From assembly GCA_947503115.1 (NCBI GenBank), contig CANNCS010000013.1, positions 1 through 52,423 of the forward strand: a DNA stretch of 52,423 nucleotides. Reading direction: 5' to 3'. A program made the position numbers and the translations under genes. Under the pieces are notes generated by a model, which did no database searches, was not told the DNA's origin, and worked only from the letters and a program-made list of their open reading frames with translations. Shown piece by piece: positions 1-52,423 of the stretch (its first letter is position 1; every line of letters starts with the position of its first letter). The DNA is from an uncultured Marivita sp. Lineage in GTDB: Bacteria > Pseudomonadota > Alphaproteobacteria > Rhodobacterales > Rhodobacteraceae.

Positions 1-122
1 TGTTCCGCCCAGAACCCGTCAGGATCGGACACCGAACGCGCATACATCTCTTCGTACCCAGCCGCATCAATATGGGCGTTCTCGACCATCTCTTTGGACG
101 GGGGATAGGTTGTGTCAGTCAT
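1..122 (-). CDS. acs: acetyl-CoA synthetase, N-terminal fragment
   Basis: Only the first 40 codons are present; the gene runs off the left edge. I translated it by hand from an ATG at 122-120, preceded by a strong AGGAGG ribosome site. The visible start, MTDTTYPPSKEMVENAHIDA followed by GYEEMYARSV and a DPDGFWAE segment, matches the N-terminal region of AMP-forming acetyl-CoA synthetases (the 'Y..MY..S..DP..FW' block). The enzyme activates acetate to acetyl-CoA in the cytoplasm. It lies downstream of, and on the same strand as, the ABC importer genes, separated from them by a terminator-like hairpin. Identification rests on about 40 residues, so a close relative such as propionyl-CoA synthetase is less likely but possible. 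Confidence 0.8.
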   Translation of the reverse strand, partial: MTDTTYPPSKEMVENAHIDAAGYEEMYARSVSDPDGFWAE

Positions 123-146
123 GGGGGTCCTCCTCTTTGGTCAAAC

Positions 147-181
147 AAAACCGCCCCCGCCGGGAAATGGCAAGGGCGGCA
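147..181 (-). terminator. terminator-like hairpin between importer operon and acs
   Basis: Read on the minus strand, a CCGCCC/GGGCGG stem is followed by a T-rich stretch (GGTTTTGTTTGA). This is the form of a Rho-independent terminator. It sits just after the last importer gene and just before the acs ribosome site, so it may end or attenuate read-through into acs. The loop is fairly long (about 17 nt), which lowers confidence. Confidence 0.45.
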
Positions 182-208
182 AAAGTCGCAGAAGGGCGAC
201 GGCCTTGC

Positions 209-964
209 TTAAATTGCGAGGTATTCCGCCCGAAGTTGGGCGTTTTCCAGAACCTCGGCCGCGGAACCGTCAAAAACGATGGACCCGGTGTCGAGAATAA
301 TCGCGCGGTCGGCCAGTTGCAGGGCACGCACGGCGTTCTGTTCAACAAGAATCGTCGTCATCCCCTGTTCCTTGATCACGCGCAGGGTCTTTTCGATCTC
401 GTCAACGATAACCGGAGCCAAACCTTCGTAAGGTTCGTCCAGCAGAAGCACTTTAATGTCACGCGCCAAAGCGCGGGCAATCGACAACATTTGCTGTTCG
501 CCGCCCGACAAGGTCACACCTTCCTGATTGCGGCGTTCGCCCAAGCGCGGGAAGAGATCGTAGAGACGCTCAATCGACCAACCGATCGGCGGCGCGATCT
601 GAGCGAGTTGCAGGTTTTCCTCGACCGTTAGGCCGGGGATGATGCACCGATCTTCCGGCACCAGGCCCAAACCGACCGAGGCTGCCTCGTAGGACGCCAT
701 CTTGTGGAGCGGCTGGTGATCCAGCCAAATCTCGCCATGGTTCACTTGCGGGCTGTCCATCCGCGCAATGGAGCGCAGAGTGGTTGTCTTTCCGGCACCG
801 TTGCGGCCTAGAAGTGCGAGGATTTCGCCTTCGTGGACGTTAAACGAGATGCCCTGCACGATATAGCTTTCGCCGTAGTAGGAGTGCATGTCCCAGACCG
901 ACAAAAAGGCGGGTGCCGTTTCTGCGCGGTTGGCGTTCTTTGAAAAATCGGGTCTGACGTTCAT
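209..964 (-). CDS. ABC transporter ATP-binding protein, LivF/UrtE type
   Basis: This is a 251-residue ABC ATPase of the branched-chain amino acid/amide (HAAT) class. Walker A (GRNGAGKT) lies at residues 53-60, the signature LSGGEQ at 152-157 and Walker B (VLLLDE) at 172-177. It lacks the insertions of other ABC classes and has the usual LivF length. It would sit on the cytoplasmic face and dimerise with the LivG-like partner encoded just upstream. It is the last gene of the importer operon. The 54-bp gap to the preceding gene carries a perfect GC hairpin. The substrate is not shown by the ATPase itself; the acs neighbour suggests a short-chain acid or a compound degraded to acetate. Confidence 0.9.
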   Translation of the reverse strand: MNVRPDFSKNANRAETAPAFLSVWDMHSYYGESYIVQGISFNVHEGEILALLGRNGAGKTTTLRSIARMDSPQVNHGEIWLDHQPLHKMASYEAASVGLGLVPEDRCIIPGLTVEENLQLAQIAPPIGWSIERLYDLFPRLGERRNQEGVTLSGGEQQMLSIARALARDIKVLLLDEPYEGLAPVIVDEIEKTLRVIKEQGMTTILVEQNAVRALQLADRAIILDTGSIVFDGSAAEVLENAQLRAEYLAI

Positions 965-990
965 GTATCTGTCCTCACGCTGGGAGGGGT

Positions 991-1009
991 GGCAGGGCAG
1001 AGCCCTGCC
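991..1009. other. perfect intercistronic hairpin
   Basis: GGCAGGGC at 991-998 and GCCCTGCC at 1002-1009 form an 8-bp perfect stem with a 3-nt loop between the two ATPase genes. No T tract follows on the minus strand, so it is more likely an mRNA stability or processing element than a terminator. Confidence 0.4.
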
Positions 1010-1018
1010 GATATGGGG

Positions 1019-1774
1019 TTACGCGGCTTCGCCGAGATAGGCTTCTTTGACCTTCGGGTGACCTTTGATATTTTCCGGCGTGTCCTCAACAAGAGGCGTG
1101 CCTTGGGCCAGAACCGTGATCCGATCAGCCAAGGAGAACACAACATGCATGTCGTGTTCGATGATCGCGATTGTGATGTCGCGCTTTTCCTTGATCTCTT
1201 TGAGCAGGTCGATGGTGTTGTTCGTGTCCGCCCGCGCCATACCTGCTGTCGGTTCGTCGAGCAGTAGAAGCTTGGGGTTCTGAACAAGGCACATCGCCAT
1301 TTCGAGACGGCGTTTGTCACCGCGCGACATCGATGCGGAATGCATATTCCGCTTGTCGAGCATGTTGACCTCATCGAGCATCTGTTCCGCCTGGTCTCGC
1401 AGTTCACCTTCGCTCAGGACTGACCGGATGCCGTGTAGAGCAAACGAACCGTCACGCCGGGCAAAGCACGGGATCAGCATGTTTTCCATAACGGTCAGAT
1501 CGCCAAAGATCTCTGGTGTTTGAAACACGCGGGAAATGCCCATCTGGTTGATTTCAAACGGGGTGCGGCCCAGTACGCTCTGTCCGTCGAACATCACCGA
1601 CCCGGTATCCGGGATCAGTTTGCCGACCAGACAGTTGAGCAGAGTGGATTTGCCCGCGCCGTTGGGTCCGATGATCGCGTGGCAGGTGTTTTCCGCCACG
1701 CTAAGGTTCACGTTGCCTAGCGCTTGCAGGCCACCGAACCGTTTGTTTACGTCTTTGACTTCGAGAATTCCCAT
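1019..1774 (-). CDS. ABC transporter ATP-binding protein, LivG/UrtD type
   Basis: This is a 251-residue ABC ATPase. Walker A (GPNGAGKS) lies at residues 36-43, and Walker B sits in the LLLLDEPTAGM segment. The signature motif is unusual: MSRGDKRRLE replaces the canonical LSGGQ type, which resembles the degenerate LSHGQK form of UrtD-like ATPases. It pairs with the LivF-type ATPase downstream. The permease gene livM lies 12 bp upstream, so the genes are clearly cotranscribed. The family moves branched-chain amino acids, urea, short amides and related small solutes. The sequence alone does not choose among these. Confidence 0.9.
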   Translation of the reverse strand: MGILEVKDVNKRFGGLQALGNVNLSVAENTCHAIIGPNGAGKSTLLNCLVGKLIPDTGSVMFDGQSVLGRTPFEINQMGISRVFQTPEIFGDLTVMENMLIPCFARRDGSFALHGIRSVLSEGELRDQAEQMLDEVNMLDKRNMHSASMSRGDKRRLEMAMCLVQNPKLLLLDEPTAGMARADTNNTIDLLKEIKEKRDITIAIIEHDMHVVFSLADRITVLAQGTPLVEDTPENIKGHPKVKEAYLGEAA

Positions 1775-1786
1775 CTGTCCGTCTCC

Positions 1787-2986
1787 TTATTCCGCAGGTT
1801 CGGTGGTTGCGTTCTCGGTTTTCTCGGCCTTTTTACGACCGAACATCGCAGCGATCTTCTGACCACCCTGAACAAGGCCACCGGGCAGGAAGATCACGAC
1901 CAGCATGAACACGATGCCCAGCGTGAGGTGCCAACCTTTACCGATGAACGGGTAGATCAGGGCGACGATCAGGTCTTCCAGACCGTCGGGGAGGAAGGCG
2001 AACCAGCTGTGCAGGATGTCCGAGTTGATCTTGGAAATGATGTTTTCCATGTACTTGATCAGACCAGCGCCCAGAACCGGGCCGATGAGCGTGCCGACAC
2101 CACCAAGGATGGTCATCAGAACGACTTCACCTGACGCTGTCCAGAACATACGTTCCGCACCAGCGAGAGGGTCCATCGACGCCATCAGGCCGCCAGCGAG
2201 GCCAGCATACATGCCCGAGATCACGAAGGCCGCCAGCGTGTAGGGCCGCGGGTTGAGGCCGGTATAGTTCAGGCGCTGCTGGTTCGATTTTACGGCCCGC
2301 AGCATCATGCCGAACGGCGAACGGAAGATACGGATCGACAGATAGAACGATGCCAGCATGATAATCGCGGCAAAATAATAGCCGACATTAAAGGTGAACA
2401 CCCAGCTGCCGAACACCAGTTCGGCGCTGTCACGCATTTCGAGGCCGAAGAAGCCAGGAACGGGGATGTTGCCATCTGCTGTTGTCGCGCTGCCAAAGAT
2501 GCGCGGATCGTCCAGCGCCAGTTGCAGACCGGTTTCACCACCAGTGATCGGGGTCAGAACCGAATATGCCAAGGCAAAGGACATCTGTGCGAAGGCCAGC
2601 GTCAGGATCGAGAAGTAGATGCCCGAGCGACGCAGGCTGACATAGCCGATGATAAGGGCGAACACACCAGCTGTCGCAACAGCAAGCACGATTGCCGGGA
2701 TGACGTTCATGCTGAGCAGCTTGAACATCCAGACCGCTGCATACGAGCCCACACCCAAGAAGGCGGCGTGACCAAAGCTAAGATAACCGGTCAAGCCAAA
2801 GAGGATGTTAAAGCCGATTGCGAAGATCCCGAAGATCACAAAGCGTTGCATCAGGTCGGGATAGCCCGCGTTGAACTGCGCCATCGCCGATCCTTCGGGG
2901 AACGGGTTGAGCAGAAACGGTGCGAAGGCGACCAAAGCTGCCACGATCAGCAGGAGGGATGCGTCTTTTTTGTCCAGTCCAAACAT
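1787..2986 (-). CDS. ABC transporter permease, LivM/UrtC type
   Basis: This 399-residue inner-membrane permease has about ten hydrophobic segments. It contains the LivM hallmark [18 protein letters not shown] near residue 70, and a cytoplasmic coupling region around [18 protein letters not shown]. It ends in a short charged tail ([17 protein letters not shown]). It forms the channel together with the LivH-type permease, whose stop codon lies 3 bp upstream of this start. The length is normal for LivM/UrtC. Confidence 0.9.
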
Positions 2987-2989
2987 GGA

Positions 2990-4021
2990 TCAGTCCTCCA
3001 TCACGCCTTTGCGACCCATAAGGCCACGCGGACGCGTCAGTAGAATTACAATGGCGACAAGGTAGATGATCACCTGGTTGATGCCGGGGATGATGGCGAT
3101 GACTTCGCGCATCGATGCAAAGCTTTCCAGAATACCCAGCAAGAAGCCTGCGAGCACAGCTCCTGGAAGCGAACCCATGCCTCCGACAACCACCACAACA
3201 AAGCTCAGGACCAAGAAGTCCATGCCCATGTGGTAGTTAGGCGAGTTGATCGGAGTGTACATCACGCCAGCAAGACCAGCGACCGCAGCGGCCAGACCGA
3301 ACATGATGGTGAATCGCTTGTCGATGTTGATGCCAAGCAGACCCACAGTTTCGCGGTCCGCCATGCCGGCGCGCACGACCATCCCGAAGGTGGTGAACTG
3401 CAAGAAAGCAAACACGGCGCCGATGATCAAAGCCGCAAAGGCAAAGTAGACCAGTCGCCAGTAAGGGTAGATGATCGTTCTGGGTTCGAAACCCACAAGC
3501 GCGCCAAAGTCGAATGACCCAACAAAGGCAGACGGTGCCGGGGTTGGGATCGGGTTGGCGCCGTAATAGTACTTGATGACTTCTTGCAGGACGATAGCCA
3601 GGCCAAAAGTCACAAGGATCTGGTCAGCATGCGGGCGCTTGTAGAAGTGCTTGATCAGCCCGCGCTCCATGATCACACCGATCAGGATCATCACTGGGAT
3701 GGCGAACAGGATCGACAAAGGCACTGCCCAGTCGATGATTCCAGCGCCAAGGCTTTCGCCAAAAAGGTCGTAGATATATGGCACATCGCGCATTTGCGGA
3801 TTGCCAAGGAAGTCGACGGCTCCGGGAACCTCGACTTTGTGGCTCAGGCTGAGCAGGCGGGATAGGGTGACGGCGCAGAACGCACCGATCATGAACAGAG
3901 CACCGTGTGCGAAGTTCACCACGCCCAGCGTGCCGAAGATGAGTGTTAGGCCAAGCGCGATCAGCGCGTAGGCCGAGCCCTTGTCGAGCCCGTTGAGAAT
4001 TTGCAGGATTATGGCGTCCAT
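2990..4021 (-). CDS. ABC transporter permease, LivH/UrtB type
   Basis: This inner-membrane permease is 343 residues long from the chosen ATG at 4021. The start reads MDAIILQILNGLDKGSAYAL, the usual LivH beginning, and is preceded by GGGTGGGG. A longer in-frame start 18 codons upstream adds residues unlike the family. The LivH motif LTLIFGTLGVVNFAHGALFM is clear near residue 27. The protein partners with the LivM-type permease. Two strong hairpins lie between this gene and the binding-protein gene upstream, suggesting lower expression of the membrane components than of the binding protein. Confidence 0.88.
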   Translation of the reverse strand: MDAIILQILNGLDKGSAYALIALGLTLIFGTLGVVNFAHGALFMIGAFCAVTLSRLLSLSHKVEVPGAVDFLGNPQMRDVPYIYDLFGESLGAGIIDWAVPLSILFAIPVMILIGVIMERGLIKHFYKRPHADQILVTFGLAIVLQEVIKYYYGANPIPTPAPSAFVGSFDFGALVGFEPRTIIYPYWRLVYFAFAALIIGAVFAFLQFTTFGMVVRAGMADRETVGLLGINIDKRFTIMFGLAAAVAGLAGVMYTPINSPNYHMGMDFLVLSFVVVVVGGMGSLPGAVLAGFLLGILESFASMREVIAIIPGINQVIIYLVAIVILLTRPRGLMGRKGVMED

Positions 4022-4059
4022 TGCCCCACCCTTTGCGGTCAGAAGTGTGGAAGTGCAGA

Positions 4060-4116
4060 CAGCCCGTAACAGCAACGGGCTGGAGAAGAGATGAGGCGGG
4101 CCGGGGGGCCCACCTC
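4060..4116 (-). promoter_or_regulatory. two intercistronic hairpins after the binding-protein gene
   Basis: Hairpin 1 (first met by minus-strand transcription) spans 4093-4116: GAGG, one mismatch, then GGGCC paired with GGCCC across a GGGG loop, then CCTC. Hairpin 2 spans 4060-4082: CAGCCCGT and ACGGGCTG around a 7-nt loop. Neither has a T tract. Such structures after periplasmic binding-protein genes commonly protect the upstream mRNA or attenuate transcription, giving excess binding protein. That role is inferred here. Confidence 0.5.
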
Positions 4117-4129
4117 AAGAAACAAGGGC

Positions 4130-5476
4130 TTATGCGCCGTTGTTACAGGTGCCGAGCGATCCGCCAGCAACCTGCGGGTGATCCGGGGCATAAGTAACCT
4201 GCTCAACCGGTGTGACTTCCACGATTTCGAGGAGGTCGAACTCGGAGGAGGGGTTCTCTTTACCCTTCACAACCAGAACGTCTTTGAAGCACTGGTGGTC
4301 TTCTGCGCGATACAGCGTCTTGCCGTTGCCCATGCCGTCGAACTCGAAGCCTTCGAGCGCTTCGACAACTGCACAAGGTGCGAACGAACCTGCACGCTGA
4401 ACGGCGTCTGCGTAGAGCAGGGCCTGAACGTAGCAAGTGTGCGCAGCCTGCGACGGCGGGAAGCCGTACTTGGTGCCGAAGGACTGAACGAATGCCTTGG
4501 AGCCTTCGTCCTGCAGCGACCAGTGCCAGTTTGTCGAACCGAAGATGCCCTTAACGTTGGCACCAGCACCCTTCGCCATGAGGCGCGAGTAGAGTGGAAC
4601 AACGATTTCGAACTGCTTGCCGTTCACAATACGATCACGCAGACCGAACTGAACCGCGTTGGTCAGCGAGTTCACCATGTTGCCGCCGTAGTGGTTCAGA
4701 ACCAGCACGTCTGCGTCGGACTGCAGAACCGGCGTGATGTAGGACGAGAAGTCGGTCTGTGTCAGCGGTGTCAGAACCGAGCCAACAGTTTCCCAACCCA
4801 TCGCTTCGGTCGAGGACTTCACCGCTTCTTCAGTGGTGTAACCCCAGTTGTAGTCGGCGGTCAGGTGGTATGCCTTACGGTCGGTGCCGTAGTTAGCTGC
4901 AAGCACCGGAGCCAGCGCCGCGCCGGACATGTACGAGTTGAAGAAGTGGCGGAAACCGTTGGCCCGCTTGTCTTTACCCGTGGTGTCGTTGGAGTGCGTG
5001 AGGCCCGCCATGAAGATGACGCCAGCTTCCTGACAGAGCGCCTGAACGGCAACCGCCACACCCGAGGACGAACCGCCCGTGATCATCACGGCGCCGTCTT
5101 TTTCGATCATCGACTTAGCCGAGGCGCGCGCTGCGTCCGACTTCGTCTGTGTGTCACCCGTGACGTACTCGACTTTTTTGCCAAGAATACCGGTGCCGTC
5201 CAACGCCTTCGAAGAGAAGGTGTTCAGCATGCCGCCGTCGCCTTCACCATTCAGGTGTTCGACAGCCAATTCGTAGGCGCGGAGTTCATCTGCACCCTCG
5301 TCTGCGTAGGGACCGGACTGGGGTACGTTGAAACCCAGTGTGACGGTCGATCCTGTCGGTGCGTTCGTAAAGCCTTCATGGCCGGCTGCCGACAGATATG
5401 TGGGCAGAGCGAGACCCGCACCTGCTACAGCACCTGTCTTGAGCACGCCGCGACGTGTCAGGTTGCCTTTGGACAT
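4130..5476 (-). CDS. HAAT-family ABC substrate-binding protein with Tat signal
   Basis: This is a 448-residue periplasmic binding protein. The N-terminus has a twin-arginine signal (LTRRGVLKTGAVAGAG), so it is probably exported folded through Tat. The mature part begins near FTNAPTGSTVTLGF and has the type I fold of Leu/Ile/Val- and urea-type receptors (GPYADEGADELRAYELAVEHLN; GGSSSGVAVAVQALCQEAGVIFM). It is somewhat longer than LivJ (about 370) and near the UrtA/AmiC size class. A GGGAGGA ribosome site precedes the ATG. It is the first gene of the importer operon, divergent from the ScfR regulator. Ligand identity cannot be read from the sequence. The acs/ScfR context makes a short-chain carboxylate, amide or similar acetate-yielding compound plausible. 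Confidence 0.88.
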   Translation of the reverse strand: MSKGNLTRRGVLKTGAVAGAGLALPTYLSAAGHEGFTNAPTGSTVTLGFNVPQSGPYADEGADELRAYELAVEHLNGEGDGGMLNTFSSKALDGTGILGKKVEYVTGDTQTKSDAARASAKSMIEKDGAVMITGGSSSGVAVAVQALCQEAGVIFMAGLTHSNDTTGKDKRANGFRHFFNSYMSGAALAPVLAANYGTDRKAYHLTADYNWGYTTEEAVKSSTEAMGWETVGSVLTPLTQTDFSSYITPVLQSDADVLVLNHYGGNMVNSLTNAVQFGLRDRIVNGKQFEIVVPLYSRLMAKGAGANVKGIFGSTNWHWSLQDEGSKAFVQSFGTKYGFPPSQAAHTCYVQALLYADAVQRAGSFAPCAVVEALEGFEFDGMGNGKTLYRAEDHQCFKDVLVVKGKENPSSEFDLLEIVEVTPVEQVTYAPDHPQVAGGSLGTCNNGA

Positions 5477-5602
5477 ATAATCCTCCCAATGTCTTTAAGG
5501 GTCTGGCGGCGTTCCTCCATCCGCCAGCACCGCACATATGTGCAAATTGATTATCGGCTATGCATGGAAAACATAGCAATAAGCGCTTTGCCTCAAACGC
5601 TT

Positions 5603-5668
5603 TTTCTGTCAAAAAATGAACAGCGCAATGCAGAAAGCTGTAAATTAATTTTTTCTGCAGTGCAGAAA
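5603..5668. promoter_or_regulatory. putative ScfR operator: repeated TGCAGAAA half-sites
   Basis: A perfect inverted repeat TTTCTGCA-G-TGCAGAAA occupies 5652-5668. A further TGCAGAAA lies at 5629-5636, and a partial TTTCTG at 5603-5608. The two TGCAGAAA copies start 32 bp apart, about three helical turns, so they lie on one face of the DNA. The cluster is in the divergent promoter between the binding-protein gene and the ScfR gene, immediately upstream of the latter. The likely ligand is that regulator, acting on itself and the importer. This is inferred from position and symmetry. Confidence 0.55.
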
Positions 5669-5695
5669 CTGGTTGATTCATCACAGGAATTTGAG

Positions 5696-7012
5696 ATGCC
5701 CCGCGACACTCTGACAGGAAGCCGTATTCGCGAACGGCGTGTGATGGCCGGGTTGAAGCAGTCCGAATTGGCCAAACGTGCCGAAATCTCACCGTCCTAC
5801 CTGAACCTGATCGAACACAATCGGCGCAGAATCGGCGGGAAGTTGCTGGTCAATATTGCATACGCGCTGGGTGTCGAACCGGGGTCGTTGACCGAAGGCG
5901 CCGAGACCACGCTGCTGGCCACATTGCGCGAGGCGGCAAGTGACGTCGATATGACCGAAGCCGAGTTTGTTCGGGTCGAGGAATTCGCTGGCCGGTTCCC
6001 CAGCTGGGCCGCGCTTTTGGCTGACAGTCAACGTAAGGTCGAAACACTTCAGCGCAGTGTTGAAACATTGACCGACCGTTTGACTCATGACCCGCATCTG
6101 GCGACGTCACTGCACGAAATGCTGTCGACTGTGACCGCGATCCGTTCGGCTGCGTCAATCCTTGCAGAGCCCGGCGATATCGAACCCGAGTGGCAACGCC
6201 GCTTTAATCGCAACATCTACGAAGATAGTGCCCGCCTTGCGGATACGAGCCGTAGCTTGGTGCAATATCTCGAAGAGGCCGATTCCGAGGCATCTGAAAC
6301 GAATGCGCCACAAGACGAACTCGATAGCGTGTTCCAAAGACATGGATTTCATGTTCCGGCATTGGAAGCCTCAAAAGCCGATGTTGATGCTGTGACTGCG
6401 GAACTGGGGCAGGGGCTCTCGCAAGCCGCGCGATGGCTCTTGCATCGGGCGATCTTGCGATATCGCGCGGATGCTGAACGGATGCCGTTGGGCGACTGTG
6501 CTGACACGGTGGCTGTGTCCGGAAATGATCCTTTTGCTCTCGCCGCGCGGTTCGGGTGTGATCTGGCCAGTGCCATGCGCCGGCTGGCGCATCTGCCGGA
6601 AGACATTTTGCCCGACCCTGTGGGCTTGGCGATATGCGATGGTTCCGGTGTGACGACTTTCCGCAAGCCGCTGCCGGAATTTCCTTTGCCTCGGCTCGGG
6701 GCGGGCTGTGCGCTCTGGCCGTTGTACCGGGCGCTGGCTCGACCGATGATGGTGCATGTCGAAGTGATGGAGCAATCCGCCCGCGCGGCGGCACGTCACC
6801 GTGGCTACGCAATTTCACAACCCACCGGACCCGCCCGTCCCGGCGAGGATGTTCTGTTCGAAAGCCATATGCTGATTGTGCCAGAATCCAAGCGCGACGA
6901 TTCCGAAGAGATCCGCCATGTCGGGCTGACTTGCCGGATTTGCCCACATCCGACCTGCGAGGCGCGACGTGAGCCGTCGATCATGGTCGCCTCGGCACCG
7001 CGGAAGCTTTGA
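5696..7012 (+). CDS. ScfR-family (short-chain acyl-CoA responsive) XRE regulator
   Basis: This is a 438-residue cytoplasmic regulator starting at ATG 5696 (AGGAATTTGAG precedes it). The open frame extends far upstream, but that part is antisense to the binding-protein gene. An XRE helix-turn-helix lies at about residues 8-62 (RIRERRVMAGLKQSELAKRA, then SYLNLIEHNRRRIGG). The middle is helical with no visible zinc-protease motif. The C-terminus ends in a cysteine cluster C413-x2-C416-x4-C421 (CRICPHPTC) typical of the ScfR C-terminal domain. Family members such as RamB and PccR control acetate or propionate assimilation. Next to acs and the importer, regulation of that module is the natural inference. 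The second ScfR in the window (28314-29720) has the same cysteine spacing. Confidence 0.82.
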   Translation: MPRDTLTGSRIRERRVMAGLKQSELAKRAEISPSYLNLIEHNRRRIGGKLLVNIAYALGVEPGSLTEGAETTLLATLREAASDVDMTEAEFVRVEEFAGRFPSWAALLADSQRKVETLQRSVETLTDRLTHDPHLATSLHEMLSTVTAIRSAASILAEPGDIEPEWQRRFNRNIYEDSARLADTSRSLVQYLEEADSEASETNAPQDELDSVFQRHGFHVPALEASKADVDAVTAELGQGLSQAARWLLHRAILRYRADAERMPLGDCADTVAVSGNDPFALAARFGCDLASAMRRLAHLPEDILPDPVGLAICDGSGVTTFRKPLPEFPLPRLGAGCALWPLYRALARPMMVHVEVMEQSARAAARHRGYAISQPTGPARPGEDVLFESHMLIVPESKRDDSEEIRHVGLTCRICPHPTCEARREPSIMVASAPRKL

Positions 7013-7104
7013 CACATTGCCTGCTCTCCGTAATAGTTTAAGCAAGCTGGCCAAAAATAACGGCAAAAAGCCGATCAGCTACTTGCGGCACGGGGAGGGC
7101 GCGC

Positions 7105-7473
7105 ATGTCAAAACAGGTTCTGTTGATTGAAGACGAACCCAATATCATTGAGGCGATCAGTTTCATCCTGTCTCGGGATGGATGGACGGTCAAAACCCAC
7201 TCTAATGGGGCAGATGCTGTCGAAATGGTAAAGGAGAGGCGACCTGACGTGGTTATCCTCGATGTGATGCTGCCGGGAAAAAGCGGCTACGACATCCTGC
7301 GCGAATTGCGCGACGACCCCGAGGTTGAAGGATTGCCGGTTCTTATCCTGACTGCGCGGGGTCAGACCAAAGATCGTGAAATCGCGGAACGTGCTGGCTG
7401 CGACGCCTTCATGACCAAACCGTTCTCGAATGCGGATGTGCTCGAAACCGTGAGAGCCTTAGCCGCTAAATGA
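7105..7473 (+). CDS. single-domain CheY-like response regulator
   Basis: This 122-residue protein consists only of a receiver domain. The acidic pocket E9-D10-E11, phosphoacceptor D53 (VVILDVMLPGKSG), T83 and K105 (FMTKPF) are all present, so it should be phosphorylatable. It has no DNA-binding or enzymatic output domain. A GGGGAGGG ribosome site precedes the start. Its stop overlaps the next start (ATGA), and the next gene but one is a histidine kinase, the likely phosphodonor. The output could be through protein contact, for instance with the SpoA-domain protein encoded at 10490-11551. That link is inference. Confidence 0.9.
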   Translation: MSKQVLLIEDEPNIIEAISFILSRDGWTVKTHSNGADAVEMVKERRPDVVILDVMLPGKSGYDILRELRDDPEVEGLPVLILTARGQTKDREIAERAGCDAFMTKPFSNADVLETVRALAAK

Positions 7474-7751
7474 TACGCGCGACGGACAGGCCCGGATCGC
7501 CGACTGTCTTTCATGAAAGACGCACCTACCGCAGACGCCGTGTCATGGATGCTGCGCGGGTTACTCCGATCCTTGCGCTGATCCTCTGGAGTCTGCCGTT
7601 GATCTGGCCGCAATCAGGGGAAGGCACCGTCAGTAGTGCCATTGCCTTGATTTATATCTTTGCGGTCTGGAGCGGGGTGATCCTTTTGACGTGGGGCTTG
7701 TCACGCCAGCTGGCCAATGAAATGGACGAGCCGCCGGATTCCGAGCCATGA
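7470..7751 (+). CDS. small two-helix membrane protein of unknown function
   Basis: This 93-residue protein has an Arg-rich cytoplasmic N-terminus (HERRTYRRRRVMD), two hydrophobic segments (about residues 32-45 and 58-78) and an acidic tail (NEMDEPPDSEP). The start ATG overlaps the CheY-like stop, and its own stop overlaps the kinase start (ATGA at both ends). It is therefore translationally coupled in a three-gene set. A shorter start at the Met near residue 26 is possible. It may be an accessory subunit of the SLC5-type kinase, by position only. Confidence 0.7.
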   Translation: MIRATDRPGSPTVFHERRTYRRRRVMDAARVTPILALILWSLPLIWPQSGEGTVSSAIALIYIFAVWSGVILLTWGLSRQLANEMDEPPDSEP

Positions 7752-10435
7752 GCACGCTCAACCTGTTGATTGCGGTCTGTACGGCCTATGTGTTTTTCCT
7801 GTTCTTCGTGGCCTTTGCGGCCGACCGGCTGGCGCTTCAAGGCAAAAAGGCATGGTTGCGATCGCCACTGATCTACACTCTGTCGCTGTCGATCTATTGC
7901 ACGGCCTGGACGTTCTACGGTGCGGTCGGATCGGCCGCGCGCAACGGGTTCGAATACCTGACGATCTATCTCGGGCCGACCTTGGTCATGGTCAGTTGGT
8001 GGTGGCTCCTGCGCAAATTGATCCGTATCGGGCGGACGCAAAAAATCACTTCCATCGCTGACCTGATCTCGTCCCGTTATGGCAAATCAAGCCTTTTGGC
8101 CGCAGGTGTGACAATCCTCGCGGTGATTGGCACCACACCCTACATTGCTTTGCAATTGCAGTCCGTGACCTTGTCCTTTTCCGTTTTCGCAGCTCAATCC
8201 GATGGTCTGGCGCCACAGGACCAGGCACGTTTGGGGTTGTGGTTGTCGATGGGCCTGGCGGTGTTCACGGTGCTGTTTGGCACACGCAACCTCGACGCGA
8301 AGGAAAGGCATGACGGCGTGGTCATGGCCATCGCGGTTGAGGCCGTGGTCAAGCTGGTCGCGTTGCTTTCGGTCGGCATTTTCGTGGTCTGGGGGGGGGC
8401 GGGCGGATTGACCGAAGCGCTAAATCGGATCGACGCATCAGAATTCGGAGAATGGCACACCGACCGCAGCCGCTGGGCCGGGTTGATCTTTCTGTCGGCG
8501 GCGGCGTTCCTGTGTTTGCCCCGCACCTTTCAGGTGCTGGTTGTTGAAAACGACGACGAAAGCCACCTGCGGACCGCAAGCTGGGCATTTCCGCTCTATC
8601 TCTGCTTGATCAGTCTGTTTGTCGTGCCCATTGCAATGGTGGGGCTCGATATCATGCCCGAGGGGTCCAATCCCGACCTTTTCGTGCTGACGGTTCCGCT
8701 TGCGCTGGGCGAAAACGGGTTGGCGATGCTGTCTTTCCTTGGCGGGTTCAGTTCGGCCACGTCGATGGTGATCGTCGCGGCCATTGCGTTGTCGACCATG
8801 GTGTCGAACCACATCGTGATGCCGATCTGGCTACAATTGCGCCCAAGCGGAGCCAGCGTGTCAGGTGACGTTCGGGCGGCAGTTCTGATGGCGCGGCGCA
8901 TTTCCATCGTTGGCGTGGTGATGCTGGGATATCTGTATTTCCGGCTGTCCAGTGGCGGCGAGGCGCTGGCCTCTATCGGCTTGGTTGCGTTTTGCGGGCT
9001 AGCTCAGGTTTTGCCTGCGATGCTGGGCGGCATGTTTTGGCGCGGCGCCACACGGATGGGGGCGTTTGCCGGGCTGACTGCTGGGTTTGCGACTTGGCTT
9101 TATACCCTTTACCTGCCCAGCTTTGGTGTCGGAACAATCCTGCCTATGGCGATCATCGACAACGGGTTGTTCGGGTTGGAATGGCTCAAGCCGGACGCCC
9201 TGTTCGGAATCTCTGGCCTCGATCAACTCATGCACGCACTGTTTTGGAGCATGTTGTTTAACGTTGTGGCCTTTGTAACGGTATCTCTTGTCACCTTCCC
9301 GTCTCCGCTGGAACGGTTGCAAGCGGCTCAGTTCGTCAACATTTTCGAGCATTCGACAAATGCCCGCAGCTGGTCTGGTGGAACGGCGCAAACTGAAGAC
9401 CTGATGGTGATGGCGCAGCGCATTCTGGGCGCAGCCGAGGCGCAAAAGTTGTTTCTGCGCCACGCACGACGTCAAGGCGCACGCGGGGATTTACCAGCCC
9501 CCACGCCTGACTTCCTTGAGTCTTTAGAGCGCGAATTGGGCAGCTCTGTGGGCGCGGCGACCGCCCACGCGATGGTGGGGCAGATCACTGGGGGCATGGC
9601 GATTTCGGTCGAAGACCTGATGGCGGTGGCCGACGAAACGGCTCAGATGCTGGAATACTCGGCGCGGCTCAAGGAACAGTCAGAAGTACTTAGCCGCACC
9701 GCGCTGGAGCTGCGCAATGCGAACCAGAAGCTCACCCGCCTGTCGATCCAGAAAGACGCGTTTCTTAGCCAAATCAGCCACGAATTGCGCACGCCTATGA
9801 CGTCGATCCGGGCATTTTCTGAGATCCTGCGCGACACCGACCAGATGAACTCGGACGACCAATCGCGCTATGCGTCGATCATCCACGATGAAGCGCAGCG
9901 CCTGACGCGGTTGCTTGATGATTTGCTTGATTTGAGCGTGGTCGAGAACGGGCAGGTGAATCTGAACATGCGGGAAGGCACGCTGCGCGACGCGTTGGAT
10001 CGGGCGGTTTCGTCTGCTGCCATCGGCGAAGACGGGGCTCAGCTAAAAATCGAACGCGATTCCGCCAAGGAAGAGATTCTCTTGCACACCGATCTTGACC
10101 GACTGAGCCAAGTGTTCATCAACTTAATCGCCAATGCGCGCAAATATTGCGACGCCGCAGAGCCGCACCTTGTCATTCGCGTGATGCAAGAGGTTGACCG
10201 CGTGGTCATTGATTTCCACGACAACGGATCGGGCATCGCCCCTGAGGCCGTGGATATGATCTTTGAAAAATTTGCTCGTGTCAGTGATCAAAAGGCAGGC
10301 GGGGCGGGTCTTGGCCTTGCCATTTGCCGTCAAGTGATGACGCGACTTGGCGGCTCTGTGGATTATGTGCCGGCGTCACGCGGTGCAAATTTCCGCGTGG
10401 TACTGCCTTACAGCACGGCAATGGCCGCGCAATAA
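7748..10435 (+). CDS. SLC5 symporter-STAC-histidine kinase fusion (CrbS/CbrA-like)
   Basis: This is an 895-residue inner-membrane sensor. Residues about 1-520 form a sodium/solute symporter (SSS/SLC5) module with some 13 hydrophobic segments. About 525-645 correspond to the STAC linker region (QFVNIFEHS to VEDLMAVADETAQMLEYSARL). A coiled segment leads to the HisKA box SHELRTPMTSIRAFSEIL with H678. The ATPase domain follows, with the N-box (NLIANARKYC), G1 (DNGSGI) and G2 (GAGLGLAICRQ). I see no PAS domain and no attached receiver. CrbS relatives sense or transport small carboxylates and control acs in other proteobacteria, which fits the nearby acs. The likely partner is the CheY-like protein two genes upstream. 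Confidence 0.88.
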   Translation: MSTLNLLIAVCTAYVFFLFFVAFAADRLALQGKKAWLRSPLIYTLSLSIYCTAWTFYGAVGSAARNGFEYLTIYLGPTLVMVSWWWLLRKLIRIGRTQKITSIADLISSRYGKSSLLAAGVTILAVIGTTPYIALQLQSVTLSFSVFAAQSDGLAPQDQARLGLWLSMGLAVFTVLFGTRNLDAKERHDGVVMAIAVEAVVKLVALLSVGIFVVWGGAGGLTEALNRIDASEFGEWHTDRSRWAGLIFLSAAAFLCLPRTFQVLVVENDDESHLRTASWAFPLYLCLISLFVVPIAMVGLDIMPEGSNPDLFVLTVPLALGENGLAMLSFLGGFSSATSMVIVAAIALSTMVSNHIVMPIWLQLRPSGASVSGDVRAAVLMARRISIVGVVMLGYLYFRLSSGGEALASIGLVAFCGLAQVLPAMLGGMFWRGATRMGAFAGLTAGFATWLYTLYLPSFGVGTILPMAIIDNGLFGLEWLKPDALFGISGLDQLMHALFWSMLFNVVAFVTVSLVTFPSPLERLQAAQFVNIFEHSTNARSWSGGTAQTEDLMVMAQRILGAAEAQKLFLRHARRQGARGDLPAPTPDFLESLERELGSSVGAATAHAMVGQITGGMAISVEDLMAVADETAQMLEYSARLKEQSEVLSRTALELRNANQKLTRLSIQKDAFLSQISHELRTPMTSIRAFSEILRDTDQMNSDDQSRYASIIHDEAQRLTRLLDDLLDLSVVENGQVNLNMREGTLRDALDRAVSSAAIGEDGAQLKIERDSAKEEILLHTDLDRLSQVFINLIANARKYCDAAEPHLVIRVMQEVDRVVIDFHDNGSGIAPEAVDMIFEKFARVSDQKAGGAGLGLAICRQVMTRLGGSVDYVPASRGANFRVVLPYSTAMAAQ

Positions 10436-10489
10436 AATCATCTGAGCGGTTTTGATAAACCCTTGGTAACCAATTCCGGTGATAACCGG

Positions 10490-11551
10490 ATGAAAGGCCA
10501 AGGGGACAGCTGCGCTGACATGAAAGATGACGCCTCAGAAACCGTATTGCAGCGTAAAGTGGCCGCCCAACGCAGGACGTTGGGGGCGGGCGCGTGGTCG
10601 CTGTCGCGAGCTCTGGGGCGGGTGTTGTCAATTGCGGCGGATGCGCTTTGGGGGCTGACGCTGGTGGCGCGAACGTCAAATGATGAAACACTGTCGGCGG
10701 ATCGCGCGACCCGTCACCTAGGCGCGGACCGTTTGTTGGTGATCCTCGAACATGACACCGGACCGCCCGGTTTGGTGGCGTTTGATCGGGACATCGTGAC
10801 TGGCTTGATCGATGTGCAGACGCTTGGCCGCGTGACGCGATTTCCCAGTGGCGATCGTGCCTACACACCGACAGACGCGGCCATGACGGCCCCCTTGATT
10901 GACGCCGCTTTGCCTCGATTTTCTTCTATGCTGTCGTCGCAAACTGATATGGCGCATCTGCAAAATTACCGATTTGGCGCCTTGGTCGAAGACGAACAGG
11001 CGGCCAGTCTGGCTCTAGATGCTGATTCCTATCACCTCGCGGTGTTCGACGTCAGCCTTGCTCAGGACACGCGAAGCGGTGGTATTCTGTTTCTGTTCCC
11101 CGAACCTCATAAGGCGGCAGAACAGGGCACGACGGCGTTGCCCGGCAAACACGAAACTGTGCTCAAATTGGCGCCTGTGCGGATGCAAGCCGTGTTGTCT
11201 CGCATTCACATCTCGTTGGACCGCGCACAGGCTTTGCGGCCGGGTGACGTTTTGACGATCTCATCAAGGGCAACTTCCTCTGCGACCTTGATTCTTTCAG
11301 GCGGTGATGTGGTGGCGAAGGGGACGCTGGGGCAGATGAACGGCTTTCGAGCTATCCGTATTGGAACAGGTGAACCGCCGCTGCACAAACCCGAAGACCG
11401 CAAGCCACAGGCGGAAGCACCTACTGCGACAGTCTCACTTGTGCCTGTTGCGACGCAGGCGCCAGAGCTTGGTTATGGGGGATCACTTGACATGCAGCTT
11501 GATGATCTGGCCACCGGTCTCCCGGCGGCACCTGATCCGATCGACGTTTAA
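10490..11551 (+). CDS. orphan FliM/FliN-type (SpoA) domain protein
   Basis: This protein has 353 residues from ATG 10490, which has a GGTGA site 7 nt upstream. An ATG at 10520 and an upstream TTG at 10463 are alternatives. Residues about 1-215 are not recognised; they include LARTSNDETLSADRATRHLG-like helical sequence and a FliM-like mid-region feel (LLVILEHDTGPPGLVAFDRDIVTGLIDVQ). Residues about 225-292 are a SpoA domain: VRMQAVLSRIHISLDRAQAL, RPGDVLTI, SSATLILSGGDVVAKGTLGQ and a closing FRAIRI. The tail is Pro/Ala-rich. In flagellar motors this domain builds the C-ring that CheY-P binds through FliM. No flagellar genes are nearby, and the canonical CheY-binding N-terminal FliM motif is not visible. 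It could be a moonlighting motor part or an adaptor for the adjacent receiver. Confidence 0.68.
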   Translation: MKGQGDSCADMKDDASETVLQRKVAAQRRTLGAGAWSLSRALGRVLSIAADALWGLTLVARTSNDETLSADRATRHLGADRLLVILEHDTGPPGLVAFDRDIVTGLIDVQTLGRVTRFPSGDRAYTPTDAAMTAPLIDAALPRFSSMLSSQTDMAHLQNYRFGALVEDEQAASLALDADSYHLAVFDVSLAQDTRSGGILFLFPEPHKAAEQGTTALPGKHETVLKLAPVRMQAVLSRIHISLDRAQALRPGDVLTISSRATSSATLILSGGDVVAKGTLGQMNGFRAIRIGTGEPPLHKPEDRKPQAEAPTATVSLVPVATQAPELGYGGSLDMQLDDLATGLPAAPDPIDV

Positions 11552-11979
11552 CGCTGTGCGCCTGCTGCCGCCTCAAGTGTGGAGCGCAGCATAGACAGGT
11601 CGTAGCCTGCTTGTGCAACTGCGCCGAGAATTTCGTCGGCGCTTTTCTGACCCGCCTGGCTAAGCGCCCATAGGATCGAACAGCGCGTACCCGATGCGCA
11701 GTAGGCCAAAACAGGCCCGTCGGATGCGTCAACCAACGCGGCTTGTTGCGCCACACGGTCTGGGGTCATGGTCTGGTGCGTGATCGGAAGCACCTCGAAC
11801 TTCAGTCCTGCCGCCTCGATCGCGACGCGCATAGCGTCGGATTGATGCGATGGCGGAACTTCGGCATCCGGGCGGTTGCAGACCACCGTGGTGATCCCCG
11901 CCGCCTTGATGGCGGCGGCGTCTTGCGGGTCGATCTGTGGCGACACGGCGTAGCGGTCAGAGATTGGTCGTATATCCAT
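11548..11979 (-). CDS. TIGR01244-type sulfur transferase / DSP-like phosphatase domain protein
   Basis: This 143-residue protein starts at ATG 11979 (a TTG two codons upstream is less likely). It carries a PTP-like active-site loop YCASGTRC, with nucleophile Cys and the Cx5R arginine. Its overall pattern (DIRPISDRYAVSPQIDPQD, VVCNRPDAEVPPSHQ) matches the TIGR01244/Blh N-terminal family found fused to, or beside, persulfide dioxygenases. It is the last gene of the persulfide operon, 9 bp after the second YedE gene. Its stop overlaps the convergent SpoA gene stop by 4 bp. A role in sulfur transfer or persulfide handling is inferred from the operon. Confidence 0.82.
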   Translation of the reverse strand: MDIRPISDRYAVSPQIDPQDAAAIKAAGITTVVCNRPDAEVPPSHQSDAMRVAIEAAGLKFEVLPITHQTMTPDRVAQQAALVDASDGPVLAYCASGTRCSILWALSQAGQKSADEILGAVAQAGYDLSMLRSTLEAAAGAQR

Positions 11980-11988
11980 GGCCAAGAC

Positions 11989-12423
11989 CTACTGCGCCGC
12001 CGCGGGCCTGTCCAGCCATGCCCGCAGGCTTGGCATAGCGCTCATTCCGGCGACCATTGCGGCAAGGAACACAAGACCCTCGACCCCGCCATAGCTGAGC
12101 GATGCAATCGCCGGACCGGGGCACAGGCCAACCAGACCCCAACCCATCCCGAACAGAACCGACCCCATGACAAGGTTGCGGCCCAATTTCGGTTCAGGCG
12201 GTGGCGGCATGGCATCACCGGTTAGGGCAAAGCGCCGCTTTGCGGCAACTCGCCACGCAATCGCCATCGGGATAATCGCGCCGCCCATTACAAAGGCGAG
12301 CGTCGGATCCCAATTGCCAAAGATATCAAGCCAGCCTTGCACCTTACGGGTGTCAGTCATGCCGGAAATGAACAGTCCGGCCCCAAACAGACCACCTGCC
12401 AAAAAAGCGAAATAGTTGCGCAT
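11989..12423 (-). CDS. YeeE/YedE-family sulfur transport protein, half B
   Basis: This 144-residue membrane protein starts at ATG 12423 (MRNYFAFLAGGLFGAGLFIS) with about four hydrophobic segments. The GLCPGPA motif provides the conserved cysteine of the DUF395/YeeE family. Its ATG overlaps the stop of the first half (ATGA). TsuA-like thiosulfate transporters are single long proteins, whereas here two half-size proteins probably assemble together, as in PmpA/PmpB pairs. The substrate is probably a reduced sulfur species. The longer open frame running to 12837 is antisense-type extension over the partner gene and not used. Confidence 0.85.
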   Translation of the reverse strand: MRNYFAFLAGGLFGAGLFISGMTDTRKVQGWLDIFGNWDPTLAFVMGGAIIPMAIAWRVAAKRRFALTGDAMPPPPEPKLGRNLVMGSVLFGMGWGLVGLCPGPAIASLSYGGVEGLVFLAAMVAGMSAMPSLRAWLDRPAAAQ

Positions 12424-12848
12424 CAGATGATCCCCAGCAAATGGCGGAACAGAACCACGGTCAGACCGCCCGCAAGAATGTAGAAGACCGTCGCGACCAT
12501 GCCGCGCAGCGACAAACGGGAAATCCCGCAGACGCCGTGGCCCGAGGTGCATCCATTGGCCAATCGCGTACCGACGCCGACCAGCAGGCCCGCCGCGATG
12601 AGAAGGACAAAGTTGCTGGTGACATGGGTTTCTTTCGGTCCAAGGAAGAACAACAAGACGACAGGGATTGATACCAACCCTGCCAGAAAGCTGATGCGCT
12701 CCCACATCGTGCTGCGCCCGCTGCCATCGACAAGCCCGCCGATGATACCGCTCGCGCCCATGATGCGCCCATTGGCGAGCAGGTATACTGCGCCGCCTGT
12801 GCCGATCAGCATTCCGCCGACCAATCCGTAAATCCAATCCGGGTTCAT
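12423..12848 (-). CDS. YeeE/YedE-family sulfur transport protein, half A
   Basis: This 141-residue membrane protein (MNPDWIYGLVGGMLIGTGGA) carries the family's conserved cysteine motif NGCTSGHGVCG around residue 100 and has about four hydrophobic segments. It is encoded 4 bp after the persulfide dioxygenase stop and overlaps its partner's start. Together the two halves give the GxCTSGHG and GxCPGP cysteines thought to relay thiosulfate or persulfide sulfur through the membrane. Alternative names for such pairs include PmpA/PmpB. Confidence 0.86.
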   Translation of the reverse strand: MNPDWIYGLVGGMLIGTGGAVYLLANGRIMGASGIIGGLVDGSGRSTMWERISFLAGLVSIPVVLLFFLGPKETHVTSNFVLLIAAGLLVGVGTRLANGCTSGHGVCGISRLSLRGMVATVFYILAGGLTVVLFRHLLGII

Positions 12849-12852
12849 TTCT

Positions 12853-13716
12853 TTACAATCCGTTTACTGGAACCTTGAGGAAAACCTTGCCGTCCTCGTC
12901 CGCGGGCGGCATTTGCCCGGCGCGCATGTTCACTTGCAGCGACGGGATAATCAGTTTTGGCATCGCCAGCGTCGCGTCACGCGCATTGCGCATTTCGACA
13001 AAGCTGTCTTTGGTGGCATCGCCGCCGACATGCACGTTCTTGGCCTTTTGTTCGCCGACGGTGGTCTCCCACGCATAGTCGTCGCGGCCCGGTGCCTTGT
13101 AGTCATGCCCCACGAAGATGCGGGTCTCGTCGGCCAGGGCGAGGATTTTTTGAACCGAGTCGTACAACAACTCGGACGAGCCCCCCGGAAAGTCGCAGCG
13201 CGCCGTCCCGAAATCCGGCATGAAAAGCGTATCGCCGACAAACGCAGCGTCGCCAATCACATAGGTCAGACAGGCCGGAGTGTGGCCTGGCGTATGCAGT
13301 ACATCCGCGCGCATCTGGCCGATGTGAAAGCTGTCGCCTTCGACAAAAAGCTTGTCGAACTGGCTGCCATCGCGCTGAAATTCGGTGCCTTCGTTGAAGA
13401 CTTTGCCGAACGTGTCCTGCACGACCTGAATGCGGTCACCAATCCCGATCTTGCCGCCAAGCGCATCTTGCAGATAGGGCGCGGCGCTTAGGTGATCGGC
13501 GTGGACATGGCTTTCCAAAAGCCACTGAACCTCAAGACCGTTTTCCTTCACGAATGCGATTACCGCATCGGCGGATTTCGTGTCTGTGCGGCCCGAAGAA
13601 TAGTCGAAATCCAAAACGCTATCGACAATCGCGCAGGCGCTGCCTTGCGGGTCCTGAACCACGTAAGAAATGGTGTTGGTGGCGTCGTCAAAAAAACCTG
13701 TGACCTTGGGTGTCAT
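12853..13716 (-). CDS. MBL-fold persulfide dioxygenase (ETHE1/Blh type)
   Basis: This 287-residue enzyme starts at ATG 13716, chosen for the AGGAGGG site 8 nt upstream; a longer frame starts 32 codons earlier. The metal site is clear: HVHADHLSAA (HxHxDH) near residue 68, HTPGHTPAC, and GDTLFMPDFGTARCDFPGGS with the bridging Asp. Mononuclear-iron ETHE1/Blh proteins oxidise glutathione persulfide to sulfite in the cytoplasm. It heads an operon with two YedE halves and a TIGR01244 protein, the typical BigR/SqrR regulon set. No ArsR-type regulator or sulfide:quinone oxidoreductase is encoded in the window. Confidence 0.9.
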   Translation of the reverse strand: MTPKVTGFFDDATNTISYVVQDPQGSACAIVDSVLDFDYSSGRTDTKSADAVIAFVKENGLEVQWLLESHVHADHLSAAPYLQDALGGKIGIGDRIQVVQDTFGKVFNEGTEFQRDGSQFDKLFVEGDSFHIGQMRADVLHTPGHTPACLTYVIGDAAFVGDTLFMPDFGTARCDFPGGSSELLYDSVQKILALADETRIFVGHDYKAPGRDDYAWETTVGEQKAKNVHVGGDATKDSFVEMRNARDATLAMPKLIIPSLQVNMRAGQMPPADEDGKVFLKVPVNGL

Positions 13717-13733
13717 ATCTGAGCCCTCCTTGA

Positions 13734-13761
13734 TTGAATAACATATAAAGAAATTTGAATA
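13734..13761. promoter_or_regulatory. possible operator: TTGAATA repeats 21 bp apart
   Basis: TTGAATA occurs at 13734-13740 and again at 13755-13761, exactly 21 bp (two helical turns) apart. Both lie in the AT-rich leader just upstream of the persulfide dioxygenase start. The GAAT core resembles half of the ATTC/GAAT-type sites described for SqrR, but here the repeats are direct rather than inverted. This could be promoter sequence or a persulfide-responsive repressor site. Confidence 0.35.
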
Positions 13762-13824
13762 CGTAGCAAGGGGGTGCCTCAAAAAAAGTGTACGGCACAC
13801 ATAGGTTTTCATGTCTCCCCCGGA

Positions 13825-14877
13825 CTATGCCGAAGGTGTTGAACCTGCGCCGGTGGGATCAGAGAGATAAGCCAAGACATCGTTCTTGCCGATCACACCT
13901 ATTTGCGCGCCTCTCTCGACGACAGCCAAATCGGTTTCGCTGCTGACAAGCGTGGTCATCACCTCTTGCACCCGTGCATCCGCGTCGACCGATACCGCGC
14001 CCGCCAAAGCCGCGCCTTTGCGCATCACATCGCGCGCCCGCAATACACCCAACGGGTTCATATGTTGAACAAAATCCGCGACATATGCGTTTGACGGATT
14101 GCGGAAGATGTCCTGCGGCGTTCCGCATTGCACAACGCGTCCGCCTTCCATGATGGCAATGCGGTTGCCAATCTTGAATGCCTCATCAAGATCATGACTG
14201 ACGAAGATAATTGTGCATTTCAGCCGGTCTTGCAGTTCCAGCAATTCGTCCTGCAATTTGGTTCGGATCAACGGATCAAGTGCTGAATAGGGTTCGTCCA
14301 TCAGCAGGATCGGCGCATCCGTGGCAAACGCACGGGCCAATCCAACACGCTGCTGCATTCCACCCGAAAGTTCCGCGACCTTGCGGTCGGCCCAGTCTGT
14401 CAAGCCGACAAGGTCCAGTTGCTTTTCGACCTGTGCATTGCGATCGGCCTTGGACTGGCCTCCAAGCTCAAGACCAAGTCCCACATTTTCGCGCACACTG
14501 CGCCATGGCAAAAGACCGAACTGCTGAAACACCATCGCCACATGACGCAACCGGATCGTCCGCAAAACGTCGGCGCTGGCATTGGTGACATCAACCAGCC
14601 CTTGGCCATCATGCACACGCACACAGCCGCGCGCGACCGGGTTCAACCCGTTCACCGCACGCAACAATGTAGATTTGCCCGACCCGGACAACCCCATCAG
14701 GACAAGGATCTCGCCCTCGGCCACGGTCAGCGAACAGTCATGTACACCCAAGACCTGTCCCGTCTCGCGCTGGATCTGTCCGCGGTCCTGCCCGGCATCC
14801 ATTAACGGCAGGGCAGACTGGGGGTTGTCGCCAAAGACGATGGAGACATTGTCGAATTCTACGCGCGTGTCGCTCAT
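13825..14877 (-). CDS. choV: choline ABC transporter ATP-binding protein
   Basis: This 350-residue ATPase is of the ProV/OpuA class. Walker A is GLSGSGKS (about residues 62-69), the signature is LSGGMQQR and Walker B is ILLMDEPYSALDP. The C-terminus carries a single CBS-like regulatory region after VLRARDVMRKG (VQEVMTTLVSSETDLAVV). The N-terminus has the extended IVFGDNPQSALPLMDAG insert typical of ChoV/ProV proteins. Its start overlaps the choW stop (ATGA). It drives choline uptake for the betBA pathway encoded divergently. Confidence 0.9.
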   Translation of the reverse strand: MSDTRVEFDNVSIVFGDNPQSALPLMDAGQDRGQIQRETGQVLGVHDCSLTVAEGEILVLMGLSGSGKSTLLRAVNGLNPVARGCVRVHDGQGLVDVTNASADVLRTIRLRHVAMVFQQFGLLPWRSVRENVGLGLELGGQSKADRNAQVEKQLDLVGLTDWADRKVAELSGGMQQRVGLARAFATDAPILLMDEPYSALDPLIRTKLQDELLELQDRLKCTIIFVSHDLDEAFKIGNRIAIMEGGRVVQCGTPQDIFRNPSNAYVADFVQHMNPLGVLRARDVMRKGAALAGAVSVDADARVQEVMTTLVSSETDLAVVERGAQIGVIGKNDVLAYLSDPTGAGSTPSA

Positions 14878-15710
14878 TTTTCGCGCTCCATCCGCAGCAT
14901 ACGGTCAAGGATGATGGCCACCACCACGATCACGAACCCACTCTCGAACCCGCGTGCAGTATTCACTTGGTTCAAGGCCCGCACCACTGGTACGCCCAAT
15001 CCGTCGGCCCCAACCAATGCCGCGATCACCACCATCGACAGTGACAGCATGATCGTCTGGTTCAATCCCGCCATGATCTGCGGTAGCGCTGACGGCAGTT
15101 CGACCTTCCACAACAATTGCGACTTGGTCGCCCCGAACGCCTCTGCTGCTTCAATCAGCGGGGTAGGGGTGGAGCTGACTCCCAGGTGGGTCAATCGGAT
15201 CGGTGCGGGAAGTACAAAGATCACAGTAGCGATTAGGCCGGGCACCATGCCGATGCCGAAAAACACAATCGCCGGAATAAGATAGACGAAGGTGGGCAAG
15301 GTTTGCATCAAGTCCAGAACCGGCCGCATCCATGCATAAAGTCGGGGCCGGTGCGCCACCGCAATGCCGATGGGCACGCCCACGCCCATGCAGACCACGC
15401 AGGCCGACAGAACCAAAGTCAGGCTTTCGGTTGTTTCTTCCCAATAGCCTTGGTTGATGATGAACAGGAACCCAAGCGCGACAAACAGGGCGACCTTCCA
15501 ACTGCGTTGAAGGTAATAGGTCAGCGCGACGAACAGCGCGATGATCACTAGCGGGTGCGGCGTTTGAAGCAGCCACAGGAAGCCGTCGATCATCGCCTCA
15601 AGTGCATCTGACAGCGCGTCAAAGAAAAACGCGCCATTGCTTTCCAGCCAATCAAACGCCGTCCCCGCGACTTTTCCCACCGGGATCTTGTTCTCTGTCA
15701 ACCAGTCCAT
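14874..15710 (-). CDS. choW: choline ABC transporter permease
   Basis: This 278-residue inner-membrane permease begins MDWLTENKIPVGKVAGTAFD. It has about six hydrophobic segments and the ProW/OpuAB coupling region (THLGVSSTPTPLIEAAEAFGATKSQLLWKVELPSALPQI, the EAA loop). Its length is normal for ChoW. A hairpin of 8 bp lies between it and choX upstream. It works with ChoX and ChoV in the membrane. Confidence 0.9.
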   Translation of the reverse strand: MDWLTENKIPVGKVAGTAFDWLESNGAFFFDALSDALEAMIDGFLWLLQTPHPLVIIALFVALTYYLQRSWKVALFVALGFLFIINQGYWEETTESLTLVLSACVVCMGVGVPIGIAVAHRPRLYAWMRPVLDLMQTLPTFVYLIPAIVFFGIGMVPGLIATVIFVLPAPIRLTHLGVSSTPTPLIEAAEAFGATKSQLLWKVELPSALPQIMAGLNQTIMLSLSMVVIAALVGADGLGVPVVRALNQVNTARGFESGFVIVVVAIILDRMLRMEREK

Positions 15711-15736
15711 GAAGGTGTCCTATGGTCTGAATAGGA

Positions 15737-15757
15737 AGGGCGGCTTTGTGCCGCCCT
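15737..15757 (-). promoter_or_regulatory. hairpin between choX and choW
   Basis: AGGGCGGC at 15737-15744 and GCCGCCCT at 15750-15757 form a perfect 8-bp stem with a 5-nt loop. It follows the choX stop on the minus strand and lacks a T tract. It probably stabilises the binding-protein message or attenuates the permease genes. Confidence 0.45.
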
Positions 15758-15764
15758 GTCCGGT

Positions 15765-16682
15765 TTACTGAAGTGCGGCTTTCACCGCCGCAACGGCATC
15801 GCCGCCATCTTTGGTGGTCACGCCATCCAGCCAGCTCATGTAGGCGTCGGGATTGGCCTGCAACCAAGCGGTCGCAGCATCGCGCGCCTCGGCACCGTCA
15901 TTCAGGATGGCGCCCATGATTTCGTTTTCCATGGCCAGTGTGAATTCGAGATTTGTCAGCAGCTTCCCGACATTCGGGCAGGAATCGACATACCCTGCAG
16001 CAGTGTTGGTGAAGACTGTTGCGCCGCCAAGGTTCGGGCCGAACCAATCGTCGCCACCTTCAAGATAAGTCATCTCGAAGTTCGCGTTCATGGGGTGCGG
16101 CTCCCAGCCAAGAAACACAACAGGCTCGCCACGGTCATCCGCGCGGGCCACCTGCGCAAGCATCCCCTGTTCCGAGCTTTCGACCACTTCGAAACCTTCA
16201 AGGTCAAACGCGTTTGCACCAATCATGTCCATGATCAGGCGGTTGCCGTCATTGCCCGGCTCAATGCCGAAAATTTCGCCATCCAGTGCATCGCGCTGCG
16301 CGGCGATGGCGGCAAAGCTGGTGATGCCCAGATCAGCACCGGCCTTGTTTGTGGCCAGAGTGTATTTCGCACCTTCGAGGTTTGCGCGAACGGTGTCGAC
16401 GGTGCCCGCGTCCCGGTAGGGGGCGATATCGGCTTCCATGGTCGGCATCCAGTTGCCAAGGAATACATCAACATCGCCTTCAGCCAATGCGGTGTAGGTT
16501 ACCGGCACGGACAGCACTTTGATGTCTGTGTCATAGCCAAGCGCGTCCAGCACAACAGTGGTTGCCGCGGTCGTCGCCGTGATGTCGGTCCAGCCCACGT
16601 CCGAAAACGTGACCGAGTCACAATCGGCAGCGACAGCACCTGCGGCACAGATCGCAAGGATTGAGAGTGAAGATTTCATCAT
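15765..16682 (-). CDS. choX: choline ABC transporter substrate-binding protein
   Basis: This 305-residue periplasmic protein has a Sec signal peptide (MMKSSLSILAICAAGAVAA, with cleavage near Ala-Asp). The mature part opens CDSVTFSDVGWTDITATTAA, followed by GNWMPTMEADIAPYRDAGTV, the ChoX/OpuAC pattern. Tryptophans and tyrosines of the quaternary-ammonium aromatic box are present (GWTD, GNWMP, PYRD, GWEPHPM). It heads the choXWV operon. The AGGGAG ribosome site favours the first of two adjacent ATGs. It is divergent from betI across a BetI-like palindrome, so it is probably induced by choline. Confidence 0.92.
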   Translation of the reverse strand: MMKSSLSILAICAAGAVAADCDSVTFSDVGWTDITATTAATTVVLDALGYDTDIKVLSVPVTYTALAEGDVDVFLGNWMPTMEADIAPYRDAGTVDTVRANLEGAKYTLATNKAGADLGITSFAAIAAQRDALDGEIFGIEPGNDGNRLIMDMIGANAFDLEGFEVVESSEQGMLAQVARADDRGEPVVFLGWEPHPMNANFEMTYLEGGDDWFGPNLGGATVFTNTAAGYVDSCPNVGKLLTNLEFTLAMENEIMGAILNDGAEARDAATAWLQANPDAYMSWLDGVTTKDGGDAVAAVKAALQ

Positions 16683-16715
16683 TTTGTGGGTCTCCCTGAC
16701 AAAGGTTGGTTTTTG

Positions 16716-16735
16716 TTGATTGACGAGTCAATTAA
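16716..16735. promoter_or_regulatory. BetI-type operator palindrome
   Basis: TTGATTGAC and GTCAATTAA flank a GA centre, a nearly perfect 20-bp inverted repeat midway between choX and betI. BetI repressors bind inverted repeats of the TTGATTGA/TCAAT type over their divergent promoters and release on choline. A second small palindrome, TACGG-TC-CCGTA, follows at 16744-16755. Confidence 0.7.
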
Positions 16736-16786
16736 AAACGCCATACGGTCCCGTACGTCAAACACTTAATTATTTCGGAGTCGAAC

Positions 16787-17383
16787 GTGCCGAAGCTCGG
16801 GATGGAGCCTATACGCCGAGAGGCGTTGGTAAAAGCGACGATTGCCGAGATCGGGCAAGCGGGGTCTCTGGACGTGACCGTGGCCCAGATCGCGCGACGC
16901 GCGGGCATGTCTTCGGCGCTGGCGCATCACTATTTTGGCGGAAAGGATCAGATATTTCTGGCCGCCATGCGCCACACGCTTAGTGTTTATGGCGCAGAAG
17001 TTCGTGGTGCTCTGGCGATGGCACGCGGACCCAAGGCGCGGGTCGAAGCGATCATCCGCGCGGGCTTTACCCATTCAAACTTTCGGCGCGAAGTTGTTGC
17101 GGCGTGGCTGAATTTCTACGTCCTTGCCCAATCTGACGACCAGGCGCGCCGCTTGTTGGCGGTGTACCAGCGTCGTTTGCATTCGAACCTTGTCTACAAC
17201 CTGCGGCCGCTTGTCGGTGTGCGCTCCGCTGAAGTCGCATTGCGTATCGCGGGGTTGATCGACGGCCTTTATCTTCGGGAAGCGCTCAGTAAAGAGGTGC
17301 CATCAGGCGACGAGGCAACACGGCAGGTGCTGACCGCGCTTTCACACGAAATTGTCCAAGCGGACAGGGAGCCACTCGTATGA
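16787..17383 (+). CDS. betI: TetR-family choline-responsive repressor
   Basis: This 198-residue regulator has a TetR helix-turn-helix at about residues 10-55 ([20 protein letters not shown], then [20 protein letters not shown]). The BetI-specific region [17 protein letters not shown] is followed by a C-terminal ligand domain ([31 protein letters not shown]). Its stop overlaps betB (ATGA). It is expected to repress both itself with betBA and the divergent choXWV operon. Confidence 0.92.
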
Positions 17384-18837
17384 GTTACGACACACAGCCC
17401 ACAGCCAGCCATTTCATCGATGGTGCTTATGTTGAAGACACCAACGGCACGCCGATTCACGTGATTTACCCGGCGACCGGCAAACAGATCGCTACTGTTT
17501 ATGCGGCGACGCCGGCGATTGTCGATCAGGCACTGGCTGCTGCACATCGAGCGCAGAAAGCTTGGGCCGGATTGTCTGGCACCGAGCGGGGTCGTATCCT
17601 GCGCCGTGCTGCCGACATGATGCGGGAGCGCAACCACGACCTGTCGATCCTTGAGACCTTTGACACCGGCAAGCCGTATCAGGAGACCATAGCGGTCGAT
17701 GCAACCAGCGGCGCCGATGCTCTTGAGTATTTTGGCGGCCTTGCCGGGAGCCTGACCGGGGAGCACATCCAGTTAGGTGAAGATTGGGTCTATACCCGTC
17801 GTGAACCGCTGGGCGTATGCGTCGGCATTGGTGCGTGGAACTATCCGACCCAGATCGCGTGCTGGAAAGGCGCGCCTGCGCTGGCTTGCGGCAATGCCAT
17901 GGTGTTCAAGCCGTCCGAGATGACACCGCTTTGCGCCTTGAAGGTGGCCGAGATCCTGCATGAAGCGGGGCTGCCCGCCGGGATTTACAACGTCATCCAA
18001 GGGCTTGGCGAAGTGGGCTCATCGTTGGTTACCGATCCGCGTGTGGCCAAAGTATCGCTGACCGGGTCTGTCCCAACCGGCAAAAAAGTATACGCGGCTG
18101 CTGCCGCGCAGATGAAGCATGTCACGATGGAACTAGGTGGCAAATCTCCTTTGTTGATCTTTGACGACGCCGACTTGGAAAACGCGGTGGGCGGAGCGAT
18201 CCTTGGCAATTTCTATTCTTCCGGTCAGGTGTGTTCGAACGGGACTCGGGTATTTGTGCAGAAAGGGATTAAGGAAGCGTTTTTGAAGCGGCTTTCCGAA
18301 CGCCTTTCTACTGCTGTGATCGGTGATCCCATGGACGAAGCGACCAACTTTGGACCCATGGTTTCCGAAAAACAGATGAAAATCGTTCTCGATTATATCG
18401 AAAAAGGCGAAAACGAAGGCGCGCGGCTGGTAACAGGTGGAAAGCGCCTAGATGGGGATGGGTTCTACCTCCAACCCACTGTTTTTGCGGATGTAACTGA
18501 CGACATGACCATCGCCCGAGAAGAAATTTTCGGACCCGTGATGGCCGTTCTTGATTTCACGACAGAAGACGAAGCAATAGCCCGCGCCAACGCTACGGAA
18601 TTCGGGTTGTCGGCCGGGGTCTTCACCCAAGATCTGTCGCGGGGGCACCGTGTCATTGCGGCGCTCGAGGCTGGGTCGTGTTTCATTAACTCGTATAACG
18701 ACGCCCCCGTCGAGGCACCTTTTGGGGGGACCAAGATGTCGGGTGTCGGGCGTGAGAACTCCAAGGCTGCAATCAATCATTACAGCGAACTGAAATCCGT
18801 CTACGTCCGCATGGGCGACGTTGAGGCGCCCTTCTAA
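17380..18837 (+). CDS. betB: betaine aldehyde dehydrogenase
   Basis: This 485-residue NAD(P)-dependent aldehyde dehydrogenase oxidises betaine aldehyde to glycine betaine in the cytoplasm. Catalytic Cys285 ([11 protein letters not shown]) and general base Glu251 (MELGGKSP) are present, along with the cofactor motif GSVPTGKKV. The N-terminus [20 protein letters not shown] is BetB-like. The length equals that of the family. It is coupled to betI by ATGA, and betA starts 9 bp downstream. Confidence 0.94.
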
Positions 18838-18846
18838 GGCACTGAT

Positions 18847-20505
18847 ATGAATGCTGATTACGTCATAGTTGGCGCAGGCTCTGCAGGCTGCGCTATGGCT
18901 TATCGTTTGTCCGAAGCAGGGCGATCCGTGATTGTTATCGAACATGGCGGATCGGATGCCGGGCCGTTCATCCAGATGCCCGGCGCGCTGAGCTTTCCGA
19001 TGAACATGAAACGCTATGACTGGGGGTTTCAGACCGAACCCGAACCACATCTGGGCGGACGGCGGCTTGCTTGTCCGAGGGGGAAGGTGATTGGTGGATC
19101 GTCCTCAATCAACGGGATGATCTACGTGCGCGGCCATGCGCGCGACTACGACCACTGGCGCGATCAGGGTGCGTCAGGTTGGGGGTACGCGGATGTTCTG
19201 CCGTATTTCCAACGGCTTGAGAATTGGCACTCTGGCGGTCACGGGGGCGATCCTGACTGGCGCGGAACGGGAGGGCCACTGCATGTGACCCGTGGCGCGC
19301 GCGACAATCCCTTGACCCGCGCCTTTGTCGAGGCTGGGGCGCAAGCGGGTTACGGCGTGACCGGCGACTACAATGGACACCGTCAAGAAGGTGTTGGTCC
19401 GTTTGATATGACGGTCTGGAAGGGCGAGCGCTGGTCCGCGGCGAAAGCTTATTTGCGACCTGCGTTGAAGCGAGAAAACTGTAGCATTGTCAAAGGGTTC
19501 GCTCGAAAGGTCGTGATCGAGAATGGGCGCGCGGTCGGCGTCGAAATTGAACAAGGTGCGCAGATCAAGGTGATCCGTGCCGATGCTGAAGTAATCCTTG
19601 CAGCATCGGCCATTAACTCACCTAAATTGTTGATGCTTTCAGGGATCGGACCCGCAAAGCATCTGGCCGAAAACGGGATCGATGTAGTCGCGGATCGGCC
19701 CGGTGTCGGGCAGAATTTGCAGGACCATCTTGAGGTTTATGTGCAAGCGGCGGCAAGCCAGCCGGTGAGCCTTTTCAAGTATTGGAACCTCTTGGGTAAA
19801 GCCTATGTGGGCGCGCGCTGGATGCTTACGAAAACTGGGCCGGGCGCGTCTAACCAGTTTGAAAGTGCTGGATTTATTCGCTCCAAGCCGGGGGTCGATT
19901 ATCCTGATTTGCAAATCCATTTCCTGCCCATCGCGGTGCGGTATGACGGGCAGGCGGCAGCCGAGGGGCATGGGTTTCAGGCCCATATCGGGCCGATGCG
20001 GTCGCCGTCGCGGGGAGAGATAACTTTGCGGTCTGGAGACCCTAAAGACGATCCCCGAATTTTCTTTAACTATATGAGTCATAAAGAAGATTGGGCGGAT
20101 TTCCGTCAAGGAATTCGGCTGGTGCGGGACATCTTCAAACAGGATGCGTTCAAGCCCTATTTCAAGCATGAAATTCAACCGGGTGATAATGCGCAAAGTG
20201 ATGAAAGCATTGATGATTTTATCCGTGATCATGCGGAAAGTGCCTATCATCCATGTGGGACTTGCAAGATGGGCGCACGCAGTGATCCAATGGCGGTTGT
20301 CGATCATGAGACGCGCGTAATTGGTGTGGAAAATCTTAGGGTTGCGGACAGCTCGATCTTTCCTCGGATCACCAATGGCAACCTCAACGGGCCTTCAATA
20401 CTTGTGGGGGAGAAAGCGTCGGATCACATTCTGGGAAAATCGCCTTTGCCGTCGGACAATCGTGAGCCGTGGATTCACCCCGCGTGGCAGACAGAGCAGC
20501 GTTGA
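18847..20505 (+). CDS. betA: choline dehydrogenase
   Basis: This 552-residue GMC-family flavoprotein has an FAD dinucleotide motif near the start ([18 protein letters not shown]), the GMC signature [20 protein letters not shown] and the C-terminal catalytic region [11 protein letters not shown] with His468. It oxidises choline to betaine aldehyde at the inner membrane, feeding electrons to the respiratory chain. It is the last gene of betIBA. The 3' end is followed by direct GTACGG repeats and a long hairpin. Confidence 0.94.
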
Positions 20506-20507
20506 AA

Positions 20508-20552
20508 CGTACGGATCGTACGGCCGAAATGTACGGTTGAGTGCGTCGCACT
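20508..20552. repeat. GTACGG direct repeats and small palindrome after betA
   Basis: CGTACGG occurs at 20508-20514 and 20517-20523, and TGTACGG at 20530-20536. They are followed by a perfect 6+1+6 palindrome, AGTGCG-T-CGCACT, at 20540-20552. Similar TACGG elements sit beside the BetI operator (16744-16755) and at 13790-13795. The function is unknown; they may be regulator half-sites. Confidence 0.4.
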
Positions 20553-20590
20553 AAGTACGCCGTTTCTTCTGTTTCTTTAATCAAAAATCA

Positions 20591-20619
20591 GGAAATGTTC
20601 GAAAAATACGAACGTTTCC
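20591..20619 (+). terminator. long hairpin downstream of betA
   Basis: GGAAATGTTCG (20591-20601) pairs with CGAACGTTTCC (20609-20619) at 10 of 11 positions around a 7-nt A-rich loop. No T tract follows, so it may be a weak terminator or mRNA 3' stabiliser for betIBA. The rest of the 268-bp gap to the next gene holds only a possible promoter. Confidence 0.4.
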
Positions 20620-20773
20620 GAAGCGCACGATCCGGCGCGCCTTGCAGTGTAGTGAGAGAGGCGATCGGACCGGGCGTCTAACGTTACCCATTGGTCGGGA
20701 ACTATTCCGGTGGTTGCGGCGTTGTCGAGTCAACCACCTGTATCCTGCCTGAAGGATGGCGTATCACATCCGC

Positions 20774-21397
20774 ATGACCGACTCACTTTCCGAGATGATC
20801 GCTTGTCCCAAATGTGATGCGCTGCACCGGGTCCCTCAAGTGGATATCGGCGCGCAGGCGAGTTGCGTGCGCTGCGGAACGGTTTTGGTCGCACCGCGCG
20901 AAGGTGCAATGACGCGGATCGTCATGCTGTCGATGACCGCTTTGATCCTGATGGTGGCTGCGGTGTTTTTTCCGTTTTTGGAACTGAGCACGCATGGTTT
21001 GGGGCGCAAGAGCTCGGTTTTTGATGCCATTTTGGCATTTTCAGACGGGTTGATGTTGCCGCTGTCCTTTGCGGTGGCGGCATTGATCGTTGTCTTGCCG
21101 ATCACGCGGTTTCTGGCGTTGATCTACGTGTTCGCGCCGATGGCGTTGGGGTGGGCGCCTGCGAGACATGCGCGGTCTGTTTTCAAGCTGGCCGAGCACA
21201 TTCGCCCTTGGGCGATGGCAGAGGTTTTCATCATCGGTGTGGCGGTCGCGCTGGTCAAAGTCGCGGGGCTGGCGCAGGTGACGCTTGGTCCGGCGTTCTG
21301 GGCTTTCGTTGGGCTGGTGATCATTACGGTTCTCAAGGATAATTTCATGTGTCGGGTAACGGTATGGCAAACGTTGAACGCGCGCAGCCCGTCCTGA
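20774..21397 (+). CDS. pqiA: PqiA-like membrane protein, first half
   Basis: This 207-residue protein starts at ATG 20774 (MTDSLSEMIACPKCD); an ATG 18 bp upstream adds six residues but has its ribosome site too close. A rubredoxin-like zinc motif (CPKC ... CVRC) at about residues 10-35 is followed by about four membrane helices. E. coli PqiA and LetA (YebS) contain two such units in one chain; here the second unit is the next gene. The protein would sit in the inner membrane and drive lipid passage into the PqiB tunnel. The start overlaps no gene and lies after a 268-bp gap, so the operon promoter is probably there. Confidence 0.82.
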   Translation: MTDSLSEMIACPKCDALHRVPQVDIGAQASCVRCGTVLVAPREGAMTRIVMLSMTALILMVAAVFFPFLELSTHGLGRKSSVFDAILAFSDGLMLPLSFAVAALIVVLPITRFLALIYVFAPMALGWAPARHARSVFKLAEHIRPWAMAEVFIIGVAVALVKVAGLAQVTLGPAFWAFVGLVIITVLKDNFMCRVTVWQTLNARSPS

Positions 21398-21996
21398 CGG
21401 CACGGGCTGCAGGATTGGTGGGCTGCGCTGAATGTGGCCATGTCTACCCGTTGGGAACGGAGGCGTGTACGGTTTGCGGCACGCGGCTGGTCAGCCGTGA
21501 CATGACTAGCCTCCAGAGGGTTTGGGCGTGGTTGTTTGCGGGAATGATCGTCTACATTCCAGCCAATGTGTATCCGATGCTGCGCACCACCACCTTTGGC
21601 AAAACATCGGAAAGTACGATCGTGGGCGGCGTGTTCGAATTGATGGAACACGGCTCTTACGGGATCGCATTTATCGTGTTCTTTGCGTCGGTCGTGATCC
21701 CGGTGAGCAAGTTCATCGCAATTGCCTATCTTGGATGGCGGGTTCAGCGCGGGAAACCAGGTACGACCAGCCATTTCCACCTTTACGAAATCGTCGAATT
21801 CATTGGCCGTTGGTCGATGATTGACGTGTTTGTCGTGGCGATCCTTTCGGCGCTGGTGCAGCTGAATTTCGTCGCCTCGATCCATCCCGGGATCGCCGCA
21901 GTAAGTTTTGCGCTTTCTGTTGCATTCACCATGATTTCGGCCAATAGCTTCGATCCCAGACTCATCTGGGACGCGCCTGAAGGAAAACCGGTTTGA
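21349..21996 (+). CDS. PqiA-like membrane protein, second half
   Basis: This 215-residue protein is the second PqiA domain as a separate gene. A zinc-ribbon pair (CAECGHVYP ... CTVCGTRL) precedes about four hydrophobic segments (WAWLFAGMIVYIPANVYPM; AFIVFFASVVIPVSKFIAI). The start at 21349 has an AAGGAT site 8 nt upstream and lies within the end of the first half, a 49-bp overlap. MANVE at 21364 is an alternative. The overlap suggests coupled, equal synthesis of the two halves. The NVYPM and VIPVSKF motifs match the LetA/PqiA core. Confidence 0.85.
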   Translation: MSGNGMANVERAQPVLTARAAGLVGCAECGHVYPLGTEACTVCGTRLVSRDMTSLQRVWAWLFAGMIVYIPANVYPMLRTTTFGKTSESTIVGGVFELMEHGSYGIAFIVFFASVVIPVSKFIAIAYLGWRVQRGKPGTTSHFHLYEIVEFIGRWSMIDVFVVAILSALVQLNFVASIHPGIAAVSFALSVAFTMISANSFDPRLIWDAPEGKPV

Positions 21997-24446
21997 GCGA
22001 TCCGACCCCCGCCGATATGAAGGTCTCCCCGCCCCGCAAGTCGATCTTGCGGAACCTGTCATTTGTCTGGCTTGTGCCTCTGCTTGCGTTGGGGGTGTCG
22101 CTGGGCATCGCTTGGCAGAATTTTGCGGATCGCGGGACTCTTATCGAGATATCGTTTGGCAATGCGTCAGGCGTGGTCGCGGGTGAAACGACGCTCCGCT
22201 ATCGAGATGTTGTTGTGGGCACTGTCGAGGACGTGCGCTTTACCGAAGATCTGGGTAGGGTTCTTGTCTATGTGCGCGTCGACAATGACGTGGCCCCTTT
22301 CATCGACGATGAGGCGGCGTTCTGGGTCGTGCGACCCGAAGTGTCGGCGCGCGGCATCAGCGGTTTGTCCACTGTTCTGTCCGGTGTCTATATCGAGGGC
22401 GCGTGGGACAACGCACCCGGAGCAGTCACAGGACAGTTCACTGGATCGGATTCACCGCCCTTGAACCAGCCGGGACGCCCCGGTCGCCGGATCACGTTGG
22501 CGACGGATGATGGCGCGACGATTTCCTACGGATCGCCGGTGCACTACCGCGGGGTCGAGGTTGGTCGTCTGGAGACGCCGCGCCTGTCGGCGGATGGGCG
22601 CACGGTGTTGGTGGATGCGTTCATTGATGCGCCCCATGATGCGCGGCTGACGCAAGCGACGCGTTTCTGGGACACGTCGGGGTTCGAGCTTTCATTCGGT
22701 ACGGCCGGTTTTTCTGTCGACTTCAACAGCCTTGCGTCACTGGTGACCGGCGGTGTGTCGTTCGACGATGTGTATGAAGACGGCGAACCGTTGCCGGCCG
22801 GCTATGTGTTCACGCTATACGAAGAGGAAGACGACGCCCGGCGCAACACATTGGTGCGCGGCCCTTCGCGGGGTGTTCCGTTCGCCATCCAGTTTTCAGA
22901 ATCTGTGAACGGTTTGGAAGCGGGTGATGACGTGACGTATCAGGGCCTCGAAGTGGGGGTTGTCACCGAATTGCGGTCTCGGGTGATCGAAACGCAGTTC
23001 GGACCCGAGCTGTCGCTGTTGGTTAACGTGTCGATTGATCCGCAACGGATGGGGCTTCCGGGGGGGACCAGTCCAGAAGAAACGGTAGAGTTTTTCCGTT
23101 TTGCCGTAGAAACCGGGATGCGCGCGCGGTTGGCGACTGAAAGCCTGCTGAGCAGCGATCTGCGGATCGAATTGGTGGTTCTGGATGACGCGCCATCCGC
23201 GCGCTTGTCCGAAGTGGACGGCGAACCGCCACGTTTGCCGAGTATTGAATCCAACCTGTCGGATTTCACCGCCACGGCCGAGGGTGTGTGGGAGCGGATC
23301 AACGCCTTGCCGATCGAAGAGGTGATGCAGCAGGCGATCAGCCTGATGGACGCGTTCGAGCAATTGGCGCGCAATGAGGATTTGCAGCGTGTGCCGGGGT
23401 CGGCGGTCGCGCTGTTGGATGACACGCGCGCCTTGGTTGGCAACGAGGCGATCCAGGCGATCCCGTCGCAGATCGAGGCGGCGGTCAACGACTTGACGGC
23501 GCTGGTGGCCGAGATCCGTGAAGGCGGTGCTGTGGCATCGCTTAATAGTGCATTGGCCAGTCTTAATGAGGCGATGGTCGGGATCAGTACGGCGTCGCAA
23601 TCGGCCCCGGCTTTGGCAGAGAACCTCGCCAAGCTGACGGAAGAGGACATTCCGGCGGTCTTGGCCGAGTTGCAGGGCGTGGCGCAGACTGCGCAAGAGC
23701 TGAAGCTGGACGAACTGGTGGCCAGTGCAACGGCGACGTTGAACCGGGTCGACGCCTTGATCGCGCAAGAGGCGGTGCAGGGCATCCCAGCGGCGGTGAC
23801 GGCGGCGATCGAGGATGTGCGGACCATCGTGGCGGATGTGCAGGCCGAAGGGGCGGTGCAGGCGTTTGGCAGTTCGCTGCGCAATCTTGATCGGGCGATG
23901 GCGGATATCAGCGTAGCCTCGCAGGATGCGCCGGCATTGACAGCGAACCTGCGACAGATCACCGAGAGCGACATTCCCGAACTGCTGGCCGAGCTTGAGG
24001 CCGTTGCGACCACCGCGAAAGAGTTGGAATTGCAGGCGCTTGTGGACAGCGCTACCAGCACTCTGGGTCGGGTGGATGCGCTGGTGGGGTCGCAGGATAC
24101 GCTGGAATTGCCTGGCACGATCAACGACGCGCTGACTGAAATGCGTTTGGCGCTGGCGGAATTGCGCGAAGGTGGGGTGGTCGAGAACCTGAATGCGACT
24201 TTGCAATCAGCGTCGGATGCCGCCGGATCAGTAGCCGCGTCGGTGGAAGATTTGCCACAACTGACTGCCCGACTTGAGCGGTTGGTGGCCGAGACCGAAG
24301 CGGTGGTCTCGTCTTATGGCGCGCGGTCGGATTTCAACACGCAGACGCTGTCGGCGCTGCGCGAGGTGCAAAATGCAGCAAAGTCGATCTCGGAACTGGC
24401 GCGCGCGATCGAGCGCAGCCCCAATTCTCTGATCTTCGGTCGCTGA
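21993..24446 (+). CDS. pqiB: PqiB-like MCE protein with 108-residue C-terminal repeats
   Basis: This 817-residue protein has one N-terminal membrane anchor (about residues 20-42) and three MCE domains starting near residues 47, 162 and 287 (GETTLRYRDVVVGTVEDVRF; GSPVHYRGVEVGRLE; GDDVTYQGLEVGVVTEL). The TTG start at 21993 overlaps the previous stop and has GAAGGA 8 nt upstream; ATG 22017 is the fallback. E. coli PqiB is about 546 residues. The extra length here is a helical region of nearly three tandem 108-residue repeats (repeat anchors at DNA 23460, 23784 and 24108). MCE proteins form periplasmic hexameric tunnels for phospholipids, and the repeats probably extend the needle toward the outer membrane. 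Confidence 0.88.
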   Translation: MSDPTPADMKVSPPRKSILRNLSFVWLVPLLALGVSLGIAWQNFADRGTLIEISFGNASGVVAGETTLRYRDVVVGTVEDVRFTEDLGRVLVYVRVDNDVAPFIDDEAAFWVVRPEVSARGISGLSTVLSGVYIEGAWDNAPGAVTGQFTGSDSPPLNQPGRPGRRITLATDDGATISYGSPVHYRGVEVGRLETPRLSADGRTVLVDAFIDAPHDARLTQATRFWDTSGFELSFGTAGFSVDFNSLASLVTGGVSFDDVYEDGEPLPAGYVFTLYEEEDDARRNTLVRGPSRGVPFAIQFSESVNGLEAGDDVTYQGLEVGVVTELRSRVIETQFGPELSLLVNVSIDPQRMGLPGGTSPEETVEFFRFAVETGMRARLATESLLSSDLRIELVVLDDAPSARLSEVDGEPPRLPSIESNLSDFTATAEGVWERINALPIEEVMQQAISLMDAFEQLARNEDLQRVPGSAVALLDDTRALVGNEAIQAIPSQIEAAVNDLTALVAEIREGGAVASLNSALASLNEAMVGISTASQSAPALAENLAKLTEEDIPAVLAELQGVAQTAQELKLDELVASATATLNRVDALIAQEAVQGIPAAVTAAIEDVRTIVADVQAEGAVQAFGSSLRNLDRAMADISVASQDAPALTANLRQITESDIPELLAELEAVATTAKELELQALVDSATSTLGRVDALVGSQDTLELPGTINDALTEMRLALAELREGGVVENLNATLQSASDAAGSVAASVEDLPQLTARLERLVAETEAVVSSYGARSDFNTQTLSALREVQNAAKSISELARAIERSPNSLIFGR

Positions 24447-24461
24447 GGAAGGACGAGTGGG

Positions 24462-25034
24462 ATGATGACTATGAATGTACGCACTCTGGCTGTTGTGATG
24501 GCGTTGCCTTTGGCTGCTTGCGGATCGGCGGACAGCGCGCGCTATCTGATCGACGCGCCGGCGTCGACGGGCCCAGAGACTCGTGTATCGGTGCGCAGTG
24601 TCGAATTGCGTGACGTGTCGCTGCCCAGCCATGCGTCTGGGGCCGAAATCCTTGTGCGCGAAGAGACCGGTGCTTTGCGGCCTTTGGGTGATGCGGTTTG
24701 GGCGGATGACCCCGAGCGCGCAGTCACGGGCACATTGGCGCAATTGCTGGACAACCGCAGCACCGCGACCGTTTCAGCAGAGCCGTGGCCGCTGTTGGAC
24801 GGGCCGTCAGCGCGGTTGGATGTTCGGATCGACAGGATGTTGGCCAGCGTTTCCGGTGTCTTCGAGATCACTGGTCAGGCCGCTGTCAGCGCGGTGGATG
24901 GACGCCCGCGCGAACGGGTCGAACGGTTTGCCATCTCGGTGCCGATTGCCGAGATTTCGGCAGCAGCGGTGACGGACGCGCAGGGCCGAGCGCTGGTGGC
25001 GTTGTCGGACGAATTGATCGGGCTTTTGCGCTAG
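24462..25034 (+). CDS. pqiC: PqiC-like outer-membrane lipoprotein
   Basis: This 190-residue protein has a lipoprotein signal with lipobox LAAC (MNVRTLAVVMALPLAACGSA). The mature domain matches the PqiC/YmbA (DUF330, ABC-type transport auxiliary) fold: RYLIDAP, VSVRSVELRDVSLPSHASGAEILVR, LAQLLDNRSTATVSAEP. It is expected to cap the PqiB needle at the inner leaflet of the outer membrane. Two upstream Met codons (MMTMN) leave the start uncertain by three residues. It is the last gene of the pqi operon. Confidence 0.85.
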   Translation: MMTMNVRTLAVVMALPLAACGSADSARYLIDAPASTGPETRVSVRSVELRDVSLPSHASGAEILVREETGALRPLGDAVWADDPERAVTGTLAQLLDNRSTATVSAEPWPLLDGPSARLDVRIDRMLASVSGVFEITGQAAVSAVDGRPRERVERFAISVPIAEISAAAVTDAQGRALVALSDELIGLLR

Positions 25035-25039
25035 AGTTC

Positions 25040-26095
25040 ATGGCACTGACACCGACAAACCTGACCAATCTGCTCGACCACGGTTTCGATACCGTGATCG
25101 ACGTGCGCAGCCCTGCGGAATTTGCCGAAGATCATGTGCCTGGTGCGATCAACCTGCCGGTTCTCGATAACGAGGAACGGGCAAGGGTGGGTACGATCTA
25201 CAAGCAGGTGAGCCCGTTTGATGCGCGCAAGATCGGGGCGGCTTTGGTGTTTCGCAATGCCGCTAACCATATCGAAAGCTCTTTGTCCCACCATGATGGC
25301 GCGTGGCGACCTTTGGTCTATTGCTGGCGCGGCGGGCAAAGGTCGGGTTCGTTCGCCTGGCTGCTTCGGGAAATCGGCTGGCGGTCTGATGTGGTTCGGG
25401 GCGGATACAAGACGTATCGGCGGCTGGTTGTGGATATGCTGCATGACCGGGCGTTGCCATACCGGTTTGTACAGTTGGGCGGCTATACTGGCACCGCCAA
25501 GACCGAGTTGTTGCCGCTGTTGGCCGCGAAGGGCGTTCAGGTAATCGATCTTGAACGACTGGCGAACCATCGCGGGTCGCTTTTGGGGTCGATGGGGGAT
25601 CAGCCCTCGCAGAAGGCGTTTGAAAGTGCCTTGGCAGGGGAATTGTGTCGCCTTGACCCGGCGCGGCCGGTTCTGGTGGAGGCCGAGAGCAGCAAGATCG
25701 GACAGATCCTTGTGCCGCCATCCGTATGGGACGCGATGAAGGTGGCGCCATGGATTGAGGTGTCAGCGCCATTGGATGCGCGGACGGAGTATTTGCTTCG
25801 AGCCTATGACGACATCCTGTCGGATACCGCCACGCTGCATGCGCGGCTTGCTCCGCTTAAGGCGCATCGGGGCGAAGCCTTGGTCGCGCAGTGGATCGGG
25901 TTGAGCACAGCTGGCGACAAACGGGCGCTGACGCGGTCGTTGATGCAGGACCATTACGATCTGGCCTACGCCAAGTCGATGAAAGCGATGGCGCCCAATG
26001 TGATTGCGCAGGTTGCGGCAAATGGGCTGACGCCTGCGCATCTGGAGCAAGTCGCAGGGCGGATTGCGTCGACGCTTCAGGCGATGGAGACCTGA
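25040..26095 (+). CDS. mnmH: tRNA 2-selenouridine synthase
   Basis: This 351-residue protein starts at ATG 25040, five bases after pqiC; the upstream frame extension overlies pqiC and is not used. An N-terminal rhodanese domain has catalytic Cys95 in CWRGGQRS. It is followed by a P-loop domain (LGGYTGTAKTE). MnmH converts 2-thiouridine at the wobble base of some tRNAs to 2-selenouridine using selenophosphate. The natural partner SelD is encoded convergently, and the last 19 bp of the two genes overlap. Confidence 0.92.
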   Translation: MALTPTNLTNLLDHGFDTVIDVRSPAEFAEDHVPGAINLPVLDNEERARVGTIYKQVSPFDARKIGAALVFRNAANHIESSLSHHDGAWRPLVYCWRGGQRSGSFAWLLREIGWRSDVVRGGYKTYRRLVVDMLHDRALPYRFVQLGGYTGTAKTELLPLLAAKGVQVIDLERLANHRGSLLGSMGDQPSQKAFESALAGELCRLDPARPVLVEAESSKIGQILVPPSVWDAMKVAPWIEVSAPLDARTEYLLRAYDDILSDTATLHARLAPLKAHRGEALVAQWIGLSTAGDKRALTRSLMQDHYDLAYAKSMKAMAPNVIAQVAANGLTPAHLEQVAGRIASTLQAMET

Positions 26096-28245
26096 CCGAC
26101 TGGTCCAGTTTGCAGGTGGCCTATGATGGCGCTGTCAGGGTGACCGTTTTGGCGTAGCTTTTCGAGGGTCTGTTCAGCCTGATCCGCCGGGACAGCGGCC
26201 AGAAGCCCTCCGCCGGTTTGTGGATCAAAGAGCAGACGGCTATTCGGGGTGTCGGTGATATTTGCAAATCCGGCGCGATTGTTTTCGTAAAGCGAAGAGT
26301 GTTCGCCGCGTTCTGATAGGTCGAGCGCGCCGGGCAAAAGCGGGATGGCATCTAGGCTCAGAGTGGCGGACAGGCCAGAGGCCGCGCAGATGTTCTGCGT
26401 GTGTCCGGCAAGCCCGAATCCGGTGAGATCAGTGATCGCTTTTGCGACGTCGCGCAGGATGTGCGACGCGGTTTTTTGGCCCTGTTGCATCGCATCCAGT
26501 GCGTCTGCGACATCGGAGCCGCGCGCCTTGCCCGACATCAACGCAGCCATAATGACGCCGGTGCCGATCGGTTTGGTCAGGATCAGTGCGGCGCCGTCCT
26601 GCGCGCCACTTAGGGTGATGGGATCGCGGTCGAGAAGGCCGGTCACGGCGAGGCCGATGGTCAGGTCATCGCCAAAGGTGCTGTGGCCACCGACAACGTC
26701 TGCGCCTGCGTCCTGTAGGATTGTTTGGGCTGAGGTCAGGATTTCGGTAAGGGTGCGTTGGGCAAGTGTTTCCGCCATGCGCGGCAAGGTGATTGACAGG
26801 GTCGCGGCCTGCGGATTGGCTCCCATCGCCCAGATATCTCCCAAGGCGTGATGCGTGGCGATGCGGGCCATGACGGCGGGATCCGGCCAGAAGCTGCGCA
26901 GATGATCGGTGGTGAAAACCTGCCGTGCGTCACCTGTGTGCAGAAGTGCTGCATCGTCGCCGGGCAACGGCGTGATGTCGGGACGCTGCGCCGGTTTCAG
27001 CGTGGCCAGTGATTTGGACAGCGCATCGCGGCCCAGTTTTGCACCGCACCCACCGCAGAGCGGTTTGGGGCCCATTGCCTGCTGTACACCTTTCGCGCGG
27101 GGATAGGGCAAAGGGGGCGTCGGCATCTTGGGTAGGGTGTCAAACTGGTCCATGAATTTGCGGTCGATGCGGTCTTTCCAGTCCCAGACCCAAGGGCCGC
27201 TGAAAGTGAGGCCGAAGCGGTCGCCTAGCGCCGACTTTTTCCCGAGAGAGATAAGCTTCAGGTAATCTTTCTGTGGCACATATGTCTTGAGCGGATCACC
27301 CGAGAGAGAGGCGGCAAGGTTGCGAAGTAGTACTGGTGCTTGACGCACGGCATAGACGCCCGCCTTGGGCCGGGGGGCGTGGGTCATGTGCGCACAATCG
27401 CCTACGGCAAAAATGCGAGGATCGCTGGTTTGCAGGTGGTCATTGACCGTCAGGAAGCCGTCATGCGTTGTCAGCCCGGTATTGGCGAGCCAAGGATAAG
27501 GGCGTGCGCCTGCGGCACCCGTGATGAACCGGGCGTTGATGGTGCTGCCGTCATCAAGGGTTATCGTGTGTTTGCCCAAGTGCGTGATCTGCGCGTTTTC
27601 ATGCAGCACGATGTTAAGGGTCTTGATCGCCGCGCGCAGTTGGGCCGCACTTTTTGTGGGCAGCGCGGATAACGCGGTGGCGTTGTCGATCAGATGGATT
27701 GTGGCCGGTCGTTTGCGCTGTTTCAACGCGTGGGCCATAGCCATCGCAAGTTCTGCCCCCGCTACGCCGCCTCCAATAATCGCGACCGTGGCGGGGCCAG
27801 TACCGGTGCGAAAGCTGTCCCATTTGGCCGCGAAGGGGCCAAGCGGTTTTGCGGGCACGGCGTGATCGGAGAACCCGGGTAGGGCGGGCATGTCGGAGGT
27901 TATGCCGACATCGACCGATAAAACATCGAACCCGACGGGCGGGTTTGTGTCGACCTGAACCGTGCTGTTGTCTGGGTCGATGCCCGTGACCGAGCCAAGG
28001 ATAAGCCGCGCCTTGGCCGCTTGCGCCAGGCGGACAAGGTCGATGTCGAGCTGATCGCGGCTGTAGTGACCGGCGACGAAACCCGGCAACATACCAGAAT
28101 AAGGTGCAGTTGGGCCCGGGTTGATGAGAGTGAGGCGGGCACCGGGAAGCGGCTTCATTGCCCATTTGCGCAGCACCAACGCATGGGTGTGGCCGCCACC
28201 GATAAGAACAAGATCTTGAGTGAGCGGCAGGGGGGGCTGGTGCAT
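26077..28245 (-). CDS. selD: flavoprotein (NDH-2-like)-selenophosphate synthetase fusion
   Basis: This is a 722-residue fusion. Residues about 1-380 form a pyridine-nucleotide-disulfide/NDH-2-type oxidoreductase with two dinucleotide motifs (LIGGGHTHALVL near 14; IIGGGVAGAELAMAMA near 156) and the FAD-closing FAVGDCAHM. Residues about 390-722 form SelD: glycine-rich loop CGGCGAK with catalytic-type Cys400 and Lys403, then GDDAALL, TTDHLRSFW, GGHSTFGDD. Selenophosphate made here would supply MnmH. No selA, selB or selC is in the window. The flavoprotein half may reduce a selenium species or deliver it, which is unproven. Confidence 0.9.
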   Translation of the reverse strand: MHQPPLPLTQDLVLIGGGHTHALVLRKWAMKPLPGARLTLINPGPTAPYSGMLPGFVAGHYSRDQLDIDLVRLAQAAKARLILGSVTGIDPDNSTVQVDTNPPVGFDVLSVDVGITSDMPALPGFSDHAVPAKPLGPFAAKWDSFRTGTGPATVAIIGGGVAGAELAMAMAHALKQRKRPATIHLIDNATALSALPTKSAAQLRAAIKTLNIVLHENAQITHLGKHTITLDDGSTINARFITGAAGARPYPWLANTGLTTHDGFLTVNDHLQTSDPRIFAVGDCAHMTHAPRPKAGVYAVRQAPVLLRNLAASLSGDPLKTYVPQKDYLKLISLGKKSALGDRFGLTFSGPWVWDWKDRIDRKFMDQFDTLPKMPTPPLPYPRAKGVQQAMGPKPLCGGCGAKLGRDALSKSLATLKPAQRPDITPLPGDDAALLHTGDARQVFTTDHLRSFWPDPAVMARIATHHALGDIWAMGANPQAATLSITLPRMAETLAQRTLTEILTSAQTILQDAGADVVGGHSTFGDDLTIGLAVTGLLDRDPITLSGAQDGAALILTKPIGTGVIMAALMSGKARGSDVADALDAMQQGQKTASHILRDVAKAITDLTGFGLAGHTQNICAASGLSATLSLDAIPLLPGALDLSERGEHSSLYENNRAGFANITDTPNSRLLFDPQTGGGLLAAVPADQAEQTLEKLRQNGHPDSAIIGHLQTGPVGQVSIA

Positions 28246-28313
28246 GGGGTTGGTCCTTTGGTGGTCAGCCCCAGTTTACCACGGCGGTGTCGCCGCGCCC
28301 ATGCGACGGGTGA

Positions 28314-29720
28314 TCAACTTTCGTAACGTGTTTGTCCGCGGCGGTTGGCGTCGACCGGCAACGTCACGTGTAAGGGTTGATGTGCGCGTTGCGGGCAGGC
28401 CGTGCGGGGACAGACATGACAGCTTGTCCCGATATGGGCAAAGAGGGTCTTGTCGTCCATGTTGAAGCGCTGGGCGTAACCGATCTGGTGTGCTTGATCG
28501 ATGTCACAGCCGATGGCGACAACGAGGCGCCTTTCTTGCAAACGTGCGCCAACCACCGGTCGGTCGGAAGTGCGGGACATGGTGAAAAAGCGCCCGCCAT
28601 CGGGCATTTCGACGAATTGCGGAAGCAACTGGCTGGGTACCTGAAACGCGCCGTGAATGTCCCAGACGGGGCAAGCGCCGCCTTCTTCGGCAAGGGTGAT
28701 GGTCGTGGCGTTGAAGCGTTTGGACACGTTGCCCGCTCGATCTACCCGCAGAAAGAAGAACGGGATGCCGCGTTGGCCGTCGCGTTGCAAAGTGGTGAGT
28801 CGTTGGCAGACCATTTCGAAGCTGACGCCAAAGCCCAAGATGATGCGGTCGATGTCGTAGCGCGTGGCTTCGGCCAAGGTCAGGAATTCGGTGTAGGGCA
28901 TGAGCAGAGCGGCGGCGAAGTAGTTCGTCAGCTCGACCGTAAGACGCGCGCGGCCCGCATCAGCTTGGATGCCGGAGGCTGCGACATAGCCCTGCACGGT
29001 CTCTCTCGCTTCGAGAAGGCCAATGACATGGGCTAGCTGGAACACCCGGTTTGGGTGATCGAGCGCTTCGGACAGGTGCACGATGCCATCGGTTTCACGA
29101 AAGAGGCGCAGTGCGCCGGGCATGTCGGAGATTTTCTGCACCGTACATGTGACGCTGTGTTCCAGCCGCAGATGGCGTTTCAGAAGCGCATACAAGTCAT
29201 CATGCGAGCCACCAAGACGCGCACGCAAGTCCTCGGCTTGCTGTTCCAACGGGTTAAAGTGGTTCTCGTGGGCGCGAAAAACATCGTGGATGGCGGTCTC
29301 GGGTGTTTTGAACCGAAGATCGCCGCCGCCTGTCTGCACGGCAAGGCGGCGGAATTGTTCGGCCATGGAGCGGTGCGTCTGATGAAGCTGAAGGAATCGG
29401 TCAACAAGGGTAGGGGCATGATCCAGCGCGCTGCGCAATTCTGTCAGGTCGGGTGGATCATCGCCGAAGGCTGGATCGCGCACGGCCGAGCGCAGGTCGG
29501 CCAATTTGGTCGCTTCGGTGTTGGTGACAAGGCTGCGCATGTCCACACCGTAGGCTTCGGTTAAGGCGATGAGCACCTGCACCGAAAGACTGCGCTGGTT
29601 GTTTTCGAGCAAGTTTACATAAGCGGCTGAGATGCCAAGCCGCTGGGCCATTTCGGCCTGTGTGTGTTTCATCTGGCGGCGCAGTTGCCGCAATTGGGGG
29701 CCAACGAAGGTCTTGCTCAT
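28314..29720 (-). CDS. ScfR-family XRE regulator with IrrE-like domain (second copy)
   Basis: This 468-residue regulator has an XRE helix-turn-helix at about residues 8-62 (LRQLRRQMKHTQAEMAQRLG, YVNLLENNQRSLSVQVL). An IrrE/ImmA-type central region (LTVELTNYFAAALLMPYTEFL) is followed by the ScfR C-terminal domain with cysteines C434-x2-C437-x4-C442 (CHVCPRTAC). Family members sense short-chain acyl-CoAs (RamB, PccR). It is divergent from tctC, and its own promoter holds an inverted repeat. Control of the TctCBA/ligase block to the right is the natural inference. It differs from the first ScfR in having the recognisable IrrE-like middle. Confidence 0.86.
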   Translation of the reverse strand: MSKTFVGPQLRQLRRQMKHTQAEMAQRLGISAAYVNLLENNQRSLSVQVLIALTEAYGVDMRSLVTNTEATKLADLRSAVRDPAFGDDPPDLTELRSALDHAPTLVDRFLQLHQTHRSMAEQFRRLAVQTGGGDLRFKTPETAIHDVFRAHENHFNPLEQQAEDLRARLGGSHDDLYALLKRHLRLEHSVTCTVQKISDMPGALRLFRETDGIVHLSEALDHPNRVFQLAHVIGLLEARETVQGYVAASGIQADAGRARLTVELTNYFAAALLMPYTEFLTLAEATRYDIDRIILGFGVSFEMVCQRLTTLQRDGQRGIPFFFLRVDRAGNVSKRFNATTITLAEEGGACPVWDIHGAFQVPSQLLPQFVEMPDGGRFFTMSRTSDRPVVGARLQERRLVVAIGCDIDQAHQIGYAQRFNMDDKTLFAHIGTSCHVCPRTACPQRAHQPLHVTLPVDANRRGQTRYES

Positions 29721-29722
29721 GT

Positions 29723-29753
29723 TTACAACATTACAGAAAAATCATTTGTAATG
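29723..29753. promoter_or_regulatory. putative operator of the second ScfR regulator
   Basis: CATTACA (29729-29735) and TGTAATG (29747-29753) form a perfect 7-bp inverted repeat spaced by 11 bp. An additional TTTACAA lies at 29722-29728. The repeats cover the start region of the regulator gene. TTTGTAA is one base from the TTTGCAA motif known for ScfR proteins such as PccR. Autoregulation and control of divergent tctCBA are inferred. Confidence 0.45.
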
Positions 29754-29886
29754 GCAAGAAGTAACATGCAGACCCCATTAAGCGTGTAATTATATTTCGT
29801 CGAGGTATCTATCTCTTCAAGTCCGAAGGAGGAGTGGCGGCAGTAGCGGCTGACGGGAGCGGGCTTTCTGAATGGGAGGATATTAC

Positions 29887-30876
29887 ATGATCTACAAAAT
29901 GACACGTCGTGCAGCGCTTGCAGGTGTTGCGTCCATTGCCATGATCGCAGCCGGAGCAACATCCGCGCTGGCAGAAGGCTGGAAGCCGCAGAAGCCTGTC
30001 GAGATGGTCATCATGGCCGGTCAGGGTGGCGGTGCAGATCGTCTGGCGCGCCTGTTCCAATCCATCATCCAGAAAGAAGGCTTGGCCTCGATGCCGGTTC
30101 TTCCAGTCAACAAGGGCGGCGGCTCGGGTGCGGAAGCGCTGCGTTATCTCAAGGATAACGAAGGCGACGCGCACAAGATCATGGCGACGCTTAACAGCTA
30201 TTACACCACGCCGCTGCGTACCGATATCGGTGTTGACATCGAAGAGTTTCAGCCGGTTGCCCGCATGGCGCTTGATACCTTTGTGCTGTGGGTGAACGCG
30301 GACAGCGATATTCAGACGCTCGACGACTATGTAGCGGCGGTCAAAGCGTCAGGTGGCGAATGGAAGATGGGCGGCACCGGCACCGGCCAGGAAGACAGCC
30401 TTGTGACAGCGATGCTTGAAAAAGAATTTGATATCAAGGTCACATACGTTCCGTTCAAAGGGGGCGGCGACGTTGCGAAGAACCTTGTCGGTGGACACAT
30501 CGACAGCACAGTGAACAACCCGTCCGAAGCCTTGGGTTTCTATAAGGCAGGCAAGGTGCGCCCGATCATGGCCTTTACACCGAACCGCATTGAGGTGTTC
30601 CCGGACACTCCGACGGCGACCGAGCTTGGGCATAACATCGTCTACTGGATGCAGCGGTCCTTCGTGGCTCCCAAGGGCATGCCCGCCGAGGCCGTCGCGT
30701 ATTACACTGACATGTTCCAAAAGCTGTCTGAAACCGAAGAGTGGCAGACCTACACCAAGGACAAGGCTTTGATGGCCGATTTCCTCGCTGGTGATGAGTT
30801 GCAGGCGTACTTCCTTGAAGAACGCGCCAAGCACGCAGCGATCCTGGCGGATATGGAAGCTGACGGGTCGTCCTAA
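29887..30876 (+). CDS. tctC: tripartite tricarboxylate transporter substrate-binding protein
   Basis: This 329-residue periplasmic protein starts at ATG 29887, six bases after GGGAGGA. The signal peptide (MIYKMTRRAALAGVASIAMI..SALA) contains paired arginines. The Bug/TctC fold is shown by WKPQKPVEMVIMAGQGGGAD, NKGGGSGAEALRYL and YVPFKGGGDVAKNLVGGHID. It binds a carboxylate and docks on TctAB. An intrinsic terminator-like hairpin directly follows the gene, so it is probably made in excess of the membrane subunits. The ligand is unknown. Confidence 0.9.
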   Translation: MIYKMTRRAALAGVASIAMIAAGATSALAEGWKPQKPVEMVIMAGQGGGADRLARLFQSIIQKEGLASMPVLPVNKGGGSGAEALRYLKDNEGDAHKIMATLNSYYTTPLRTDIGVDIEEFQPVARMALDTFVLWVNADSDIQTLDDYVAAVKASGGEWKMGGTGTGQEDSLVTAMLEKEFDIKVTYVPFKGGGDVAKNLVGGHIDSTVNNPSEALGFYKAGKVRPIMAFTPNRIEVFPDTPTATELGHNIVYWMQRSFVAPKGMPAEAVAYYTDMFQKLSETEEWQTYTKDKALMADFLAGDELQAYFLEERAKHAAILADMEADGSS

Positions 30877-30907
30877 CTCAAATCGCAAAGAGCCAGCCTG
30901 CTGGCAT

Positions 30908-30940
30908 TTGGCCGGAGTGATAAACGCTCCGGCCAATTTT
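30908..30940 (+). terminator. intrinsic terminator/attenuator between tctC and tctB
   Basis: TTGGCCGGAG (30908-30917) and CTCCGGCCAA (30927-30936) form a perfect 10-bp stem with a 9-nt loop followed by TTTT. A smaller perfect hairpin, GCCAGC-CT-GCTGGC, precedes it at 30892-30905. It lies inside the operon, so partial termination probably tunes tctC over tctBA. Confidence 0.75.
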
Positions 30941-30995
30941 GACGGCGGGACTGAAATGTCCGCACCACATTTTAAAACGACCGGGGGAGTCTGAG

Positions 30996-31484
30996 ATGCT
31001 AGTCGCTGACAGAGTGATCGCCATCGCCATCATGGCGCTATCCGCCTATTTCATGTGGCACGCCACGGCATTGCCGATTGGCTGGAACGGCATGACAGGT
31101 GGCCCAGGGGGCGGCGCGTTTCCGTTCTGGCTTTCCCTGATCATGCTATTGTCTGCTGGGGGCGTCTTGTTCCGAAGCCTTGGCCAGGAGCGCACATCGC
31201 AGCATTTCTTCGACAGCCACACTTTGCGCAGCGTGATCGCAGTTGTCGTGTCATTGTTTGTCACCATCGCGTTGATCCCGATCGTCGGGTCTTATGTTGC
31301 GCTGCCGTTGTTCATCTTCTGGTATCTACGCGTTTTCGGCGGACACGGCTGGATTTTAACTGGATCGCTGACCGTGAGCACGCCGGTGTTCCTGTTCTTC
31401 TTTTTTGAAGTGACGCTGAGAATCCTGTTGCCAAAAGGGCTGACAGAGCCGCTTTTCTTCCCGCTTTACGCGATGTTCTTCTGA
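30996..31484 (+). CDS. tctB: tripartite tricarboxylate transporter small membrane subunit
   Basis: This 162-residue protein starts at ATG 30996 after GGGGGAG; the longer frame start is not family-like. It has four hydrophobic segments, including the TctB motif GGPGGGAFPFWLSLIMLLSAGG. It partners TctA in the inner membrane. It ends 16 bp before tctA. Confidence 0.88.
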   Translation: MLVADRVIAIAIMALSAYFMWHATALPIGWNGMTGGPGGGAFPFWLSLIMLLSAGGVLFRSLGQERTSQHFFDSHTLRSVIAVVVSLFVTIALIPIVGSYVALPLFIFWYLRVFGGHGWILTGSLTVSTPVFLFFFFEVTLRILLPKGLTEPLFFPLYAMFF

Positions 31485-31500
31485 TCGAGGGTCCGAGATA

Positions 31501-33018
31501 ATGGATACGCTTGCTTTACTTGCGGACGGTTTCGCGACCTCGCTTTCACCGATTAACCTGTTGATCGTCATCCTTGGGGTGACGGCCGGTCTTTTCATCG
31601 GCGCAATGCCGGGGCTTGGATCGGTCAATGGCGTGGCCATTGTGCTGCCACTGACATTTATCGTTCCGCCCAGTTCGGCCATCATTCTGCTGTGCGCTAT
31701 TTACTACGGGGCGATGTATGGTGGTGCGATTTCGTCGATCCTGCTGGGGATACCCGGTGCTTCGACGGCGGTGGCGACCACGTTTGACGGTCGCCCGATG
31801 GCGCAACAGGGCAAAGCCGGACTGGCGCTGATTGCGGCCGCGGTGGCGTCTTTTGTTGGGGGCACAATCTCGGTTGTGCTGTTCACACTGTTCGCTGTCC
31901 CGCTGGCCGATCTGGCGCTTGCCTTTGGGCCCGCAGAAGAATTCGCGCTGGTGTTGATGGCGTTCACAACCTTTGTGGGGCTGGGCGGCGACGACAAACT
32001 CAAGACGATCATCATGATCTGTCTCGGGCTGGTTCTAAGCACCGTGGGCCTTGACCTGATCTCGGGGCAGCCGCGTCTGGTGTTCGGCGATCTGCCGGGC
32101 TTTTATTCTGGGATCAGCTTTCTTGTGTTGGCGATCGGAGTCTACGGGATCGGTGAGATCCTTTACACGATCGAGACCTCGCGCACCGCGCCTCAGGTGA
32201 CACCGGCGAAGATCACTCTGCGTGAACTTGGCGACGGCATTCGCACTATGAACAAGATGTGGCGGACGATGAGCCTTGGGTCGTTTCTTGGCTTCTTCGT
32301 GGGAATGCTGCCGGCGGCGGGGGCGACGCCTGCTGCACTTATGGCGTATGGTATCGCGCGGTCCACGTCGAAGAACCCCACGAGTTTCGGCAAGGGCAAC
32401 ATCGAAGGTGTGGCTGCGCCTGAAACGGCGAACAACGCAGCGTCTACGGGTTCACTGCTGCCTATGCTTACGCTGGGCATTCCAGGATCACCTACGACGG
32501 CGCTGTTGCTGGGCGGTATGGTCATGTGGGGTTTGATGCCGGGGCCGATGCTGTTTATCGAACAGCCGGATTTCGTCTGGGGCCTGATTTCTTCGCTCTA
32601 CACTGCGAACTTTGCCGCTGTGGCGATCAACATCGCTTTGATCCCGCTGTTTGTCTGGGCGTTGCGGATGCCGTTCACCGTGCTTTGTGCATTGGTCATA
32701 GTGCTGTGCATCGTGGGAGGCTTTGCACCGAGCCAGAAAATGCATGATGTGTGGCTGATTGCTGGCTTTGGTGTTGCTGGTTATCTGTTGCGCAAGGCGG
32801 ATTATCCGCTGGCACCGCTGGTTCTGGCTCTTGTACTTGGCCCGCTTATGGAGAAAAGCTTCCGTCAGACTCTGATTGCGGAGCAGGGAAATGTTCTTGC
32901 ATTTATCGAAAGACCGCTTTCGGGGGCATTTATTGCGATTGCTGCGCTTTTCTTTGTGCTCCCACTCGTTAAGTATCTGCGCAAGGGTGGCGTTCGGAGC
33001 ATCGCTCCGGCGGAATAA
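31501..33018 (+). CDS. tctA: tripartite tricarboxylate transporter large membrane subunit
   Basis: This 505-residue inner-membrane transporter has about twelve hydrophobic segments. The TctA signature GAMPGLGSVNGVAIVLPLTF lies near residue 34. A second, symmetrical motif, GMLPAAGATPAALMAYGIAR, is near 265, with AAPETANNAASTGSLLPMLTLGIPGSPTTALLLG after it. It is driven by an ion gradient and handles carboxylates. The acyl-CoA ligase gene follows 34 bp downstream, so the imported acid may be activated to a CoA thioester. Confidence 0.92.
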   Translation: MDTLALLADGFATSLSPINLLIVILGVTAGLFIGAMPGLGSVNGVAIVLPLTFIVPPSSAIILLCAIYYGAMYGGAISSILLGIPGASTAVATTFDGRPMAQQGKAGLALIAAAVASFVGGTISVVLFTLFAVPLADLALAFGPAEEFALVLMAFTTFVGLGGDDKLKTIIMICLGLVLSTVGLDLISGQPRLVFGDLPGFYSGISFLVLAIGVYGIGEILYTIETSRTAPQVTPAKITLRELGDGIRTMNKMWRTMSLGSFLGFFVGMLPAAGATPAALMAYGIARSTSKNPTSFGKGNIEGVAAPETANNAASTGSLLPMLTLGIPGSPTTALLLGGMVMWGLMPGPMLFIEQPDFVWGLISSLYTANFAAVAINIALIPLFVWALRMPFTVLCALVIVLCIVGGFAPSQKMHDVWLIAGFGVAGYLLRKADYPLAPLVLALVLGPLMEKSFRQTLIAEQGNVLAFIERPLSGAFIAIAALFFVLPLVKYLRKGGVRSIAPAE

Positions 33019-33052
33019 ACTGAACACAGACTGACAAAGAAGGGACAGCGCA

Positions 33053-34582
33053 ATGGCTACAAACGTCAAGGCACTGCTGGAGGGACACGCGTCTGATGCA
33101 AAAGCATTGGGGGCGCCGGGACGAGACTGGCTCAGCTATGGCGGGTTGCGGGACTTGTCGGGGGACGTGAGCACAAGCTTGCGCGGCTTCGGTATCGGAC
33201 CAAGCGACCGAGTGGCGATCGTGCTACCAAACGGGCCGGAGATGGCCTCGGCGTTTGTGACCATCGCGCAGGCGGCGACCACAGCACCGCTGAACCCGGC
33301 GTACCGCGAGGACGAATACAAATTCTACCTCGAAGACCTTGGGGCCAAGGCAATCGTGCTGGCCGATGGCTATGACGGGCCTGCCTTGGGTGCAGCACAG
33401 TCGCTGGGGCTGATGGTGTTGCGCACAGTTGTGGCAGACGGTGCTGCGGCGGGGTCATTCGCATTGGCAGCCGATGGGGCCACCGGGGAGGCGCTTGCTG
33501 CAAGCGATCCGACAGATGACGACGTGGCGTTGATCCTGCACACGTCGGGCACCACATCACGGCCTAAGATCGTACCTCTACTGCAATCGAACGTAGCGGC
33601 GTCAGCGCATAATATCGCAGCCTCTTTGAACCTGTCGTCGGGCGACCGCTGCCTGAACGTGATGCCGTTGTTTCACATCCATGGTTTGTTGGCGGCCGTG
33701 TCGGCATCGCTGTCGGTGGGGGCGTCGATCTGGTGTGCGCCGGGCTTTGACGCGCTGCGCTTCTTTGGCTGGATGCGGGATGCGACACCGACATGGTACA
33801 CCGCCGTGCCGACCATGCATCAGGCGATCCTAAGTCGCGCGGGCCGCAATGCTGATGTGATCGAAGAGGTGCCGCTGCGTTTTCTGCGTTCGTCCTCGGC
33901 GAGTCTGCCCGGGCAGGTGATGGAAGCGTTGCGCGAGACTTTCAATGCCCCGGTGATTGAGGCTTACGGTATGACGGAAGCGGCGCACCAGATGTGTTGC
34001 AACCCGTTTGACCGGCAGAAACCCGGTGCCGTGGGTGTGGCTGCTGGCCCCGAAGTGCGTGTGGCACATGAGGCCGAGAACCGGTTGATTGATAGCACCG
34101 GCGAGGTGGTGATTTCCGGCCCGAACGTGACACCGGGTTACGAGAGCAATCCTGACGCCAATGCCAAGAACTTCTTTGAAGCCGATGGCAAGCGCTGGTT
34201 TCGCACGGGCGACCAAGGCGCGTTCGACGCGGATGGGTTCCTGCATCTCACAGGGCGATTGAAGGAAATCATCAATCGCGGCGGCGAGAAAGTCTCGCCG
34301 CTTGAGGTGGATGGCGTGCTTCTGGATCACCCAGCGATTGCGCAGGTGGTGACCTTTGCATTGCCGCATCCCAAGTTGGGTGAAGAGGTGGCTGCAGCCG
34401 TCGTTCTTAAGGATGGGGTTGAGGCGACCGAGCGCGAGATCCGCGACTTTGCGGCCAGCCGCATGGCTGACTTCAAGGTGCCGCGCAAGGTCATTATCCT
34501 TGACGAAATCCCGAAGGGGGCGACAGGCAAGATGCAGCGGATCGGTCTGGCGGAAAAGCTGGGGCTGGTTGAGCCTGCATGA
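33053..34582 (+). CDS. acyl-CoA ligase, oxalyl-CoA synthetase (AAE3/Pcs60)-like
   Basis: This 509-residue member of the AMP-binding superfamily has P-loop LHTSGTTSRPK at about 163-173, motif EAYGMTEAAHQM, ATP-binding TGDQGAFDADG and the catalytic lysine motif PKGATGKMQR near the C-terminus. Whole stretches (MPLFHIHGLLA, WYTAVPTMHQAIL, LRFLRSSSASLP, NRGGEKVSPLEVD) match the oxalate-CoA ligase subgroup of plants and yeast more than the acetate or fatty-acid ligases. It would activate a small di- or hydroxy-carboxylate in the cytoplasm. The TTT importer upstream could supply it. The exact substrate is not established. Confidence 0.82.
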   Translation: MATNVKALLEGHASDAKALGAPGRDWLSYGGLRDLSGDVSTSLRGFGIGPSDRVAIVLPNGPEMASAFVTIAQAATTAPLNPAYREDEYKFYLEDLGAKAIVLADGYDGPALGAAQSLGLMVLRTVVADGAAAGSFALAADGATGEALAASDPTDDDVALILHTSGTTSRPKIVPLLQSNVAASAHNIAASLNLSSGDRCLNVMPLFHIHGLLAAVSASLSVGASIWCAPGFDALRFFGWMRDATPTWYTAVPTMHQAILSRAGRNADVIEEVPLRFLRSSSASLPGQVMEALRETFNAPVIEAYGMTEAAHQMCCNPFDRQKPGAVGVAAGPEVRVAHEAENRLIDSTGEVVISGPNVTPGYESNPDANAKNFFEADGKRWFRTGDQGAFDADGFLHLTGRLKEIINRGGEKVSPLEVDGVLLDHPAIAQVVTFALPHPKLGEEVAAAVVLKDGVEATEREIRDFAASRMADFKVPRKVIILDEIPKGATGKMQRIGLAEKLGLVEPA

Positions 34583-34620
34583 GCTGAACCTGTGAGGATG
34601 CGTCGGATGGCTTCTACGGG

Positions 34621-34662
34621 AGCCTCCGGCGGGAGTTTACTTGGCAAGATGAAGGAGGGGCG
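34621..34662. repeat. dispersed intergenic hairpin repeat, copy 1
   Basis: GCCTCCGGCGGGAGTTTAC followed by TTGGCAAGATGAAGGAGGGGC. A CTCC/GGAG stem is followed by a conserved GGCAAGATGAA tail. It lies in the 117-bp gap after the ligase. A related copy sits at 37922-37957. Confidence 0.6.
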
Positions 34663-34699
34663 GTTCGCGGAATTCGGGCGGATCGTTCTGGGGTGAGCG

Positions 34700-35680
34700 A
34701 TGAAGATTTGTGTGTTCGGAGCAGGCGCTATTGGCGGCTATATGGGCGTTAAACTGGCGCAGGCCGGGGCCGATGTGAGCCTTGTGGCGCGAGGGCCGCA
34801 TCTTGCGGCGATGCAAGCCAATGGGCTGAAGCTGATCGAAGAGGGTGGTGAGGAAACAGTTGTGTCCGTGACCGCGTCGGACAATCCGGCCGATCTGGGC
34901 GAACAGGATTACATCATTGTCACGCTCAAGGCGCATTCGGTGCCGCCGATTGTGGACAAGATGAAGCCGCTGATTGGGCCGAACACCACGATTGTGTCCG
35001 GTGTAAACGGGGTGCCGTGGTGGTATTTCCACAAGATCGGTGGCGACCACGAAGGCACACGGCTGGAGAGTGTGGATCCAGGCAATGCGCAATGGGACGG
35101 TTTTGGGCCGGACCGGGTGCTTGGCTGCGTCGTCTATCCGGCGGCAGAAGTGATTGAGCCGGGTGTGGTCAAGCATATCGAAGGCAACCGCTTTTCACTG
35201 GGCGAGCCGGACGGGTCGAAATCCGAGCGCGCCTTGGCGTTGTCGAAGGCCTTGTCTTCGGCGGGGTTGAAGGCACCTGTGCGGCCGCGTTTGCGGGACG
35301 AGATTTGGGTGAAGCTTTGGGGCAACCTGTCGTTCAACCCGATCTCGGCGTTGACCCATGCGACACTGGATGTGCTGTGCACCGATCCTGGCACGCGCGC
35401 TGTGGCCAAGGGCATGATGCTCGAGGCGCAGGAGATTGCCGAGGCGCTGGGTGTGAAGTTCCCGATTGATGTGGAGCGGCGGATTGATGGCGGTGCGGCT
35501 GTTGGCGCGCACCGGACGTCGATGTTGCAGGATCTGGATCAGGGCCGTCCGATGGAGATCGATGCGCTTGTCGGGTCGGTGCAGGAGCTGGGCCGCGTGG
35601 TTGGTGTGCCAACACCGACGATTGATACGGTGCTGGCACTGGTGCAGCTTCGGGCGCGAACCGCTGGGCTTTATTCGTAA
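34700..35680 (+). CDS. ketopantoate reductase-family (PanE/ApbA) oxidoreductase
   Basis: This 326-residue NADPH-dependent reductase has the nucleotide motif [10 protein letters not shown] at residues 7-16, a family-type segment [20 protein letters not shown] and a C-terminal [18 protein letters not shown]. Classical PanE makes pantoate, but this gene lies in a catabolic block between an acyl-CoA ligase and a sugar-acid dehydratase. A different 2-oxoacid or hydroxy-acid substrate is therefore likely. GGGGTGAG precedes the ATG. Confidence 0.85.
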
Positions 35681-36012
35681 GCTGCGGTCACGATCACTTC
35701 GACTTTTAGCTCGGGGCGGGCCAGCTTGGCCTCCCCGCAGGCCCGGGCGGGGGCGTGGCCTTTGGGCACCCAGGCGTCCCAGACGGCGTTCATTTCAGCG
35801 AAATCGGCCATGTCGGCGACCCAGATGATCGCTTGCAGGATCTGTTCTCGGGACGATCCGGCTTTTTCCAACAACGCATCGACGCGGGCGAGGCAATCCT
35901 GTGTCTGTTCGGTCACGCTGTCGCCTGCACCCACCTGACCGCAGAGATAGACGGTGCCGTTGTGTTTTACGATTTTGCTCATCCGCTGGCCGATGTCCTG
36001 GCGTTCGATCAT
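35671..36012 (-). CDS. RidA/YjgF-family protein
   Basis: This 113-residue protein starts at ATG 36012 (CAGGAG 8 nt upstream); the longer frame is not used. It has the RidA pattern: [20 protein letters not shown], then [19 protein letters not shown] and [21 protein letters not shown]. The usual catalytic arginine position is occupied by the R in PARACGE. It is convergent with, and overlaps by 10 bp, the PanE-like gene, and is divergent from the dehydratase. RidA proteins hydrolyse reactive enamines/imines. In sugar-acid loci some act as specialised deaminases or hydrolases. Confidence 0.85.
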
Positions 36013-36102
36013 GGAAATTCTCCTGCTTGTTGTTTGCGCTGACACTTGCCGTTGGCGCGCGGATTGTCCAGAACGCTTGGGACAGATGAGGGGAGAGATC
36101 AG

Positions 36103-37884
36103 ATGTCCGATACGCGAGCGAAAAAGCGGTTCCGGTCACAGGAATGGTTCGACAATCCCAACAATCCGGGCATGACGGCGCTCTACCTTGAGCGGTATCA
36201 GAATCAGAGCTTTACCCAAGGCGAATTGCAGGCAGATAAACCGATCATCGGGATCGCCAATACCGGATCTGATCTGGCACCGTGCAACAAGATCCATGTC
36301 TTTCTGATGGACCGGATCAAAGCGGGCATCCGTGATGGCGGGGGCATTCCAATGGAGTTCCCGGTGCACCCAATTCAGGAGACCGGCAAGCGCCCGACAG
36401 CGGCGTTGGATCGGAACCTGGCCTATCTGAGCCTTGTCGAAGTGCTGCATGGGTATCCTATCGACGGGGTGGTTTTGACCACAGGTTGTGACAAGACCAC
36501 GCCGGCGCAGCTTATGGGAGCGGCGACGGTGGATATTCCTGCGATTGCGTTGAATGGCGGGCCGATGCTGGATGGCTGGTACAAGGGCAAGCGCGCCGGA
36601 TCGGGGACGACGATCTGGGAAGGGCGGCGTCTGATGGCCCGAGGTGAGATCGGCTACGAGGAATTCATGGAACTTGCCTGTGCCTCTTCACCGTCATTGG
36701 GACATTGCAACACGATGGGAACTGCGTCGACGATGAACGCGATGGCCGAGGCGTTGGGCATGTCCTTGCCGGGCAATTCGGCGATCCCAGCACCGTTCCG
36801 AGAACGGATGGCGATGGCCTATGAGACTGGCAAACGCTGTGTGCAGATGGTGCTCGATGATCTGAAGCCCTCGGACATTTTGACCCGTGAGGCGTTTGAA
36901 AACGCGATTGTGGTCAATGCCGCCATTGGTGGATCGACCAACGCGCCGCCGCACCTGCAGGCGATTGCGCGTCATGCCGGGGTCGAACTGGACGTGACCG
37001 ATTGGGAGAAGATCGGGTTTGACGTGCCTTTGATGGTCAATATGCAGCCCGCAGGTGAATATCTGGGCGAGAGTTTTTATCGGGCGGGTGGTGTGCCTGC
37101 GGTGATGGGCGAGTTGCGAAAGGCTGGGCGGTTGCATGATGGGGTGATGACCGCCTCGGGGCAGTCGTTGGCGGACGTGCTGGCGACGTGGGAGAGCCTG
37201 GATCGCGACGTGATCACCACCTATGACGCACCGCTGCGCGACAAGGCAGGGTTCAAGGTGCTGTCTGGAAACCTGTTTGATTCAGCTTTGATGAAAACCT
37301 CCGTGATCTCTCCGGACTTCCGCATGCGGTTCCTGTCGACGCCTGGCGCCGAAGGCGTGTTCGAGGCGCGGGCCATCGTCTTTGAAGGGCCAGAGGATTA
37401 TCATGATCGGATCAATGATCCGGCTTTGGCAATTGACGAGGCATGCATTCTTTTCATCCGCAATGTGGGGTGTGTCGGTTATCCTGGATCAGCCGAAGTG
37501 GTGAACATGCAGCCGCCAGATGAGCTGGTGAAGGCGGGCGTTAACCATTTGCCGACAGTCGGTGATGGGCGGCAGTCCGGCACGTCGGAAAGCCCTTCGA
37601 TCCTGAACGCATCGCCCGAGGCGGTGGTGGGCGGCGGACTTGCCTATCTGCAGACCGGGGATCAGGTGCGGTTGGATCTGAACGCGTCGACGTTAAATGC
37701 ACTTGTGGACGCGGCGGAATGGGAGGCACGCAAGGCGGCTTGGGAGGCGCCGAAGATCGTCAACCAGACGCCGTGGCAGGAGATTTATCGTCGCCATGTC
37801 GGGCAGTTGGCGGATGGTGGGTGCCTTGAGCTGGCGACGGCCTATCAGCGGATCGCCAAGGATTTGCCGCGCGACAATCACTGA
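36103..37884 (+). CDS. IlvD/Edd-family sugar-acid dehydratase, xylonate dehydratase type
   Basis: This 593-residue enzyme starts at ATG 36103 after GGGGAGAGA. The Fe-S ligand cysteines are present in [22 protein letters not shown] and [13 protein letters not shown]. The N-terminus ([20 protein letters not shown]) and C-terminus ([16 protein letters not shown]) closely follow the Caulobacter XylD/sugar-acid branch rather than IlvD (dihydroxyacid) or Edd. It would dehydrate an aldonate (xylonate, arabonate or similar) to a 2-keto-3-deoxy acid. No dedicated sugar dehydrogenase or aldolase is adjacent apart from the SDR. Confidence 0.88.
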
Positions 37885-37891
37885 CAGGGTT

Positions 37892-37957
37892 GGGGGCGCT
37901 GCCCCCGTCGCCCGTTGGGCGACTCCCCCGGAGTTTATGGGCAAGATGAATTAGGGG
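37892..37957. repeat. three tandem hairpins with dispersed repeat, copy 2
   Basis: Three consecutive perfect hairpins: GGGGGC-GCT-GCCCCC (37892-37906), GTCGCCC-GTT-GGGCGAC (37907-37923, sharing ends) and ACTCC-CCC-GGAGT (37922-37934). The tail TTTATGGGCAAGATGAATTAG matches the tail of the copy at 34621. It fills the gap between the dehydratase and SDR genes. Confidence 0.65.
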
Positions 37958-37964
37958 CTGTATC

Positions 37965-38696
37965 ATGGGACAGACGATCATCATCACAGGTGCGGGCAGC
38001 GGTATTGGCAAGGCTTGCGCTGAGGCGTTTCTTGAAGCGGGTTGGAATGTCGGGCTGATCGGGCGACGGGCCGCGCCGCTGGAGGCGATCGCGGCGGGAT
38101 CGGAGGCAGCGCTGGCGCTGCCATGCGACGTGACCGATGAGGCGGCGGTGGATGCCGCCTTTACCATGGTGATGGAGCGCTGGGGTCAACTTGATGCGCT
38201 GTTCAACAACGCGGGCACGGGTGTATTCGGCGCGACCATCGATGAGATCCCGCTGGAGGATTGGACCCGCTGTATCGATGTGAACCTGACGGGCAGTTTC
38301 CTGTGCGCGCGGGCGGCGTTCGCGCGGATGCGGATGCAGGATACGCAAGGGGGGCGGATCATCAACAATGGGTCGATCTCGGCGCATGTACCGCGTTGGG
38401 GGTCGGTGCCGTATACGGCATCGAAACATGCGATAACCGGTTTGACGCGGGCTCTGTCGCTGGACGGGCGACCGTTCAACATTGCTTGCGGGCAGATCGA
38501 CATCGGCAATGCGGAGACCGAAATCGTGCATGGGTTGCGGGCGCAGGCCGAAGCGGCGGGCACAGCAGTGGAGCCGGTGATGGATGTGGCGCATGTGGCG
38601 TCGTCGGTGCTGCATATGGCCAGCCTACCGCTAGATGCCAATGTGCAGTTCATGACAGTGATGGCGACCACCATGCCCTATATCGGGCGCGGATAG
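37965..38696 (+). CDS. short-chain dehydrogenase/reductase
   Basis: This 243-residue SDR has the cofactor motif TGAGSGIG at about residues 9-16, the NNAG motif and the active-site pair Ser/YTASK ([13 protein letters not shown]). It starts 80 bp after the dehydratase, behind the hairpin repeat. It probably oxidises a sugar, sugar lactone or hydroxy-acid in the same pathway. The specific substrate cannot be read. The C-terminus ([20 protein letters not shown]) is that of classical SDRs. Confidence 0.88.
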
Positions 38697-38761
38697 ATTT
38701 CCCTTGGAATCGGCCTGATCTTCGTGCGTTTATGCCGGCAGTCATTAGGGAGGAGTTCACC

Positions 38762-39796
38762 ATGATCAAGCGCGCATTTCTCAAGCTCGCTGGTACCACG
38801 GCACTGGCGCTGACGCTGGGAACAGGGGCGTTTGCCCAAGAGGTCACATTGCGGATGCACCAGTTTTTGCCGGCGCAGGCCAATGTGCCGAAAAACGTAT
38901 TGGTTCCTTGGGCGGATCGCGTGATGGAAGCGTCGGGTGGCCGGATCGAGATCCAGCATTTCCCTTCGATGCAGCTGGGTGGCACGCCGCCGCAGCTGAT
39001 CGACCAGGCGATTGACGGCGTGGCTGACATCATCTGGACTGTGGCGGGTTATACGCCGGGCCGTTTTCCGCGGGCCGAGGTGTTCGAATTGCCGTTCACC
39101 ATGACGGACGCAGGCGACATGTCGGCGGCTTATTGGGAATTGGCCGATGAGCAGATGATGGATCAGGACTTTGCCGATTTCAAAGTGCTTGGCGTTTGGG
39201 TGCATGGCCCCGGCGTGATCCATTCCGCCGATCCGATTGAGGTGCCAGGGGACTTGAACGGGGTCAAACTGCGTGCTCCGACGCGGGTGACAAACAAGCT
39301 GTTCACCAATCTTGGCGCGACCACCGTAGGCATGCCGGTTCCGGCGATCCCGGAAGCGCTGTCGAAAGGCGTGGTCGATGCAACCGTGATCCCTTGGGAA
39401 GTCACAGGGGCGCTCAAGGTGGCGGAGCTGGTGGAGAACCACACCGAGTTCGAAGGGAATGCGATTTACACCACCACGTTCATCTTCGCGATGAACAAGG
39501 AAAAGTACGAAAGCCTGCCGGATGATTTGAAGGCCGCGATCGATTCTCAGTCTGGTGCCGAGTTTAGCCGTATGGCGGGCGCGCAGATGCAGTTGGACGA
39601 TGGTCCGGGCCGTGAGGCGGCTTTGGACATGGGCAACAACCTGATCGCTATTTCGGAAGCGGATTCTGGTCCTTGGCGTGAGGCTGCGGCCGCGACAACG
39701 GCTGAGTGGATCACCGAGATGGATGAAAAGGGAATCGACGGAAATGCTCTGATCGCGCGGGCGAATGAACTTTTGCAAAAGCACGACACGCAGTAA
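38762..39796 (+). CDS. dctP: TRAP transporter substrate-binding protein
   Basis: This 344-residue periplasmic protein starts at ATG 38762 (AGGGAGGAG 6 nt upstream); the long upstream frame overlies the SDR gene. The signal peptide (MIKRAFLKLAGTTALALTLG) is followed by EVTLRMHQFLPAQANVPKN. The DctP core LNGVKLRAPTRVTNKLFTNLGATTVGMPVPAIPEALSKGVVDATV contains the conserved Arg that binds the ligand carboxylate. It heads the dctPQM set. The adjacent dehydratase suggests a sugar acid or other hydroxy-acid ligand. Confidence 0.9.
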   Translation: MIKRAFLKLAGTTALALTLGTGAFAQEVTLRMHQFLPAQANVPKNVLVPWADRVMEASGGRIEIQHFPSMQLGGTPPQLIDQAIDGVADIIWTVAGYTPGRFPRAEVFELPFTMTDAGDMSAAYWELADEQMMDQDFADFKVLGVWVHGPGVIHSADPIEVPGDLNGVKLRAPTRVTNKLFTNLGATTVGMPVPAIPEALSKGVVDATVIPWEVTGALKVAELVENHTEFEGNAIYTTTFIFAMNKEKYESLPDDLKAAIDSQSGAEFSRMAGAQMQLDDGPGREAALDMGNNLIAISEADSGPWREAAAATTAEWITEMDEKGIDGNALIARANELLQKHDTQ

Positions 39797-39859
39797 TGCG
39801 TGCTGCGTCGCCCGGCCAATGGGTTGGGCGGCGTTCAAGACTGCGAGAGGCAGAGCGAC

Positions 39860-40444
39860 ATGAAGACGGCGATCGAACGCCTTGCGCGGGCTATGGCGAT
39901 CCTTGGTGGTATCGTGATGGTTGGGCTTGTCCTGTTGACCTGCGTGTCGGTTCTGGGGCGTGGTCTGAATTCCATGGGGCATTCCGGTTGGTTGACAGGG
40001 ATGTCGCAAAGCCTTGCAGATGGGTTGATCGCAAGTGGCGTTGGCCCCGTGACCGGGGATTTCGAGCTTGTTGAAGCCGGTATCGCGTTTTCAATCTTTG
40101 CGTTTCTGCCAATCTGCCAGCTGTACGCAGGCCATGCGACGGTGGATGTGTTCACGTCGCGGCTGTCAGATAAGGCCAACGCGTGGCTGATCGCGTTTTG
40201 GGATGTCGTTCTGACTTTGGTGATCTTGCTGATTACGTGGCGGTTGAGCGCCGGGTTGCTGGACAAGTTGGGCAATGGTGAGACCACATTCCTACTGCAA
40301 TTCCCGATCTGGTGGGCTTATGGCGCCAGTTTCGTGGCTGCCTTGGTGGCATCTGTCACGGCTCTTTATTGTTCCGTGGGGCGGGTGACCTACGCGGCGA
40401 CGGGACGTTCAATCCTGCCGGCGTCGGGGGCGGATGCGACATGA
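39860..40444 (+). CDS. dctQ: TRAP transporter small permease
   Basis: This 194-residue protein starts at ATG 39860 (MKTAIERLARAMAILGGIVM); the longer frame start is not used. It has four hydrophobic segments with an extended loop between helices 1 and 2 (GLNSMGHSGWLTGMSQSLADG). That makes it longer than typical DctQ (about 165). It overlaps dctM by ATGA. Confidence 0.85.
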   Translation: MKTAIERLARAMAILGGIVMVGLVLLTCVSVLGRGLNSMGHSGWLTGMSQSLADGLIASGVGPVTGDFELVEAGIAFSIFAFLPICQLYAGHATVDVFTSRLSDKANAWLIAFWDVVLTLVILLITWRLSAGLLDKLGNGETTFLLQFPIWWAYGASFVAALVASVTALYCSVGRVTYAATGRSILPASGADAT

Positions 40445-41937
40445 GCATGCTTGAGCTGGGTATTTGGTCCTTTCCAATTTTGCTTGCGCTGATCTTTCTG
40501 CGCGCGCCGATTGGGCTGGCGATGATGCTGTGCGGGATTGGCGGTCTTTGGCTGGCGTTGGGCAGCCCGGACGTGGTGTTGGCGCGGCTCAAGTCCGAGA
40601 CATATTCAACGTTCTCCAGCTATTCTCTGTCGATTATTCCGATTTTCTTGCTGATGGGGCAGTTCGCGACCTTGTCCGGCATGTCTTCGGCGCTGTTCAA
40701 GGCGGCGGAATCTTGGCTGGGCCATCGCAAGGGTGGGGTGGCGATGGCGTCGGTCGGGGCCTGTGCGGGCTTTGGCGCAATTTGTGGGTCGTCGCTGGCC
40801 ACTGCTGCCACAATGAGCCGTGTGGCGCTGCCTGAGTTGCGGCGCAATGGCTATTCCGGTGGTTTTTCGACTGCCACTTTGGCGGCTGGGGGCACACTGG
40901 GCATCTTGATCCCGCCGTCAGTGATCCTTGTGATCTATGCGATCTTGACCGAACAGAATATCGCCAAGCTGTTTCTGGCAGCGTTCATTCCCGGTGTGTT
41001 GGCGGCCATCGGCTATATGATCACCATCTCGATCTATGTGCGGCGGCATCCAGACGCGGCAGGGCATCGTGACCCGGTGCCTTATGGTGAACGGGTGCGC
41101 GCTTTGGTCGATGTATGGCCGGTTCTGTTGGTGTTCGGGCTTGTCGTCGGTGGCATTTACCTTGGCTGGTTTACCCCGACGGAAGGCGCTGCAGTGGGGG
41201 CTGCGGGCACCGGGTTGATCGCGCTGGTGTCGGGAAACCTAAGCTGGGATGTGTTCAAGCAGAGCATCATTCAGACCGCTGTCAGCACTGCGATGATCTT
41301 TTTCATCGTGTTGGGGGCTGCGTTTTACAATGGGTTCCTTGCGCTGACGCAGGTGCCACAGGAGTTGTCGAACTGGGTGGTTGAAATGGGGTTGAGCCCA
41401 TTCATGGTGCTATCGCTGATTCTGTTGTTCTATCTTGTCTTTGGCTGTTTGATGGACAGCCTGTCGATGATTTTGTTGACCATCCCAATCTTTTTCCCAG
41501 TGATCTCGGTCATGGATTTCGGCTTTGTTGATTTGGCCCTGATGCAGGCAGATGCGGCGCGCGAGGTGTTGGAGGCAGGCATTCCCGAGGAGATGACGCA
41601 GGACATGCTGGGATCGATCAATACCGCAATTGCGGGTGGGGTTGAATTGACCCGAGAACAGATGCAGGCGCTGGATATTCGCATGACGCAAGGTATGGCG
41701 AACCGGATCGAAGCCGAGTGGGTGGCGATCTGGTTCGGTATTCTTGTGCTGATTGTGGTCGAAGTCGGGCTGATCACGCCTCCGGTTGGGATGAACCTGT
41801 TCATCATCAATTCGATGGATCGAAGCACACCGATGATGGAGACTTACAAGGCAGTGATTTGGTTTGTGGCCTCTGATCTGGTGCGGGTGATCCTACTCGT
41901 GCTTTTCCCGGCGATCACGCTTTTCTGGCTGTATTGA
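40441..41937 (+). CDS. dctM: TRAP transporter large permease with inserted segment
   Basis: This 498-residue inner-membrane transporter starts at ATG 40441 (coupled ATGA). The DctM motifs are present: SYSLSIIPIFLLMGQFA, GGTLGILIPPSVILVIYAI and ILVLIVVEVGLITPPVGMNLF. Most DctM proteins are about 425-435 residues. Here about 65 residues, largely charged and helical (ALMQADAAREVLEAGIPEEM to RMTQGMANRIEAEW), are inserted at about 358-425 between the last helical hairpins. The insert probably forms a cytoplasmic or periplasmic lid. It works with DctP and DctQ. Confidence 0.9.
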   Translation: MSMLELGIWSFPILLALIFLRAPIGLAMMLCGIGGLWLALGSPDVVLARLKSETYSTFSSYSLSIIPIFLLMGQFATLSGMSSALFKAAESWLGHRKGGVAMASVGACAGFGAICGSSLATAATMSRVALPELRRNGYSGGFSTATLAAGGTLGILIPPSVILVIYAILTEQNIAKLFLAAFIPGVLAAIGYMITISIYVRRHPDAAGHRDPVPYGERVRALVDVWPVLLVFGLVVGGIYLGWFTPTEGAAVGAAGTGLIALVSGNLSWDVFKQSIIQTAVSTAMIFFIVLGAAFYNGFLALTQVPQELSNWVVEMGLSPFMVLSLILLFYLVFGCLMDSLSMILLTIPIFFPVISVMDFGFVDLALMQADAAREVLEAGIPEEMTQDMLGSINTAIAGGVELTREQMQALDIRMTQGMANRIEAEWVAIWFGILVLIVVEVGLITPPVGMNLFIINSMDRSTPMMETYKAVIWFVASDLVRVILLVLFPAITLFWLY

Positions 41938-42003
41938 CCAGAGAGCTGCGCATCAGCGCACAGATGTTTCATGTAATCGCGCAGGATTAGATCTGGAAAA
42001 ATG

Positions 42004-42015
42004 AACTGTTCAGTT
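42004..42015. promoter_or_regulatory. TetR-type palindrome upstream of RND efflux genes
   Basis: AACTG-TT-CAGTT is a perfect 12-bp inverted repeat 84 bp before the adaptor start. AACTG/CAGTT half-sites of this kind are common for TetR repressors of efflux pumps. No such regulator gene lies in the window. The remaining part of this 161-bp gap shows no other clear element. Confidence 0.45.
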
Positions 42016-42098
42016 TAGATAGAGCCGAAGTTTTGCGGGAACGTCACAGAACATAGTTCGTTGCCGTGTTAGTATCGCGCCACTTCTGGAGATCTGTC

Positions 42099-43130
42099 AT
42101 GGGCCGTTTTTTTGTTGTTCTTTTTCTGGTTCTCAGCCCGATAGCCTCTATGGCGCAGGACATGCGTCTTGCCAAAATCCTTGAGGTGCAATCTGAAGAT
42201 GGGGCCGTGACTCGGCAGTTCTTCGGGCATGTTGTGGCGCGGGAAACGGTCGATCTGGCGTTTCAGGTTGGTGGCCAGATCTTTGAGTTGCCGCTGATTG
42301 AAGGCGCACGGATCGACAAAGGCACAGTGGTGGCGCAGCTTGATCTTGAGCCATTCGAACTCGCACTCGATCAGGCACGGGTGCAGAAGGATCAGGCCGA
42401 GCGCACGGTGGAACGGTTGCAGAAATTGCAGGGCAGCACTGTGAGCCAAGTGTCGGTGGACGATGCCGAAACCTCGTTGCAGCTAGCTGATATTGCGGTA
42501 CGCAATGCCGAACGTGAGTTGAACAATGCAACCCTTTTGGCGCCCTTCGATGCGTTGGTCGCAGCACGGAACGTGGCGAATTATTCGACTATCGCAGCAG
42601 GGACACCTGTCGCGCGTTTGCACGACATGTCCGACCTGCGGATCGAGATCGACGTGCCCGAAGTGCTGTTTCAGCGCGCAGGAACTGACCCCAGTGTTGA
42701 ACTGTGGGCGCAGTTTCCCACCGAGGACACGCGCTATCCTGTGACCCCACGCGAGTTCAATGCAGAGACCTCGCAGGTTGGGCAGACCTATCAAATCACG
42801 CTGGGCATGTCGCCGCCCGAGGGGCAGATTATCCTGCCGGGATCATCGGTGACCGTTTACGCCACGCTAAACGGTGGATCGCCGGATATCATCATCCCGG
42901 CGTCAGCTGTCAGCACGACCAATGATGGCGGCACTACCGTGATGGTGTTCACGCCGACTGGGGCGGATGAAGGCACGGTCGCCCGACGACCGGTGACGGT
43001 AGAACCGACCATTCGGGGCGAGGTGCGCGTCACCGATGGGTTGGAACCGGGTGAAGAGATCGTCGCAAGCGGGGCCAGTCAATTGGCCGACGGGGATCGC
43101 GTGAAGCGGTTCACCGGGTTCTCGAACTGA
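42099..43130 (+). CDS. RND efflux periplasmic adaptor
   Basis: This 343-residue protein starts at ATG 42099 (GGAG site); a GTG start 33 bp upstream is less likely. It has a signal peptide (MGRFFVVLFLVLSPIASMAQ), a lipoyl half-motif (VDLAFQVGGQIFELPLIEGARIDKGTVVAQLD), a coiled hairpin (ALDQARVQKDQAERTVERLQ) and a second lipoyl half (NNATLLAPFDALVAAR). This is the HlyD/AcrA family. It bridges the RND pump and an outer-membrane channel not encoded here. The RND gene starts 10 bp downstream. Confidence 0.9.
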   Translation: MGRFFVVLFLVLSPIASMAQDMRLAKILEVQSEDGAVTRQFFGHVVARETVDLAFQVGGQIFELPLIEGARIDKGTVVAQLDLEPFELALDQARVQKDQAERTVERLQKLQGSTVSQVSVDDAETSLQLADIAVRNAERELNNATLLAPFDALVAARNVANYSTIAAGTPVARLHDMSDLRIEIDVPEVLFQRAGTDPSVELWAQFPTEDTRYPVTPREFNAETSQVGQTYQITLGMSPPEGQIILPGSSVTVYATLNGGSPDIIIPASAVSTTNDGGTTVMVFTPTGADEGTVARRPVTVEPTIRGEVRVTDGLEPGEEIVASGASQLADGDRVKRFTGFSN

Positions 43131-43140
43131 GTGCTGGGCT

Positions 43141-46100
43141 ATGAACATCGCTAAATCCTCGATCGATCGCCCGATCATCACGTGGCTTATCATGCTGGCT
43201 GCCCTTCTAGGGGGCATCTGGGGCTTTTTTTCGCTGGGTCGGTTGGAAGACCCAGCTTTTACCATCAAGACCGCAGTGGTCGTCACCGAATACCCCGGTG
43301 CCAGCGCGCAGCAGGTGGCGCGCGAGGTGACGGAGCCTCTGGAATCCGAGATCCAGAAGATGTCCGAGGTCAAGGAGGTTCGATCGGTCAACCAGCCGGG
43401 CCAATCGCGCATCAGCGTGGACATGAAAGACCAGTATGACGGTGAGGAACTGCCAGAGATTTGGACCAAGCTGCGGAATCGGGTGACTGCGGCGCAACTG
43501 CCTTCGGGAACAGGACAGCCGTTTGTGAATGACGGATTTGGGGATGTGTTCGGCATTTACTATGCCGTGACCGCGCCCGGCTTTTCTGATGCAGAGATTT
43601 ACGAATTGTCGACGTTCCTAAGGCGCGAACTTCTGACTGTGGACGGGGTGGCTGATGTGGCACTGTCAGGGGTGCCGAACGAGGTGATCTATGTCGAACC
43701 TGACCCTGTTCTGAGCACCAACCTGAACATCCCTCCTACGGCGATTCAAAGCGCACTGACCACGGCCAATTCGGTTGTGGATGGCGGATCGATTCAGAAT
43801 GTGGACGGGCGCACCCTGATCCAAGGGCCAGATGGCTATGATACCGTGCAAGAGATCGCGGGATTGACCGTTGGTGTCGGTGGAGAGGTGCTCAACCTTT
43901 TTGACTTTGCCGAGGTGCGTCGCGCCCGCGAAGATACGCCGTCGCTGATCATCCGTCACAACGGGGTCGAGGCGTTTACGTTGGGCATCGCTGGGATCGG
44001 GTCGGAGAACATCGTTGATGTGGGCAAGCGCGCTGATGCCAAACTGGCTGAGTTGGCACCGCAAATCCCCGTGGGTGTAGAGTTACAGCCGATCTACCAA
44101 CAACACGTGGTGGTGGAAGAAGCGTCGAATGCATTTCTGATCAACCTTGCTATGTCGGTCACAATCGTGGTGATCGTTCTGGCGCTGTTCATGGGGTGGC
44201 GCGCTGCAGTCGTTGTCGGCGTTACGCTGCTTTTGACGGTTGTAGGTACGTTGTTCTTTATGGCGATCTTTTCCATCGAGATGGAGCGGATTTCTCTGGG
44301 TGCGTTGATTATCGCTATGGGGATGTTGGTGGACAACGCCATCGTTGTGGCCGAGGGAATGCAAATCGCTATGCGGCGGGGCAAAGATAGCCGCGAGGCG
44401 GCCGACGAAGCTGCGAGCAAGACGCAAATCCCGCTCTTGGGGGCGACGGTGATCGGGATCATGGCCTTTGCGGGCATCGGGCTTAGCCCTGATGCAACCG
44501 GGGAGTTCCTGTTCTCGTTGTTTGCTGTGATCGGAATTTCGCTGCTGCTGTCATGGGTGCTGGCACTGACGGCCACGCCATTGCTCGGGCACTACTTTTT
44601 TAAGCGCGGCGCCGCGGACGATGACAATGCCTACGGTGGTCTGATGTTCCGCCTCTACGGGGCAATCCTGAAAGGCGCGCTGCGGGCTTGGTGGCTGGTC
44701 ATTGTCGGTCTGATCGGGATTACCGTCGTCTGCTTCATGTTGTTCGGTCAAATCAAGCAGCAGTTCTTCCCTGATAGCAACACCCCGCTGTTTTTTGTCC
44801 ACTACAAGCTGGAGCAGGGGGCGTCGATCCACGAGACCTCGCGAGACCTGATGGTGTTCGAAGAGTGGCTTTCCGGGCAGGACGACGTGGTGTCGGCTTC
44901 GGCCTTTGTGGGGCGCGGTGCGGATCGGTTCATGCTGACCTATCAGGCTGAAGACCCGAACCCGAGCTATGGCCATATCATCGTTCGAACCAACAGCATT
45001 GATGAGATTGCGCCACTGATCGCAGAGCTTGAGGCGTTCGCGGCCGAAAGTTTGCCGCAAGGCGAATTTCGCGCCAAGCGTCTGGCCTTTGGTCCCGGTG
45101 GCGGTGACCCGATCCAGGTGCGGTTCTCAGGGCCAGATGCGGTGGTTCTGCGCGATCTCGCGGACGAGGCGATGGCGCGGTTTACGGCGGCGTCTGACAA
45201 CATTGTCGCCCCGCGCATCAACTGGCGAGAGCAGGAACTTGTGCTCAAGCCGGTTTATGCCACTGACCGCGCTCAAGAGGCCGGGATCACCCGTGATGAT
45301 ATCACTTCGATCCTGAGATTTGCGACAACGGGGATCCAGTCTGCTGTTTATCGCGAGGGTGACCGACAGATCCCGATCGTGCTGCGGGCTGATCCCGAAG
45401 CGGAACTCGCGCTGATCGATCAAGTGGTCTATGCGCAAAACGCGCAAAGCTTTGTGCCGCTGGAACAGGTGACGGATGGGCTAATCTTTGAGGCGCAGAA
45501 CACGCTTCTGATGCGGCGTGACCGGTTGCTGACTATTACGGTTGGCGCGGATACCGTCAAAGGGCTGACCGCCGCGCAGGTACAGGCTGAGGTGACTGAG
45601 ACCATCGAGGCGATGGAACTGCCCCGGGGCTACAAGATGGAGTGGGGCGGAGAGCTGGAAAGTTCGTCTGACGCGCAGGCGAGCCTTGGGCGGCAATTGC
45701 CGATGAGCCTGATTATCATGGTGGTGATTTCCGTTTTGCTATTCAACGCGTTGCGGCAACCGTTGATCATTTGGCTGCTGGTGCCGATGTCCGTGAACGG
45801 TGTCAGTCTGGCGTTGCTGGGTACTGGTTTCCCGTTCACCTTCACTGCGTTGCTGGGCCTGTTGTCTCTGTCAGGGATGCTAATCAAAAACGGCATCGTT
45901 CTGGTGGAAGAGATTGATATTGTACGCGCCGAAAAGCCAGATCAGGATTTGAAAACGTCCATCGTGGAGGCTTCTACCTCGCGTCTGCGCCCCGTTGTTC
46001 TGGCGGCAGTAACGACCATTCTGGGGATGTTGCCGTTGATCTGGGACGCGTTCTTCCAATCAATGGCCGTGACGATCATGGGGGGGCTTGCCTTTGCATC

Positions 46101-46173
46101 TGTGCTGACGCTCGTGGCGGCCCCGGTTTTCTACTATACGTTCTTCAGGCGCGAGGCGGCTCTGGCGGCGTAA
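43141..46173 (+). CDS. RND efflux permease
   Basis: This 1010-residue inner-membrane pump has twelve hydrophobic segments in two repeats, large periplasmic loops, and the proton-relay helix with MGMLVDNAIVVAEGMQ. It starts MNIAKSSIDRPIITWLIMLA. It is of AcrB-like (HAE1-type) architecture, though slightly short for AcrB (about 1049). No outer-membrane TolC gene is adjacent. The substrate may be drugs or cell metabolites. It is convergent with the DMGDH-type gene, and no strong terminator is seen in the 135 bp between them. Confidence 0.92.
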   Translation: MNIAKSSIDRPIITWLIMLAALLGGIWGFFSLGRLEDPAFTIKTAVVVTEYPGASAQQVAREVTEPLESEIQKMSEVKEVRSVNQPGQSRISVDMKDQYDGEELPEIWTKLRNRVTAAQLPSGTGQPFVNDGFGDVFGIYYAVTAPGFSDAEIYELSTFLRRELLTVDGVADVALSGVPNEVIYVEPDPVLSTNLNIPPTAIQSALTTANSVVDGGSIQNVDGRTLIQGPDGYDTVQEIAGLTVGVGGEVLNLFDFAEVRRAREDTPSLIIRHNGVEAFTLGIAGIGSENIVDVGKRADAKLAELAPQIPVGVELQPIYQQHVVVEEASNAFLINLAMSVTIVVIVLALFMGWRAAVVVGVTLLLTVVGTLFFMAIFSIEMERISLGALIIAMGMLVDNAIVVAEGMQIAMRRGKDSREAADEAASKTQIPLLGATVIGIMAFAGIGLSPDATGEFLFSLFAVIGISLLLSWVLALTATPLLGHYFFKRGAADDDNAYGGLMFRLYGAILKGALRAWWLVIVGLIGITVVCFMLFGQIKQQFFPDSNTPLFFVHYKLEQGASIHETSRDLMVFEEWLSGQDDVVSASAFVGRGADRFMLTYQAEDPNPSYGHIIVRTNSIDEIAPLIAELEAFAAESLPQGEFRAKRLAFGPGGGDPIQVRFSGPDAVVLRDLADEAMARFTAASDNIVAPRINWREQELVLKPVYATDRAQEAGITRDDITSILRFATTGIQSAVYREGDRQIPIVLRADPEAELALIDQVVYAQNAQSFVPLEQVTDGLIFEAQNTLLMRRDRLLTITVGADTVKGLTAAQVQAEVTETIEAMELPRGYKMEWGGELESSSDAQASLGRQLPMSLIIMVVISVLLFNALRQPLIIWLLVPMSVNGVSLALLGTGFPFTFTALLGLLSLSGMLIKNGIVLVEEIDIVRAEKPDQDLKTSIVEASTSRLRPVVLAAVTTILGMLPLIWDAFFQSMAVTIMGGLAFASVLTLVAAPVFYYTFFRREAALAA

Positions 46174-46308
46174 TTGTAAGACACGCCAAGGGTAGCGACG
46201 CCGTTTATCCAAATTGGCGGCGGCGCGTCCTGTAGGTTTGCCAGTCATCGTTTCGTTGCAATGCGCAATTCGGAGACTAAAGACTGGCGTGTGGTTGTGG
46301 GGGGCGCA

Positions 46309-48744
46309 CTATCCTTGCATTAACGTATTGCCCGGATCGTAGGGCGATGGTGCGATGACTTGAACCGCGGTCATGTCGCCGCACAGGTCCAATTCGATCA
46401 TCGTGCCGACTTCGGCAAAAGCATTTTCGACAAAGGCGTAAGCGAGGTTCATTCCAATTCGGTGTCCCCATTCGCCAGAGGTGACCGTTCCAACAACTTT
46501 ACCAGCAGACATCACTGACGCGCCGGGGGGGGCAGGGGCATGGTTTGCTTCGACTTTCAAGGTCACCAATCGTTTGCTCGATCCGGTGTTGCGCCGCTGT
46601 TCCAAGGCCTCTTTGCCAACGAAATGCGCTTTGTCCATTTTGACGAAACGGCCTAGCCCTGTTTCGAACGGGTCGAACTCGGTCAGAAGGTCGGCTTTCC
46701 AATGCAGAAAGCCTTTTTCCAACCGCATCGTGTCTACTGCGCGAGCGCCGAAGAGCCGTATTCCATGTGCTTGACCTGCCTCTTGGAGGGCAAGGTAAGC
46801 CGCATACAGTGCTTCGTTGGGAATGTGGATTTCATAGGCAAGTTCGCCCGAAAAACTGACGGACATCACGGTCGCTGGGGCAAAGCCGATGAAGCATTCC
46901 CGCACCGACAGCCATGGAAAGGCATCTTTTGACCAATCCGCCCGGCTGACACTTTGCATCACATCGCGTGACTTGGGGCCCGCCAAAACGAGAATGGTCT
47001 GCTGGTTGGTCAGACTTCGGATTTGGACATCCTCATCCGGTCGCAGATGCGCCTGTAACCAGTCCATGTCATGATATTCGCTGGCGGCGGCTGATCCGTA
47101 CCACACTCGGTCGGGGCCACGGTCAGAGGCGGGTAGGTTCGCGACTGTCGCTTCTCCTTTGACCATGCCGTGATGGTTCAGCAGATAACCCAACCCGACA
47201 CGCCCATCACGTTTTGCCACGCGGCCACAGAACATGCGGTCAAGGAATTGGTGGCGATCTGTTCCTGTGATTTCCAAACGGTTGAATCCGTTGACTTCGC
47301 AAAGCCCCACATTTTCGTGCACATTCTGCACTTCGGCGCCCACGACTTCGAATGTTTCGTCGAAGTTGAAGGACAGATTAGGGTGAAACTCTGGCGATGG
47401 TTTGATGTAATCGACGCGTTCCCAGCCGTTCACCACGGTGAATTCAGCCCCTTTTGCCGCCAGTACTGGTGTCAGAGGCGTTGTCTTGGCTGGACGACCA
47501 GCTGGGCGATGTTCGTGCGGAAAGTGAAACCGAAACTCGTTCTGGTAATCCTCAATGGCTTTAAGGGCTGTCATTTCGACATTTGCATGTCCGGTGAAGC
47601 GACGCGGATCGAGACACCAAGTGTCATAACACGCCTCGCCATGAACAATTTGCTGCGCCAGAAGCCAGCCATGCCCACCGCCTTCGCCCAGCCCGGCCCG
47701 CAGTCCAATGATGCAGAACGCGTTGCGTTTGCCGGGGATGGGGCCGACTAGCGGTGCACCGTCGATCGTGTAGGTGATGGGACCGTTGACCACCCGCTTG
47801 ATGCCGACCTCGGCCAGCACCGGCATCCGCGCGAAGGCGCCCTCCAGAACGTCAATGACCCGGTCAAGATCATCGGGGCATAGGTCGTTCGAAAAGTCTG
47901 GGCTGATCCCGTTCATGCCCCATGATTTGCAATCCTGCTCGTAAAACCCGACCAGCAACCCGCCCTTTTCCTGACGTGAGTAATAGTCAGATATCGGGCA
48001 ACGTAGCAGGGGCATACGGTGACCAGCCTCGGCGATGGCCGCGATATCTTCGGTCACGAAATATTGGTGTTCCATCGAAGAAACGGGGTGATGCACGCCC
48101 ATCATCGCGCCGACTTCGTTCACGCGGTAGCCACAGGCGTTCACGACGATATCGGCGTCGATCGCCCCCTTGTCTGTTTCAACCGTCCAGGTGTCGTCGG
48201 CCTTTTGCACTAGTCCCGTGACCGTTGTCTGTCGGTATACTTCGGCACCTGCCTTGCGCGCATGAAAAGCGAGCGCCTGACAAAGCTGCGCAGGGTCGAT
48301 ATCTCCATCTTCTCCATCCCACAGTCCACCCAACAGGTTTTCGGTCGAGATCAGTGGATGGCGACGGGCGCATTCCTCGGCATCTATTACTTCAAAGGTT
48401 ACGCCCATTCCCCGCGCCATGGATGCGAAGTGTCGGTATCCCTGCATTTGCGCTTCGGTATTGGCCAGCCGTATGCCGCCGTCACCATGGTGGTAGCCGA
48501 CCGGGTATTCAGGATCATCTCGCAGCTTTTTGTAAAGCGCGATGGAGTGCGATTTCAGTCCAACCATCGTCTGGTTCATCCCGAAATTCGTCACCTGCGC
48601 CGCCGAATGCCAGGTGGTGCCGGAAGTCAGTTCGTCCCGTTCGATCAGGACGACGTCGGTCCAGCCTTCCTGTGTCAAATGGTAGAGCGTCGAACACCCG
48701 GCAATTCCGCCGCCCACGATGACAACTTTGGTGCGCGATTTCAT
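46309..48744 (-). CDS. DMGDH/sarcosine dehydrogenase-type flavoprotein with GcvT domain
   Basis: This 811-residue protein starts at ATG 48744 (MKSRTKVVIVGGGIAGCSTL); a longer frame adds 19 residues. The N-terminal DAO-type FAD domain carries the GGGIAGC motif and the TTWHSAA segment, whose His46 matches the covalent-flavin histidine of dimethylglycine dehydrogenase. After a linker (FETFEVVGAEVQNVHENVGL; the F/V-rich FAO_M-like part) comes a C-terminal GcvT-like folate domain (GARAVDTMRLEKGFLHWKAD). It would oxidatively demethylate an N-methylated glycine or similar amine and pass formaldehyde to tetrahydrofolate. It is divergent from the MttB-family gene. Confidence 0.88.
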   Translation of the reverse strand: MKSRTKVVIVGGGIAGCSTLYHLTQEGWTDVVLIERDELTSGTTWHSAAQVTNFGMNQTMVGLKSHSIALYKKLRDDPEYPVGYHHGDGGIRLANTEAQMQGYRHFASMARGMGVTFEVIDAEECARRHPLISTENLLGGLWDGEDGDIDPAQLCQALAFHARKAGAEVYRQTTVTGLVQKADDTWTVETDKGAIDADIVVNACGYRVNEVGAMMGVHHPVSSMEHQYFVTEDIAAIAEAGHRMPLLRCPISDYYSRQEKGGLLVGFYEQDCKSWGMNGISPDFSNDLCPDDLDRVIDVLEGAFARMPVLAEVGIKRVVNGPITYTIDGAPLVGPIPGKRNAFCIIGLRAGLGEGGGHGWLLAQQIVHGEACYDTWCLDPRRFTGHANVEMTALKAIEDYQNEFRFHFPHEHRPAGRPAKTTPLTPVLAAKGAEFTVVNGWERVDYIKPSPEFHPNLSFNFDETFEVVGAEVQNVHENVGLCEVNGFNRLEITGTDRHQFLDRMFCGRVAKRDGRVGLGYLLNHHGMVKGEATVANLPASDRGPDRVWYGSAAASEYHDMDWLQAHLRPDEDVQIRSLTNQQTILVLAGPKSRDVMQSVSRADWSKDAFPWLSVRECFIGFAPATVMSVSFSGELAYEIHIPNEALYAAYLALQEAGQAHGIRLFGARAVDTMRLEKGFLHWKADLLTEFDPFETGLGRFVKMDKAHFVGKEALEQRRNTGSSKRLVTLKVEANHAPAPPGASVMSAGKVVGTVTSGEWGHRIGMNLAYAFVENAFAEVGTMIELDLCGDMTAVQVIAPSPYDPGNTLMQG

Positions 48745-48838
48745 GATCCGTCTCCATCCAGTTACGCACGCGACAGAGGCGCGATTTTGTAGAACTGGCA
48801 ATCAAATCATAATAATTTCGACAATACCGTAACTGTAA

Positions 48839-48853
48839 TTCGAAAATTTCGAA
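48839..48853. promoter_or_regulatory. palindrome in DMGDH/MttB divergent promoter
   Basis: TTCGAAA-A-TTTCGAA is a perfect 7+1+7 inverted repeat in the 170-bp region between the two divergent genes. A further TTTCGA half-site lies at 48816-48821. It could bind the LysR- or GntR-type regulator encoded to the right. Confidence 0.5.
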
Positions 48854-48914
48854 GATAAAGACTAGGGCTTGCCGGTTTCGCAATATCCTGCCCAGATCAC
48901 TCCGTTCCTTACTG

Positions 48915-50450
48915 ATGAAAGCGAACCCTGTGGTAGAAAGATCCAAACGCGCCGGACGCGTGGAACGGATAGCGAAACGCCGGGCCAAGCCTTTGCTGAA
49001 CCCCTGTCCGCCAGGGCAGCCGGGTGGCGCCTACAAGCCCCTGACCGAAGTTGAGCTCAATACGATCTATGACACCGCGCTGAAATTGTTGTCTGATCTT
49101 GGTCTTGGAGAGGTGCCGGACCGACTGCGCAACGATCTGTTGAAGGCCGGAGCGTGCGATGGTCCGCATGAGCGCATTCTTTTTCCGCCGGCACTGGTAC
49201 AACGCGCGGTCGACCACGCGGCCAAAACCTTTACCATGCATGGGCGCGACCCAGCGCGTTCCATCGAAGTTGGCGGCAACCGTGTATATTTCGGAACCGG
49301 GGGTGCGGCGGTTCAAGCATTGGATCTTGAAACCCATCGCTACCGCCCGGCAACCTTGGTCGATCTGCATGATTTTACCCGTTTGCAAGACGTGTTGATC
49401 AACATCAGTTGGTACACCCGTTGTTGCGTGGCCACTGATGTGCCCGACACGTTCGATCTCGACGTGAACACTGTCTATGCCCTGTTGCGCAACACCACAA
49501 AACCCACGGCCACCTCTTTTACCCTGGCGGAACACGTCGCCCCGATTGTCGAGATGCTCGACATAGCTGCAGGTGGCCCCGGTGCGTTCTCTAAACGCCC
49601 CTTCATGAAGGCCCATATCAGCCCCATCATCTCGCCTCTGCGCTATGGCGAGGATGCGGTCGACGTCGTGTATGAGTGTATTCGGCACAACATTCCCATG
49701 TCTTGCATCACTGCGGCACAGGCTGGGGCCACTGCACCCGCAACGCTGGCGGGTTTCCTTGCCCAGTCGCTCGCCGAAACGCTGGCGTCCCTCGTGATGG
49801 TACACGCCATTCAGCCGGGCTTTCCCATGGTGTTCTCAAACTGGCCGCTGGTTGTGGATCTACGCACAGGTTCATTCGCTGGGGGAAGCGGCGAGACGGC
49901 GCTGCTCAATGCGGCCTCTGCGCAACTGTCGAATTGGTTGGGCCTGCCTTCGGGAGTGGCCTGTTCGATGACCGACGCAAAGGCCATTGATGCGCAATGT
50001 GGTATGGAAAAGGGACTGACATCAATGGCCGCAGCATTGGCGGGCGGCAACCTCATCTATGAAAGCTCGGGCATGACGGCGTCACTTCTCGGTGCGAGTT
50101 TCGAAGCCTTTGTGCTGGATGATGAGATGCATTCACACACCTACCGCGCGCTGCGTGGGATCGAAGTAAATGAGGCTAATCTTGGCTATGATGCGATCGT
50201 CGATGCGGTGTTGGGTGACGGGCATTTCCTAGGCGGTCAGCATACGTTCGAAGCGATGGAGCGAGACTACTTCTATCCCGCGCTGGCCAATCGTGATGAG
50301 CCTCGGACCTGGGCAGAGAAGGGAGCGAAAGACGTCTGGGCGGTGGCCAATGCGCAGGCCCGCGAAATCCTTGAGACCCACCGACCGGACTACCTGACAC
50401 CAGAACAGGACCGTGCCATTCGAGAGAAATTCAACATTCTTTTCGCGTGA
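48915..50450 (+). CDS. MttB-family methyltransferase, non-pyrrolysine
   Basis: This 511-residue protein is of the trimethylamine methyltransferase (MttB) superfamily: NTIYDTALKLLSDLGLGEVP, GTGGAAVQALDLETHRYRPA, LTSMAAALAGGNLIYESSGM and GGQHTFEAMERDYFYPALAN. The reading frame has no internal amber codon, so it lacks the pyrrolysine of true MttB. Non-Pyl relatives (MtgB, MtpB, MtcB) demethylate glycine betaine, proline betaine or carnitine via a corrinoid protein. No corrinoid protein is encoded in the window. The start is preceded by no strong ribosome site, so it may be a few codons off. It is divergent from a DMGDH-type gene, suggesting the same substrate chain. Confidence 0.86.
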   Translation: MKANPVVERSKRAGRVERIAKRRAKPLLNPCPPGQPGGAYKPLTEVELNTIYDTALKLLSDLGLGEVPDRLRNDLLKAGACDGPHERILFPPALVQRAVDHAAKTFTMHGRDPARSIEVGGNRVYFGTGGAAVQALDLETHRYRPATLVDLHDFTRLQDVLINISWYTRCCVATDVPDTFDLDVNTVYALLRNTTKPTATSFTLAEHVAPIVEMLDIAAGGPGAFSKRPFMKAHISPIISPLRYGEDAVDVVYECIRHNIPMSCITAAQAGATAPATLAGFLAQSLAETLASLVMVHAIQPGFPMVFSNWPLVVDLRTGSFAGGSGETALLNAASAQLSNWLGLPSGVACSMTDAKAIDAQCGMEKGLTSMAAALAGGNLIYESSGMTASLLGASFEAFVLDDEMHSHTYRALRGIEVNEANLGYDAIVDAVLGDGHFLGGQHTFEAMERDYFYPALANRDEPRTWAEKGAKDVWAVANAQAREILETHRPDYLTPEQDRAIREKFNILFA

Positions 50451-50461
50451 GCCTTACGCGG

Positions 50462-51436
50462 TCAGTCCACAAGTTTGAACTGGTCCTCAAGCCAAGGCGC
50501 GGTTTCTACAAGCGGTCGTATCACCTGTGCTTCAAGTGCATTACGCACCTTGCCGTTCACGATATCCAGAACCGAGCGGGAACAGTCAGGCGTCGTAATT
50601 AACGATAGCGTCCGCGAAAACCGTTTGCCGGGAAATGGTTGCATCCTCAAACGGGGTTGAAACCGCTTGGCCCGCGAAAACAGTAGGGGCGTTGTGATGG
50701 TCCATCCCGCGCCCGCCGCGACCATCGCCATCAGGGTCTGGTTGCTGCCGCATTCGAATTTGTGGGGCAGGGTGACCCCCACCCGGCGCAGTTGTGCCTC
50801 GATCTGGCGGGCAATGATCAGGTTGCTTGAAAACTGTAGAAACGGAAGCCCGAAACCTTCCTTCAGCACCTCGGATACCGATGGCTCCACCCCTGCAGGC
50901 AAGACGATGACAAACGGATCACGTAACAGCGGTTGGTCCTGTAGATCGGGCAAACGGTCCGGGGGCGGTGTCGCAATTCCAAGGTCGAGTTCCCGATCTC
51001 GCAGCATTTCGATGATCTCGTGGCTGGTGGCCGTATGGTAGAGAAAATCGCAATCGGGCATCCGTTGCGACAGGTGAACTGCGAGTTCTGGGATGACGTC
51101 GCTTTCGAGATCCTCAATCGTGCCGAGCCGGAGATAACTGGCCTCGGTCAGGTTCCCGGCTGACGCCTCCGCTTTGGCTTTTCTGATCGCTTGCAGGGCA
51201 ATGTCGATATCGCGCAGAAATACGTGGCCCTTCGGTGTCAGCACCATTGGCCGCCGCGAATGGTTGAACAATTCGACCCCAAGATGATCTTCGAGGCTGC
51301 GCAGGTGATGCGACACCGTGCTGATCGACAGCCCGGCCTCTTGGGCGGTTTCACGGAGCGACCCGTTGCGTGAACACAGCTGGAAAATCTCAAGCCATTT
51401 CAGGTTAAGTTCCTTTCGCGCTCCGGGCTTGGGCAT
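50462..51436 (-). CDS. LysR-family transcriptional regulator
   Basis: This 324-residue regulator starts at ATG 51436 (MPKPGARKELNLKWLEIFQL), the position that fits a LysR N-terminus; the longer frame begins with a TTG. The helix-turn-helix is at about residues 20-45 (GSLRETAQEAGLSISTVSHH), followed by the LysR effector domain (LRLGTIEDLESDVIPELAVH; GLPFLQFSSNLIIARQIEAQ). It is convergent with the MttB gene (12 bp apart) and divergent from the GntR gene. It probably controls this amine locus. Confidence 0.88.
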   Translation of the reverse strand: MPKPGARKELNLKWLEIFQLCSRNGSLRETAQEAGLSISTVSHHLRSLEDHLGVELFNHSRRPMVLTPKGHVFLRDIDIALQAIRKAKAEASAGNLTEASYLRLGTIEDLESDVIPELAVHLSQRMPDCDFLYHTATSHEIIEMLRDRELDLGIATPPPDRLPDLQDQPLLRDPFVIVLPAGVEPSVSEVLKEGFGLPFLQFSSNLIIARQIEAQLRRVGVTLPHKFECGSNQTLMAMVAAGAGWTITTPLLFSRAKRFQPRLRMQPFPGKRFSRTLSLITTPDCSRSVLDIVNGKVRNALEAQVIRPLVETAPWLEDQFKLVD

Positions 51437-51551
51437 GGTGAGGTCGGTCCTAGTGTGCAGTCCTACTGGAGACATTCTGACATAATGGCGGCCATCGCCA
51501 ATCAAATCGTAGGACGGCGGCAGCAAACGAAATATGCCGCACCGCAACCTA

Positions 51552-51570
51552 TTGGATCACTTGTGACCAA
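51552..51570. promoter_or_regulatory. palindrome between LysR and GntR genes
   Basis: TTGG, then TCAC-TT-GTGA, then CCAA, with one bulged A, form an inverted repeat in the 251-bp divergent region. A second, weaker TGGAT/ATCCA repeat is near 51650. The rest of the gap holds AT-rich promoter-like sequence. Confidence 0.35.
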
Positions 51571-51687
51571 GTTCAGGTTTCAGCGATCCGCCGCATCCAT
51601 ATCCACGGCCCAAATAATCGCTGATTGACACCAATGTGTATGGATTCAATAAATATCCAATATTTTCATCTCTACGGTGCAAATCTA

Positions 51688-52350
51688 ATGTTTTCCATCC
51701 AAAAAACGGATGACGCGACAATTGTTGAGCTGTTGGCCTCGACCCTGAGGCGCGACATTGCGTTTGGAACGTTGCTGCCCGACCAGAAGCTGAAGATAGA
51801 GGAATTGCGCCGTCGCTATGGCGGCTCCAATCATTCTATGCGCGAGACATTGCGGATACTTTCTGCGGAAGGCCTGGTCGAGGCGACCGCCCAGCGCGGA
51901 TTCCGAGTGACCTCGGCCACAGAGGATGATTTGCGTGACATCCTTTTGGTGCGCATTGAGATTGAGCGGGTGGCACTTTCGCGTGCGATCGCGTTGGGTG
52001 ATGTGGCTTGGGAAGGGCGTTTGATCGCGGCGCACCACGCTTTGCAAAAGGCGGAATCCGCCGTGACCAGCGCGCCGGACGACATGACTGCGCTGCAATG
52101 GGACGAGGCCTGTCGGGCCTTCGCATACGCTTTGATCGAAGCGTGCGACAGTCCACGACTGATCAAACTGCACCAAAAGTTCTTCGACCAAAGTCGCCGG
52201 TTCAGGTTAGCGCAGATGCGCGAGGGAAAGCTGAATTGGGCGAACCGAAAGAACCGCCAGAAGGCGTTGCTTGACGCAGTTCTGGAAAGAGATGAGGGCG
52301 CGGCAAACGTGCTCCTGAAACAAGACATTGAGGACGAATTGAACACGTAA
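51688..52350 (+). CDS. GntR-family (FCD) transcriptional regulator
   Basis: This 220-residue regulator is annotated from ATG 51688 (MFSIQKTDDATIVELLASTL); Met codons upstream at 51640 and 51625 are possible. It has an N-terminal winged helix (IEELRRRYGGSNHSMRETLRILSAEGLVEATAQRGFRV) and an FCD-type helical C-terminal domain (DDLRDILLVRIEIERVALSR). FCD regulators usually respond to small acids or amino-acid-like ligands. The 73 bp after it, to the window edge, show no gene. Confidence 0.85.
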   Translation: MFSIQKTDDATIVELLASTLRRDIAFGTLLPDQKLKIEELRRRYGGSNHSMRETLRILSAEGLVEATAQRGFRVTSATEDDLRDILLVRIEIERVALSRAIALGDVAWEGRLIAAHHALQKAESAVTSAPDDMTALQWDEACRAFAYALIEACDSPRLIKLHQKFFDQSRRFRLAQMREGKLNWANRKNRQKALLDAVLERDEGAANVLLKQDIEDELNT

Positions 52351-52423
52351 TACCAAAGGGGCTGGCTTCTGACTCATTAGGGATTTCTGAGGTTCCCAGC
52401 TCGCCCGCGCTCTGATTCCATGG

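Follow-up and report, generated by a model that had tools for sequence, protein, structure and literature searches.

A conserved kinase–receiver–ScfR block in the Rhodobacteraceae, probably a short-chain-acid module, with a native fliM, probably relocated, behind it

The window analysed here is a whole 52,423-nt stretch from an uncultured Marivita sp. (contig CANNCS010000013.1, GCA_947503115.1, forward strand), and its first 11,551 bases hold a block that we read as two units at one locus: an ancient short-chain-acid module, the acid most likely being acetate, and a relocated fliM gene. We put the probability of this reading, which is drawn from sequence comparisons, at about 0.78. In the first unit, an SLC5-type kinase and its small membrane partner would sense (or carry) the acid and phosphorylate a stand-alone receiver, and an ScfR regulator that probably carries an Fe-S cluster would read acyl-CoA and act on the divergent promoter that serves the importer and acs. 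In the second unit, fliM, the switch gene of the native flagellar C-ring, would have moved out of the flagellar cluster in an ancestor shared by most of the family, a single event being the simplest assumption, and landed behind the kinase gene, where it would be expressed from its own upstream box. Both the kinase–receiver module and the location of FliM are directly testable in model roseobacters.

Table 1. Features of the block at positions 1–11551 of the window
Feature	Position	Strand	Basis
acs 5' end, first 40 codons, cut by contig end	1..122	-	translation and match to relatives' Acs frames
HAAT importer ATPase (LivF/UrtE-like)	209..964	-	
HAAT importer ATPase (LivG/UrtD-like)	1019..1774	-	
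HAAT permease (LivM/UrtC-like)	1787..2986	-	
HAAT permease (LivH/UrtB-like)	2990..4021	-	
Substrate-binding protein (Peripla_BP_6), weak Tat-signal match	4130..5476	-	
Divergent region, binding protein / ScfR; TTTCTGCA-N-TGCAGAAA inverted repeat inside	5477..5695	.	
ScfR/RamB-type regulator, HTH and Cys C338, C413, C416, C421	5696..7012	+	PF09856, HTH_3
Stand-alone receiver (single-domain response regulator)	7105..7473	+	PF00072
Small hydrophobic protein, gene joined to those of receiver and kinase by ATGA overlaps	7470..7751	+	
SLC5-type sensor histidine kinase; HisKA 669-734, HATPase 782-888	7748..10435	+	
Box before fliM, consensus TAAAGnnnTTGGTAACCAAnT	10454..10475	+	GTAACC enrichment in relatives
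fliM, native Rhodobacterales type; SpoA domain 225-291 of printed frame	10490..11551	+	PF01052, profiles, structures

An earlier note on this DNA had placed acs, a full HAAT importer, an ScfR regulator, a single receiver, a small membrane protein, an SLC5-type kinase and an orphan SpoA protein in one block. From the importer (five genes, 209-5476, minus strand) to the SpoA protein, all of these are present as described (Table 1), with the corrections that acs amounts to 40 codons, that the SLC5 part of the kinase is divergent and that the SpoA protein is FliM and no orphan. The window starts at base 1 of its contig (C13 of a 4.5-Mb draft genome), and for this reason it holds only the beginning of acs. 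The 40 encoded residues match the Acs frames of relatives with E values of 2e-15 to 4e-13 (seven rows listed), and in the one relative scanned the gene after the importer is an acetate--CoA ligase, above the TIGR02188 cut-off. No gene in the window's assembly scores above the AcsA cut-off. Pieces encoding 33 C-terminal residues of Acs are found at C72:1-102 and C66:25271-25372; acs is broken in the assembly across C13, C66 and C72, which may reflect a collapsed repeat or two acs copies. Among 44 assessable loci (of 45, window included), acs follows the importer in 28, five of them, including the window, being cut by an end, and is missing in 16. We note that four loci lacking it there (L064, L068, L069 and L108) show weak AMP-ligase matches on the opposite strand. 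A literature search for the substrate of the HAAT importer gave no usable lead.

We sampled 149 genomes, one per genus of the Rhodobacteraceae, and counted a kinase homologue where the match exceeded 500 bits. This gave 133 genomes, and the surroundings of all 133 kinase genes were compared (for G000, those in the window itself); smaller denominators arise because the remaining loci are cut by contig or stretch ends. The receiver and the small membrane protein lie directly 5' of the kinase in 130 of 131 assessable loci, ScfR lies upstream in 124 of 131 and is lacking in seven, the divergent binding protein is present in 93 of 123 and missing in 30, and FliM lies directly 3' of the kinase in 104 of 127. 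Because this order recurs across genera, it is beyond chance. More than 120 genera keep kinase, receiver, small protein and ScfR together, which bears out the proposal that acs, importer, ScfR, receiver and SLC5 kinase form a conserved unit. Parts of the block reach other orders and phyla, so the gene order is not confined to close relatives, the condition that the earlier note had named as refuting its proposal. Judged by these comparisons, the block is a widely conserved set of neighbours and a new combination of known parts.

The kinase consists of an SLC5-like transmembrane domain fused to HisKA/HATPase. The Pfam SSF family finds no match in the window kinase and matches only 3 of 15 aligned members; the solved histidine-kinase fragment PDB 10ed matches kinase residues 4-467 (E 4e-71), and the kinase family profile matches the same structure over residues 4-613 (E 1e-99). 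The receiver is 122 aa long and, with the acidic pocket, Asp, Thr and Lys kept among the 130 loci, has a complete phosphorylation site; its closest receiver likeness is to the PhoB/PleD type. ATGA overlaps join the receiver, small-protein and kinase genes, and no Pfam family scores above cut-off in the small hydrophobic protein. Known SLC5-type kinases control acetate use (CrbS), carbon/nitrogen balance (CbrA) or a pyruvate symporter (RpuS). CbrB is a DNA-binding regulator, whereas the window receiver carries no output domain, and the acs/importer neighbourhood also sets the window apart from CbrA/CbrB. CbrA of Pseudomonas is an SLC5-type kinase without a terminal receiver (PMC5436829), and CbrX is a two-helix small gene before CbrA, overlapping and translationally coupled (PMC6591292); the window kinase likewise lacks a terminal receiver and is preceded by an overlapping small gene. 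The likeness to the CrbS/CrbR system lies in the SLC5-type kinase; CrbS controls acs, and the kinase here is linked to acs by gene order. As a hybrid kinase, CrbS also carries PAS and receiver domains (PMC5436829), whereas neither is called in the window kinase and its receiver is separate. AcsR, the homologue of CrbR, belongs to the LuxR type of regulators (PMC4409781), and no CrbR-like LuxR-type DNA-binding partner was found at the locus.

The window ScfR contains an HTH, the ScfR C-terminal domain and all putative Fe-S cysteines, with C338, C413, C416 and C421 kept in 98-100% of aligned relatives (121-124 rows). It shares this architecture with RamB and PccR, and the Paracoccus RamB is an Fe-S cluster protein that binds CoA esters (PMC10370305). 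The match of the window ScfR to a RamB model is weak and below cut-off; the literature searched, in the parts available, yielded no experimental study of the window's ScfR subgroup. Pden_1785, a further ScfR-like gene of P. denitrificans, lies beside a two-component system and was not pursued in the available part of that paper (PMC10370305). It is plausible that the block has two inputs, one outside through the kinase and one inside, acyl-CoA, through ScfR with its four conserved cysteines. The sequence TTTACAAA occurs in 55 of 91 divergent binding-protein/ScfR regions of relatives, against 1.0 after mononucleotide shuffling. The window's own divergent region holds no perfect copy, and we therefore claim no TTTACAAA site in the window ScfR promoter, although the enrichment in relatives is strong.

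The pairing of kinase and receiver extends beyond the family. A kinase-alignment scan gave at least 587 loci, of which the best 80 were used; 34 of those 80 are assigned by title to other groups. Among these 34, a single-domain receiver lies within 3 kb of the kinase in 32, ScfR is found in nine, a binding protein in eight and an Acs-type ligase within the fetched stretch in 11, and SpoA is found in none of the fetched stretches. The importer, ScfR, receiver and kinase occur together in Thalassospira, Pseudaminobacter and several alphaproteobacterial MAGs. In seven of the nine Bacteroidota-titled loci among the same best 80, kinase, receiver and Acs-type ligase stand in a row, without importer or ScfR (e.g., Anditalea, Hymenobacter, Flavobacterium and Spirosoma). 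Because kinase and receiver recur in 32 of the 34 outside loci and in Bacteroidota are often followed by acs, a module for acetate or another short-chain acid is plausible; the acid ligand of the kinase we infer from the acs linkage only. In all 33 receiver-bearing outside loci among the best 80 of at least 587, the receiver ends 1-16 residues past its domain with no fused output domain, which makes contact with another protein likely. The pairing of such a kinase with a separate receiver, frequently next to acs, spans alphaproteobacteria to Bacteroidota, and no description of it was found in the literature searched. Among the proteobacterial loci scanned, an RNase-T exonuclease sits beside the kinase–receiver pair in three (L193, L196, with PAS, and L216) and a CBS-DUF294 protein in two (L202 and L209), a recurring set.

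Sequence comparisons, among them matches to solved structures, identify the SpoA protein, used as query P0005, as FliM, which belongs to the C-ring of the native flagellum. Its PF01052 domain scores above cut-off and is matched in 42 of 42 aligned members; the only other PF01052 protein of the genome is a 126-aa FliN-like frame. P0005 finds a match in 118 of the 149 family genomes, 104 of the 118 being among the 120 FlgI genomes, and two weak matches (G058, 1e-4; G130, 5e-4) were both confirmed by profile. When 34 genomes, including 31 that P0005 had not matched, were searched with a profile, a FliM homologue emerged in ten further flagellated genomes. In nine of these ten the homologue starts 5.8-6.7 kb from flgI, and its placing in the flagellar cluster is by this distance, the intervening genes not being annotated; in G146 it is on another contig. 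In total, 119 of the 120 flgI genomes have a FliM-type protein (104 by P0005, 10 by profile and five as another FliM near FliN only), and none was found in G053. In G093 the profile also gives another match at a different place, weaker than the first.

The profile aligns with the ten FliMs, nine of them near flgI, over the full length (E 8e-30, 291 columns), and hhalign against 12 other FliMs is collinear (probability 98.2, E 6e-14, 243 columns), with columns that include R..T.TD versus T..FT.TE. The best solved-structure matches are FliM and FliM/FliN, within the SpoA part. In the single P0005 sequence the FliM middle domain has no Pfam call and scores -2.6 bits against solved FliM; the predicted model has a mean pLDDT of 79 and a pTM of 0.58. 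In a 56-protein tree, whose 33 rows labelled kinase-linked include six kinase-less genomes, the kinase-linked FliMs nest among the ten profile-found ones and are split from other FliMs with mixed support (49 and 97). Frames in alignments A4 and A5 were untrimmed, and G050 and G144 were not in alignment A1. SctQ, of the type III secretion ring, was also considered and rejected because of location and tree; P0005 scores weaker with it than with FliM, with a slightly stronger SctQ score in one of two relatives scanned. Location, profiles, tree and matches to solved structures together replace the orphan of the earlier note with FliM. Its companion idea, that the SpoA protein is the receiver's dedicated output, fails in that form because FliM without kinase and kinase without FliM both occur and because fliM has its own upstream box; of that earlier interpretation, the conserved acs/importer/ScfR/receiver/kinase unit is what stands.

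By full-length match and tree, this is the native Rhodobacterales FliM, that is, the protein of fla1 in the 2025 survey and of Fla2 in C. sphaeroides. Cereibacter sphaeroides 2.4.1 (G051, plasmid match) has four PF01052 matches, which we assigned by elimination to FliM1, FliN1, FliN2 and the kinase-linked gene. The gene RSP6099 we take to be the fla2 FliM; a literature search with this tag found nothing. A separate location of the native FliM is already published: fla2 fliM is placed on chromosome I, away from the cluster, and comes on with CtrA (PMC7277832), the FliM of D. shibae has a separate location and is induced with the flagellar genes (PMC6473078), and that of Roseibacterium is also separate (PMC4149021). 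New, as far as the available parts of the literature searched go, are its place in the kinase–receiver–ScfR block, the proposed move and the unusual N-terminus. FliM beside a metabolic sensor is now located in about a hundred genera. The 2025 survey gives fliG and fliN but no fliM among the P. inhibens motility genes, and the available part of this large survey of the commonest Rhodobacterales flagellum makes no mention of the FliM located here (PMC12363192).

The simplest history, as read from the trees, would be that fliM moved once, long ago, from the flagellar cluster to behind the kinase. When the kinase tree is rooted by hand on G023, its 13 deepest branches show no FliM at the locus (contig ends cut two of them); the other 120 loci have FliM in 104 and none in 12, with four cut. 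In seven genomes of the family, FliM and FlgI are present and no kinase was found. The FliM of G130 groups with the FliMs near flgI, so G130 may never have had the kinase-linked gene. The spacing from the kinase gene to fliM is 54 bases, or 84 if fliM begins at base 10520, the codon for Met11 of the printed frame, which from comparison with relatives is probably the true start. GTAACC precedes fliM on the same strand in 55 of 104 relatives and on the other strand in 2, against 2.5 in mononucleotide shuffles, and the box TAAAGnnnTTGGTAACCAAnT loosely resembles spaced CtrA half-sites. Its only other exact copy in the genome lies inside a coding frame. We tried it as a general flagellar (CtrA) box and rejected this, since the best scores at 16 fliG loci plus fliN are at most 12.6 versus at least 21.8 in the training sites; neither at fliG nor at fliN was the box seen. 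The box may serve fliM itself, perhaps under CtrA. Counting against the account of fliM given here are its retention in genera without flagella, considered below, the mixed support for the split between native and other FliMs, the absence of the box at fliG and fliN, and the Phaeobacter motility screen, whose Table 1 has no fliM hit (PMC12363192).

The position of fliM behind a kinase raises the idea that the phosphorylated receiver docks directly on the unusual N-terminus of its neighbour, so that an acid sensor drives the motor and the acid alters swimming without chemoreceptors. If true, this would mean receptor-free acetate taxis in most Rhodobacteraceae; we regard such docking, and metabolic control of the motor by it, as improbable. 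The N-terminal CheY-P docking motif of FliM is of the EIDALL type. A motif of the E(I/V)xAL type is found in 0 of 104 kinase-linked FliMs and 0 of 10 profile-found FliMs (mostly near flgI), against 8 of 12 other FliMs, so that FliMs of this type lack it as a group, and 97 of the 104 have an LxRK-like start (a control stretch of these proteins gives 23 of 104), which together with the adjacency in 104 of 127 loci and the complete phosphorylation site of the lone receiver favours the idea. However, the LxRK-like start is shared by 8 of 10 FliMs near flgI and therefore predates the move. Receiver and kinase occur without FliM in the 34 outside loci (from the best 80 of at least 587) and in the deep branches, and the seven flagellated genomes noted above have FliM with no kinase found. 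No receiver–FliM coevolution is seen by distance correlation over 98 taxa (without G050 and G065): given the kinase, it is -0.08 for receiver–FliM versus 0.40 for ScfR–FliM and 0.18 for the small protein. Moreover, the receiver is most like the PhoB/PleD type, and CheY1, CheY2 and CheY5 are reported to serve the fla2 flagellum of C. sphaeroides (PMC7277832).

There is a real, if smaller, chance that the module serves another acid or solute (e.g., a C3-C4 acid or an amino acid), with acs only a frequent neighbour. The varied roles of CrbS, CbrA and RpuS fit this, as does the lack of acs beside the importer in 16 of 44 loci; the latter, the missing binding protein (30/123) and the missing ScfR (7/131) also count against the short-chain-acid module as a whole. 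What speaks for acetate is the Acs-type ligase directly after kinase and receiver in 7 of 9 Bacteroidota-titled loci (among the best 80 of at least 587), in rows that have neither importer nor ScfR. A different question is posed by genera without flagella. Of 29 genomes without FlgI, we set aside six with FlhA (G028, G030, G054, G069, G076 and G113) and G033, which has neither FlgI nor FlhA, is 74% complete and has FliM and FliN side by side. Eleven of the remaining 22 genera, all without FlgI, FlhA and FliN, keep FliM at the locus, where a flagellar-only role needs none. A second, flagellum-independent role of FliM and FliG could explain this and is in our view unlikely. It would fit that all 11 keepers have FliG and none of the other 11 has either gene, that ten of the 11 FliM frames are open (the one in G144 has a stop), and that these genera are scattered on the kinase tree, apart from the sister pair G117 and G129 (support 0.99), which may share one flagellar loss. 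But CheA too is left in 8 of 11 versus 0 of 11, as expected after one cluster deletion, and in genera without flagella the terminal branches of FliM, taken relative to the kinase, are somewhat longer (median 4.5 versus 3.5, p 0.026), with no difference in mean FliM distances (p 0.21; both 10 versus 19 taxa). The joint retention of FliM, FliG and CheA means that when the flagellar cluster is lost, genes located elsewhere persist as a group, and leftover genes explain the pattern best.

Two of the 11 keepers of FliM and FliG, G055 and G141, are single-contig genomes. At 13 of 15 fetched loci, not counting the window's genome, FliG lies near a purB-like gene, so named from a reading of that gene's start. 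Beside fliM, many relatives have a DSP-like protein, two YeeE/YedE-like proteins and an MBL-fold hydrolase (window 11548-13812, minus strand), names that come from the look of the sequence and not from a family search; the same set of neighbours is also seen at L100 and partly at L099, both without the kinase.
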